Below are positions 1 to 64,000 of a stretch of 64,000 bases of DNA, piece by piece; position 1 is the stretch's first letter; every line of letters begins with the position of its first letter. A program made the translations under genes and the position numbers. Under the pieces are notes generated by a model. It worked only from the letters and a program-made list of their open reading frames with translations. It searched no databases and had not been told where the DNA came from. The DNA is from Phyto melanocephala (taxonomy: Eukaryota > Arthropoda > Insecta > Diptera > Rhinophoridae): positions 12,429,001 to 12,493,000 of the forward strand of contig OW799234.1 of NCBI GenBank assembly GCA_941918925.1. The letters run 5' to 3'.

Positions 1-2195
1 GACTTAATGCATACCAACACAACACGTCATTATATAGAAGACAAATTAAGAAAATAAACTCAAGTTGTGCATTGTTTATGAGCCAGAAAAAAAAATACAA
101 AGAACAACTGCATAAAACAAAACAAGAAAATAAAAAAAAAACACTTTTAATATTACAAACGTCAAGAGTAAATAAATTCAAACCTAAATTTAAACTAAAT
201 AAAACAACCAGACAGCCAACAACAGAGTGTGTATGGCAGCAATTCTTATTATTTTGTGGGGGGAAATTAAACAAGCCCTGCTATATTACGAGCAAAATAA
301 CAAAAAATGACGAGTATTAAACTTTGTACAAATCAATTAAAAGCTATTGGAGCAGCTTATTCTGCATGAAGGCATTTTAGACTTTAATTAGAAATAAATT
401 AAATGTAAAAAAGTTTTAAGCAAAGTTTTTTCTTTTAATTAAACATAAAAATGTTGTTTTAAGAAAATAAAAAAAAAAATTGCTTAAACGATATATATAA
501 AATGAAGTGGTAGACTTTTTTAATATACAAACAAATATATATTACGCCATGTTAATGCACTATGGCAACACCTGGTTTGAAAATTTAACAAACTTAAACT
601 ATATCCTTACCACTTACTGAGTTTCATTAAAGTCGTGCTAATAGTTTGCAAGATATTAATAATTTAAGAATTTTATTTTAATTTTGTTCAAGGGTGCGTA
701 TGATTAATATTAATTCACAGGTTATGTACGAAATTTAACTGTAACATTCTTATTTCTCAACATACTTTCAAAATTTCAAAAGCTTATAATAAACAAGACT
801 TTAGGCTGTATTCAAATACAAGCAAACTAGGTGTAGGTATAATTATTATGTTTTTATTTTAGCTTGAAATGAATAGTGATTGAAAATATTTTGCCCTTCA
901 CTGCTAGTAACATTCATTCGGGTATGAATGTAAAATTGTATAACATTTTTTGTGTGTTGACAAAACATCGAAGCTTTTGTTTGCTGTGCAAAATTGTGAA
1001 AAATTTATTTAAATTTTAAATCAAGCTAAAATGTGTTGAATATGAACAACAAACCAAGTTTTAGTTTAGTTTTTCTATTCACCCATTCATTCACTTACAC
1101 TTATTTGTTCTGTAACTGAGTTCTTGCTGTTGTTGTTGTTGCACAACTGTTTAAGTGTGTATGTGTGAATATTTATTTGAGTGTAAGTGTATGTAGGTTA
1201 CTTCAATTTTGATGCAAATTTTTGTTTAAGTATGTGTGCTCAAAGATTCTTTTATATGTAAATATGTAGTAGATGATGATAACAAAGTGTGTGTGTGTCT
1301 GTGTTTGTAACTGAGAAAAAATGGCAAACAAACAAAAAAATATTTCAATGTACACATTTCTATTTGTATGTTAGTGTAAATTGTATGTGTATAATTTAAA
1401 ATACGTACATATGAACAAACAGAAAAACGTGATCTCAATGAAAGATGTCAGATTTGTCATCATGTTTATAAACTAACAGAATAAATATAAAATTAAAACT
1501 TACACACACACATATAAAATTAAAAAAAAGGTTACAAGTACATGCACAGAACAAAAGTTTTATATATTTTTTGCTTCTTTCGTTCTTGTGCTGTAATAAA
1601 AATTGAAAAAAAAAATATGGAAATAATATATTTAAAACAAAGTTTATGTTGAATAATGAAAAGGATATACAGTGTGGAAGTTTTGTTTTGCATTAAAAAA
1701 ATGGCAAGAAGAAAAGAATTTAAAAGTATATAAGCAGAATTGAAATTCAAATTGTTTTTACTTGTTTAAAATAAACAAAAAGAAAGTATCAAGTACAACA
1801 AATTAAGAGCGAGCCCTAAAACTAGGCAGTGATTTTTGTTTATTTTTATTTTGTAGAAAATAAAAACTGGTCTAAAAAGTGATAAAATTATGATGAATTT
1901 ATCTTTATGACGTTATAATTTATACACAAAAACTTGGTCATAATTAAGGCGGCTTAAGTAATAAGAAATAAAAACAATGAGGAACAAATTTATGAGGCCA
2001 AATAATACCCTGCCTTAAAAGTTTTTTTTATTAAAAATTAGCTTTGGATTTTCTTTAAACTTATCTTAATGTAAAAGCATATTATCGACTTTTCAACGCC
2101 AGATTTTCGGCCTCTAAAACAATTTGTTGTTTAGTTCATGTTAAGTTCGTACTGCTGAAAATATTGAATGTTTAGAGCAAAGTCTTAGGTTAGGA
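1..2195. other. AT-rich non-coding DNA, no gene seen
   Basis: No reading frame here has protein-like composition; the short open frames are low-complexity translations of A/T runs. There is a short (TTG)n tract near 1127-1142 and a (GT)n-rich tract near 1283-1300. Intron or intergenic DNA cannot be told apart from sequence alone. Confidence 0.6.
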
Positions 2196-2199
2196 TGAA

Positions 2200-2520
2200 G
2201 AAGAGGGGCTCTAAAAGCCCATACCCATGACAGGTATACACGTATGCCCAATTGGCATGTTGTGCGCTATATGTGGAATCGAAATTTTTCTAATAAAAAC
2301 CCTAATCCTATTTTCTGCAAACAAAATCGACAGGTTCAGGAACCCGATTCTCTCAATGTAACTCCGTATGGATCTCCAGTGCGAGTTCCTTAGGTATTTT
2401 ACGTTCGTATCCAGTCAAAATTTTCGCGTCTTATACTCCCTAACGCAGGACAATGACAAAAGTAGTGTTCCAAGGTCTCGTCCTCTTCCTCCCATGCTCT
2501 ACATGTCAGCAAAGTGTTTA
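2200..2520 (-). pseudogene. LINE ORF2 C-terminal fragment (zinc-knuckle tail)
   Basis: Read on the minus strand, about 2520 down to 2440 encodes a Cys/His-rich stretch of the form C-x-x-W-E-E-E-D-E-T-L-E-H-Y-F-C-H-C-P-A-L, closely resembling the zinc-knuckle that follows RNase H or reverse transcriptase at the C-terminus of non-LTR retrotransposon ORF2. Downstream residues (around RRENFDWI) are also LINE-like, but stops appear within about 20 codons. Only the tail remains: no reverse transcriptase or endonuclease is visible, and the upstream side abuts mariner sequence at about 2520. The clade is not resolvable, though the first Cys pair has decayed to C-x-x-W. It is a dead fragment. Confidence 0.65.
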
Positions 2521-4135
2521 CGAACTGCCATACGAACCTACCAGAAAGCGTTCTGCTCAGCTGGGCATGACTCGTACTTCACTATGTCGGATTTTCAAAA
2601 AAAAATTTACTGTTATTCCCATACAAGGTGTAGTTGTTGTAAGAATTAAAATCCGCAGATCAGGAGCAAAGTCTTAATTTTGTAGCTAAAATTGCAGCTT
2701 TATTGAAAAGCTCATTTTAATTTGAATGGCTTTGTTACGAGGATTGCCTTTTATATTTCGCGATTGGGCGACCCCAGTGCTGCAATCTGGCAACTGACAC
2801 TCCCATAGTAAAGTTTGACAGCTTTGTCAATACTCAAAAAGTACAAACGCTATTTGTCTTGTTTACAGTAACTGGAAAAATTACAGTCGGCTAAAAAAAA
2901 TTTAATTAAATAAAATATTTTCGTGCGAATATTTTTTACAAGTTTCGATGTAAATTGAAGCGTTAACAGTGCATTGATGAACTCAATTCGATTTTTAGCA
3001 CCGTCACAAACCAGAGTTTAGCGATGTTTTACTGAATGCAATCGCGGCCATAGTTCGCTCAACGACAAGTTTCGTTAAGGACGTTAAAAATCGCTTGTTG
3101 TTTGAACATTGCATGCTGCGCGAGAAATAATACCGCAAGATTGTCATGTTACTTATAGTGAGATTGAGACAACCTTAAATATTAGTGGGATCAGCATACA
3201 TTCAATATTGCAAGAACATTTTAGCGGTAAAAACGATTTTTGTTTTGGTTTGGATCCCTCATAATGTGACAGTCACAGAAATAGGCTCACGTCATATGGT
3301 CGTAAGAAATGCTTAAAAAATACGATCGCGTTGCTTCAAAATATATGCGTAACATCATTTCAGGTGACGAATTGTGGATCTACGTGTATGAGACCGAAAA
3401 TAAACATCAGTTGACTAAATGGGTCATCTAAGATGAGCAAAACCCAACAAAAATCATTCAAAATGCGTTTTGGAAGTACCTCTATCGGAATGAAAAAAAC
3501 GCTTAGAAAATTGGCTCACACGTATGCAAAAGTGTACTGATATTCATGGAGAGTATACGGAAAAGCAATACAGCCATTTTAATATTTTTATTTTCTTAAT
3601 TCGTTGTCTTTAATTACGAAATATTAAAGTCAATCCTCGTTGTGAACAGAACTTTAGAATCTGGGATTCTAAAAATCCAACAGCCATTCATTAACGCCAA
3701 TTTCACCCCATTAGGTTCTGTTATCGTAAATAGAGAGTGGTATAGGATTAGAATAGAACATTTTTTACGCCATGATCTTGAAAAGAGACCTCAGATGAGC
3801 TTTTAGCAGTATGGAGCCACTGCTCGTTTTGTCTGAGACACAATGGCAGATTTTCGGAGAGCAAATAACTTCCAAAAATTCGGAAATTAATTGGTCGCGC
3901 TTTTGCCGGATTTGTTTGCATATTTCTATTTTCTTTGGGGATTTTTAAAGGAATGATTATATGTGAACAAGCCTGAGACAAGTCTTAAACTCAAGGACAA
4001 AACTGTTGCAGAAATTCGAGCACTACAGCCACAAGCTTTTAAAGAAGTTATGGAAAATATTCTTAAACGAGTCCAACATTGCGAAGCTGAAAACGGTGGG
4101 CTTTTATGTGACTTTATTTTCCATAATAAGTGAAA
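2520..4135 (+). pseudogene. DD41D-like mariner transposase, split by a second mariner
   Basis: Two blocks on the plus strand are halves of one transposase. Block one (2520-2737) encodes the second helix-turn-helix (LGMTRTSLCRI, then FPYKV), the ELKSADQEQ linker and the start of the catalytic core (KAHFNLNGFV). Block two (3640-4135) resumes with EQNFRIWDSKNP, passes a degraded catalytic region (a YGAT remnant where QDGAT is expected; YFLWGFLKE) and ends with the family tail (ALQPQAFKEVMENILKR, CEAENGG, FIFH). The chain AHFNLNGFV/EQNFRIW joins at exactly the point where the 902-bp DD34D mariner sits. The N-terminal domain is missing, several frameshifts and stops are present, and the 5' side runs into a LINE tail. 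Assignment to the DD41D lineage is by similarity to the better copy at 19.8-20.8 kb. Confidence 0.75.
2738..3639 (+). mobile_element. DD34D mariner, internally deleted, nested
   Basis: The ends are imperfect inverted repeats starting CGAGGATTG: left at 2738-2763, right as its reverse complement ending at 3639. The left flank is TA; the right flank is TT, so the duplication has probably mutated. Plus-strand coding relics include HVTYSEIETTLNISGISIHS (about 3140-3200), LKKYDR, SGDELWIYVYE (about 3360-3395), NPTKII, and the C-terminal WLTRMQKC-DIHGEY tail (about 3510-3560), all typical of DD34D mariners. The middle and third catalytic parts are lost by internal deletion between about 3480 and 3510, so the element is about 0.9 kb rather than the usual 1.3 kb. 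Several frameshifts separate the motifs. It is inserted inside the DD41D transposase gene. Confidence 0.85.
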
Positions 4136-4139
4136 AAAA

Positions 4140-5890
4140 CCTTCCATTATATAATCTAAAGAAGGAAAAATATATAAACGAAAATATTTTTAGATTCTTA
4201 AGTCCCATGTTTTTTAAAGCCCCATATAAAAAGGGCATCACTTTCAATTCCTATAAAAAGCAATATCTGGAAAAGCAAAGCTGCTTCGAAAATATATAAA
4301 GTAATAAGCTGTTACTGTTTGCCAGTGTCATTTCTGGCCAAACTGAATCAGCTGGCACTTTCAATTCCTCTCTCTCCGTTACACTTTTTCACAACTTTCC
4401 CTTTTAACTAAACTCAAGTCGTTGTTATCGTCTGTGAACAAAATGATGATAAAAAAGTTTGTATTTCTATTATTTAACATCACAAACAATGTCGCTTATT
4501 CCCCATCAGACATGATAATACCCACAATTAGTTGTATATATATCTTAAATAAATAAAGAAACAGAGCTTATGACAAACGTAAAAATGCCATAATCCATTA
4601 ACATTAATGTTTGAACAAATTTCTTTTTTTTTTCTTTTTCTTTAGACTTCCTCTACTCTTGCACACATCCTTTATAGACATTTTTGTAAGAGTTTGTGGG
4701 CATAATCACGGCATTTACATTTACGTAATTACCCTTTACACTTTGAGAGCTTACGTGCATGCACTCTAGTGCATCCCAAAAGTATGCTTTATTATTTATA
4801 ATTTTTTTTTATTTAAACCGCTTTCTAGTATGCTGCGTACGTATACAACGTATACAGTTTATTTTCTTAGATTTTCTTTAGCAGATAATATTATTCACTT
4901 TAACAAGAATTTCGTTTTATTTTCTGGGTTTTGCATTTAAATAAAAATGCCAGTTTTTATCTTGATGTTTTTTTTTTTTTTTTTTTTTTTTGAGAAAATA
5001 AAATGAAAATGCGTCAAAAGTTATCTTTCATAATTTTTTTTTTCTTACAGCGGTTGAAAGAAATGTTTACCAACAACCAGTTTAAATAAGTATGACCTTA
5101 TTTTTAATTATTTTTTTTTTTCATTTTCCTCTTGTATCCTAGTCTGAGAGGAGTTGGAACATAAAGTTTAGAAAAAGTTGAAACAAAAAAATAAAAATAA
5201 AAGAAAGTAGAGTTAAAAGTTTATTGAGAAAAATAATAAAAACGAAACAAAAACTGTGAAAAGTAGGCAACGTTATGTTTAAATTTAGATTAGCCTGAAT
5301 GTAGGCTATAGAAAATATTCATATTTTGTTTGCCTGAAGAGTTTTTTTTAATATCAAAAGCTCTTTTTTTTAGCAAGTTAAAGCAAACAAACATATTAAA
5401 TGTTTTAATTTTGCTTTTTTAATTGTTCGAAATTTTTTGAAAACATTTATTTTACAACAACAACAAATATTTGTAAGATAATCCTTAATGTAGGCTACAT
5501 ATATTGTTTTTTTTATTGTTCGTTTAGAAAATAAAGAAACAAACAGCTAAAATGGCTTTAGTAAACAAAACCTTTTTGTTTAAAATCGTCTGTGAAAAAT
5601 TATTTCATTTAAAAAAATATTAAAGGTATTCAAGGTATTTTGTTACTCTTGCGAAAGTGCTTAAATTTACTTATACTAACGTGAGCAATAAGCGAAAAAA
5701 TATTTAACTAGTAACGATTGCTGCTGTCTTTGTTCGGGTACTTTAACCATTGACGACTTAAGCGCACATCTTTGGCAAAAAAAAGTACACATTGTGTGAA
5801 GCTCACTATTTATGCACTAAGTTAGCAGGAGTCCAAGAGCAAATGTTAAAGCAAAACTCCAATTTACATAATTGGTGTTGTGTTTGAAAA
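4140..5890. other. AT-rich non-coding DNA, no gene seen
   Basis: Long T and A runs (for example 4968-4991) and no protein-like frame. The words TAGGC and GCCTA recur between 5250 and 5500. Nothing else is recognisable. Confidence 0.55.
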
Positions 5891-5892
5891 CA

Positions 5893-6366
5893 ACTAGGCG
5901 GGATGCCACGCCCTATTGAAGAATAAGTATTAGATATTATATATCACGAAAGTTAATGCAGCTAGAGTCTTAAAATTAAGTACGGTAAACTTTGACATCC
6001 ACACGAACATTTGGGTAAAAAATGGGCAGACTTGAAATAGTAGGCGTGGCCACATGAATTAAATACTAAAATTCGTATATTTGGAAAACGATATCGATTA
6101 GAGTAGTAAAATTTTTCAAGAACAACTTTGACACACAAATGAATATTTAGGCAAGAAATAGGTGCATTGTCAATAGTGGGCGTGGCACCCACCATATGAA
6201 TTAAATACTAAAATTCGTATATTTGGAAAACGTTATCGATTAGAGTAGTAAAATTTTGCAAGAGCAAGTTTGATATTCGAATAAACATTTATGGAAAAAA
6301 TGGGTGCATGCCATATGAATTACATACTTAAATTTGGGGTGACGAAGCACACCGGGTATTAGCTAG
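5893..6366 (+). mobile_element. Helitron, 5'-truncated
   Basis: The 3' end reads GAAGCACACCGGGTATTAG then CTAG at 6363-6366 and is followed by T, the Helitron CTRR|T signature. Internally there are tandem monomers of 142 bp (ATTCG anchor at 6071 and 6213) carrying GGGCGTGGC and CGATATCGATTAGAG words, shared with the copies at 15.0 and 23.7 kb. The 5' TC end and the roughly 190 bp that follow it in those copies are missing here; sequence starts at the GGGATGCCACGCCC block. Non-autonomous: no Rep/helicase coding. Open frames across it on the minus strand are translations of the monomer. Confidence 0.8.
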
Positions 6367-7735
6367 TGTAAAATATAGGAAACATTCATATTTTTTTTTT
6401 TTTTAATTGTTAATTGCTTTTACAAGAGATTCGTTTAGCTTTATAAAAACAGCTGAAATGTTTTTTTCTTTAACACATACAATTTCTTTTGCCCTACACA
6501 CGTCATAAATTTTGATTTAAATTGTTACAAAAAAACCTAACAACTTTTTTTTGGTTTGCAACAGCATGCAACAATTTTGATCAAAAATCCTTTAGATAGC
6601 CTGTCAGTTAGGCTGTAAATTTTAATTATATTTTGTAGCCTGCAAACAATATTTGCACATAAACAAAATAAACCAAAATGCATCATAAGATTTAATTACA
6701 GATTTCACTTTCGAACTGTAAATCTAAAGACTGTAATTTGTGTGTAACTTTGTAATTTGTAAATAAATTCCATTAAATTGAAGATAAATGAAAAGCATAT
6801 GCTTAGGGGTTACTTAAACTCTTAACAAATAAACTTTAATGTCGTTATCTACTGGTCAATGCTTAGTTGGCTTCAAATGAATTGTAATGAGGTATATGTA
6901 AATGAGAAGCAAAAACCTGACAGTAAAACATTTTGAAAGCCAATTGCAGAAAGTGAGTTTATTATACTTTAGTTGCAAAATTTTTTTTATTTGGCAATTT
7001 AGGCCTAAAAGTAGGCAGTTGTAAAAGTTAAAAATAAAAAAAATTCAGTTCATATAAACTCGATAAAATATTATGTTAAAAAATATTTATTTTTCTCCCA
7101 AATATATATTTTTTTCTTAATGTAGAAAAATTAAAAACTTAATTAAACGTTTTGCATGTTTTTACTCACAACGTTTTTAATTAGTATTTTTAAATCATTT
7201 TCAAATATCTGATATTTGAGAAACAACTTAATGGCAAGTCTTTTTCAATTTATTTGCTACAACTTTTAATGCTTAGAACTTTGAAAATACTAATGCGAAG
7301 GTGTGAAATTTATTATTCTGTAACTTGAACCATGACAAGTCTTTTAAGACTTCGTACTTGTTTCATGTTTAAAAAAGGGGACAAACATATTTTACTAAAT
7401 ACACGGATTTACAATTAGTGCTTACAATCTTTAATTTGTTTTTTTTTATTGTCTTTCGAGCTGCGTAGCTAAATCCTAACAATTTGTGTGTTTCTGAAAG
7501 TCAATTTAATTTGCTCCCATATGAATGTTTTGACTACTTTTTATGTTTTTGCTTTAAGTTGCAAAAATTGTTAAGTTGGCAACATAAAACGTACATATAT
7601 TCACACCTATACATATACACACATTTGTACATATGTGTGACACAATCCCAACACATGTTCATTTGCAAAAACTAATTTCTAACTACAAACCCAAGCGACG
7701 TTTAGCACAAATAAAATCGAAACGAAAAAGAAAAT
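6367..7735. other. AT-rich non-coding DNA, no gene seen
   Basis: Contains poly(T) tracts and scattered GCCTG/TAGGC words around 6590-6650 and 6990-7015; no protein-like frame on either strand. Confidence 0.55.
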
Positions 7736-7737
7736 AA

Positions 7738-7815
7738 TACATACACACGTACATGCATACATACATACATACATACATACATACATACATACACACATAC
7801 ATGCATACATACATA
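7738..7815. repeat. (ACAT)n microsatellite
   Basis: A near-perfect run of CATA/ACAT tetramers with a few ACAC and ATGC interruptions. The minus-strand frames of repeating MYVC residues across it are artefacts of the repeat. Confidence 0.95.
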
Positions 7816-8862
7816 TGTACATAGTAAATCTGAGAAACATGGTACATGGTAGAGTGGATACCACTATAATATAAACATGTGTTTTGTCCACATGGGAACC
7901 AAAAAAATTTATGTTTCTGCAAAGACCACTTCACAACTTCTGTTGCATACTTTAAGGCGATTATACATTTTTAAGCCAACGTTTGGTTATCGTATGGAAA
8001 AATAAAAAAAACTACTTAATGTATAACAAATGTGTTCCTCGAATGGTCATTTGGTTATTGAATAGACTTTAGCATATATAAAAATTAAAGCATACTTGTG
8101 GGCTGTTTAGCCCATTAATATGGTCAGTAAATGTTAATTATTCAATATTAGGTGTTGGAAATATCTATGATTTCAGTTTGCGGTGTGAAAGAATAAATAA
8201 ATTAGAGTACTTGAGATTAAAAAGGAATGAAAGAAAATGGAGCATACTTTAAGGCCACATATATATTAATAATATCTTCAACATTTCCTAAAATAATAGA
8301 AAATGCTTTTTAGGCTAATTTGTTGGCTATAAAAGTATTAGGGTAATCATGGAGTCAGGAGTCAGGCGGTTAGAATATTTTTCATGCAAGCAATAAACTT
8401 AAATGCAGAAAGAGTTACAAGCTGGCGGAATTGCAAAATGTTTAAGTTATATTTTTCTGACATTCATGGCGATTTAAAACAAAAGGACGATCCAATTAGA
8501 CCCTTTTTTGATAAAAAAAAAAAAAACTTCTGCTAATAGAATTGAGTATCGGAATTGGTATAATGATCCGAAAGAACAATTTTTGCCATTTAATACTTTA
8601 AATATAATTCAATTTAAATTTTAGCCGCAATTATGATATAGGGTTGCCACTCGAAGGGCCTAATTTGTAGTCCATATTCCCTGTATTGCTATCGGTATGT
8701 AGCGAAATACACAAGTAATGTTGACTACCAAGTCTTTAAATGTAGTTGGCCTATCAATAAAGACTTTAGACTTAGCAAAATTCAAGTAGAAAGGCAGCAA
8801 CACGAATCTAGCTGTTCAAAAAACTGATTTATTAACAGCGCCGTCTTAATGACACCGACATC
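7816..8862. other. AT-rich non-coding DNA with a repeated 14-mer
   Basis: No gene recognised. The exact 14-mer GCATACTTTAAGGC occurs at 7945 and again at 8242; its reverse complement occurs at 11829 and 22287. Confidence 0.5.
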
Positions 8863-8864
8863 AT

Positions 8865-8996
8865 AGTCTTAAATTCGACATGAGAGCGAGAATCTGTCAC
8901 CCGAAATTCTCGACGAAGTGATGAAAAATGCCATAAAACGAACCTGTATAACAATCAATAGTGACGGCGCCCATTTGGCCGATATCATCTTCTCGA
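8865..8996 (+). pseudogene. Mariner transposase C-terminal fragment
   Basis: One open frame reads IRHESENLSPEILDEVMKNA, then IKR and GAHLADIIFST and a TGA stop. This is the stereotyped C-terminal tail of DD41D-like mariner transposases (an EI-LSPEIL-VM-NA-KR segment, then a G-H-L-DIIF end), comparable to the tails at 4000-4130 and 51830-51919. The DDE core is not recognisable upstream, so only about 40 residues survive. Confidence 0.6.
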
Positions 8997-8999
8997 CTT

Positions 9000-10490
9000 G
9001 ACCAATAAAATTCTTAAGGTTCAAATAAACATAATCAAAAAACAAAATCGAAATTTTTAATTTAAAAAATGAGAGCCAAATAACATCGGATGAAATCTTT
9101 TGGCCTAACCTGTATGATGGCAAGGCAAGGCATTATGTCTTGTTTGAAATGCGGCCGGCTAAAACGTTATCGTTACCAGTGAGCCTAAACTATCAATTGT
9201 TTTGCTCACCGGAAAGGTGTTTAATTGCTTACTCTCTAGTAATTAACTTCTGTGACTAAACCAGCAGCTATGGACGACTTGAATGCGCAATAACACAATA
9301 TCCCCTTCCATTTATTACTGTTTACTATTCGTCGTAATAAGATTTGAAAATATACAATTGTGACTAGTTTTTTTTCATAATTTAATTGAAATACTTATTT
9401 TGAGCAGTAACTTATCTTAAAATTGACGCATTTAATTAGCAATTTTTCCCTACATATACTCTTCTAAGGCACCCATCTACTTAGCAGTAACCCCTTTCTT
9501 TATAATGTCCTCAAACAATACAGTATATGCTTTTAGTTATTTTTAAATATTTCTAACAATACTAGGACAAAAATTTATGTAAAAACTTTAGTCTTTTATA
9601 ATACCATTTATACACTTTCCTTATGTAGATTTTGCAGTACACTTTAGCACACAATTTTTATGACCACCTTGACCTTCTGCTAATAGTTTAGTACCTATGA
9701 GTACACTACTAAAAGTAGACTATAATATTTTTAGTTTTAAGTTTATTTCTTTATATTCTGTTTTTTTCATTTTTCATTTTTGCCTTTGCTGCTTCAACAT
9801 TTTTATATATATTCAAACACTTTAGGGTTTGTTCTTAAAACAACTTTAAGTAAAATAAAAAAAAAATTAAAATTTATAAAAAGCCTACAAGAAGAAAAAA
9901 AAATTACTAGACTTTTGACATAAAAAATTTACAATACTAGTAGTTTTACTACAACAACTGCGACAACAACTAGCAACACTACAAGTTAACAATATACACA
10001 CACTTAAGTCATAGAGGAAAAGCTTAAAAAAACACACACGACATCAGGAAAGCCTATATGTATGCTACTATTTACTAAGCATGTATGAGTGAGTGTTTCC
10101 CTTAGAATTGTAGCCACGAAAGTGGTAGTTTCCTCTTAAAAGCGTTTTTAAATATGGTTAGAATATTTCGTTTTTATTTCAAATTATATTTATGTGTGTG
10201 GGAAGAAGAAGAATATCTTGAATAAAATTAGTAATAAAAAAATGTTATCATATACTTTTCGGCTTCAAATACAAATATTCTTTAAACAACATTTAATCAT
10301 ATGTGTGTTATTTATTAAAAGTTTTGCGTTTTAAGATTTTAATCTTGAAACGAAAAAAAAATATATATACAAAAAATTTTGCATATCTTTAGGCTTAATT
10401 TATGGAGTTCAAAAATATTATCAAAAATGGATGACAGCATTTTATAAAAAAAGAAAAAAAAATTAAATAATAGAACTACTAGTCAAAAAT
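9000..10490. other. Non-coding DNA, no gene seen
   Basis: A moderately GC-richer patch at 9120-9300 is not recognisable; the rest is A/T-rich with many CTAGTA and ACTAGT words. No protein-like frame. Confidence 0.5.
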
Positions 10491-10499
10491 ATTGAAGTT

Positions 10500-11345
10500 T
10501 CTAGTTTAAATCAGTGCTAGTTAAATTCTAGTTCAGTTCTAGTTCTAGTGCTTTACTTCTATTGGATTCTAGTTCATTTCTAGTCCAGTTCTAATTCAGC
10601 AGTAATTAAGTTTTAATTCATTTTTAGTGCCATTTCAGTTTAGTTAAGTGCTACTTCAGTAAAATTCCAGTGCAATTTAGTTCTAGTTCAAATAAGTTTA
10701 TGTTTAATTAAGTTTAAGTTTAATAAAGTTCAAGTTTAATTAAGTTCAAGTTTATTTAAGTTCAAGTTTAATTAAATTCAAAATTAATTAAGTTTAAGTT
10801 TAATAAAGTTCAAGTTTGATTAAGCTCAAGTTTAATTAAGCTCAAGTTTAATTGATTTAAAGTTTAATAAAGATCAAGTTTAATTGAGTTCAAGTTTAAT
10901 TAAGTTTAAGTTTAATTAAGTTCAAGTTTAATTAAGTTTAAGTTTAATTAAATTTAATATTAATTAAGTTCAACTTTAAATTAATTCAAGTTTAATTAAG
11001 TTCAAGTTTAATTAAGTTCAAGTTTAATTAAATTCAAGTTTAATTAAGTTCAAGTTTAATTAAGTTCATGTTTAATTAAGTTCAAGTTTAAAGTTTAAGT
11101 TGAATTTTAAATTCAAGTTTAATTAAGTTCAAGTTTAAATTAGTTCAAGTTTAATTAAGTTCAAGTTTATTCAAGTTCAAGTTTTATTAAGTTCAAGTTT
11201 CATTAAGTTCAAGTTTAATTAAATTCAAGTTTAATTAAGTTCAAGTATAAATTAATTCACATTTAATTAAGTTTAGGTTTAATTATATTAAACTTTAATC
11301 AATGTTTAGTCTAATTAGGTTCAATTTAGTTATAGCTCAGTTAAG
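10500..11345. repeat. Tandem array, 16-bp AATTAAGTTCAAGTTT unit
   Basis: From about 10690 to 11290 the sequence is a tandem array of a 16-bp unit (TTAATTAAGTTCAAGT) with point variants such as GTTTAAG and one-base indels. Its upstream shoulder (10500-10680) is a looser array of CTAGTTCAGTT words, from which the 16-mer may have evolved. No coding potential. Confidence 0.9.
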
Positions 11346-12620
11346 TTATGTTAATCTATAAACTCTTTACTAAAGAAAAAAATATATTTGTAAAACTACT
11401 CCTTAAAGTAGGCAATATATTAATTTAATAATTTTATCATAAAGTTAGGCAATGTTTTTTTTTTTTTTAATATATTTATATGAAAACGTGAAGGTTAATT
11501 TTTAAGCACATTGCGTGCACAAACAAGTGTGAATATGACATTAATAAGGTTCATACGAATAGGGAGTACAAAAGGATAAACTTTGTATTTAGTTGAGTTA
11601 TTAATAAGTTATGAGTGCCTAAAGTGGCTAATAATACATACCTTAAACTAATTAGTAAACAAAACGGAAATGTTTTGATATCATTAAACAATTATTTGAC
11701 AAAATTTTATAATTTTATTAATTAAAACTTAAAATTGATATAAAAAAAAAAGATTACACAGAGAAAGACACTTCTTCTCTCCAATTTATAACCAAGATGT
11801 AGCTGCTGCTTTAACTGCCAAAGCTGATGCCTTAAAGTATGCTTTAGTTTGTGTATGCATTTAAAACCCTGCATTAAATATATTTCAAAATTCAGAGTAA
11901 AAGCAACAACAAAATTAATAAAATAAGATAAAAAAAATTTCAACCTAAAACTTTTTTTAACGCCTTTGATTGCACCAATACTTGTTTAAGTCAATATTAA
12001 GTGAAAATTTTCCAGCTCAAAGAAAGTGAAAGCAATAGGAGAGCACAACACTAAACTTTCTTATTGATGATTTCATTACCATGGTTTGCTCAGTTTTACT
12101 GACAACGTCCTTCTAGCGCATCATTACACTGCCAAAGCATTATTTGTTTTTGGCAAAAAAAAAAATGCCAAAAAGTTTACTTTTTTGTTGGTAAAAACAA
12201 AATCTCCAACAACCTTTAACAGCAAGGACACTACTGTCTATTTGACTTATTCCTTTCAGTGTTGTCTTTCACTCTTCTTTGCCATAAATTGCTTAAAAAA
12301 GTCAACACAAAAGAAAATGAAAACTTGCTTACTGACATTGTGTTAAGCTGTCGGTTTGCCTGTTAAATTTAGAATAATAATTTTTTAAGAGGAAGAAGGA
12401 AGTGCAAAAGAAATGCAAATTACTTTTAGAAATATTATAAAAATCAACCGCTACCTCAATTAAAGCCAAATTTCACTGGGGTAATAAAAAGTATTGAGAG
12501 CATATTTTAAGGCTAAAGATAAACAACTATTCCTTGTCATTTTGAAAATTTTATTATTAAAAGTTGAACCGATTTTCAAAACTTTATGCAGAAAAGGGTT
12601 ATTTGATTTAATTTTTTTTA
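11346..12620. other. AT-rich non-coding DNA, no gene seen
   Basis: Holds one copy of the GCCTTAAAGTATGC 14-mer at 11829. Short open frames at 11722-11943 and 12086-12346 lack any recognised domain or codon pattern. Confidence 0.5.
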
Positions 12621-12627
12621 ACAACTC

Positions 12628-12956
12628 ACACCCAATTTACATGACGAATTTTATGACGTCCAATTTTCTTAATTCCCTTTTGAAATTGCTACCAAAAACT
12701 ACTCAAATTCATACGATGGTTTTTTTTTGGACGTCGAATTTTTTTTCATTTTCACAATCCAGTTGATGAGAATATAAAAATAAAACGTAACAGAAAGAAC
12801 AGAAAAAAGTGAAAAGCAAAGTGTCAACAAAAAAACCATGAAAACAGAAATCATGTCTATTTTTCTACCCCTCTTTCTTCTCTACACCGCTTGCTCTCAA
12901 ACAAAAAATGGCGTCCAAAATTGGACGTCATAAAATTCATCATGTAAATTGGGTGT
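12628..12956. mobile_element. TIR MITE, about 329 bp
   Basis: Inverted ends of about 40 bp: the left begins ACACCCAATTTACATGACGA and the right ends with its near-exact reverse complement at 12956. Both arms contain GACGTCCAATTTT. Flanks AACTC and AACTT could be a short target duplication but are not decisive. The interior has no coding. Superfamily not assigned. Confidence 0.75.
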
Positions 12957-13007
12957 AACTTATATTTTATTTCAGCTTAATATTTCAATAATTTTGATAA
13001 ATATCTA

Positions 13008-13503
13008 ATACCCTGTTCAGACAGATATTTTTAATTGTTTCAATTTAGTGTTGATTGAGCAATTAAAATAAGTGTTCACACATACTCAATTTATCTTACT
13101 CCATTAGCATTTGATAGCTGTAAAAATACGATGTATTGATACCAAATCAAATAATGCCTTCTTTTTAGCGTTTTTCCTGTTGATAAAATATATTTACAAT
13201 TATATTTATACATATATATACTTATATGTATGTATTTGAATTTATTCAAAAATTTTCCAATTTCTTAATTTTTATTTTTTGTATTTTTATTTATTTGACA
13301 TTATAAATGCCAACTATAGAATTTTCTTCTCACTGAACATACTTCTCAAGAGTTGTGTTTCGAGTTTTAGACAATAAGTGATACAATTAAGTATATATTG
13401 CTCAATTTAAAAATAATTTTTAGTATGGTAAATTGAGCTCAATAAGGCCTTTAATTGCGATAATATTATAAATTGACAATTAAGGCGCGTGTGTGAACAT
13501 AGT
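13008..13503. mobile_element. Possible MITE with imperfect TIRs
   Basis: Left end ATACCCTGTTCAGACAGA and the reverse complement of the right end ATACTATGTTCACACACG agree at 13 of 18 positions, and CAATTTA/TAAATTG words recur inside. No clear target duplication. Low confidence. Confidence 0.35.
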
Positions 13504-15040
13504 ATAAGAGGCAATTTAACTTTAACTTTCTAAAATTATTTTTAATACTATAAGAGTAACGTGACTGACTGACTGACTGATTCATCGTCGCACAGCCCAA
13601 ACGCAAAAAGCTGACATGCAATTTGGACAGTGGGTTCCTCTTCTGATGTATAGATCCACTAAGAGAGGAGATTTTTCAAAGCGATAACAAAGAATAAAAA
13701 TGGGTAAAATCGGTAACCTTTTATCTGCCCCAACTAAAAACGATACAAATAAACTTGAAAAGGTGTTGTAATCTCCTCAAAAACTAAGCTGACAGGTATC
13801 TGGCCCGTGTTTGAATTTTTAAACACTTAGGGGCACAATCGGAAAGATATATATTTTGGTACTTTTATTGAATACCGTACGTAACTTTCAAACATATAAA
13901 CATAAAAAAAAAAAATTTTAATTATTTTAGTAACTTTGCAAAAAAATATTAATAAGAATTTGGCACTTTTTTTTTGTAAATCTCATGTGAAAGGGGTAAA
14001 AATTGTACCTCTTTTTGGTAGGGGGAGAAAAAAGGTACCTAAAAGGAGGAATGTATATATATAATTACATTACTGGACCAATTCGATAAAAAAAAATTAA
14101 TAGGTATTGCACAGACATACAGACAAATTCTTCGGATTTAAATAGTACTTTTTGTACTTTCTACAATTGTAAGGCCAGAGTTCGAAAACTAATGACTAAT
14201 AATTTGGCGAGCGACTGAAAATATTATGAACGAGGAAAAAGGTACTTTTTAGTGGTCCTTTTTGAACTTTCTATATTAGAGAAGTCAGAATTTTTACATT
14301 AGCGTCTATTTACACGTGGTGAGACTAATGAAAAAGGAACTTTTTAAAATTTGAATGGTACTTTTTTACTTTGTACTTTGAAATTAAGTACATTGGGGCC
14401 TAAATTATCCGTTATTCCATTTACCGAAAGCGTCGATTATCCGGTAAAGACAATTTTTAATAATTTCTATAGAATACATTTTTTTTCATCTATTAACCGT
14501 AATTATTTCTATTTTCCGGGATTTTAAGGTTTTTTACTGCTTTTGAACAATTTAAACTCAATGTTTATGTATCGTTTAATCTGTTATTTTCCAAAATTTA
14601 AATTTTTCTTCTTATATTATCAAAACATTTTTAAAGCCAAGTATATTGTCATCTGTGATGTCAACTGTAATGGCAACGTAACTGAGGTTCGGTTGCTATC
14701 CATAATGGCAATACAAAAAAAACGTGTCAAAATAACAAAATAGAAAACTTTAATTTTTTTATTAAAAATTCTATCAATTTCTGTTAAGGTTTTTACTACT
14801 TATCAAATCCTAAAGTCTAAGCCTTCGTTTTCAATTTTAATGTCGAATCTTTTTTAAAGAATTTTAAAGGTTTTTAACAATTCTTTAAAATAGCCCATAC
14901 ATTAATATTAATCATACGCCCAGCATGTCAAAAATCTTTTTATATAAATTTTAAACGTATATTATACTGGTCCGCATTGCCGGCCCCAAAAATATTTTTG
15001 TATTGTATTAATGTTAAGATAAATTTTGCTAACGTTGTCA
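13504..15040. other. Non-coding DNA with (GACT)n and GTACTTTTT words
   Basis: A (GACT)n tract at about 13563-13582 leads into a block (GTCGCACAGCCCAAACG) that looks like part of an old interspersed repeat. From 13855 to 14385 the words GGTACTTTTT and GTACTTT recur at least six times. No coding recognised. Confidence 0.45.
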
Positions 15041-15828
15041 TCTATATAAAAATCAATGTATGTTTGTATGTTTGTTTGTGCTTTTTAGACGGTTAAACGG
15101 CTGGACCGATTTCCTTGAAATTTTCACAGAATCTTTCCGTATGTCTGGAAGGAACTATAGGCTATACTTTGGTTTGAAATTGTAAGTGGGCGGGGTGCCA
15201 CGCCCTATTAAAGAATAAGTATTAAATATTATATATCACGAAAGTTAATGCAGCTAGAGTCTTCAAATTAGGTACATCCACACGAACATTTGGGTAAAAA
15301 ATGGGCGGACTTTCAATAGTAGGCGTGGCCATATGAATTAAATACTAAATTTCGTACATTTGGAAAACGATATCGATTAGAGTACTAAAATTTTTCAAGA
15401 GCAACTTTGACACCCAAATAAACATTTCTGGAAAAAATGGGTACATTTGAAATAGTGGGCGTGGCAGCTCTCATAGCAATTGAATACTGAAATTCGTATA
15501 TTCGCCATAACAGTTAGAGTACCCAAATTTTGTACGAGTAGGTTTGACATCTATATGACTATTTTGATAAGAAATGGATGCTTTAGTAATAGTGGGCCTG
15601 GCACCTGTCATATGAATTAAATACGAAAATTCGTATATCTGAGAAGCGATAATAGTTAGAGTACCCAAATTTAGCAAGAGAAACTTTGACGTCTATATGA
15701 TAATTTGAATAAGAAATGGTTGATTTAGTAATAGTAGGCGTGGCACTTGCAAAATAAATATATTTTTGAACAATAAAATTTTTATTTCATTACGATGGGG
15801 GTGGCGAAGCACACCGGGTATTGGCTAG
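15041..15828 (+). mobile_element. Non-autonomous Helitron, both ends present
   Basis: It begins TCTATATAAAAATCAATG directly after A (15040) and ends GCACACCGGGTATTGG-CTAG directly before T (15829), the canonical Helitron TC...CTRR ends in an A|T target. After a leader (ACGGTTAAACGGCTGGACCG) it contains tandem monomers of about 137-142 bp (ATTCG anchors near 15350, 15492, 15629) with GGGCGTGGC. There is no Rep/helicase reading frame, so mobilisation would need an autonomous relative. Confidence 0.9.
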
Positions 15829-16272
15829 TTGTTAATAAATACTTTATTGTTATTAAAGCAATTTTTCAATATTCCTTCATTCATTTAATTTTTAACCAGA
15901 CTTCTAGTACCATGTTAATAACCATTTTTTATTTTTTTTACTTTTTATATATGTATTTTATGTTTGAAATAAGATATTATCTTGCAATGAAAAGTATTTT
16001 TATGTAAAACTAGGTACTAAGGTTTTTTCAAAAAAAATTTTATTAAAATCCATTTAGTAGCGTCTGAGTCAATTGGGTTAAGGAAGGCAGACAGAAAGAC
16101 AGACAGGCCGACAGACAGAAAGACAGGCAAACAAACAAATTCTCTAAAAATGGTGTTCTGTGTGCTAGACCTTTAACTATATACACTGCCTTAAATATTA
16201 AAAAAAATATATATTTCCTGTACAATCACAGCTTTTTTAGAGTCTTATTAAGAAAGGATTACGTTACATAAA
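15829..16272. other. Non-coding DNA with a GRAC-type microsatellite
   Basis: A (GACA)n-like tract at about 16087-16135, the reverse complement of the GTCY motif seen in the DINE copies, may mark a decayed DINE. No gene seen. Confidence 0.45.
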
Positions 16273-16454
16273 TACAGTGCTGTCTGGGTAGAGTGAACCT
16301 CCGATGCTATGAATACCTCGTTAGAGTGAACACCAGAATGTTTACATTGAATACTCTGTAGAGTGAACACTCATGAACTTCTATAGAGGGAACATACTTT
16401 ATAGTGAGTTATTAGGTTTGGCGAAGTAGAAAAACAATGAACAATTTTCCTGTC

Positions 16455-16893
16455 AGTGGCGATATGATTAAGGAAAAGGCAAAGTCATTACATGGGGACA
16501 TTCAAGAAAAGGAAGGCGGCTTCAATGCCAGTTCTGGCTGGTTGGAAGGATTTAAGTTACTGTTAAAAGTATGCAGCGAGAAATTGTCTTGATTGAAAAT
16601 ATCAGGGGCCGAATTACGGCATTCGATCACGATCAAAATTTTACTCGAACGATCGAGTTTGCTGTGCTTTAGGTATAGAGATTCTAATAAGAATTTTACA
16701 ATTTCGATCACGTTCGAATGCCGTAATTCGGCCCCAGATGATGAAGACAATGGCGAAACACCAGCAAACACATATCGGATATCAGCTGCTGAAGCCATTA
16801 AGGTTTTTGATAAGGGTATCGAATGGGCTGAGCTTAATACTACAAATTTCGCGAATATACAAGCTGTACATTGCCTTCGCGATTAGGCAGTGC
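16455..16893 (+). pseudogene. Pogo/Tigger transposase relic
   Basis: The 5' part reads MIKEKAKSLHG then GGFNASSGWLEGF, the CENP-B-type helix-turn-helix that binds DNA in Tigger/pogo transposases. After a stop and a 135-bp MITE insertion, the frame resumes DDEDNGETPA, ISAAEAIKVFDKGIEWAE, ending with a stop in the final HCLRD segment, which matches the C-terminal region of these transposases. The whole DDE catalytic domain is absent. The longest open frame (16593-16886) is a chimaera of MITE and C-terminal sequence and should not be read as a gene. Confidence 0.75.
16603..16737. mobile_element. MITE with long TIRs, nested in pogo relic (copy 1)
   Basis: A 135-bp element whose ends are CAGGGGCCGAATTACGGCAT and the near reverse complement ending at 16737; the inverted arms extend about 30 bp. 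AT dinucleotides flank both sides here and at the second copy (55202-55329), so either a 2-bp duplication or slightly longer TIRs fit. Interior has GAACGATCGAG. No coding. Confidence 0.85.
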
Positions 16894-17127
16894 AAATATC
16901 GGTAAGCAAACCAAAGAAACAAACAACTATTACTAATTTTTTCCAGTCATAAATTTAAACTTTAGTATTACATGAAAATAAATAAAATTCATAACCTTTA
17001 AATGTATTTAAAATAAATAAATTAGTTGTTTTAATAAGAAAAAAATTCAACCTTGATTTAGTAAACAACCTGGATATAGAGAAATCGCTTTGCAAAAATT
17101 AGTTCACTCTTTCCAGACAGCACTGTA

Positions 17128-17660
17128 TGTTACTAAGTAGTATAAATAATCCATTTAACATTAAGACACATAAATACATGTTTAATGTTGCTAAAAACTA
17201 AAATTTGCAAAGACCTAAAATAACACAGAGCACATGTGCAAACCTTTTGCCAGCAAAGAAGTTTATAATTATTTTATAATTAAAGCATATTCATGTACCT
17301 TGGCTGACTGCAAAAACTACCAAAGGGCAAGTTATGAATGACATTTATGAGTTAAGGTCGAAAACAAAATATCATACATATTTACATGCACAGATAGAGA
17401 TAAAAAGTAAAACAATAGTAAAAAACGAATTACCCTAGGCGGTCACTGTGCCAAAAGGTAAAAATTTTCATACAATTTGTTTAATGTTTGTCAAATGAAA
17501 TAAAAAATAAAATGTAGCATTTGTATATATTTTAAGGTTAATCCGCCCAAAACTATGACAAATCCTTTTTTTTTTTTTTTTTTCAACAAAGCCACAACAT
17601 TAAGCTGACCTTGTTCAGATGTTTTAATGGCATTTGACTATTGGAGCGTTTAAGCAGATG
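17128..17660. other. Non-coding DNA, no gene seen
   Basis: A/T-rich; a poly(T) run at 17567-17583. Nothing recognised. Confidence 0.5.
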
Positions 17661-17663
17661 TTT

Positions 17664-18560
17664 TTATACCCTTCACACAGTGAAAAAGGGTATATATAGG
17701 TTTGTCATTCCGTGTGAAATTTCTACAATTTTGATTTCCGACCCCATAAAGTATATATTTTCTGAAAGCTTATGAATAGGGGAGTCGATTAAGCCTTGTT
17801 AGTCTGTCAGTCTGTCCGTCTGACCGTCTGTTCGTGTGTATGTTCAAATCAACTTTTTGAAGCCCCCCGACATCGCTTGGACTCGGGTGAGGTATTAAAA
17901 TATCAGAAATATTCGGGAGTAGATCGGTATTGAAAATCAGAAACATCGGTACATAAACAACTGAGATATGAGCAAAAACCCACGACCACCTCGATTTTTT
18001 TTCACAAAAACAACATTACAACAACAACATACATACATACAAACGTGTATACTGGTTAGAGAAAACGTGGCATTGAATCCCAGCTGAGCCAAAAAAAAAA
18101 TTTTTTATTTTTTTTATATTTTTTTTTTTTTAAATTTTTTTTTTGTTTTTTTTTATTTTTTATTTAATATATTATTTATATTTTTATTATTATTTTTTTT
18201 TAATTTTTTTTTTTTAATATTTTTTTTTTATTTTTTTTTTTATATTTGTTATATATATTTTAAATATTTTTTAAAATTTTTTTTTTTAATTTTTTTTTAA
18301 TTTTTTTTTTTAAATTTTTTTTTAATTTTTTTTTTTTTTAAATTTTTTTTTTTAATTTTTTTTTATTTTTTTTTTAACATACATACGTAAATTTATAATT
18401 TTACAATGGGATGTTTTTATATACATACATATGTATGTTTTTTATATGTATGTACGTATTTCATATGGAATGGTGATAGAACTACTGTTATTGCATGACT
18501 ACACGGTGTGAAGGGTATATAAGATTCGGCACGGCCGAATATAGCGCTCTTACTTGTTTT
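17664..18560 (+). mobile_element. DINE-1/INE-1-like element, copy A
   Basis: Starts with a hairpin (TATACCC-TTCACACAGTG-...-GGGTATA), then CCCCATAAAGTATATATTTTC, GAGTCGATTAAGCC and a GTCY microsatellite (TCTGTCCGTCTGACCG), an order that matches Drosophila INE-1/DINE-1. It ends GTGTGAAGGGTATA, a 7-bp hairpin (ATTCGGC-ACG-GCCGAAT) and ATAGCGCTCTTACTTGTTTT, again as in INE-1. Between lie a tRNA-like GGCATTGAATCCCAGCTGAG block and about 280 bp of expanded T-rich sequence (18098-18376). Helentron-associated, non-autonomous, no coding. Confidence 0.85.
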
Positions 18561-19620
18561 TGTTAGTTTTTTACAATTTCTAAGTTTTCATTTTTTGCCA
18601 AACAGTTCAGGTGTTTTTTTGCCATTACCACCAACCAACCAACTGCAAGAAAAACTAAAACTTGTTGTTGTTCGTACACCCTGACCTGGTGTCTTTTCCA
18701 CACACCACCTAAAACAGAAATATTTAACCATTTTATTTCTTTAGTTAAACTATTTTTCTCAACAGTCCTGTGTAATCGCGCTCAAGTCCCTTTTAATTCC
18801 TAAATAATTTATGTAAGTATTAGTATGTCATAATGTTGAAGAGTCACGCATATAATAATCATTGTAACGAACATGTGTTCTTCTAATGCAATGTACAACA
18901 GCCAACATGTAAAATTTAGAACAACAATATGTCATGTTAAATACAATTTTGTGTGTGAACTGATGCCTGTGTGTGTGTGTGTGTATATATCTGTTCTCTG
19001 CAGAAAACCGCATAAACACACATCCATACATATGTCACTTACAGTGCAAAACAAATAATAAAAAAAAAACCGAGTGTAAAGAAGCGACACTGGTTATGAG
19101 CAAACTTTCACACACATACATGACATAAGTGTAACATGTCATACTTGTATACTTATGCGGTGTTTGTAACTTTTGATATAAATTATTATTTATAAAGATT
19201 TATGTGTTTCAAAATTTGAAGTTTCGAAGAGACGGAGAGAGAAGAAATTTTACATTTTCTAAATCCCTTAAAAACTATGAAAATTAAGTTTAAATATTTT
19301 CGGTCCCCCTATGCGTATGATTATTATTAATTATAAGTTTATGTAGGAAAACTGTCCACAACATTTGCTATTGTTTGAGTGTATGCCATACAAAAGCCAA
19401 CACTTTATACTTTTAGGAAAATCTAAAACTTTTGTGTTGTAGTGTTAAATTTTGCGTAATTTTAGTTATTATTTCACACTCTATTATTCTGTGACACCAA
19501 TCAAAGGGATTCATAAGAAATTTTATTCATAAAAATTTTGTTCAAGCCCTTTTTAGGAGAGCGATAGGCTAAAAATGGGGTACAAGCGCAAAGATAACAC
19601 CCTGCCTATACACGAGCGTA
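18561..19620. other. Non-coding DNA, (TG)n tract
   Basis: (TG)n followed by TATATA at 18967-18989. Two overlapping open frames near 18830-19058 lie over this repeat and look fortuitous. No other feature recognised. Confidence 0.5.
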
Positions 19621-19624
19621 TTAA

Positions 19625-20958
19625 GGGTGATTTTGACGTATGCCTCGATAGTATGATGGTGATATCTTTAGAGAAGAAAGTTTATATGAAAATCTCTTCT
19701 AAAAATCCAAAGACAATGCTGCATTTTTTTTAAATAAAACAAAAACGGTTATGGATATCAATGAAATTATTTATTCCTGTGAATGTACGTTCGATGCCAT
19801 TATGTATGGAACTCGATTTTTTTTGCATGGCCACCAAGGGCACGCTTGCAGAAGTCCAGACGCTGAACCCAATTTTCGACGGTTTTCAAGCAAAAATCAA
19901 GCGATACTGCTGCAATTTCACGTTCGATATTCGTACGAAGTTCATCAATCGTCGCTGGCTTGTTGGCATAGACCATAGACTTGACGTAGCCACACAGGAA
20001 ATAGTCTAACGGCGTCAAATCGCGCGACCGAGGCGGCCAATCGACTGGACCATTTCGTGAAATAACACGTTCTCCAAACTTGGTTTCCAATAGATTGATT
20101 GTGACATTCGCTTTATGGCTTGTGGCACCGTCCTTTTGGAACCACATGTCGTCCAAGTCCATATCATCCAATTGGGGCCAAAAATATTCTGTTATCATTG
20201 AACGGTAGCGATTCCCATTCACAGTAACGTGCCGGTCTTGATCATTACGGAAGAAGTACGGCCCAATGACGCCGCCGGCTCATAAACCGAACCAAACCCT
20301 AATTTTTTCGGGATGCAATGATGACTCATGGAGTACGTGTGGATTGCTGTCTGACCAATAACGCATATTTTGCTTATTGACGAAGGCATTTAGACAGAAA
20401 TGAGCCTCATCGCTCATCGAATTCCCAATTCACGAACATACGACGCTTCTGATGGTCAAGCGGCTTCAGTTCTTGCGTCAATTTGATCTTGTAAGGATGT
20501 AGGCCAAGATCTTTTCGCAAAATTCGCCACAACGACGTCACAGAGATGCCCAACGCTTGAGAACAACGTGTGAGAGACACATTCGGGCTTTCTTCAACTG
20601 AAGCCTCAGCGGCAGCAATATCCTCGACACTACGGGCACTTCTTTGTCTCACTGTCACGAAAACATTTTATACTGTGCCTGTGGATTAAAGTTTTTCCAC
20701 TAGACGCTCAATTGTTGATCTGGTAGGACGATTATGACGACCATAAATTGGACGTAGCGCTCTTAACGTTGAGGCCACTGACTTCGAATTTCGGTAGTAA
20801 ATTTTAATAATTTCGACTCGTTGGCTCGTATATCTTTCCATCATGAAATGGCAAACCTTACTGAAGAGAAATGTCAAAAGAGCGGCAAAAAATATGGCGT
20901 CGTTTGCTGTCCCTATCGGTGTACTTTTGTAGCGTGCCTGCGGAGCTATGAGAATCAC
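19625..20958 (-). mobile_element. DD41D mariner (rosa-like), nearly full length
   Basis: The element runs on the minus strand from about 20958 to 19625. Ends are short related sequences: GGGTGATTTTGACGTATG at 19625 and, on the other strand, GTGATTCTCATAGCTCC from 20958; only about the first 8 bases match, so the TIRs have diverged or the right end lost its terminal bases. Between them lie a leader, the transposase relic and about 170 bp after the stop. No flanking TA duplication is visible at the right edge. Confidence 0.8.
19800..20844 (-). pseudogene. DD41D mariner transposase, lightly damaged
   Basis: The start is MERYTSQRVEIIKIYY (ATG at 20841 or the one just before it), with a first helix-turn-helix, a second one (QALGISVTSLWRI, then HPYKIKLTQEL) and a catalytic core: first D in SDEAHF, second D in FQKDGATSHKA, third D in LTPLDYF. 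I count 41 residues between the second and third D, which defines DD41D and fits the rosa lineage of Tc1/mariner. The C-terminus is GGHAKKIEFHT. Damage is limited: a frameshift between the two HTHs (about 20660-20690), one just before SDEAHF (about 20415), and an in-frame stop where GLWAGG is expected (about 20280). Most complete transposase in the window, but not functional as it stands. Confidence 0.9.
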
Positions 20959-21385
20959 ATCAACAATGCCTTTTGATAATATTATATTCATTCGGCCGAT
21001 TGAGATACAGATGAAATATGAGGCAGCCTCGACCGCTACTAAATTAATAAAAATAGGTGAATGGTAAGTAAGAGACCATACAATCAGATATTAAAGAATA
21101 ATTGATATCTTACCAATGGAAAATATAATGAGATATAAGAGCGTAAGTTAACTGCATCATCAAAATACCAGAGCAGCAAGTATGGGATCCAGTTATTAGG
21201 GTAAGAAATACCCAGGGCATCAATCTTTATACGAACGAATTAAAGATTGGTGATCGAACTGGAATGAGTTTATATGGCATAAGCCGAAACAGAGGCAAAT
21301 ACTTACGTCTACCAGATCACAATACTGTTTTACAGTCTGAGAAATTACGGAAGGCATTTAATTTAATAGATAAAAGAGACGGATA
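20959..21385. other. Unassigned sequence between two mariners
   Basis: Less A/T-rich than average and probably holds decayed upstream parts of the mariner at 21390-21668, but I could not align any motif with confidence. Confidence 0.4.
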
Positions 21386-21389
21386 GCGA

Positions 21390-21668
21390 AGCTCTGGATA
21401 GCTAATTAGTTGTTAATTGGAAAACAGTGGATAGGAAGGGCTGGCTCATCCGCCTTATAGCCAAGACCTTACCTCTTCTGACTACCATTTGTTTCGATCA
21501 ATATATCACGCCTTTACTAGAATACCTTTCACTTTCAAACAGGGTATCAAAAACTGGCTTTATTCATTCTTTAACTCAAAACCGTAGCATAACTTTAGGC
21601 GCAGAAATCATAAGCTACCAGAAAGATGGGAAAAGGTTGTGGTTAACGATGGACAATACTTTGAATAA
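21390..21668 (+). pseudogene. DD34D mariner transposase C-terminal third
   Basis: The plus strand encodes YSQDLTSSDYHLFRS, the region around the third catalytic Asp (SDYHLF), then IKNWLYSFFNSKP, LPERWEKVVVNDGQYFE and a TAA stop at 21666-21668. These are textbook C-terminal motifs of DD34D mariners. One stop lies after NSKP; the tail and the SDYHLF block are in the same frame. The annotated longer open frame 21427-21813 is a different frame and not the gene. The N-terminal two thirds are missing or decayed. Confidence 0.8.
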
Positions 21669-23110
21669 TGTATCAATTCATGTTGTTATTATAATAAATG
21701 CATTTTTCAACAACCAAAAAACCCCGACTTCGGGTATACCCAATGTTTATAGAATAGAAATCAAATCCAAGTATTTTTGTCATATTAGAATTGAAATTTT
21801 ATATTCCTACTAAATATTGTTGCTAACGAATTTAAATTTGTTTAAGGTAAATTAAAATTATTTAATTTAATTATTGTTTTTATTCAATTTAAATTTGTTT
21901 GTTTTAAAATAAAATTTTATTTTAAAACCCTGTCCATAACTTTTAAATAAACGGTGTAACCTATTTTAAAGGCCTTTAAATTATAATCATTTATTTACTT
22001 TGCTGGCGTAGAAAAAAAGGTAGTTAATGATTTATTAATGATTAAATTCACCTTGAGGTTTTTAATATTGTTCAACTAGATTTGAGATAAGAGAAACAAA
22101 TTTAAATCCTACAGAAAAAACAAATAAAAAATTTTCTAAACCATTTTAAAGCAGAAAAATTAATTAGTTCTTATAAAACACAAAAAAGAAAAATAAGCTT
22201 GATTTATAAACGTAAATAAATCAAATCATTTGCAAAGTATGTTTTGGTCTTAACACGATTAAAAAAAGGAAAAAAAAAAATTCGTAGCCTTAAAGTATGC
22301 TTTAAAAATTTAAAATACGTTAAACTGTTGATATCTTAAAATTGGTAAAATTTAACTTTGAAGCTCATGTTAATATGGTTAAAATAGTCTTACTTCAAAG
22401 ACATTATTCTTCTTCTTTGTTTTAGCTTTGCATGCCACAAAATTATTAAATAAATCTTGTTTTATTTTACTTTTTAATTTTTTTTATTTATTTATTTATT
22501 TTCTCTTTTCTCTAAAAGAAAAACGCAAAAGAACTTGTTTTTTGTTTTCATTTGTCATAAGTAATTTAACTTGTTTTTCTTTAGCAATTTTTGCCTTATA
22601 TGAAGCACACTTTTAGGGGGGCTAAAAAGTTTAAGTGTCTTAATTTTCTTAATATTGTGTTAGTTTTTGTTGCTTATTTTTTGTGTGTCTTATTTTTTTC
22701 ACTCAAGTGTTGTAAATTGCTTAAGTTTTTATTTGGCAAAAAAAAAAAACAAAAATAAAAAAAATGTGAAAAAGATTAAAAAGAGTGAACAAAAATAAAC
22801 AAAAACTTAACTAAGGCCACTGTTTTGACATTTTGAAAAATGAAAGACATTTTGTAAATGAAAATTTCCTATCACTACTTTTAAACTTTTTAAAAGTAAA
22901 TTAAGGAAAAAAGTAATAAAGTAAAATAATCCTGGAATTTTTTTTCTCTACGAAATTTTGTACTTGACGATGTTAATAGAAAAAAAAAAACTTACATTGT
23001 AGAGCAAAATACACAGCTTTTATAAGTTAAAATCTCACCTTTCTTTTGCTGTTAATATTTAAGAAATATGCGGACAACTAATAAAGCGATTTGCTAGCAT
23101 AACCTCAAAT
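21669..23110. other. AT-rich non-coding DNA, no gene seen
   Basis: Poly(A)/poly(T) rich; one copy of the 14-mer GCCTTAAAGTATGC at 22287. No protein-like frame. Confidence 0.5.
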
Positions 23111-23119
23111 TTAATAATC

Positions 23120-23275
23120 CTTAAACTCAAATTCAACATTGTTGCGAAAATTCGAGCGCTATAGCTACAAAGATTTTAAAGGTGTTATGATAAATACTCT
23201 AAAACGAGCCCATCATTGCGAAGCTGATTTACATTTTTATGTATTCAACAGAGTCCATGATGGGTTAGTTGACAC
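23120..23275 (+). pseudogene. Mariner C-terminal relic, related to 4000-4130
   Basis: DNA from about 23125 to 23235 closely resembles 3987-4095 (shared CTTAAACTCAA, ATTCGAGC, AAAACGAGYCCA, CATTGCGAAGCTGA). Frames give DFKGVMINTLKRAHHCEAD followed by VFNRV, matching the FKEVMENILKR-HCEAE tail of the DD41D copy at 4 kb, with frameshifts. No other part of the element is recognisable. Confidence 0.65.
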
Positions 23276-23700
23276 AGTAACATTTTGAGTAATACACAGC
23301 TAAAAGATTATATTATGTGCAGCATACTTTAAAGTGTAGTTATATTTTCAACGTATTACATAACACGGCATTTGTTAATTACTAGAGTATACGTGTATGT
23401 GTACGTGCGGGTACTTTATGGCACTGTCTTTATAAAAAGTCATACAGCAAGCTAACACCAACTAAATAACATTAGAGTTCGTTGCGTATATAACGATTTG
23501 GGTTTGTTAATAATGGTGTATAACAATAAGTGAAATAATGAATAAAGTACTGCCTAATTTATTCTGGTGAAAACTAATAAAGTCTCTATCTTTCAAAACG
23601 TAAAATTCAAGTGTTATTATACGCAATACAAAATCTCGGTTTATTTTAATTTATTGAACATAAGAGAACAGCTGAAACGATTTGTTTAATTTTTTTTTTA
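23276..23700. other. Non-coding DNA, no gene seen
   Basis: A/T-rich with TACGTGTATGTGTACG near 23390; nothing recognised. Confidence 0.45.
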
Positions 23701-23701
23701 A

Positions 23702-24378
23702 TCTATATATATAAAAATCAATGTGTGTTTGTATGTTTGTGTGTTTATATGTTTGTGTGTTTATATCTTTGTTTGTGCTTGATAGACGGTTAAACGGCTG
23801 GACCGATTTCCTTGAAATTTTTACAGAATCTTTCTGTATGTCTGGAAGGAACTATAGGCTATACCTTGATTTGAAATTGTAAGTGGGCGGGGTGCCACGC
23901 CCTACTAAAGAATAAGTATTAAATATTATATATCACGAAAGTTAATGTAGCTAGAGTCTTCAAATTAAGTACGGTAGACTTTGACATCCACACGAACACT
24001 TGGGTAAAAAATGGGCGGACTTGCAATAGTAGGCGTGGCCACATGAATTAAATACTAAAATTCGTATATTTGGAAAACGATATCGATTAAGGTAGTAAAA
24101 TTTTGAAAGAACAACTTTGACACCCAAATTAACATTAAGGCAAGAAATGGGTGCATTATCAATAGTGGGCGTGGCACCTACCATATGAATTAAATACTGA
24201 AATTCGTATATTTGGAAAACGATATCGATTAGAGTAGTAAAATTTTGCAAAAGCAAGTTTGATATTCAAATAAACATTTATGGAAAAAATGGGCGCATTA
24301 ACAGTAGTAGGCGTGGCACCTGCCATATGAATTAAATACTGAAATTTGGGGTGGCGAAGCACACCGGGTATTAGCTAG
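23702..24378 (+). mobile_element. Non-autonomous Helitron, both ends present
   Basis: Starts TCTATATATATAAAAATC after A (23701) and ends CACCGGGTATTAG-CTAG before T (24379). It has the same leader (ACGGTTAAACGGCTGGACCG) and 142-bp monomers (ATTCG anchors at 24060 and 24202) as the copy at 15.0 kb, but an extra TTTGTGTGTTTATATG repeat in the leader. No coding; the minus-strand frames at 23960-24362 are monomer translations. Confidence 0.92.
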
Positions 24379-24574
24379 TAATCTATAAAGTATAAAAATA
24401 GTTCTTAGGGTAATTTTTGGTAAAAATTTTAAGTGGGCGTGGCACCCACCTCCCATATAATTTCAGCAGTTTTTATCGCATATCCAGAGTACTGTAATAA
24501 CTAAAACCTTCAAAATTCGTGTTGGGTATTATATAATAACCTGCATAGTTGCGCTTCAAATAAGCTGAAAAAGA
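24379..24574. repeat. Helitron-like monomer remnant
   Basis: Includes AAGTGGGCGTGGCACCCACC and a TCCAGAGTACTGTAATAAC block, resembling the Helitron monomers but diverged. It lies between the Helitron and the DINE copy. Confidence 0.4.
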
Positions 24575-25585
24575 ACAAGAAAGCGTGCTATATTTGGACG
24601 TGCCGAATCTGATAATACCCTTCACCATCATGTACATAGGTATAATCCCACATCATAGCTTAATCTATATTTCATGTTATACGCCATTTCCTTATTATTT
24701 CCGACGCCATCCTTGATTTTGAATTTCTACGTAGTTAACTGTATTCTACTAGTCAAGCCCTTTGATTTGATACCCATATTGATGGGGTTAAAAAAATCTA
24801 ATCCGCCATTTTGTTTTAGACGCCATTTTGGATTTTAATTTTTTTAAAAATTTACTGTATTCTACTGGTCAAGCCCTTTCATTTGTTACCAAACTTGAGG
24901 GTGTTTAAGAAGTTACATTTTAAAATACCAGATTTGACTCATATATAAATTTATTGTCCAACATTTTGTAGTGGCGGCCAACACGAATTTTAACTTTTTT
25001 ATAATATTTATATATTTCGCTAGTCAAGTCCTTTCAGATGATACTAATATTGACTCTCTCGTTTGTGTAGAAGCTGAAAAAAATTGATTTTAGTTTGTAA
25101 ATTTTGGAATACATATTTTTGAAAAAATTTTGCCTATAACTTTACCGATTATAGCACGCTTTATCCCAAATTTTTTATGAATATCTCTAGAGGCATATTA
25201 TATCTACAAATAGTAGCAAAGGTACCTATAAATTATTGTATGGCTGAAAAATTTTAATTTTGGTGGTAAAATATGGAAAAAACCAGAGGCAGTCGTCTTT
25301 ATTTGCTCATATATCAAAAAGTTTTGGGGCGATTGTGCTGAATTGCAATAGCAATTCATTCCCGGACATTTTAATACCATACACAGATTGGAGAAACATA
25401 TGGTTGCTTTTAAAAGTTGATTTTAACCAACACACGGGCGACGGTCAGGGCTTAAACGACTTCTCCATTCATAGGCTTTCAGAAAATATATACTTTTTGG
25501 GGTCGAAAATGAAAACTGTAGAAAGTAAAAACGGAATGACAAAGCTATATATACCCTTATGCACCACAGGTGAAGGGTATAAAAA
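24575..25585 (-). mobile_element. Long DINE-like element, copy H
   Basis: Minus orientation: the 3' hairpin region (TGCCGAATCTGATAATACCC) lies at about 24600-24620 and the 5' hairpin (ACCACAGGTGAAGGGTATAAAAA) at 25560-25585, next to GGTCGAAAATGAAAA and ACGGAATGACAAAGC. In place of the T-rich tract it has about 600 bp of unique DNA with repeats of CAAGCCCTTTCATTTG and CGCCATTTTG words, shared with copies J (55.5 kb) and K (58.6 kb). It is therefore a separate, longer subfamily. No coding. Confidence 0.7.
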
Positions 25586-25956
25586 TAGGCGTTGCAATTT
25601 CAACATAAAAAAAATTTTATTTTATGAGCTATCTAGAAAACTATTAGATCTGTTATCTTAAAACTTTGTGTGTTTTACTTTTTTTTTACTCTCATTTGTC
25701 CTATTTTAACCAAAAAAAACTATACGATCGGGGCAGGGGAAGTGATAACCCCAATAGAAAAAACACATTAAATGATTTATTTCAGGCACAATAAATAGTA
25801 CAAGTTTTAAATCACGGTAAAATACATTGTACAATTCATTTGAATAATTAAATAGGATCAAATGAGACGGCGTGGTACCTTTAATACAAAAGAAATATAT
25901 TTATTTGCACATGCGCGGAACTATAATTGTTATAGCCCTTAAATTTAGTGTGATGG
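25586..25956. other. Non-coding DNA, no gene seen
   Basis: A/T-rich flank between a DINE and a hAT-type element; nothing recognised. Confidence 0.45.
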
Positions 25957-25964
25957 GTTATGAT

Positions 25965-26900
25965 TAGGGTGATCGATTATTCGACTTTTTTAAGAAACCG
26001 GTTTTCAAATAGTTTGAAATTTAAAATTTTAAAAAACCGGTTGCTATTTTGAAAATTAAGAAAAAACCAGTTAACCGGTTCGAATATATAAAATATAATA
26101 TGTAAAGAAAAAATTAAAAAATTTCGATCAAAAAGATTATAATAAAAATTATATCTAAATATGAAATTTTTACAGTTTATATACGTTTGGCTGCACAATA
26201 ACGCAATAACTGACATGAATGCAGTTGACTAATTTGGTTTTAATTAGTTGAATTTAGGACAAAAAGTACTCTTTACAAGTAAAATAAATAAACACAATTA
26301 ATTAAGACATAAATAAATAAGACTTTTTATAAGGCTGTTATAATTTTTTGTAGCTCCTTCTGTACATTTTTTAAATGTTTAATAGATCTTTTAAACTAAT
26401 ATGCACTAACGTATTTTGTTTGAAATTATTTCTGGAATTTTAAATAAATTTTAAAGGCTAGGGCAAAAAATCTTTAAAATTTAATTTTAAAAATTCTTTC
26501 TTATACCCCTGACACAAATATAGACATTAACTAGTTTGTTCGATGGTTTAATTGAAATTTAAGTTGACATATCCTATAAAAAAATAATATTTAAGCTCAA
26601 TTATTTTTCTTATTTTACATATGTGTTTAAACAACAAATACATTTTTTACAACATTATGGAAGAATATTTAATAGTTTTTATTTTCTGATTTTTGGAAAC
26701 TTTTAGCGTTCTAAATATACCATAGTACGACTGGTTACAAAGATATATGAAAATAAACTTTAAAAAATAAAAAACCGGCTTTTTCGGATAAAAAACCGGT
26801 ATATTCGATATTCGAAAAATCAACATTTAGAAAAAACCGCAAGCTGAAAGAGGAAAAAACCGGGTTTTCCACCGGTTGTAAAACCGAGTCGATCACCCTA
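25965..26900. mobile_element. hAT-type non-autonomous element, 936 bp
   Basis: Perfect 12-bp terminal inverted repeats (TAGGGTGATCGA) are flanked by a perfect 8-bp direct duplication GTTATGAT at 25957-25964 and 26901-26908. An 8-bp duplication is the hAT hallmark. Both subterminal zones are loaded with AACCGGTT-type words (about six on the left to 26080, and about five on the right from 26770), which fits transposase-binding motifs in hAT ends. The interior is A/T-rich and non-coding; the frame at 25977-26216 is a translation of these words. Confidence 0.92.
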
Positions 26901-26908
26901 GTTATGAT

Positions 26909-27585
26909 ACTAGTTTACTATTTCGGCTGCAAAATCGAGAGGATCAGAGCAGAGTACGTGGCGCCCCTTTCCATACCAAAAAATTACATTTAATGTCATT
27001 TGTGGAAAACTGTATTCTCTATTTGTTTTTTTTTCATTTATTTAAGTCAATGGGTTCGAGATCCTTATAGACTTTTAGACTGTACAAGTTAGTGACATAC
27101 TTTTAGTTATTCGAGATAAAAATTATTTTAGATTTTACAATAGTAACGTTTAAGGAAAAATCAAAAATCAATCAAATTCAGTACGAGCAACTTTTGATAA
27201 CAAACTCAGTAAAAGCAGCTTTTGATAACAATTTCTTAATTAGAAACAAAAATGGCAGGGATCGAAGAAGGGGGAGTGATACCCTCATACAAATAAAGTA
27301 CTGTGCATTTATGACAATTGAGGCATACCTAACAAATGGCCCAACAAATTAAAATCTATCGCTTTATGAATATAATGAAAACATTTTGTTGGGGCCAACA
27401 AAGCAGTTGGGGATCTGCTAACAATTTAAAATTGTTTATGAATAAGAGCGCGCTTGAAAAATATAGCCAATAAATACAACAATATGTATTACAAAATCAT
27501 TTATTTAAATCTTATTTTCTTCAAACAAACATTGACGACGACATCTCCACTGAATGTTGTTATACATCTAACATACTTGTATCCG
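26909..27585. other. Non-coding DNA, no gene seen
   Basis: A short direct repeat (AGCAACTTTTGATAACA / AGCAGCTTTTGATAACA) lies at about 27187 and 27214. No protein-like frame. Confidence 0.45.
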
Positions 27586-27588
27586 TAT

Positions 27589-27647
27589 TGTCAGTCCGTC
27601 TGTCTGTCTGTCCGTCCGTCCGTCTGTCCGTCTGTCTGTCCGTTTTT
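27589..27647. repeat. GTCY microsatellite
   Basis: A run of GTCC/GTCT tetramers like the internal tract of the DINE copies but without recognisable DINE flanks. Probably the surviving core of a decayed copy, or an independent microsatellite seeded by one. Confidence 0.8.
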
Positions 27648-29417
27648 CTAAATGTTTTTACAACTGTCTAAACGTCTTTAATGCACGTTTTTTCATTTTA
27701 TAAATAAAAATCAAATTAATTTTTTTCTACATTGAACATTAGAAAGTAATGAAAGATATAGCGGAAAGTATTTATGAGAAAATACAAGAACAAAAAAAAA
27801 ATTAAAATAAAATAAATGCCAACAAACACATTTACGGAAAATTATGGAAAAGCGGAAGAAGAAAAGTGAAAAAGTAAAAGAAACAAAAGAGTAGAGGTAA
27901 AAAACAATATTCGTTTTTGTTTATACAAACATACCCAGCAAAAAAAATTGGAAGTAGTGCAAAGCGAATTACATTTACAAGACTTCTAAATCAATTGTGT
28001 AAAAGCATTAATTCTAAATGACTTCTTAACTGCAAAATAATTTGTCATAAATTATGTGCTTAAAAATGAATGCAACATCATGCAAAATATCTTAGAGGTT
28101 ATGTAAACAAACAAATTTAACACATGAAATATCCGATAATTGTCACCAAAAATGCATTTATTAAAATGAAGTGCAGTTCATTAAAATATTCATGTAAACA
28201 CATGATCTCCAATGACACGCTAATGTTAAAATCATTAGTGTTTTCACCTAAATTTAATCACTTCGTCACCAGTTGAACCCCTGCAAAATCACTTTTTTGT
28301 CATAGATTTTTTTGCTGGGTATTTAATATTCAGTATGTGCAGAGGGGCGTATACGTAACCTTGTTTAGAACATTACGTGCCTTCATTACAATGATTGCAT
28401 GATGTACATTTAGGTGATGATGATGATGATGGTTGTTTGGTTGGTGGCCTACTTGGCTTGAATGTTTTTCGACTTGACTTTGTTGCTTAAGCTAAAACTA
28501 TGGGTAGTGGCAATTTGTGGCAGTTTTGATTTTGGTGGCTGGTAACATTAAAAATATTATTAGTTTCAAAAAATTTTTATTCTTCTTCTATTTTAATATC
28601 ATTCATACGTTTTGCTACACTTAACATACATTCAAGGTCATTCTTGTGTACAACAAGAATAGAATTTAGGGTTTCACAAACTTAACCACCCCCTGTCAGC
28701 TTGAGATTGTCGATCAAAGTTTCTATGAAGTCAGCATAATGAAACATTCAATACGGCCCCACACCCACAAACCTCATTTAACTTTAACATTTCATGTTCT
28801 ATGAAAATTTAATTTGACTTTTCTTAAATCGTGGCAAATAAATTTTGCAAATCATGTCTTAAAATTGTTTTTGAAATCGATTTTGGATTTACCTAAACAA
28901 AAAACAACAATAACAATGTGACGTTTAGACAATTCAAGCCAGAGTTTTTGAGTGGCAATTTGGCGTAAATTTTGTTATTTTTGTTGTTGTTGTTGTTCTT
29001 ATATTAACAAACCGCTCCAAAGCAGTGAAACACGAAGAATTTTTTGATAAATTAAATTTAATATCGAAAATATTACCATTACTTTTCTGCTTTCATATCA
29101 ATTGCATTTGAATGATTTATTTTGTTTGCAATCGCGTGTCTGCTACTCAATCGAATTTCATTAATATGAAGAGTGTAATAATTTATTTTTATTTTTATTA
29201 TTTTCGGGGAGGTTTATCAAACAGTAATCTAAATAAAGTTTGTTTTTCTTGCAATTTTATAACACAGAAAAAAAATATATAAAGGGTGTCTTCAAAAGAA
29301 CGATAAGTTTATAAGACATAGACAGCACATTTTGTTTAAAACATAAAGCACACAGCATAGGGTTATAGAAAGACTTCTTATGATCATTTGCATTAATATG
29401 TTGATGAAGCATTTAAT
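27648..29417. other. AT-rich non-coding DNA, no gene seen
   Basis: Contains (GAT)n at 28409-28430 and (TTG)n near 28980-28997. No gene or element boundary recognised. Confidence 0.5.
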
Positions 29418-29935
29418 TTAATTTTTAAAGAACGAGTCGTTGAAGCATATTAACAAAAAAAATCTGACTTTAAATAGCCTGCCAGTGGTACTAAGTCTAT
29501 TGCCAGCCATTGCAGGACATTCGCATACCACATGCGCCGCTGTCTCAGCAGTCTCAAGGCACATTCTGCAAACATCATCCTTTACAATCCCGATCCTGTT
29601 CTGATGATATTTTAAGTGCCCTGCGACCAAAACAGTTATCCAGCTCAGGGTCTTCCGATTAAATCCGAGTACTCTGACTGCATTTCTGCCAAGGGGCCTT
29701 TTGAGCACCATACGTGCCTGTCTACATGTGGTCGTTTCCATCCACTTTCTCACACATTGTAGGACCTTCGCCTGCACGATCCCATTCCCAAGAGCAACTT
29801 TAGGTTCCGGTCCGCAGAATGTAGCTCCCCTTTTCGCAAGTTCGTCCGCCGCCTTAATCCCATCTATGCCAACATGTCCCTTAACCCACATTAGCCTTAC
29901 CTAGTTCACAGAGGCACACCTAGTGAGCTTAAAAA
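29418..29935 (-). pseudogene. LINE ORF2 fragment: RNase H end and zinc knuckle
   Basis: One minus-strand frame of 157 codons reads MWVKGHVGIDG, AADELAKRGA, the last RNase H motif of I/R1-type non-LTR retrotransposons (W-x-x-GH-x-G, D-ELA-GA). It continues with LGFNRKTLSWITVLVAGHL and a C-x2-C-x7-H-x4-C zinc knuckle (CRMCLETAETAAHVVCECPA), the usual ORF2 terminus. Just upstream (29896-29935) the same domain continues as LTRCASVN but a stop interrupts it. Reverse transcriptase and endonuclease are absent, so this is a 5'-truncated insertion. It is the longest undamaged stretch of retroelement coding in the window. Forward-strand open frames over it are shadows. Confidence 0.85.
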
Positions 29936-31812
29936 CACATTAGAGCACCAATTTCGAGTTCACATTCGTACTATCTTTGCTATATATCAAGCATCATCGC
30001 GTCACTGCTTTACCAGCCTCATTATCGTAGAACTATGGCCTATGATGATTCCAGCATAAAAATCTGCAGCCAACAGTGACACATTGTGTAGGGTATTTTT
30101 TTAAGTGCTTTCTATCTTTCAAATGAAATTTTAAAAAAGATATCATCGATATTTTGTGTTTGTTTGAAAGGCCCATCATTGATTACATTATGTCTGGAAT
30201 TTTATTTTTTTCATTAACCCTGTTAGGATCATCTCCATCATACACAATTTGTCTTAAATGTTAATAGGGCTGCCATCAGTCGTTAGCTTGTTACAACAAC
30301 CTCCGTGTATTTCAAGTAGTGGTAGGTAACCTTGCTAGTCTTTCATTAATACCTTTTTCCCAGAAAGTGGCTGCTGCCTGACCTTTTGCCATGATCTTAT
30401 CCTCTTTTTCCCAGGGGGAGTGACGTTTGATTGTTTGGTGGTTTGTGTTTAACCCCCTTAATTTTTTAAACTCGAACAACTATAGTAAAAATTTGTTTGT
30501 CCTCTATCTTTTGTTTTCGAACATTTGTTGCACTTTAACCACTACACCATGGCATACCCATAAGTCTGGTATATAGCATCGCGCAAATGTCTGCCGCGGC
30601 TTTGTTAGGTGGCTAAATCAGGCTATATGTTATGACCGATGTTATGGAATATGTTGTCTTTAAGGTTCATAGCTATTTCGCATACACCTGTGACATAAAA
30701 AAAAACCCCGCATGATCTAAGTGGCTAGTACACCTTCACATTAGATAACCATGCCCTCAAATCACTATTGCAGATTAGCACATGTAGCTCATGCCACATA
30801 GCGCCATCTTGTGGAAATCACAGTCATTTAATTTCGTCCAAAGGTAATTGGTAAAGTTCAACCTATAGCGTTGACCGTCGACGCTGATAACGCTCAAAAT
30901 CCACATCAAATAGTGACTGTTTCGTAATGCATTTAGACATCCATGCTTTAGGTATCACTGACATGTCCATGCTGGCGATTACAAAGGACTCTGTGATGAG
31001 AATTGTATATAATCATCAGTCTGAAATGTGAAGAGAGAGAGAGCAAACGCCTGGGACGGCACCGGACTCAGTGAGATCGGGGTAACCTTGTTATTTTTGG
31101 GTAACGAAGGGGGTCGAAAATGGACCCGGTGTTTCGATATCCCCCTACATGTATATATAGACACCCTTAATGTTAAAAAGAATTTTAATTGTCGACATAC
31201 CCATGTATTTAGAAATGGGCTTCACCGCTTAAAATTGTGCGAACATAACACACATTTTTTTTATAAAAAAAATGTGTCATTTACCGTTCACAAACTGACA
31301 GCAAAGTTGACAGATGTAGCTTAAACAGTATGTCCGCTAACACCTGTCAAAGTTCGGTTGTCAATTTTAAAGGACCCATTAAAAACTCAACAAACTCTAA
31401 TCGCTGTATATGGCAATTAGGCTTCAGTTCTTGTCATAATTGAAGTTATACACAAAGTTCATGCACGGTGATGAAATTCTTTTATTGAACTGATGCTGCT
31501 AGACTTTTACCAACCCTCTTCCGACATTGACATATGAACGACTTGTCTTTTTACGGCCAATGCTTGAAGCATTAACATTTGATTCAGGTCATTTTTGTTT
31601 TTCGTTGTTTTTAAATGTTGTTTACCAAATAAAATTCCCTATTTTTTATTTTCGTATTACCTTAAACTGTCAGCTGTCAAAGTAGTCTTTCATGCTGCAC
31701 AAATACCTGAAAATTTAAATTAACTGTTCATTTAGTAGTCCGTTTTGTAAATGCAAAGTCAAAACCAGACAGTTTTTCTAACTGTTTTTTTAAATCAAAT
31801 TTTTTTATTGAA
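29936..31812. other. Unassigned sequence, locally less AT-rich
   Basis: 30000-31150 has more G+C than its surroundings, which may reflect decayed retroelement sequence, but no domain could be read in any frame. The open frame at 31028-31324 has no recognised motif. Nothing else supported. Confidence 0.45.
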
Positions 31813-31814
31813 AA

Positions 31815-31895
31815 CTGCTCTAGTTTAAGTCTAATCTACAGTCCAGTCTATAGTCTAAAAATAGTTTTATCGATAATCTAGTCTTTAGCCTAGAA
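31815..31895. repeat. Orphan decayed copy of the 12-bp minisatellite
   Basis: CTAGTTTAAGTCTAATCTAC, CAGTCTATAGTCTAA and CTAGTCTTTAGCCTAG are variants of CTATAGTCTAGT, the reverse complement of the unit at 33.7-35.4 kb. Only about six degenerate units. Confidence 0.6.
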
Positions 31896-33090
31896 TTAGT
31901 TGGCCAGATTTTGTACGAACCATTTTTCAACTTCCATTATCTGATTCAGTTTTAATGACGGTTTTCTTTTATTATGAACAATATTTCCAGCATTCGTTTT
32001 TGATTTCTTAAAAAACATATTTTTACCTTGTTGTTTTCCAGCAAAAACAAAAGACAGAAAATATTTATTATAATTAAAACAATATTTTTTAATGACACAC
32101 AACGGCAAAAGCAACATTGTACTGCACAGATAAAAGAAAAATTTCAAAATTTTATTTAAACAAATAATATTAGGTTATTTAAATGTACGTAAGTAAGTAC
32201 TTATGTCTATACTGATATCACAAAAGCAATTAATAATAAATTATTTGACAATACATTTAGTGTTAATTAAATAAAAAGGCGGCAAAGGTTGAGAGCCAGA
32301 AAGACAGACAGACAAGCAGACTATATTAGAAATACATATACATATGTATATACACAAAATATTTAGCAATACATTTAAGAAAAAATACAAAAAATTACAA
32401 TAAACAAATTTATTTAAAAGAAAATTGTTTAACTAAACGACCATGACGATCGTAGTAGTGATGATGATGATGATGGGTAACGGAAATATTGATTTGGAAC
32501 ATGTCGATACGATAAACAAATTTAAAAAAAAATTTAAAACAAATATTTACAAATAAAATAATAAAAAAAACACAACAAAAAGTTAAAAAAAAGAGTCTAG
32601 AATTCACAACCATCTTATACAGCAAGATTTTACCATGACTTGACATGTTACACAATGGGATTTTTTTTAAGCGAATTCTAACACTAGCGGTCCAATTCAT
32701 AAAAAAAACAGCTTTACAAGAGGTTCATTAATCAAATTTCCATACAAAATCCATTTTATAAACCCTGTATAAGCGTTTAACAATTTTTATGTATCAGACA
32801 GTAGATGTGTATTTAAAGAGTATATTTCACACAAACATCAAGTGCTTTTTATAGGCAGGTTAAAGGGTATATCTTATGGTACTGTTTCTTACATTTTTCT
32901 TAACAATAGATTGATTAAGGTTTTCGTCTTAGCAAAATACATTTACTGACAACATCAATTATACAGCTGCTCTACACGTTTCAGGATAAAAGTGGAGAGA
33001 GATAGAGTGTAAGTGAGAGAACTATTGATATAAAGTATAAAAAGAGAAAAAAAACAGTGTGTGCGAGCACAATTACATGATTGAGAAGAG
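31896..33090. other. AT-rich non-coding DNA, possible 3' flank of the exon
   Basis: Low-complexity frames only. A (GAT)n tract at 32456-32475. If the exon at 33148 is real, this is its 3' UTR and beyond on the minus strand. Confidence 0.45.
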
Positions 33091-33092
33091 GG

Positions 33093-33098
33093 TATTTA
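33093..33098 (-). terminator. Poly(A) signal AATAAA
   Basis: On the minus strand AATAAA lies about 50 bases downstream of the exon's TAA stop, a plausible cleavage signal. In DNA this A/T-rich it could be coincidence. Confidence 0.4.
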
Positions 33099-33147
33099 TT
33101 TGGTGAACAAGTTTAAGTTTAAAGAGAATTTTTGAAAAAATTTGTTT

Positions 33148-33429
33148 TTAAATACCAAATTCGGCCACAAAAAAATCTCTCAATTTTTTCGATTTACGTG
33201 TTGGCTCTTCACGTGGATGATGTATAGTGATTTGATCACCATCTGCCGATACCATAGTTTCAGTAGTGGGTGACATGGAATATTGTTCCATTAGGCGACG
33301 TTCTTGTTCCTGCTCATCGGGACTATCGACAGTTTTCGGTTCTTTCTTGTATTTCATCAACTGTTCGGCCACAAAAAGTTTTTGTGCACTTTCTTCGGCT
33401 TCTTTCTCTTTCTTATAGTCTTTTCGAAT
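33148..33429 (-). CDS. Host gene terminal exon, product unknown
   Basis: The minus-strand frame stays open for about 93 codons from a stop at 33430 to TAA at 33148-33150. The composition is that of a soluble, highly charged protein: KDYKKEKEAEESAQKLF, AEQLMKYKKE, SPDEQEQERRLMEQY, then a Ser/Thr-rich stretch and EEPTRKSKKLRDFFVAEFGI at the C-terminus. The first part looks helical or coiled-coil. LFVAEQ and FFVAEF recur as a loose repeat. This differs sharply from neighbouring random frames. No methionine opens it, so it should be entered through a 3' splice site; a candidate AG lies at about 33420-33421 but has no pyrimidine tract. I do not recognise the protein. The rest of the gene would lie at higher coordinates, perhaps beyond the window. 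Confidence 0.6.
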   Translation of the reverse strand: MRKDYKKEKEAEESAQKLFVAEQLMKYKKEPKTVDSPDEQEQERRLMEQYSMSPTTETMVSADGDQITIHHPREEPTRKSKKLRDFFVAEFGI

Positions 33430-33655
33430 TTAATTTTAGTTTTGTAATACAGTGTAGTTTGTATGTGTAGTTATTTGTAGTAGAAGTAGTTAAGGGGGTT
33501 TAGTTTCGAAAATTATTTTGGAAAGATGTATAAAAAAAGAAATTTTTTTTTAATTAATTAATTTTGAATAAAATTAAACCAAGCAATTAAAGAAACACCA
33601 AGCTACAAAAGTGGGACGGATTCGAAACAAAAAGAGAGATCATAAAAGATTTTAT

Positions 33656-35812
33656 ATTAAAACTAGACAATGGACTAGACTAGACTATAGATTAGACTAT
33701 GGACTAGACTAAAGACTAGACTATGGACTAAACAATAGACTAGACTATAGACTAGACTATAGACTAGACTATAGACTAGACTATAGACTAGACTATAGAC
33801 TAGACTATAGACTAGACTATAGACTAGACTATAGACTAGACTATAGACTAGACTATAGAATAGACTATAGACTAGACTATAGACTAGACTATAGAATAGA
33901 CTAGACTATAGAATAGACTAGACTATAGAATAGACTATAGACTAGACTATAGAATAGACTAGACTATAGAATAGACTAGACTATAGAATAGACTAGACTA
34001 TAGAATAGACTAGACTATAGAATAGACTAGACTATACTATAGACTAGACTAGACTGGACTATAGACTAGACTGTACTATAGACTAGACTACACTATAGAC
34101 TAGACTCTAGACGAGAATGTAGACTATAGACTAGACTAGACTATAGACTAGACTAGACTGGACTATAGACTAAACTGTACTATAGACTAGACTAGACTAT
34201 AGACTAGACTATAGACTAGACTATAGACTAGACTATAGACTAGACTATAGACTAGACTATAGACTAGACTATAGACTAGACTATAGACTAGACTATAGAC
34301 TAGACTATAGACTAGACTATAGACTAGACTATAGACTAGACTATAGACTAGACTATAGACTAGACTATAGACTAGACTATAGACTAGACTATAGACTAGA
34401 CTAGACTATAGACTAGACTATAGACTAGACTATAGACTAGACTATAGACTAGACTATAGACTAGACTATAGACTAGACTATAGACTAGACTATAGACTAG
34501 ACTATAGACTAAAATGTAGACTATAGACTAGAATGTAGACTATAGACTAGAATGTAGACTATAGACTAGAATGTAGACTATAGACTAGACTAGACTAGAA
34601 TGTAGACTATAGACTAGACTATAGACTAGAATGTAGACTAGACTAGACTAGAAAGTAGACTATAGACTAGAATGTAGATTATAAACTAGAATGTAGATTA
34701 TAGACTACACTAGAACATAGACTAGACTATAGACTAGAATAAAGACTAGACTATAAATAAGACTATAGACTAGACTATAGCCCACAAACTAGACTAGTCT
34801 ATAGACTTTAGACTAGACTATAAACTAGACTAGTCTATAGACTAAAGACTAGACTATAGACTAGACTAGTCTATAGACTAAAGACTAGACTATAGACTAG
34901 ACCATACACTAGACTAGACTAAAGACTAGACTTTAGACTAGATTATAGACTAGACTAAAGACTAGACTTTAGACTAGATTATAGACTAGACTATAAACTA
35001 GACTATAGACTAGACTATAGACTAGACTATAGAGTAGACTATAGAGTAGACTATAGACTAGACTATAGACTAGACTATAGACTAGACTATAGACTAGACT
35101 ATAGACTAGACTATAGACTAGACTATAGACTAGACTATAGACTAGACTATAGACTAGACTATAGACTAGGCTATAGGGTAGACCATAGACTAGGCTATAG
35201 GGTAGACCATAGAATAGACTATATACTAGACTATAGGGTAGACCATAGAATAGACTATATACTAGACTATAGACTAGATTATTGACTAGCCTATACCCCA
35301 GACTATAAAATAGACTATAGACCACATTGAAGAATTGTTTAGAGAGGATATTATAATTAATTATAGACTCAACTATAGTTTATAAACTGGATTATAGACT
35401 AGACTATAGATAAAACTACAGTCTAGACCAGTGCTATTCACCCTATTTCCAGTTGGTACGCGAATTCTTTTAAAATTTTAACGATTTCTATTTTGCAATT
35501 GGAAACAAAAAGAAAAATCATCCTAAAAGTATACCTTTAATGTACATGTTCTTATGTTTTTTGTAATTTTTATTGTTTTTTTTAATTTTATTGTTTTTTA
35601 TTATTAACAAATAAAATAGATTAAAAATTTTAAAATTGTTTACATTATATTTTTTTGGTGGTACGCGAAAAGTTTGTCGTGAATTTAGTGGTACACGAGC
35701 CAAAAAGATTGAATAGCACTGGTCTAGACTATAGATATAACTAGAGACTATAGATAAAGCTACAGACTAGGCTATAAGCAAGACTATAAGCTATTCTGTA
35801 GTCTAAACAACA
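33656..35812. repeat. 12-bp minisatellite (ACTATAGACTAG), about 1.9 kb
   Basis: The unit ACTATAGACTAG repeats almost perfectly in long runs (for example 34190-34500 and 35040-35170), with higher-order variants: GAATAG units at 33850-34030, AATGTAGACTATAGACTAG units at 34510-34690, and TAGTC-containing units at 34795-34900. A hAT MITE interrupts it at 35429-35721 and decayed units resume to about 35812. The 118-codon minus frame of repeating VYSL residues exists only because the unit length is a multiple of three. Confidence 0.95.
35429..35721. mobile_element. hAT MITE inserted in the minisatellite, 293 bp
   Basis: 12-bp inverted ends CAGTGCTATTCA are flanked by the perfect 8-bp duplication GTCTAGAC (35421-35428 and 35722-35729), which is itself a variant of the surrounding repeat. 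GGTACGCGAA and GGTACACGAG words repeat in both subterminal zones. The interior is A/T-rich; the minus frame at 35518-35703 is not supported as coding. Confidence 0.92.
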
Positions 35813-36850
35813 ATTTTCATTATTCTAGAATTTTTTCAGATTTTACAAAATTTTGTGATAAAAATTTTTGTACATTTTTTTTATGATCTCTTCTTTTGTA
35901 CAAAATCAAAAAAATATGAAATACAAAATTACAAAAAAAAATAATCGAAATTAAATTTTAGCCGTAAAAAAATTATTTTAAAAATTATTTATAAAACTAA
36001 AACGAAAAAATCATCATTCACTCTTCATACTCAACCACTCATAACCAAAATGTAGACCGATAGATAATAAAGAAAATATTCACCCAAATATAAACTACTG
36101 GTCGTGTTAAATGGTGCAGTAAAAGATAATATTTTTATGAGATTTTGTTGTATACTTTTGCGCCATACTGTGGCGCAATAAGTTATTAAATGGTTTATAT
36201 TTTCTATAATAATATTACACTAAAAACAACAACAAAACAAAACATACATGTAATAAAATCAAACGTGATTTTAAATGGAAAAACTTACAGAAAAATATTT
36301 TTTTTTATGATTTTCGCTTATATTTGTAGTTTTACCCCTCTTCATTTTAATGTCTGTACTATGTATATGGTGTATTGCAGTTTTATTGAAATTTGTTACA
36401 AAAATAAAAATATAAAAAAAATTCAGTAAATTGGGAACTCTTTGGGGGGTTGTTGGTTGGTTGCTGCTATTGCGAATAATAACTGAATTGTATACATTTA
36501 CACATTTTTATTGCTTTACACAGTTCGAAAACTACAAAAAAAAAACTAAGAAAAAATGATTTTTATATTGAAATTAAAATTATTGTGGTTTCAATTCATT
36601 TACTGTTGCATTGACTTAATTTATTATTCGACTGCCACTCTATACATAACAAATTCTGATTAAATATTTATTTAAATAATGAAAACACAAATGCATTAAA
36701 ATATTCATGTGTTTAAAAACAGAACATAAATGATGATGTAACTGAGCTTTGCCAGAGAAAATGCCTGGTTAGAATACAATACCTAGTGACAAAAACTTAT
36801 GAAAAAACCGTAAAATAAATATAAAAGGAACATTGTAATATTTTCTAAAA
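35813..36850. other. AT-rich non-coding DNA, no gene seen
   Basis: Low-complexity frames only; left flank of the inverted motif array. Confidence 0.5.
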
Positions 36851-38200
36851 TAGTGTTGGGAAATTTTCGCTAAATAAAAAAATAAATATAATTTTAAGTT
36901 ATATATAGTTAATTTGTAATATTTTTTTAATCCATTAAATGATATTTATTAGGATACATATAAAAATTGTATGAAATTAATAATAACAAAAACAGTGTTG
37001 GTTAATTTTGATTGATTTAAAATATTCAACCCTAATAAAATAAAAACTAACTTTAAAAGAAGAACCTACACACAAAGTAATGGAAATATTTTACAAAACA
37101 CAATATTACTTACAACACAAATTACAGTGTTGGTTAATTTTGAGTAATTTCAACCGTTGAACTTTAAAAAATTGTACTCTAAAACGTATTACTACTAAAA
37201 ACCGCTAACAAAATCTTATGAAAATTTTTTAAAAACCAAAAAATCACTTAAACAAATAAAAAACAGTGTTGGAAATTTTTTCTCATATTACATATTTTAA
37301 TAATTTTGCAACAAGTTAGATTAGAGTTAATAAATTTTCGAAAAATTTTTATATTTATATACAAGAAAAAACAGTGTTGTTTCATTTGATCAAACCTAGC
37401 ATAACTACAATTTAAAACAAAAAAAAAAAAATAATTAAAACTTAAAATGACCATAACTTGAAAATTTTAACACACATTTGATAATGTGTATTCCAAACAG
37501 TTTGAAAAATAAATAAATTTTACCACAGTGTTATAACAATAAAAAATGTTAAAGACAAAAAAGAGCTGCTAACATTCAGTTACAAAGAAAAATAGTGTTG
37601 TTATATATATTTTCAATTTAAAACGTAAGTTAAATTAAAAACCTTTAAAAATATGCACTAAAAAACATGAAAATCAGAAAAACAGTGTTGGTAAATTTTT
37701 CTAAAAATCAAATATTATGTCATAATTTTTCTTAAATTTTCATGTAGTTACATTAAAAAAATTTAATTTCATTTGAAAATCTTAAATAGTCAATATTTAA
37801 AAAAAACAGTGTTGGTAAATAATGAATTAAATTAAAGGATTAACTTTTGGAAACTGCCTAATTAAAACAAAAATCTTCCATAATTAAATTAAAAAACAAA
37901 GGTGTTAAAAATGTATAACAAAAATCTAAAAGCGGAAAAACGGTGTTGGTAAATGTTTTTAAATATTAAAAATGTTGCATTGATTTTCTTAAATTTTATA
38001 TTTTTTATCTTGTTAAATTATTTATTTTAAATATATCAAAAGAAATAAATATTGAAATAAAAAAAATATAATCAGTGTTGGTAAGTTTTGTTTATTTTTA
38101 AATACAATATATCAAGATATTTAGATATTGCTTTTTAAAGGCCAATTTAAGACAGTATCTAATTTCGACCTCAAAAAAAAACTTATAAACAGTGTTGATA
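36851..38200 (+). repeat. Left arm: 12 spaced CAGTGTTGG motifs
   Basis: The consensus ACAGTGTTGGTAAATTTT, or partial forms, occurs in plus orientation with its GTGTTG core at about 36853, 36995, 37127, 37266, 37374, 37528 (GTGTTA), 37594, 37685, 37809, 37943, 38075 and 38192. Spacing is mostly 108-142 bp. Sequence between motifs is A/T-rich and poorly conserved. No coding potential. Confidence 0.88.
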
Positions 38201-38307
38201 AATTGTGTCAATATTATATATGTACGTATTTGTTGTTTTTTAATATTTACTTTCCAACTGCAACATATTTTTCATTATAACCTATACATACACTTTTATA
38301 TGAACCT

Positions 38308-39046
38308 TTTTATACCCTTCACACAGTGAAAAAGGGTATATATAGGTTTGTCATTCCGTGTGAAATTTCTACAATTTTCATTTCCGACCCCATAAAGTAT
38401 ATATTTTCTGAAAGCTTATGAATAGAGGAGTCGATTAAGCCCTGACCGTCTGTCCGTCTGACCGTCTGTCCGTGTGTATGTTGAAATCAACTTTTTGAAG
38501 CCCCCCGACATAGGTTGGACCCGGGTAAGGTATTAAAATATCAGAAATATTCGGGAGTAGATCGGTATTGAAAATCAGAAACATCGGTACATAAACAACT
38601 GAGATATGAGCAAAAACCCACGACCACCTCGATTTTCTTTTCATAAAAACAACAACATACATACATACAAACGTGTATACTGGTTAGAGAAAACGTGGCA
38701 TCGAATCCCAGCTGAGGCAAAAAAATTTTTTTAAAATTTTTTTTTTTAATTTTTTTTTTATTTTTTTTTATTTTTTATTTAATATATTATATATATTTTT
38801 ATTATTATTTTTTTTTATTTTTTTTTTTTTAATTTTTTTTTTATTTTTTTTTGTTTTATATATATTATATATGTATATAATAATTTTTTTTTTTTTAATT
38901 TTTTTTTTTTAAATTTTTTTTTTATTTTTTATTTTTTTTTTGTTTTTTTTAACATACATACGTGAATTTACTGTTATTGCATGACTACACGTTGTGAAGG
39001 GTATATAAGATTCGGCACGGCCGAATATAGCGCTTTTACTTGTTTT
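38308..39046 (+). mobile_element. DINE-1/INE-1-like element, copy B
   Basis: Same order as copy A: 5' hairpin with CACACAGTG, GTCY tract (38445-38475), GTGGCATCGAATCCCAGCTG block, T-rich tract (38717-38950), GTGAAGGGTATA, ATTCGGCACGGCCGAAT hairpin and TACTTGTTTT end. It lies in the spacer between the two inverted motif arms, just after the last left-arm motif. Confidence 0.85.
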
Positions 39047-39920
39047 ATTATTTTTTTTTAATTTAAAAATTATGTTCCTATTAAAACTACAATTTATAAA
39101 TATTAGAAAATTTTTTTAATTTTCCTGGTAATGCATTTAACATATGAACCAATTTTTTCTCACTGACTGTTAGGCGGCACGGCAATTGTATATTTGAGTT
39201 TATAATAACCCCAATTCGAAAAAAACAATAAAATATAAAAAAAAACATAAAATATTGAAAATGGCTGTGCGGAGAAGAACTACACTGCACTCAGTCAAGC
39301 ACAACGCACACAACAGGGAGGTCGTCAACAAATCAGTAAAAGTCAAGGTTATTCTGCTTTCATCGTCGTATCAACCCCTACCCCCAATATGTTGTCCTTT
39401 CCTATATATTTATGTTTCTCTCTCTCTCTCTCTCTTTCTGAATTCTATTGGGATTTTAATGATTTAAAACAGAGGGTTATTGGAATAACATGTAACAAAT
39501 TTTGAGATTTTTTTCAACAAAGATGACCAATTAGTAACAATATGACAACACAAATAACTCATTTATTTTTTTTAAATACAACAAAACAGAAACAAAAGGC
39601 CAGAAAAAATGACAACTGTTTTACAATAAGGAAATTAAGAAAAAAAAATTGTGTATGACATTGTTTTACATTTCAACAAAAAGTGGCATATTGAAAGAAC
39701 AGAAATAATTATTATATTTTGTTCTGAAATAAAAAACTGCTCATAATACTTTATCGATGATTTTAAAATATATAGTAGTTTAGGCTTTTAAATAAAACAA
39801 GTAATTGAAGAAGTTATAAAACAAATAAAATATTTAGTTTTTCTTAAAATTAGTATCGAATGTGAAATGTTTTAAAAATATTTCAATAAATTTTTAAATA
39901 AAATCAAAATTGTAAGTTAA
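39047..39920. other. Spacer between inverted arms, no gene seen
   Basis: Contains a (TC)n tract at 39417-39436 and a slightly GC-richer patch at 39255-39400. No transposase or other coding recognised, which matters for interpreting the flanking inverted arms. Confidence 0.5.
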
Positions 39921-39923
39921 TTG

Positions 39924-41712
39924 ACCAACACTGTCTTGTTAATACTTTAACAGACTTAAAAATAATTTGTATTTATATTTAATTTAAGTTTTTCCATAAC
40001 AAAACGCATTACAAGTTATTGTCAAATTTTAAAATTGTTTTAAAAATCTTTGAATTCTATTAAAATTAACCAACACTAATTAAGAAAAAACTTAAGATTT
40101 AAACAATTTTAAAGAAACCGTGTTGGGAGTTTAATAAGAGAGTAAAAAATTTACTAGTAGATATTTAAAAATTCATAATTTTAAGTTATTTGTTAAATTA
40201 ACCAACACTATAATAGACAATTCTGGAGTTGTATAAAAATTTTATTAGGAAGCAATAAAGTTTAGTGTAAAGTGAAATATGTTTTAAGAAATTTTTAATA
40301 TTTTATACAAAAAAAAAAAATTCCAACACTATTTTTTTTAATTTCTTTTGAAAAAATTAAAAAAAATATTTGGATTTATATATAAAAAAATTAAGTTATT
40401 AAATAACAAGACACATTAGAATTTATAATTGTAAAATAAGTTTAAAACTACTTTAGTTTCATTAAAATTAACCAACACTTATTGTTAAAAGGGGTAAAAT
40501 ATGTAGTACTCGCTTCAAAAACCATGTTGGAAGTTTAATAGATTAATAAAATTGTAAAAAAATTACTCTATTATGACGTGAAAAATTTGTAGTATTTAAA
40601 AAAAATTTATATTTTTGAAATATTAAACAATATTGTTTTCTTAATTCTTTAATAACAATTAAAAATATATATATATATTTATATAAAAAAACGAAGTAAT
40701 AAAATGGCAAAACACATTAATTAAACTTAAAATTAACCAACACTAATTTCAAAAATGCTTAAAATATGTAGTATTCGCTTCAAATATTTAAGGAAATCAT
40801 GTTTAGAGATTGAAAGTTTAATAAAAGTGCAAGACCAAATTTATAAATCCATAATATTTAAGTTGTTTGTTGAAATAACCAACACTACAGTACGAAATTC
40901 TAGAGTTTTATATAAATTTGATTAAGAAATAATAAAGTTTAGTGCGAAGATGACTATGTTATAAAACTTTCCAAGTATTTATACAAGAAAAATCAATGTT
41001 TCTAAAAAATTTACCAACACTGTTTTTTCAATATTTACTTAAATTTCAAAATATTTAAATTTATGTAAAAAAAACCTTAAGTTATTAAAAATCAAATTTC
41101 ATTGCCATTAAAAATCGTTAAAATTACATTAACTTTATAAAAATTAACCAACACTGTTTTCTTAATTGTTTAATGAAATTTAAAAATATTTAAATTTATA
41201 TCAAGAAAGATAAATTATTAAATAACAAAATACCTTGCAAGTGGAATAAGTGAAAACTGTATGAAATTACATGAACTTCATAAAAATTAACCAACACTAA
41301 TTTCGAAAAACTTAAAATTTGTGGTTTTCGCTTCAAAGATTTAATTAAAACTTGTTATGAGTTTAAAAGATTATTAAAAATATAAGATAAATCTTGATAT
41401 TCAAAGATCAGAAATGTGTAAATATTTTTTAGTTAACCAACACTATAGCAGAAAATTTTAGATTTTTTTACCAATTTTATTAAAAAAACTACTACTTAAG
41501 CTTAACATGAATTGCAACATGTTGCAAAAATGCCTTTATTTTTACAAAAAAAAAATCAGTGTGGTTAAAAATTAACCAACACTGTTTTTTTAATTTTTGT
41601 CTAAATTATAAATTTCTTAAAAGTCTTTGGGTTACTCAAAAAACTGCTTAAAGAATTATATAAAATGTTTTATATATTATTATTATTTTTTAACGGAAAT
41701 TAACCAACACTT
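39924..41712 (-). repeat. Right arm: 13-14 spaced CCAACACTG motifs, inverted
   Basis: The reverse complement of the left-arm motif (AAAATTAACCAACACTG) has its CAACAC core at about 39926, 40071, 40203, 40324, 40473, 40738, 40880, 41025, 41149, 41292, 41438, 41577 and 41705; a decayed copy near 40625 fills the one double gap. Spacing is 121-149 bp. A higher-order repeat is visible: the block that follows the motif with AATAAAGTTTAGTG occurs after the motifs at 40203 and 40880 (weaker at 41438), and a CGCTTCAAA block after those at 40473, 40738 and 41292. No coding. Confidence 0.88.
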
Positions 41713-43839
41713 ATTTTAAAAATGTTAACAATAGCAACGACAACATTAAACAAGTAAGAGCGCTATATTCGGCCGTGCCGAATCTTATATACCCTTCACA
41801 ACGTGTAGTCATGCAATAACAGTAGTTTGTATCACCATTCATCCTATATGATATACGTACATACATATAAAAAACATACATATATGAAAACATCCCATTG
41901 TAAAATTATAAATTCACGTATGTATGTTAAAAAAACAAAATAAAAAAAAAATTTAAAAAAAAATAAAAAAAAAATATTATATATATAATATATATAAAAC
42001 AAAAAAAAAATAAAAAAAAAAATAAAAAAAAAATAAAAAAATAATAATAAAAATATAAATAATATATTAAATAAAAAATAAAAAAATATAAAAAAATTAA
42101 AAATAAAAAAATATAAAAAAATTAAAAAAAAAAAATATAAAAAAAATAAAAAAAATTTTTTTGCCTCAGCTGGGATTCGATGCCACGTTTTCTCTAACCA
42201 GTATACACGTTTGTATGTATGTGTGTTGTTGTTGTAATGTTGTTTTTGTGAAAAAAAATCGAGGTGGTCGTGGGTTTTTGCTCATATCTCGGTTGTTTAT
42301 GTACCGATGTTTCTGATTTTCAATACCGATCTACTCCCGAATATTTCTGATATTCTAATACCTTACCCGGGTCCATCCTATGTCGGGGGGCTTCAAAAAG
42401 TTGATTTCAACATACACACGGACAGACGGTCAGACTGACAGAGCTTAATCGACTCCCCTATTCATAAGCTTTCAGAAAAGATATACTTTATGGGGTCGGA
42501 AATGAAAATTGTAGAAATTTCACACGGAATGACAAACCTATATATCATAGTACGCAAAAAATTATGTTTGTGAATACAATTTCATTTTTTTCGCTTGTTT
42601 TTTGGATTATGCTCTGAATTGAAAAAGATAAAAGTTGTGAGTCAAATTCTATTTAGTATTTTTATTTCTTTTCATTCTTTTCGCAAATAATATAAAAATA
42701 TTTTTTTTTATTGATTTCGTTTGCAATACAATTTTTATTTTTAAAATTCGTCGTGTTTCATTCCTCTCACAAATTTAATATATTTCATTCTAAGCAAAAT
42801 GAATCAAAAACGAATAATTTGTTTTACAAATTTCCTCTTTTTATTTGTTGTTGTTTGTGGTATGAAAAAAATCTTAACATTAAATAATGTACAGTAGCAA
42901 TCATAATAATTTAAACAACACAATGCGTTCTTAACAGATTGGATTTTGCTTATATGTATATAAATAGCTGTATCGTGTATAAATATTATATTTTATATAT
43001 CCATACATACATATATAATATTTTTATCCTCATAAATTTAATTATAATTGATTTAAAGATGCGGGCAAGAAAACAACTTTATAGGTCTAATAAAATAATT
43101 AGGCATTTATATAAAAAGGTAAAGTCTTAAAAGGATATGCGTATTAGCAAAACACATATATAAACATATATACCTGAAAATGTAAACAGAAAATTCATTA
43201 TATTCCTAATTTTTTTTACTCAGTAAAGTAAAAATCCTTGTTTGTCTTAAATTGAAACTCGGTATAAAAGCTACTTTATATATAAGCATATGTCAAGCGC
43301 CTATAGGTAAAAAGTTGTGTGTCACACTGTACCCAATGCCTCTTTTAACAACAACAATACCTAAAAAACAAACGACATCAATAAAAAGGTATATGTGAAA
43401 ATCATCCCTTGCAAGGAATACAACACATACATTTTTTTGGCGCCACATAAAAAAAATGTGTGTATAGAAAAAAATGTAATACAGTCGAATTCGGTTAAGC
43501 TGCCGCCGTTTAATTGAAGAAATCACTTAACTACAATTAAATATATTTACTATATTTTAAAGAAAATGAGTTCGTTTAAGGGAAAATCAGTTTTACAGCT
43601 TTTATGTTTTTAAAGCTACAAACTTCAATAAAGGAAACATTGCTTAGTAGAAAAAATTTCTTATTAATATACGGCAAAATACAATGCTACAGCTAATTTG
43701 TTGCACTGTAGTGCAACATTTTCTCTTATTTTGTTTAAAACAATATAAAAAGTAGAAAATCTATTTAACCAAAATGGTTTCAATTTGTCCAAAGTTTTTT
43801 ATTAATGAAAATCTTGCATAAGCCAAAAAAATAAATCCT

Positions 43840-44115
43840 TTAATTATCAATTTCCCTTACCCGAATCCAACTGTATACGTGTAATGTTTGTAAGTATGAT
43901 GTTTGTGTACCGCTTAGCAGTTTAAAAAACCAACTCACAATTAGAAGTATTGCTTTTATGAATGCAAGAAATACAAAAACAAAAACATACCTATGAAACA
44001 TTGTTCTTCCGGCGCCTAACATTCTTAATAAAATTGTGTATGAATTCATGTCCCAAAAAATTAAAAAACAAGTTGCCACAAGCATTAACCTAAGATTCTT
44101 TACAAAAATTCTCAT
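43840..44115 (-). other. Unidentified 91-codon frame inside the hAT element
   Basis: The frame begins MRIFVKNLRLMLVATCFLIF and reads like a short membrane-associated segment (LLRMLGAGRTMFHR) before turning into low-complexity residues after a GTATGT splice-donor-like site at about 43990. It could be a captured exon or chance. No homologue recognised. Confidence 0.25.
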
Positions 44116-44239
44116 AATAAAATTTTAACAAATTTATTGATTTGTATTAGTTTAATTTTTATTTATTCATCGGACAGTAATTCAAAAAAGATATATACAA
44201 TATGAGTCTAAATAAAAACAAAATATATAAAAATAAATA

Positions 44240-44536
44240 TTATATCATATGTAATTGTTCCGTGGTTTCGTTTTTTATTGTTACATATTCAATTAAATTC
44301 TTATTAAGTTTTACTAAAAGCAAATTGTTTATAGTATCTTTTGATAGCTTTGATCTCATTTTTGTTAATATTATTGAGAGAGCACTAAAAGCTCTTTCGA
44401 CGGAAACTTGTGTTGCCGGGACAATAAACTGAAATAATTTTTCATGGCTGATATATTGTGAAGGTACGATCAAACTACTTGTCAAGCCTTTCGTAGTATT
44501 TGTAAAAATGTGTTTGTATGTATTATACCGTCGCAT
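44240..44536 (-). pseudogene. hAT transposase C-terminal dimerisation domain
   Basis: A 98-codon frame carries the hAT C-terminal signature: QFIVPATQVSVERAFSAL followed by TKMRSKLSKDTINNLLLVKL and a short tail to the stop. The S-x-ERAFS and K-R-KL-D--N-L--L elements are diagnostic of the hAT dimerisation region, normally the last 80 residues of a 550-700 residue transposase. No BED finger or RNase H-like catalytic segments were found upstream on the minus strand, so the gene is truncated. AATAAA signals follow on the minus strand near 44150-44160. An open plus frame opposite (44202-44432) is a shadow. Confidence 0.88.
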
Positions 44537-45411
44537 TGTTGTGTGTCTCTTTTTATATCAATCATTATCGGTGTAACACATACAATCACATTTTTTACAA
44601 AGCCTATCACAATGCTTTCTAAGTTGCTTGAAGCATTAAATAACAGCAGGCTGGCAACTTAAATCTGTCCAAATTGAAATACATACGATGTTTGACGCCA
44701 TCATAGCTGCACGCCTACATTTGGCGGTGGCGCCTATATAATTTTGAATATACATGTTTTTATAACAAAAACTTTTAGGGATAAAAAAGAACGAAAATTG
44801 TATGTACATTTATTTATAAAACTAATTTACGATTCAAGTAAAAATTCCACAAATATAATAGAAAAAATCAGATAAATCAGATTCATAGTTTTTGTTTTAT
44901 TATACCTAAGTCTTATTTGTATTTTTAGTTGATCACTTAATATTTTACATGCATAGATTCATACGTACATACATGCATGCATAAAATATATTAACTAAAC
45001 ATTATAATTTTTTTAATATATTCTTTAATTCCTAAAATGGTAAAATTTTTCCCATTAACACAACGAAAATGATAAACTACAATGGCAACGCTGTTAACTT
45101 TTCTTTAAGGAAAATAAAAATTCTATTTGTGAATCGATTTTTTTTTAATTTTTCGATTATGTTCTTTGAATGAATGATTCATGTAAGAAATTTTATATTT
45201 AAATTGTGGTGAGAAATTTATTTTCAATTTTTTTAAAATATCATTTGTCTCGCAACTTTTATTTTTAAAATTCGGAAAACAAAACAAATTATTCGTCACA
45301 ATGTGGAAAATTTAATTCATTCAAATTAATATCATTCATGATTAATATCTATTCGATTGATTTGCGTACTATGCTATATATACCCTTTTTCACTGTGTGA
45401 AGGGTATAAAA

Positions 45412-47380
45412 GAGGTATCTCCATAATTTTTTAACTACTTTTCAGCTATTTATTTACAGAAAATTAAATAATTTCTATTAAAATTTCGTACTTTTTCATA
45501 CAAACAGCTGATATACAGTGTGTGACACAAATATTTGAACAAAACTATGAAACAAATACTTCAAGAAATACACCTATTACTACGAGAATTTAATTTTATT
45601 TTAGAAAATTTATTGGACATACTTTGAGTTAAAACCTGCTTGAAATAAATTTGTAGTGTGAACGCAAAATCAGATGTTAGTAGTTTTGATGTTAAAACCA
45701 GGTTTTAACTTTAAGTGTGAAACACTGTGATAAAGCCCAATTGACACGAGAACTTGAACCTAGTGATAGTTCACGTTTATAAGTTTGTTTAATGGTTTAT
45801 GAAACATGAACAATGTCAACCTTTTGAACAAATTTTTTCGAAGCGATGAAGCGTCTTTTTATTTTGAAGGCCGTAATAATTTTTTGTCGCGTTTAGGAAT
45901 CAAAGAACTCAGAAATATTTGTAACATGCTTTTTTTAATAACAGGTGGCGTAAAAAGTCATCACCATAAAGTGAGATATTATAATAATTTAAGAGCGAGA
46001 AATGTTAACTACGCTTTGACTTCATTATTACATGGATAGTCGTATATTTACCTCAAAAAGGCGAAATAGGTATTTAATTTCCTAAAAAATAAAACAAAAA
46101 ATTACAGCTAAAGAACAACGTCTTCGTACTTTTGCGCCAGCTTGTATTTATTAAATGATTTTATTTATTACTTTATTAAATTTTTTTTCTACAAATTTCT
46201 GTATTTTTTTTTTAATTTTCTCGAAAAATATGGTTTTAAATTTATTATTTTTTTTTTGCAAATTTATCTTCCTCTGCTTTCATTATTTTTTTTTTATTTT
46301 TTTTATATCTATATATTTATTGCAATTTGCTCACGTCAATGTCAATGTAATAACCTTTTAATGCTGTTGTTGTCGTTACAGTAATTTGTTATTATTATTT
46401 GTTGTTGTTATATCCAACAATGTACGTGTGTTTTTTTTCTGGTACCGGTACCAAGATTGCAAAATTTATAACTGAAGTGGGAAATATGAAATTTATGTTT
46501 AAAAATATTAAATAAAAAAAACATCGTCATCATCTTCCAAATACAGATGACAAAATAACACCACGTACTACAGAGAAAGAAAAATGACAGCACTAAGTAC
46601 TAGAGACTGCTGCTACCGTGCCAGTTAGAAATAGAGAATGAAAATATTTTTTTTTTCTATTAAACATACATGTCGCTAAAAATATGTGTGTCAAAGCGTA
46701 ACTTAGAGATAGATTTTATGGTTGCAAAAGTTGCTACAGTTTGTATAACTGAAAATATTTGGGTGCTGGCAAAGCAGAGATTCTCAACTTTTAAAAAAGT
46801 TATAAATATTTAAATTATTCTGGCTTCTTCTTCGTCTTCTCATTTAGTTTTCCATATGAAAACATTAAATGTTTTAAATAAATCTTCCTGCCGCAATAGT
46901 CTCAGTATCTATTATAACGCTCATGCCAACTAAAAGACTTGTAACTGTCATGAATTGGATGTGTGGGAAATGACAGTCATTCTAGCTAAATAAATTAAAT
47001 AACTTTTTAATGAAATTCCTTCAATGAAAATGTTTAACAAGATGCATACGTGCAACTGTGCTTGCTTCTCCAACAATATTTTTAACACATTAATGATCTG
47101 ATAATCAAATAAAGACATTTTATCATCATCATTTCCAACATCAGCAATTTTATTGGCGTTAGAGCAAATGAAGAAAAATAAGAAGAAAAAAAAACAGGAA
47201 AACGAAATGACAACAAGACATGAGCAATAATTTTGTAATAATTTGTTCAGCAGACATGGTGCCTAAAAAAAAACACAAATATCAATCAAAAACCATATTA
47301 GCTCTTAATCCAAATAAGATAAATTGTTACAAAAAAAACTGAAAGCAATGATTGAAAATTTTATAAAATTGATTTATTTT
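45412..47380. other. AT-rich non-coding DNA, no gene seen
   Basis: 45590-45790 contains GTGTGAAC and GGTTTTAAC words in both orientations, perhaps an old MITE, without boundaries I can define. Open frames are T-rich low-complexity. Confidence 0.45.
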
Positions 47381-47455
47381 TCTTCAAGTTATGACAAGAA
47401 TTAAAAAAAAAAAAATTGCAACCTGCTTTCAATGTATTTTCGATAAAAAAATATT

Positions 47456-48140
47456 TTGTATAAATGCCATGCCCACTTTTTATCGCCCTTTCTACAACAG
47501 ACAGACAGACAAAAATTAAAAGAAAAAAAAAGAAAAATATTTGCAACCTTTTTACCAGCATTTCAATGTATTTTCGATAACAAAACAATTTTTTTATTAG
47601 TGCCATGCCCACATTTTACTGCCCTTTCTACAACAGACTATGCGAATCACAGTCTTAATCACAAAAAATTAAAGATTCTCGCTATAACAATTATCTATTT
47701 ATTTAGTAAAAAAAACTTGTTTTGTATGAAAACTGCCACGCCCACTTATCTAATATCGTCTTTTATAATCAACTTTTCAACTTGTAATAATATTACCAAC
47801 CCAATATTTAAGATTTTCACCATTTAAGTTCCTTAGACACATTCAAGTGTAAGAGACGCCACGTCTATTCTTCCAATCTTTTTAAATAAGTAAATGGACT
47901 ATGCAAATTGGTAAAAAAAAGTTACCTACACAAAGTAATAAAACCTTGGCTAATGCGCTAAATTTGCGTTCATAACATTCACTTTGCGTGATAACTGCTA
48001 CGCCCACTTTTCTAGTATCGCATTAATAACACAATTAAATAACAATCAAGGTTCTAATTATTACTGTGTTCTAAACATTTTAAAATAAATATCTAAAATA
48101 TGTTGTATGAAAACCACCACGCCCACTACTTTATTTTTTG
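47456..48140. repeat. Degenerate tandem array, 120-140 bp, CCACGCCCAC core
   Basis: Six diverged units are marked by GCCATGCCCAC/GCCACGCCCAC at about 47468, 47604, 47736, 47856, 47997 and 48117, often followed by TTTTCTAxTATCG. The first two units still match over most of their length (CAATGTATTTTCGATAA, CGCCCTTTCTACAAC). The plus open frame at 47456-47827 is incidental. Confidence 0.7.
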
Positions 48141-48194
48141 GAAATTATCACCATGCTGTTGCATTAGGGCAACTCGGAATAGGTCGTAGTAAGA

Positions 48195-48870
48195 TTGAAA
48201 GTTGATAAACTTATGTAAGAAGTCAGGCCTTCTGAATGAATGCAGCTTATTTCGGTCTGATGTATTCGCTATCTGGAAGGCATGTAGGATACTGAATGAA
48301 AAGAATATTCGAAGGAATATTGGTATTTTTGTCAGAACAGTTAGGCGTCAATCTTGTCACTTAGGTCATATACTTCCAGATTTGTACTAGTCGGTTATGG
48401 CAGGAAAGAAGGCGTTACTCTTGTCACTTATGTCATACACTTCCAGATCTGTAGTAGTCGGTCATGGCAGGTAAGTAAGAGTTGTCAAGGCTTAGGCATC
48501 TTACCCACGTTACTCTAGTTTGGGTCTCTGAGCATAGGGACTACTATGGTAACAGCCATGCGGAGTAGGTTGCCAATGCAAATGTAGTAGCAATTCCGTT
48601 GGGGACTATCAAAGCAAGATATCCCAATAATTGTCTTAAAAAAGCCGAAAACATTTGACATGCACTGCTTACGTGGCCCTCTTTTGATATCAGGCTTACA
48701 GCGCGTCTTACGAGCCGAGATCGGAAGGACATCTACAGGTTGCTGGCTGAATTCCTTAAATATTTATTAGTTAGATATCAGGCTTACAGCGCATCTTACG
48801 AGCCGAGATCGGAAGGACATCTACAGGTTGCTGGCTGAATTCCTTAAATATTTATTAGTTAGACTTATTA
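48195..48870 (+). pseudogene. LINE RNase H relic with internal duplications
   Basis: Plus strand reads CSLFRSDVFAIWKACRIL then NEKNIRRNIGIFV (48230-48340), the RNase H segment with the expected acidic-residue neighbourhood of I/R1-type LINEs. After a small duplication it resumes VTLVWVSEHRDYYGNSHAE (48511-48570), the last RNase H motif (usually W-VPGH-D--GN--ADELA), then AIPLGTIKARYPNNCLKKAE, TWPSFDIRLTARLTSRDRKD. Stops replace W in AENIW-type and D in HADELA-type positions. Two tandem duplications have scrambled it: 67 bp (48353/48420) and 88 bp (48693/48781). Not the same copy or subfamily as 29.4 kb as judged by sequence. Confidence 0.75.
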
Positions 48871-49180
48871 CCTTTTATCATTTCTAGTGAATGTTTTTGA
48901 GAATATATGTACATACTTATGTCTTTAACCCCACAGTGGGTATTATTAAAAATTTGCCAGAATTAAGGCAAAAAAGTATTTTTTTTTAATTTATCCTAGC
49001 TACGGACGGACGGCATAGCTGGCCCTAAATAAAATTGTATATTCTTTTATTTAAAACATAAACTTCTCTTAAACAATATTTATTAGTAGAATTGTTAAAT
49101 GAAATACATACATAGAAAATAGCTTTTGGTTGAAATATAATAAAGAACATGAAATCGGGCAAAAGCAATTCTTAATGATT
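48871..49180. other. Non-coding DNA between LINE relic and MITE
   Basis: No motif recognised; may be LINE-derived. Confidence 0.4.
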
Positions 49181-49428
49181 ATATCTGTGGCTTGGAGCTA
49201 AAAGGGCCAATGTCAAAATATTTACTTTTGAGAAAATTGGAAGTGAACTTTAATTTTTATAGATGCTTTCATAGTGACATTCACCAGCATTTTATTTATG
49301 AAGCTGTTCTGGGTTACTATGACTGTTTTACCATAATGAAATAGAGCCAGAAAACAAATCTAATGCAATGATTAACTCAAAAAAGCAAAAAAGTGACATT
49401 GGCCCTTTTAGCTCCAAGCCACAGATAT
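49181..49428. mobile_element. MITE with 35-bp perfect TIRs, about 248 bp
   Basis: 49181-49215 and 49394-49428 are exact inverted complements over 35 bp (inner part GGCTTGGAGCTAAAAGGGCC) and the similarity continues a further 20 bp inward. If the outer TA on each side is taken as target duplication, the element starts TCTGTGGCTTGG, which would fit Tc1/mariner. Interior A/T-rich, non-coding. The identity of the arms suggests a recent insertion. Confidence 0.85.
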
Positions 49429-49930
49429 TGTACAAGACAAACTTTCATTATTAAGTAAATGATTATGGTTGGTTTGTTATCGTGGTGGTTCACTATGCGA
49501 GAACTTTCAAATGGAGTCTAAATGCCACCAAATTACTCGCCAGATTTTGTGTGTCTTAGAATAAATCTAACAGGGGGGTACAAGATACACTTCCTAGCCG
49601 TACAGTATATCAGCAGATTGACATCAGATATCTTAGAGAAGTCATCAAGTATATGTTTGCCTATGATCCTGTAAGGAAAAGGCATTCGCAGAGGAAAAAG
49701 AAATTATATCCAGACAGCTGCGACAATGGTGGTTAAAGGTAGGTAGGAGTCGGATTGCTTGATTCCCTCACATCCAGTGAGCCGTTCTTAAATTGGAAAA
49801 AAAAAAAATATTTTCCATGAATTTATCTCAAAGTTGTTGTGTTTAAAAACACGGCATTTAAAAACAGTTGCTACAGTGCACAGAGGGATTTGTTCATACA
49901 ATGTTTGGCAAAAAATATAAGGAGTGCTCG
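49429..49930. other. Possible LINE 3' end with poly(A)
   Basis: 49560-49795 is less A/T-rich, gives partial protein-like reading (LREVIKYMFAYDPVRKRH) and ends at an A11 run at 49797-49808. It may be the 3' end of the LINE whose RNase H lies at 48.2 kb, but no diagnostic motif is present. Confidence 0.35.
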
Positions 49931-49931
49931 T

Positions 49932-50240
49932 AGAATGTTGAAATTTGGCACAGTGCCTTTAGTTAGCTTGATTATGAAAAAATATAAAATTTCATCAAAA
50001 TTGGCCATGCCCTCTACCCACCGCCCATAGAACCCAAAATTTATTTTTGGCCCAAAGTTTTTTAAATTTGGCACAGAGCCTTTAGTTAGCTTGATTATGA
50101 AAAAATATAAAATTTCATTAAAATTGGCCACGCCCTCTACCCACCGCCCATAGAACCCAAAATTTATTTTTGGCCCAAAGTTTTTTAAATTTGGCACAGA
50201 GCCTCTATTATCTCAATTAACGCCCACCACTCACCGCTTA
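49932..50240. repeat. 123-bp tandem repeat, about 2.5 copies
   Basis: AAATTTGGCACAG anchors fall at 49941, 50064 and 50187, a constant 123-bp period; the first two copies are nearly identical and the third breaks off after the anchor. Each unit has GGCCAYGCCCTCTACCCACC. Because 123 is divisible by three, a repetitive minus frame of 108 codons results; it is not a gene. Confidence 0.92.
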
Positions 50241-51125
50241 TATAACCCATATTATATTTTTACCCACAACTTTTTGTTTGTTTACCAAAACTAATTAAAT
50301 GAAATAAAAAATTTCATGAATTTGGAGACAAATTTTGAAAGATTATTAATTATTTAAATTTTTTTTTTTAATTGATAGTATTGAGTCTTACCTTTCATTT
50401 TAGTATAGCAGGGGGAACCTAGCATGACCGAGCAACCGAGCAACCTATTTTTTTTTCCAAGAAAGTTTGCAATCTCGGCACATTATAGAACAAATTTTAT
50501 TCGATCATATCTTTTAAACCATAAAAGCGAACTTTATAATTTTTTTCTTAAAATACGCAAAAAAGGCTATATTTGAAAAAAAAAATCACTATTTAATTCA
50601 GAGCAATAAAATTATCTTACGTACAAACACTATAAAAGTGTGTAAACAGTTTTCACTATTTTGGACCAAAATTTACATGTGACATTACTTCATTATTTCA
50701 AAGACAAATAAACGTTTTTTTGGAATACAATTTATGGATTCTTCAGACCGAAGCAATTTTTTACAAAACTGCACCATTACATTTTTAAATTTAATGTGTC
50801 GAAAAAATTACTTATTGCACAAAAAATTACACTATGCAGTGTAGCGCTTCAAATTATTGTGTTCCAATAGCTGAGAGATATAGTTAGACCTATTTGGAAA
50901 AAAATTAATAATGTTTCTAAAAGCGTATTGAAAATAAATATTTAAAAGGTACTTTTTTCGATTATAAAAATTTTCATTTTAAAAGGTAACTTTTAGTATA
51001 GTATTTTAATGCCAAGAACCGCAAAGTTACACAGATAAATATTTTGTATGCTTAAAGCATAGATCATAACGCTATGCCCTCAGGGGCATTTCGTTTTCGC
51101 AAAGAGTGTGAGGGAACACACAAAA
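50241..51125. other. AT-rich non-coding DNA, no gene seen
   Basis: No recognised element or protein-like frame. Confidence 0.5.
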
Positions 51126-51126
51126 A

Positions 51127-51980
51127 GGGTGATTTTTAGCTATTATCTTTTCGGCAACACTGGTTTAAACAGCTGACGCACGTTTCGTGTTTTGTTTCAC
51201 TGTCAAACATCTTCAGTTTGGTCTATAATTTAACCATGAATCGTCCTACAAACGAACAACGCTTGCAAATTATTGAATTTTATTCGTGCTCTGTTAAGAA
51301 AGTTTATCGCGCGCTTCTTATCGAAAAATTGTGTTCAGCGACAAAGCTCATTTTTGGTTCAATGGGTACGTTAATAAGCAGAATTGTCGAATTTGGAGTG
51401 AAGATCAGCCAGAAGCTTTGCAAGAGCTACCAATGCATCCAGAAAAAGTCACAGTTTGGTGCGGTTTAAGGGCTGGTGGCATCATTGGACCGTACTTCTT
51501 CAAAGATGATGCGAATCGTAACGTAACGGTGAATGGTGAGCGCTACCGTGAGATGATATCCAACTTTTTTTTTTGCCCAAAATGCAAGAGCTTGACTTGC
51601 ATGGCATGTGGTTTCAACAAGACGGTGCCACACAGCACGCTTACCAAAATTAAGAGGCGAGTTCAGTGAACATTTTATTTCACGTTCGGGACCAGTCGCG
51701 GGGACGCCTTTAGACCATTTTTTGTGGGGCTATGTTAAAGCTCATGTCTATACACACATGCCCGCTTCAATTGACGCATTGGAAGACAACATTGAAGCAT
51801 TTATTCATGAGATACCGGCCGAAATTTTAGAAAGAGCATGCCAAAATTGGACTAAGCGGATGGACCATTTGAGGCGCAGTCACAGTCAACATTTGCATAA
51901 AATAATCTTCAAACATTAAATTATATGGACCGTACACTATCGATTCAAATAAAGATTTCATGCATTTTTCTAAATTTTAT
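51127..51980 (+). mobile_element. DD41D-like mariner, deleted copy
   Basis: The 5' end begins GGGTGATTTTTAGC, like the end of the copy at 19625, followed by a leader and transposase. The 3' inverted end is not seen: after the stop and about 60 bp the sequence runs into DINE copy D at about 51983, so the end was lost or replaced. Confidence 0.75.
51236..51919 (+). pseudogene. DD41D-like mariner transposase relic
   Basis: MNRPTNEQRLQIIEFY starts the N-terminal helix-turn-helix, but after YRALL the sequence jumps to the catalytic core (IVFSDKAHFWFNGYVNKQN), so most of the DNA-binding domain is deleted. The core continues WCGLRAGGIIGPYFF, VTVNGERYREMI, a frameshifted GMWFQQDGATQH block with the second Asp, and TPLDHFLWGYVKAHVY with the third; some 10 residues before TPLD are missing, so spacing cannot be measured. 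The C-terminal tail (EIPAEILERACQNWTKRM, HKIIFKH) is intact to the TAA. Three frames are needed to read it, so it is non-functional. Confidence 0.87.
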
Positions 51981-51982
51981 TT

Positions 51983-52816
51983 ATTATACCCTCCACACAG
52001 TGAAAAAGGGTATATATAGGTTTGTCATTCCGTGTGAAATTTCTACAATTTTGATTTCCGACCCCATAAAGTATATATTTTCTGAAAGCTTATGAATAGG
52101 AGAGTCGATTAAGCCCTGTCAGTCTGTCCGTCTGACCGTCTGTCCGTGTGTATGTTGAAATCAACTTTTTGAAGCCCCCCGACATCGCTTGAGTCCAGGG
52201 TGAGGTATTAAAATATCAGAAATATTCGGGAGTAGATCGGTATTGAAAATCAGAAACATCGGTACATAAACAACTGAGATATGAGCAAAAACCCACGACC
52301 ACCTCGATTTTTTTTCACAAAAACAACATTACAACAACAACATACAAACATACAAACGTGTATACTAGGCTAGAGTAAACGTGGCATCGAATCCCAGCTG
52401 AGGCAAAAAAAATTTTTTTTTGTTTTTTTTTAATTTTTTTTAAATTTTTTTTTTTTATTTTTTATTTAATATATTATTTATATTTTTATTTTTTTTTGTT
52501 TTATATTTATTATATATATTTTAATTATTTTTAAAAATTTTTTTTTAATTTTTTTTATTACTTTTTTTTTTTTAATTTTTTTTTTTAATTTTTTTTTTTA
52601 ATTTTTTTTTTTAATTTTTTTTTTTAATTTTTTTTTTTAACATACATACGTAAATTTATAATTTTACAATGGGATGTTTTCATATATGTATGTTTTTTAT
52701 ATGTATGTACGTATATCATATGGAATGGTGATACAAACTACTGTTATTGCATGATTACACGTTGTGAAGGGTATATAAGATTCGGCACGGCCGAATATAG
52801 CGCTTTTACTTGTTTT
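51983..52816 (+). mobile_element. DINE-1/INE-1-like element, copy D
   Basis: CACACAGTG-type 5' hairpin, GTCY tract (52120-52150), GGCATCGAATCCCAGCTGAG block, T-rich tract (52408-52640), 3' hairpin and TACTTGTTTTT end, in the same order as copy A. Confidence 0.86.
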
Positions 52817-53875
52817 TTTTTTAACTTCCTATAGCTCTTAAAAAATCACGCTTTATTTCTCCTTCTGCTGATGAATGATTTAAAGGGTTGTTTCAGAAAG
52901 ACTACAGGGACTAAATGTACAGTAAAAAGTATGGTAACACCATATAACATGCCACACAAAAACCTTTCCTTTTTACAATTTCACAGAACGAAAATTGACA
53001 TCCAGGTATGGCGGAGTTTTTTTTTAATAAAAAGTTTTTTTTTTAACTTGTACCAGTGTTATTAACAATTTATAATATTATTATGTTATTAATACGTACA
53101 ACATAGTTTTTTTTGTGACCTTTTGACTTAAATAATTACAATACATTTACATAATAAATTACATATTAGAGTTATGGTACTTCATAAAGAATGATTTGTT
53201 TAAAACATACAAAAACAGCATATTTTACGTCTGTATAGCACGTAACGTTATTTATATTGCGTCACGTTATATGTTAAGCTTAAGTTAATCGCTCATTCCC
53301 AACAATCTGCTTACAGTTTCCTTCCAATTTATGAAACAATCTAAATTAAATAGCGCAATGTCAATGTTGCTGTCACATATTCAATACAAAAGAAATATAA
53401 AAAAAAAAAAACAAATTCGCAACAAAAATTGTGCTGCACTTTTTCATTTAAGTCCCATAAATTTTCTGACATCTTCAAACTTTTCAACGGCATATACTGA
53501 AACGTACTCGACATGATTTTATTTCATTTCATTTTTATTATTTTTGCATTCACTGAGGTATTTCAAAGTGGTCGTGTAAGGGCACATTTCTCATACGTCG
53601 TTGTGTATACGCAAAAACGTTGCAAAACAAAAAAAAAAGCAAACGTCAAGCCGTAACGGAAATTGTAGGGATGACAAAATGTTCAAAATAATAAGTAAGT
53701 GGTATGTATCAACGTCATCATCAACACAATCGCACTGGGTCTGGGACGACTGGCTGCAAGTGGCACGTTTGCAAACGCACATGTAGACAACAGTAGCGAT
53801 ATAGTAAATTGGATTTGCTTTGAAGGCATGTGGGTGTAGAGAGTCTCTAGCTATAATTTTGAGGTGATGGTTCAT
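52817..53875. other. AT-rich non-coding DNA, no gene seen
   Basis: Open frames here overlap in several registers and none is protein-like. Nothing recognised. Confidence 0.5.
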
Positions 53876-54578
53876 TTTTATACCCTTCACCTGTGGTGCA
53901 CAAGGGTATATATAGCTTTGTCATTCCGTTTGTAATTTCTACAATTTTCATTTCCGACCCCATAAAGTATATATTTTCTGAAAGCTTATGAATAGAGGAG
54001 TCGATTAAGCCCTGACCGTCTGTCCGTCTGTCCGTCTGTCCGTCTGTCCGTCTGTCCGTCTGTCCGTGTGTTGGTTGAAATCAACTTTTAGAAGCAACTA
54101 TATGTTCCTCAGATCTGTATATGGTATCAATCTCTTGGAAATATCCAGGAATGAATCGCTATTGAAATTCAGCACAATCGCCCCATAACTTTCTGAGATA
54201 TGAGCAAAAAACCACGACCACCTCGTTTTTTTTCACAATTACAACAACAACATACATACATAGATACATGTAAAAAACATACCAAACAAAAAAAATTACA
54301 AAAAAAAAAATATTAAAAACAAGAAAAAAATAATAAAAAAAACTACAAAAAAAAATTTAAAAAAAATATAAAAAAAATAATAAAATATAAATAATATATT
54401 AAATAAAATAAAATTTTTTTGGCTCAGCTGGGATTCGATGCCACATTTATTCTATCGTGTACGTATGCACGTATTTTATATGGGATGAATGGTGATACAA
54501 ACAATTGTTATTGCATGACTACACGTTGTGAAGGGTATATAAGATTCGGCACGGCCGAATATAGCACTGTTACTTGTT
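53876..54578 (+). mobile_element. DINE-1/INE-1-like element, copy E (second subfamily)
   Basis: The 5' hairpin arm is CACCTGTGGTGCAC instead of CACACAGTG, and the GTCY tract is longer (54018-54068). The tRNA-like block is in the opposite orientation (GCTCAGCTGGGATTCGATGC at about 54423-54442) and follows an A-rich rather than T-rich tract. The 3' end (GTGAAGGGTATA, ATTCGGCACGGCCGAAT, TACTTGTTA) is unchanged. Confidence 0.85.
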
Positions 54579-54791
54579 AACATGTATTTTGATATAGTAA
54601 AGCAAAAAAAAAAGAAGGCAAAATAAACCAGAGACATTTTTTATTGAACTAACAACACTTAAGGTAAAATGAAAGAAGGAAAAATAAAAATAATTAAAAG
54701 GCACAAAATAAAAGCTGGAAGCAATAGAAAAAAATCTCTTACAGAACAAAAGGAAGAAGCTATTTGAATATATGTATGTATATGTGTACAT

Positions 54792-55140
54792 TAGGGTGCG
54801 CCATATTTTAAATTTATTTCAAATTCAGATTCCGCATGTTTAAATTCATTATTAATCTCCCTTAAAATAATTTAGATTTTACAAACCAACATGGAAAATT
54901 CTTGAGTGATAATTTGAAATTAATTAGGAAAATGTTAATAGATTGTGGTATAATGGGGCACGCCTTTCCCTAAGGCAATCTGCCTGAATGATGTACATAA
55001 AATTTCAAATAGAATATTTCTAAGGGGAGTTACTATCCAAACTGTATTTACGGCATCACAACGGTACCCAAGTAGCGGGCGGCTGCCGAATCTAATCTAA
55101 CCTAACCCTACTATCCAAACTGTATACAAGGCGCACCCTA
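54792..55140. mobile_element. TIR element TAGGGTGCGCC, 349 bp
   Basis: Inverted ends TAGGGTGCGCC at 54792 and GGCGCACCCTA ending at 55140. Flanking octamers GTGTACAT and ATATACTT agree at 5 of 8 positions, consistent with a decayed hAT-type 8-bp duplication. The TAGGGTG start is shared with the 936-bp element at 25965. A 61-bp insertion sits inside. Confidence 0.7.
55048..55108 (+). mobile_element. 61-bp retroposed 3' fragment with 17-bp TSD
   Basis: TACTATCCAAACTGTAT occurs exactly at 55031-55047 and again at 55109-55125. The 61 bp between them ends CTAACCTAACCC, similar to the CTACCTAACC end of the SINE at 59.2 kb. This is the pattern of a severely 5'-truncated target-primed retroposition. 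Confidence 0.75.
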
Positions 55141-55201
55141 ATATACTTACATAACAGATGTTTTTTTTTTAAATACGGTTATTAAACCACCATACGGTTA
55201 T

Positions 55202-55329
55202 CAGGGGCCAAATTACGGCATTCGATCACGATCGGTATTTGACTCGAACGATCGAGTTCGCTGTGCTTTTGGTATAGAGATTATAATAAGAATTTTCAAA
55301 TTTCGATCACGTTCGTAATTTGTCTCCAG
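55202..55329. mobile_element. MITE with long TIRs (copy 2)
   Basis: Same family as 16603-16737: CAGGGGCCAAATTACGGCAT at the left and a diverged inverse end TGTCTCCAG at the right, with the CTCGAACGATCGAGTTYGCT core conserved. AT flanks on both sides. Confidence 0.8.
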
Positions 55330-56351
55330 ATCTGACAAATCTACTACCCTTTAATACTAAAACACAATTCCATCAACAACTTCAAGCAAAAATACTGTTC
55401 CCAGAGTCTTAATATTCGTTCTTTGAAACTATATGTCATATCATATGTTGCCACCACACCTTTTACTGTAGAAAAACATTTAATTTCACTTTTTCACGGT
55501 ACAAGAAATATGCTGAATCTTTATATATCGACAAGTCGATTTAGCAATGTCCGACTGTCCGTTCGTGTGAGCGTTGAAATCAACTTTATAAAGCCCCTAT
55601 ATATTCCACAGACTCGTATGTGGTATCAATTTATTAGAAGTGCTATCGAAAAGTTTGGTATTGAAATCCAGCTTAATCGTCCCATAACTTTTCAAGATAT
55701 AAGCAAAAAAAAAACACTAATGTCTCGTTTTTTTCAATATTTAAAAAAATTAAAATATTTCAGCCCTAAGTTAGTTTTTGAACATGTTTTTTACTATTTC
55801 TAAATATAATTTACCTGTCAAGATATTCGTAAGATTTTTTGAATCGGCAAAGTTATAGGCTTGTTGCCTTGTTGTTTGGAAGAATGTCATATATTCTAAA
55901 TATATCAAGTTTCTCAAACTCCTAAACAAATTTTGTACACGAAATTACAGGCCATAGTTTCGAAAAGTATTCCTGAGAAAAACTTTTCAAACGGTTTGAA
56001 GCTAAATGAACTATAAACATCAAATTACAACTGCCTCGCTATTTTACCTGAAATTTTCAAATGAAAATGATTTTTTTTTTTAGCTTCTAGACAATCGACA
56101 AAGGCAATACGGGTGTTAGCTTGATTCACGAGAATGTTAATGTTGTTCATTAAAAGAAAATGTTAAAATCCATGATGGCAGTCAATACAAAATGGCGTAC
56201 ATTAAATTTATATATGGGTCAAATCTAGTATTTGAAAATATCCCCCACCCCCCCATCAACACCGTCAACATCAACAAATAGAAAGACTTGAGCAGCGGAA
56301 TAATAAACTATGAAAGTCTTAAACTCCTGGATGTCGTATTAAATTAAGTTA

Positions 56352-57157
56352 CGGATATACTCGCGGTAACGTGAACTATTAAAAACCGAGCGTGTTCACG
56401 TTTGCGAAGTTGTTCATGTTGACGAAAGTGTAACTCTTTAAAATTTCCAAATAAATTAGACATGTGATTTAACTCAAATTCATATATTTTTTTGTACTTC
56501 GAATTGTTATGTGCATATGTTTTGTTAAGAAAAATAAAAGTACGTTATAATTAATTAAAAAAATGTGTTACTTTTTTTTGATTATCTTTTAATTTTTAAA
56601 TTTTAATTGCTGGACAAATTCTTACTCTCAAAAAAGCCAACAGGATATCCTCTTCAGTCTTCTTCATCTCCCAAAGAGCTAAAAATGTTCAGCCAGCATT
56701 TTGCTATTGTTTTCTTTTCAAGACATTGCCAAGTTGAATTTAAATAGCCAATAGCGTCCATTAATAGTTAAACCAATTTTCAAAAATGGCAGCTGTCATC
56801 CATTACGATTTGGAGCAATTGTAGTCCACAGTAGATTCAAAATTTCTAAAAGAGCGAGGATTTTTTTTGCCTTTCCAATCACAAGAAGTTTAACTTTAGA
56901 ATTTTGGTAGTTTTTGTGACATTTTTCACGAAAAACTTTAGATTAGATCATGCTAAATCAGCAGCGCGCACTAAAAGGGGTATGCACAATCGGGCATACC
57001 CCTTTTTAAGAAAACGATTTGGATAACCGACAAATGTGTTCACGTTATGAGACTTTCTCACAGTGTTCACGCTACAGAGTAGTCAGTTTTACAAAAATTA
57101 TGTTCATCTTATCCAGTGTTCACGTAAGGCAGTATTTTTGTTACCGCGAGTCTACTG
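56352..57157 (-). mobile_element. Second pogo-like element, 806 bp, nested in DINE J
   Basis: Ends are imperfect inverted repeats sharing ACTCGCGGTAAC, with TA on both sides (56350-56351 and 57158-57159). GTGTTCACG words recur under both ends (56360-56440 and 57030-57125), as GAGTGAACAC words do in the pogo relic at 16.3 kb. It contains pogo transposase relics on the minus strand. Confidence 0.75.
56630..56835 (-). pseudogene. Pogo transposase fragment
   Basis: The minus strand reads WMTAAIFENWFN near 56800, which matches the conserved G-WMT--IF--W segment after the second catalytic Asp region in Tigger/pogo transposases. In another frame nearer 56710 it reads LEKKTIAKCWLNIF, resembling the W-L---TI--CW segment near their C-terminus. 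The intervening DDE region is deleted and stops are frequent. Too short for finer classification. Confidence 0.6.
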
Positions 57158-57410
57158 TATAGTATTTACAGCCTTTAAACCCCACAATATTGGTGTCAAA
57201 TGAAAAGTGTGTAAAATAAATGATGGCGTCTAAACCAAAATGGCGGAACATTTTTTCTTAACCCCACATGAATGGGCTTGACAAGTAGCATACAGTTAAC
57301 TTCACCAAAATTCAAAATAAGGGATGGCATCGAAAATAATACAGCAAATGTACATTATGGTGAAGGACATTATCAGATTTGGCACGGCCGAATATAGCAC
57401 TTTTACTTGT

Positions 57411-58630
57411 TGTATATGGAGTTTGACAATCTTATAAATCTAAGCAGTTGGGGTCACCTTATTAGATTCACATTACACTATCCCATTATTAAATCTACTA
57501 AAATAATTTTACATACGGTCATTTTAATGTTAAATATTTCTTTTTCGTTGAGGCGATAGTTTATGAAACTATATTGAGATTGTTGAGAGGCGGGTGGTAG
57601 GTATAAACAAAAGTTAAATTTTTAGCACAGTACCGAAAAGAGTTATACGTTTTTGTTTTTTTTTTCGTAAAATTCGTATAACATCAGAAACCTGTCTAAT
57701 TTTTCTTAAATCTTTTTTAACTTTGTAAGTCTATAAGCATTTTTCATTCATCATTTTTTATTTATTTCGAACAATTGTGTTAAGCTACACAAAAAGAATA
57801 AGAAAACAAAACATATTTGGGTGTCAAATTCAATTGACCCCAAAAGCAGTAGTAGTTGTTTATATCATTTATAACAAAAAAACTGTAGAATAGAGAATTT
57901 GTTTTGTAGAATCTTTACAACCCAAAATAATAATAGACTCTAAACACAAAGCAAAAATAAATTGTAAAAAATGCCATAAAAAAATTGCAACAAAAAAATA
58001 TATATGTTGCGAAAAAAATTGCTATACATTTAGTAAACGATTGCAAAAAAAATTTTAAAAAACAATTTTCTTTAATAAGAAAAAATCCATTAATAAATTG
58101 ATTACACTGACAGCATTAACAAAAAAAAAAGTCACAAAGAGGCTATAAAAAAAACAAGTCAGATAAATTTTAGATGAAAAACAAATAACAATTTAAAAAG
58201 AACATTTAACTAAAGTGATGAGGAGTGACACTTGATCAATTAAAATATATAAAAAAAAATATGTACACATACATATATATTAACACAGTACCGTGCAATT
58301 TATTAGCAATGTATATTTTTGTCTTGCAATTTAATTTTTATTTGAAAACAATTTTAAAGAATTTTTTAAATTAACTTTTTTAATAGAATCTTGGGCAAAA
58401 ACTTATATGATAAAACAATATTCCGACAAAAAATGTTTCTGCATACAAATTGCCATCTAATATGCATCACAGAATTCAGTCATGAAATAGAATATATTTT
58501 ATGTTCAGAGCGTTTTTTCTAATGCTCTCACTCTTTCAGCAATGTTGTCATATTTTTTTATTGCAATTTCAAACATTTTGTAAACAAGCCAATATTTTTT
58601 GTTGTTGTGTCACAACTAAGTATAAAATTG
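57411..58630. other. AT-rich non-coding DNA, no gene seen
   Basis: Long poly(A) stretches; no recognised feature. Confidence 0.5.
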
Positions 58631-59172
58631 TAACAAGTAAGAGTAATATATTCGGCCGTGCCGAAACTGAAAATGCCCTTCACCATCATGTAATGACCAC
58701 ATCAAAGCGTAGTCTAGATTTTGAATTTCATGTAATACGCCATTTTGTTGTGTTATGTCCGATGTCTTATTTGATTTTGAATTATTACATATTTAACTGT
58801 ATTCTACAAGTCAAGCCTTTTCATTTGGTACCCATATTGATGGGGTTAAAAATATGTCCGCCATATTGGATTTTACAATTCCTCATAGTCTGCTGTATAC
58901 TGCTGTTCAAACTTGTTCATTTAATACCAATATTGTGTGAATTGAAGGGGGACAAACCCGTAGTTACTATATTAATTTCATATTTCCGCCATCTTGGATT
59001 TTAACTTTTTTGTCCCAGCCCTATCATTTGATACCAATATTAAGGAGTTTGAAGGGCGAATATTTTTAAATGCTAGGTTTGACCCCAAATAAAATTCTTT
59101 TCTACGCCCTTTTATAAAGGCGGCCATCATGAATTTAAAATTTTTTTTGATAATGTATTATATATTTTTCTA

Positions 59173-59373
59173 GGGTGCCCCGGTGGCCTAGTCAGTAGTG
59201 TGCTGGTCTGCTAGTTTGGGGGTTGCGTGTTCGATTCCCGCCAGAGACTCTGGTGTTGTTTACTTCTCTTCTTTCTTTTCTATTCTATTCTTACTTTTCT
59301 ATTCAGGTATCACAATGGGATCAATAAAATGGACCCAAGTGAGCTGCACAACAGCTGCCTGTTCTACCTAACC
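59173..59373 (+). mobile_element. tRNA-derived SINE, full length, 14-bp TSD
   Basis: The head GGTGCCCCGGTGGCCTAGTC contains a pol III A box (TGGCCTAGTCAG) and, about 40 bp on, a B box (GTTCGATTCC within GTGTTCGATTCCCGCCAG). A body and a CTACCTAACC 3' end follow. The 14-bp sequence TATATATTTTTCTA stands exactly on both sides (59159-59172 and 59374-59387), proving target-primed insertion and giving precise boundaries. Derived from a tRNA, not a functional tRNA gene. Confidence 0.92.
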
Positions 59374-59529
59374 TATATATTTTTCTATAGGCTAAAAATA
59401 TCAATTATCGTTTGTAAATTTTATGTAAAGCACCAAAACAGTTATGAATTCTTAATAAAATATTTTTGCCTATTACTTTGTCCATTAGAGAGCGGTTTGT
59501 CCAAAATCCACAAATAACTCTAAAGTCAT

Positions 59530-60145
59530 ACAAGGTGGTACGCACGATGCTAATTGTAAATAAAACGGTTTTGGTGGCATATTTCAATCCAATGTCTATG
59601 TTCTTGGCTTATTATTTATTTTAAATGTCCCCGAAGAAGAAAATCTAACGGTGTCAAACCACATTATTATGGCGGCCAATTAACATCGCCACCACGTGAG
59701 ATCAGGTTCATAACCTCAATTGCTGGCCACAAGAAGTCCGTAATAATCTCGCCATAGCGAACACCATTCACGGCAACTACTTCGCCGAGCTTATTTTCAA
59801 AGAAGTACGGCCCAATGGCAACGCCAGCTACCATAAACTACACCAAACAGTCACTCTTTGTGTATACATCAGCTTTCCAAGCAATCACTTGTGGATTCTC
59901 ATTTCTTCAAAAGCGGCAAATCTGCTGGTTAACGAATCCACTGAGGTGAAAGTTTGCCTTGTGGCTGAAAATTATTTTCCTGGTAAAGTCAACTAAATGC
60001 ATTTTGATTTGAACGCCCATTTTTGGTTCATGGTTGAATTTGTCAAACACTGAAACGAACAAATGTCAATGTAAATTGCGCAAAACATTTGACGTTAAGT
60101 TGTGACTCACAATCAACATAGTGCATTATGGTTTGACAACCTTTT
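59530..60145 (-). mobile_element. Mariner relic nested in DINE K
   Basis: Weakly matching ends (CAAGGTGGTACGCACGATGC at 59531; the reverse complement of 60110-60145 begins TAAAAGGTTGTC and contains TGTTGATTG) bracket transposase coding on the minus strand. Boundaries are approximate. Confidence 0.55.
59635..60060 (-). pseudogene. DD41D-like mariner transposase core, broken
   Basis: The minus strand reads TRKIIFSHKANFHLSGFVNQ (first catalytic region, with H in place of the expected D in SDEAHF), ICRF, NENPQVIAWKADV, VAIGPYFFENKLGEVVAVNG, VRYGEIITDFLWPAIEVMNL, then DVNWPP, two stops, and CGLTPLDFLLRG with the third catalytic Asp. The QDGA segment with the second Asp is deleted, as are the N-terminal DNA-binding domain and the C-terminal tail. 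Remarkably few frameshifts, but the loss of catalytic residues makes it inert. Confidence 0.82.
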
Positions 60146-60503
60146 ATTGTATTTAAAAATAAAAACAGACGTGTCTATAAATTTTTCAAAGTCTGAAAAA
60201 TTTTAACTTTTGTGGTAAAAATATTGGAAAAAAACAGAGGCAGTAGTGTTTATTTACTCATATCTCAGAGAGTTAAAGGGCGATTGTGCTGAGTTTCAAT
60301 AGCAGTTTATATGCGAATATTTCCAAAAGAATGATACCACATATAGATCTGTACAACATGAGGAGGCTTTAAAAATTTGATTTCAACTAACACCCGAACA
60401 GTTAGAAATGGCGTCTTCATAAGCTTTCAGAAAATATATACGTTATGAGATGGGAAATTAAAAATGTAGCCAGTACAAACGGAATATATATACCCCTGGT
60501 ATA

Positions 60504-61041
60504 ACAATCTTCTATTACACAAATAAAGGCAAATTTAAATTTCTTAATGAATTTTGGGACACCCTATATTTTTGGTTGGTTTTAAAAAATTATTTAAGTA
60601 TAAAACAGCACATTTCATCCCTGAAGTTTAAGAGATAAAGTAGTGCTATTATTTATGGCTATAACAATATTTTGAAAGTTCCATAAATAAACTTTATCTC
60701 ATAAACACCCACTGTGAAATACAGGTGTAAGTATTACAAAGCGTTATTGATTTATTGATTTAATAATATTTTGTTTATAGTTTTCTTTCCCTTTAATTTA
60801 TTTTTAACATCGAATTCATTCGAACGTTACTTTATTCAAAAATCTGTGATAAATTCATATATTGATTTTGAACATGGGTGTTAGTTGGTTCATTGAATTA
60901 TTTATTTAACGTCAAATGGAATATGTAATTTCTTTGCATGGGATGAAAAAAATTCGTATATTGACGTTTGCATAGGCATCCTGAGCTACTGCAAGGCAGT
61001 GGGAGATGAAAAATAAACAACATGAAAAAGATTTTATAACA
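60504..61041. other. AT-rich non-coding DNA, no gene seen
   Basis: Nothing recognised. Confidence 0.5.
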
Positions 61042-61820
61042 AAACAAGTAACAGTGCTATATTCGGCCGTGCCGAATCTTATATACCCTTTACAACGTGT
61101 AGTCATGCAATAACAATTGTTTGTATCACCATTCATCCCATATAAAATACGTGCATACGTACACGTTAGAATAAATGTGGCATCGAATCCCAGCTGAGCC
61201 AAAAAAATTTTATTTTATTTTATTTAATATATTATTTATATTTTATTATTTTTTTTATATTTTTTTTATATTTTTTTTAAATTTTTTTAAAAAATTTTTT
61301 TAGAAAAATTTTTAAGTTTTTTTTAAATTCTTTTTTAAATTTTTTAAAAAATTTTTTTTTTGTAGTTTTTTTTTTATTATTTTTAATATTTTTTTTTTTT
61401 TGTAATTTTTTTTGTTTGGTATGTTTTTTACATGTATCTATGTATGTATGTTGTTGTTGTAATTGTGAAAAAAAACGAGGTGGTCGTGGTTTTTTGCTCA
61501 TATCTCAGAAAGTTATGGGGCGATTGTGCTGAATTTCAATAGCGATTCATTCCTGGATATTTCCAAGAGATTGATACCATATACAGATCTGAGGAACATA
61601 TAGTTGCTTCTAAAAGTTGATTTCAACCAACACACGGACAGACGGGCAGACGGACAGACGGGCAGACGGACAGACGGTCAGGGCTTAATCGACTCCTCTA
61701 TTCATTAGCTTTCAGAAAATATATACTTTATGGAGTCGGAAATGAAAATTGTAGAAATTACAAACGGAATGACAAAGCTATATATACCCTTTTGTACACC
61801 ACAGGTGAAGGGTATAAAAA
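61042..61820 (-). mobile_element. DINE-1/INE-1-like element, copy F (second subfamily)
   Basis: Minus orientation, same subfamily as copy E: CACAGGTG 5' hairpin at 61795-61815, a long GTCY tract (61637-61677), and the tRNA-like block (GGCATCGAATCCCAGCTGAG, 61179-61198) inverted relative to copies A-D. T-rich tract at 61206-61410. Confidence 0.86.
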
Positions 61821-62189
61821 TGAAATTGTTTTTTGCTTTTTTTTATGAAAAACTAAAATTAACACGTTGTTCTCTCTTTATTAACACCCACTGTTATAAT
61901 TATTAAAAAAATATTTTTTTAATATAGTTTTCCATTTAACGTGAAATTTCTAATATTTTGCGTGAAAAATAAATATTTATTAAAAAAGAAGAAGAAGAAA
62001 TAGAAAAAACACAACACAAAGAAGACAGTCAATTCAGAAATTAGCACAACGAATAACAGAAAGACAAATATGTATGAAGTTTTTGTGTTTGTTTTATTCG
62101 CTATAAAAACCTTGAATATACATACAAACATACATATTTTATGATACAGAAATCGGCAAATAAGAAAAGACAACAAAAACAAATTGAAT
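61821..62189. other. AT-rich non-coding DNA, no gene seen
   Basis: The minus frame at 61919-62245 is phenylalanine-rich low-complexity, not supported as coding. Confidence 0.45.
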
Positions 62190-63130
62190 ATTTTATATCC
62201 TTCACAGTGAGTGTATAGGCTTGTGAGTACGTGTGAAATATTCAAAATTCTTCAATATTAATTTCCCACCCCATAAAGTGTATATGTATTTTCTGATAAC
62301 TTATGAATAGGGAAGAGCATTGTCCGTCTGTCAGTCTTTCTGTCAGTCCGTGTGTATGTGGAAATCAACTTTTTAAAGACCCCCGAAATAGGCAAGACCC
62401 GTAAAAGGTATCAAAATATCAGAAATATTCGTGAGTAGATCGGTATCAGAAATCAGCATAATCGCCTCATAACTTTCTGAGATATGAGCAAATAAACACG
62501 ACTGTCTCTGTTTTTTCCCATATTTTTGCCACAAAAGTTAAAATTTTTCAGCCCTAGGCACGGTTGTTACTATTTACAGATTTGTTATGCCTCTGAAGAT
62601 ATTCATGAAAAAATTTGTTAAAAATGGTCACTAATCGGCAAAGTTATAGGCAAAAAATATTTGAAAATATATATATTTTTTCAAATATATCAAAGTTGTT
62701 TAAACTCCTAAATAATTTTTTAACGCGCTGAAGATACCAAATTATAAGCCGTAATCTCAGAAATAATTTTTTAGATAAACTAACAAATCGGTTTGAAACC
62801 AACTGAGATATAAGCAGCAGAGTACAACTGCTTCGGTATCTTTCCTAAAATTTACAAACGGAAATCGATATTTTTCAATTTATATACAACCTAGAGAGCC
62901 AATATGGGGATCAAATGAAGGGGCTTGTGTACTTAAATATAGTTAGCTATAAAATGAAAAAGTTGAAGATGGCATCACAGCTCAAATAGCGAATATATGA
63001 GTCAAATACAGCAGTTACGGCTTTGTCCCCTTTAACTTCCAAAAGATAAGTATTAAATAAAATGGCTTGAGAAACTTAAAGATTTAAGCAAAATTTATAA
63101 AACTCCAGCGAGAAGAAATGGCCAAAAAAT
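62190..63130 (+). mobile_element. Diverged DINE-like element, copy I
   Basis: The left end has TATATCCTTCACAGTGAGTG, CACCCCATAAAGTGTATATG, a GTCY tract (62321-62353) and GAAATCAACTTTTTAAAG, then AACTTTCTGAGATATGAGC and a body with GGCAAAGTTATAGGC that copies J and H share. No 3' hairpin end was found, so the right boundary is uncertain. Confidence 0.6.
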
Positions 63131-63696
63131 AAATTTTATTTGTTGGGCGTGGCACTGTCAACTTTTAATTATAAATTGCAAAAAAGGGCATTGGAAAATT
63201 CCAATAAATTAATACATATATATGGGCTTTTGGCAAAGCAACTTAAGTCTAGATAAAAAAATTTAAATTTTTTTCAATCATAAAATTAAAATCTTCAAAA
63301 CACTTTACGCCAGTCAGCCTCTTTTTATGTATGATACCTTTAGAGATATTACGTAAAAAAAAAGAACTATCAATATTAATAACTTTTTAAACTCTTTATT
63401 TGTTTTTGTGCTTTACTGAAAAATTTTTAAATTTTATGAAAATTCGTTTATCAAAAGCTTAAAGTTCACACAATAATAATTGGTTTACTTTAAGCCACAA
63501 CTTTCTACGGATTATAGAATAAGGGATATTACATCAAAAGAGTTGAAATCAAATTTTTGTGTGTGTTTTTTACAAAACAGCTGATTGATTGGCAATTATG
63601 TCTATGTACGTAGAGAATAAACGGAACTATTTAGGGCAATAATTAAATAAATTTTATTTTTATTTTTCTTACGGATTTTTTTATTTCTTTTAACTT
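63131..63696. other. AT-rich non-coding DNA, no gene seen
   Basis: One GTTGGGCGTGGCACTGTC word at 63143 recalls the Helitron/DINE monomers; nothing else recognised. Confidence 0.45.
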
Positions 63697-64000
63697 TTTT
63701 ATAGCCTTCACATGGTGAAAAAAGGTATATATATTTTCTTAAAGCTTATGAATAGGGGAGTCGATTAAGCTCTGTCAGTCTGTCCGTGTGCATGTTGAAA
63801 TCAACTTTTTAAAGCCCCCAGACATCGCTTGGACCCGGGTGAGGTATTAAAATATTAGATACATTCGGGAGTAGATCGGTATTGAAAATCAGAAACATCG
63901 GTACATAAACAACTGAGATATGAGCCAAAACCCACGACCACCTCGATTTTTTTCACAAAACCAACATAACAACAACAACATACATACAAACGTGTATACT
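63697..64000 (+). mobile_element. DINE-1/INE-1-like copy G, cut by window end
   Basis: ATAGCCTTCACATGGTG, GAGTCGATTAAGC, a short GTCY tract, TTGAAATCAACTTTTTAAAG and CACGACCACCTCG follow the order of copies A-D. The 5' segment between hairpin and TATATATTTTC is about 60 bp shorter than in copy A. Confidence 0.8.

Follow-up and report, generated by a model that had tools for sequence, protein, structure and literature searches.

The question raised by this locus is why a short word is repeated about 25 times in two neighbouring blocks that point in opposite directions, and whether the change of orientation belongs to the original design of the array. The sequence examined is C2:12429001-12493000, the 64-kb stretch referred to below as the window, from a genome of 739.75 Mb in 9 contigs, the largest being 186 Mb, whose repeats and flanking PP1 exon point to a fly. 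The repeated site is 21 bp long and asymmetric, AAAAA[C/T]AGTGTTGGT[T/A]AATTTT. There are 23 good copies, 10 forward and then 13 reverse, and three weak sites beside them bring the array to about 25 copies. The logo of the 23 good sites is sharp and extends from about -5 to about +15: it is A-rich from -5, followed by C/T, AGTGTTGG, T, T/A and AATTTT. The columns beyond these 21 bp mostly contain less than 0.4 bit, with a few A/T columns reaching 0.6. The array is organised as follows:

36852-38198, plus strand: left arm with 10 good sites; two weak sites at 37527 and 37594
36852, 36994, 37126, 37265, 37373, 37684, 37808, 37942, 38074, 38191, plus strand: starts of AGTGTTGG in the left arm
39925-41711, minus strand: right arm, 13 good sites and a degenerate one at 40627, with multi-unit internal repeats
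39925, 40070, 40202, 40323, 40472, 40737, 40879, 41014, 41148, 41291, 41437, 41576, 41704, minus strand: good sites of the right arm
36832-36890, plus strand: outer left end, which resembles the outer right end (about 41673-41732) when the latter is reverse-complemented

The two opposed arms described in the initial annotation are real, and its counts of twelve and 13-14 motifs are obtained when the weak sites at 37527, 37594 and 40627 are included. Its statement that the motif does not cluster elsewhere in the window also holds. When up to three mismatches to the consensus are allowed, all 18 matches in the window fall within 36850-41585, nine forward and then nine reverse; the shuffle control gave a mean of 0.5, and none of 100 shuffles reached 18. 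Of the 21 exact copies of AGTGTTGG in the window, 20 belong to the array, where their orientation is uniform in each arm (7/7 forward in the left, 13/13 reverse in the right). With a profile trained on the 23 best sites, 23 places in the window score at least 15, a count that is not independent because these are the training sites, versus none in a 210-kb genome sample. A single site of that sample reaches a score of 12, whereas all 23 array sites exceed 15. The arms have their own site variants: position +9 is A in 7/10 left sites and T in 10/13 right sites, and C occupies position -1 in 9/10 left sites versus 4/13 right ones. Weak sites on the opposite strand within the right arm can be noted at 40119 and 40523.

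The sites are about 135 bp apart (mean 134, sd 14 in the left arm; mean 137, sd 12 in the right arm; intervals 108-157), where 37527 and 40627 are counted and 37594 is omitted, since its inclusion would give intervals of 67 and 90 bp. Comparisons of linkers, both left-left and left-right, are at the level of unrelated DNA. Right-arm linkers contain multi-unit repeats, strongest at shifts of four to five units (about 550-690 bp) and partly at six, which agrees with the higher-order repeat reported earlier for this arm. Apart from these repeats, the earlier view that only the short motif is constrained and the DNA between motifs varies was confirmed. Likewise, the array is neither a simple satellite, as it has no head-to-tail units of conserved sequence, nor a hairpin with matching arms, as the arms are unlike between sites. 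Beyond the site and perhaps the outermost ends, nothing common to both arms was detected, and a scheme of four-unit classes tying the left arm to the right one had no effect (class offset means from -0.37 to 0.01). Taken in order, the intervals of one arm correlate with those of the other (r 0.90, 9 intervals, permutation p 0.005-0.019); matching the arms by interval was rejected, because the match varies with the choice of weak sites and no clear sequence similarity is found in the matching register. The segment 41557-41585 forms a near-perfect hairpin of a site and its own inverted copy; in two related units (41014, 40323) this copy seems to have decayed.

Identity of the core is 0.847 in left-left and 0.846 in left-right comparisons, values inflated by the use of core letters in finding the sites; the flanks are at 0.685 and 0.693, and unrelated decoys at 0.694. 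In the duplicate pairs of the right arm (n=16), 204/227 core and 1070/1439 flank positions are identical, and in the four top-listed disjoint pairs the core (53/58) is better preserved than the flank (291/380; Fisher p 0.005). The sites are thus better conserved than the linkers, as in homotypic arrays. Since neutral decay should erase both alike, a core at about 0.85 beside linkers at the unrelated level indicates constraint on the sites. We regard this constraint as established; an evenly spaced word kept amid changed linkers suggests that it is read by a protein, so far a putative one.

Exact spaced AGTGTTGG pairs were found in 22 places of the 740 Mb: 14 at the locus, three in a second array (C1) and five scattered. 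A reversed-pattern control gave 33 places, a total reported without their clustering, so that the figure of 22 is not unusual by itself; this search is blind to arrays with an altered core or other spacing. Both exact genome matches of the consensus are at the locus, as are four of the 15 matches with one mismatch. Ten of the 11 off-locus places (C3:69208857 left out), taken as pieces of 1-3 kb, contain one site each at a score of at least 10. Dispersal of the motif genome-wide at the same density, which would have undermined the first interpretation, was not seen: at the array score the motif is absent from the 210-kb sample, and exact spaced pairs cluster at two loci only. As judged by the exact spaced core, the genome appears to contain no multi-copy transposon of this kind, nor does the motif appear to be dispersed. 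In viral contigs, the exact 21-mer and the spaced TTAATT pair gave no match, and a looser pair gave four stretches, none counted as a comparable array; two of the four, mutually alike, sit in a low-complexity coding repeat.

The C1 array (C1:161335749-161336444) is on another chromosome and contains six sites, all forward and head-to-tail, in a 128-bp unit. It was first spotted as a close pair among the two-mismatch matches listed, and the spaced-pair search found it again. Three of its six sites score at least 15. Invariant columns make up 13/21 of the site versus 54/107 of the remainder, i.e., the site is hardly better conserved, and the linkers are unlike those of the main array.

The change of orientation has to be considered together with the elements that surround the right arm:

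38308-39044, plus strand: HINE (Helentron-like) between the left arm and the spacer, with 5' TTTTATACCCTTCAC, its inverse GTGAAGGGTATA near the 3' end and the hairpin TTCGGCACGGCCGAA
39045-39916: part of the spacer without a further copy in the window, except for a 29-bp match at 17003-17031
39291-39326, plus strand: predicted core promoter made up of Inr TCAGTC (+1 at 39293) and, at +28, the DPE-like GGTCGTC with one mismatch
41750-42545, minus strand: second HINE, in inverted orientation; its 3' end is on the outer side of the right arm, about 38 bp from the last site, and its 5' end resumes at 45374-45416
42546-45373: hAT relic of 2828 bp that splits the second HINE, with ends CATAGTACGC...GCGTACTATG and the 8-bp duplication CTATATAT on both sides (read from the sequence)

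The 1.7-kb spacer of the initial annotation does lie between the arms, but 738 bp of it are a HINE repeat. The two bounding repeats fit the structural definition of HINE ends in the available text of PMC4067079, as judged from the ends of six longer copies in the window: the 5' end is T-rich and has a sub-terminal repeat, which recurs inverted near the 3' end, and the 3' end has a hairpin. The hAT relic contains a hAT dimerisation domain in the ORF 44243-44557 (Pfam), and its relatives in the 210-kb sample are an 843-bp piece with 89% identity (sequence L020) and a short piece (L006). Elsewhere in the window there are a 12-bp repeat, TAGACTAGACTA, arrayed over 1.6 kb (33676-35322) and transposase remnants at 19803-21090 (minus) and 51298-51666 (plus), which we take to be mariner-like; the ORF 20689-21090 contains a DUF4817 helix-turn-helix (Pfam).

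The block 39045-41749, which comprises the right arm and the spacer, is exactly bounded by the two inverted HINEs. When the flip is undone, the new junction is 156 bp long, compared with the observed intervals of 108-157, and the GC content of the junction piece (0.24) is just over the top linker value (0.23). The chance of such HINE placement is about 2e-4 under uniform insertion at the sampled density, and it would rise if HINEs prefer T-rich DNA, which they may. Flipping the block would restore a single head-to-tail array, which makes a secondary origin of the switch in orientation the more likely one. The two HINEs share 97.7% identity in their 5' parts, 91% in their 3' parts and 81% overall, including the T-rich tract, which appears not ideal for recombination. 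The 5' part of the left HINE is nearest to one subfamily and its 3' part to another; this mosaic pattern speaks neither for nor against recombination. The suggestive similarity of the outermost flanks counts against inversion, since it is not predicted by a flipped head-to-tail array: the pair 36852/41704 ranks 1/154, 2/154 and 2/168 among left-right pairs in three comparisons. The arm-specific site variants at +9 and -1 and the GC content of the junction piece also count against the explanation preferred here. Inverted repeats between the outer flanks were sought, and none was below E 0.079.

A start exon is located to the right of the window (C2:12507295-12507239, minus strand); it encodes MADFDLNVDSLIQRLLE plus one base and is followed by GTAAGT. 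A query sequence that we take to be PP1-beta matched this exon with E 6e-4 in the DNA examined, the runner-up being on the other strand of sequence L035 (E 0.29). All five PDB hits of the 20-residue exon piece are PP1 (one beta, which is the best, and four gamma; E 0.11 to 0.86). Since no further PP1 exon was found across the contiguous 12409001-12523000, and none was seen to the left, the window probably lies within the first intron of PP1-beta/flapwing, a minus-strand gene for a muscle and cell-division phosphatase; this intron would span at least 98 kb. In a table of PMC3137614, flapwing is given as 'A' in 12 Drosophila species, which is taken as Muller element A. A RuvB-like (TIP49) fragment is present at L037:9732-9965 on the minus strand (L037:4295 = C2:12507295); read from a nearby ATG it has a stop after nine codons, and it looks like a processed pseudogene.

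If the arms are convergent by design, two oriented arms would face a promoter in the spacer, their polarity would matter, as in promoter-flanking regulatory or boundary arrays, and the HINEs would be adjacent by chance. This is possible, though doubtful. The Inr and DPE pair, by what we take to be their consensus, is found at one place in the 64-kb window, against a mean of 0.2 for 20 shuffles, and at two in the 210-kb genome sample, and its falling in this spacer by chance has a probability of about 1%. The similar outermost ends, the uniform core orientation of each arm and the correlated intervals also fit such a design. However, it needs the coincidence in HINE placement, the interval match has the weakness already described, and the promoter, which is only predicted, points against the direction of the presumed host gene; with the flip undone, it would follow that direction. 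No Pfam family matched the two spacer ORFs tested. A fuller version of the convergent design seems rather unlikely: an orientation-locked array of about 25 putative sites would face a nested promoter in the flapwing intron and be selected for polarity and spacing. It would correspond in a fly to oriented boundary arrays, and the younger array on another chromosome, with its similar box, would be a second one.

A decayed satellite-like tandem repeat without host function, in which the site is a constrained box resembling the CENP-B box or a relic of earlier homogenisation, is unlikely, if less so than the alternatives that follow. The period of about 130 bp, the multi-unit repeats of the right arm and the head-to-tail C1 array with its similar box are consistent with it, as are three other short arrays of the window with a unit of about 137-142 bp (6050-6309, 15330-15746, 23978-24346) and spaced GTGGGCG-type words that recur in 4/26 other sequences scanned (L008, L009, L012, L018). 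Yet neutral decay would not have spared the core alone, and only two clusters, of about 25 and six sites, were seen. A Foldback/Galileo-like relic, whose long inverted ends with internal repeats would bind transposase at the site, is very improbable. Inverted arms around a core and suggestively similar outer ends recall such elements, and tandem repeats in Galileo ends were proposed as secondary transposase sites in the available text of PMC3573991, which gives the array a likeness in its multiple candidate binding sites. But the exact spaced core revealed no second copy in the 740 Mb, the two arms are not similar throughout as long inverted repeats would be, the two spacer ORFs tested gave no coding part, and a clear target duplication was not seen (the best by eye is AGGAAC/AGCAAC, 5/6, with ends that are not independently defined). 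This option of the initial annotation is therefore unsupported. Backward placement of the 2.7-kb block by the assembly, the other condition under which the first interpretation would fail, would also fit its exact bounding by inverted HINEs, but 9 contigs of up to 186 Mb suggest long reads, which would span 4.2 kb, and a real inversion explains the same geometry; we consider such an error highly improbable. Our confidence in these explanations overlaps and need not sum to 1, because the assembly error and the preferred explanation share the same original array. Pairing of the arms as complementary copies in the host pre-mRNA, already disfavoured, is the least credible. The sites of both arms are complementary within one transcript, but +9 matches in 34% of left-right pairings versus 58-62% identity within arms, and the 25 unit folds are mostly near simple shuffles (clearly below them at 36994, on one strand, 40323, 41014 and 41576; weakly at 39925). 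The Rfam gathering scan of the window gave no hit, and ARAGORN found no tRNA in it.

Among known systems, the gypsy insulator with its 12 Su(Hw) sites is an example of a fly homotypic site cluster. Like fly clusters of transcription factor or insulator sites, the array has many copies of one asymmetric site amid AT-rich DNA whose sequence is not fixed; it differs from the gypsy cluster in having about 25 sites, about 135 bp apart instead of tens of bp, in two orientation blocks, and its site does not appear to match the Su(Hw) site. CENP-B-box satellites hold a 17-21-bp box at a regular interval of 100-200 bp. A box of comparable size is held at a regular interval here, whereas the array is single and small, its left-arm linkers are unrelated and its box sequence is different. 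The tandem repeats of HINEs are near 150 bp in size, and HINEs abut both arms. Some HINEs carry tandem repeats according to the available part of PMC4067079, and HINE/DINE-1 elements with tandem repeats are described in that of PMC7492417. Unlike these, both HINEs of the locus have both ends without the array, which borders one of them at its 5' end and the other at its 3' end.

The explanation that we prefer, tentatively and at slightly less than even confidence, is a single-locus array of about 25 putative 21-bp binding sites that was born in tandem, is constrained at the sites only, is probably intronic and had its orientation switched probably secondarily. The array would have grown by tandem duplication of a unit of about 130 bp, for which the C1 array, younger and built of a 128-bp unit around a comparable site, can be cited, although the weak contrast between its site and the remainder and its different linkers count against this. 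The linkers may then have decayed while each site stayed constrained, a putative bound protein and the rough spacing being what is kept. One HINE would have inserted within the array and a second, inverted one beyond it, and recombination between them may have inverted the 2.7-kb block of right arm and spacer, as the geometry suggests. Among the options of the initial annotation, the tests favour the multi-site array, and its folding by inversion probably took place between the inverted HINEs at 38308-39044 and from 41750 onward.

In the first intron of flapwing, the array would act in cis, as a regulatory or chromatin-nucleating element. If the sites are bound, it would be a large homotypic array of natural origin whose 21-bp recognition sequence is clear; the factor could then be isolated directly, and it could be tested how this factor affects a conserved phosphatase gene. 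The locus is also a possible case of mobile elements turning a head-to-tail array into a mirror image, which calls for caution before convergent arrays are called designed.
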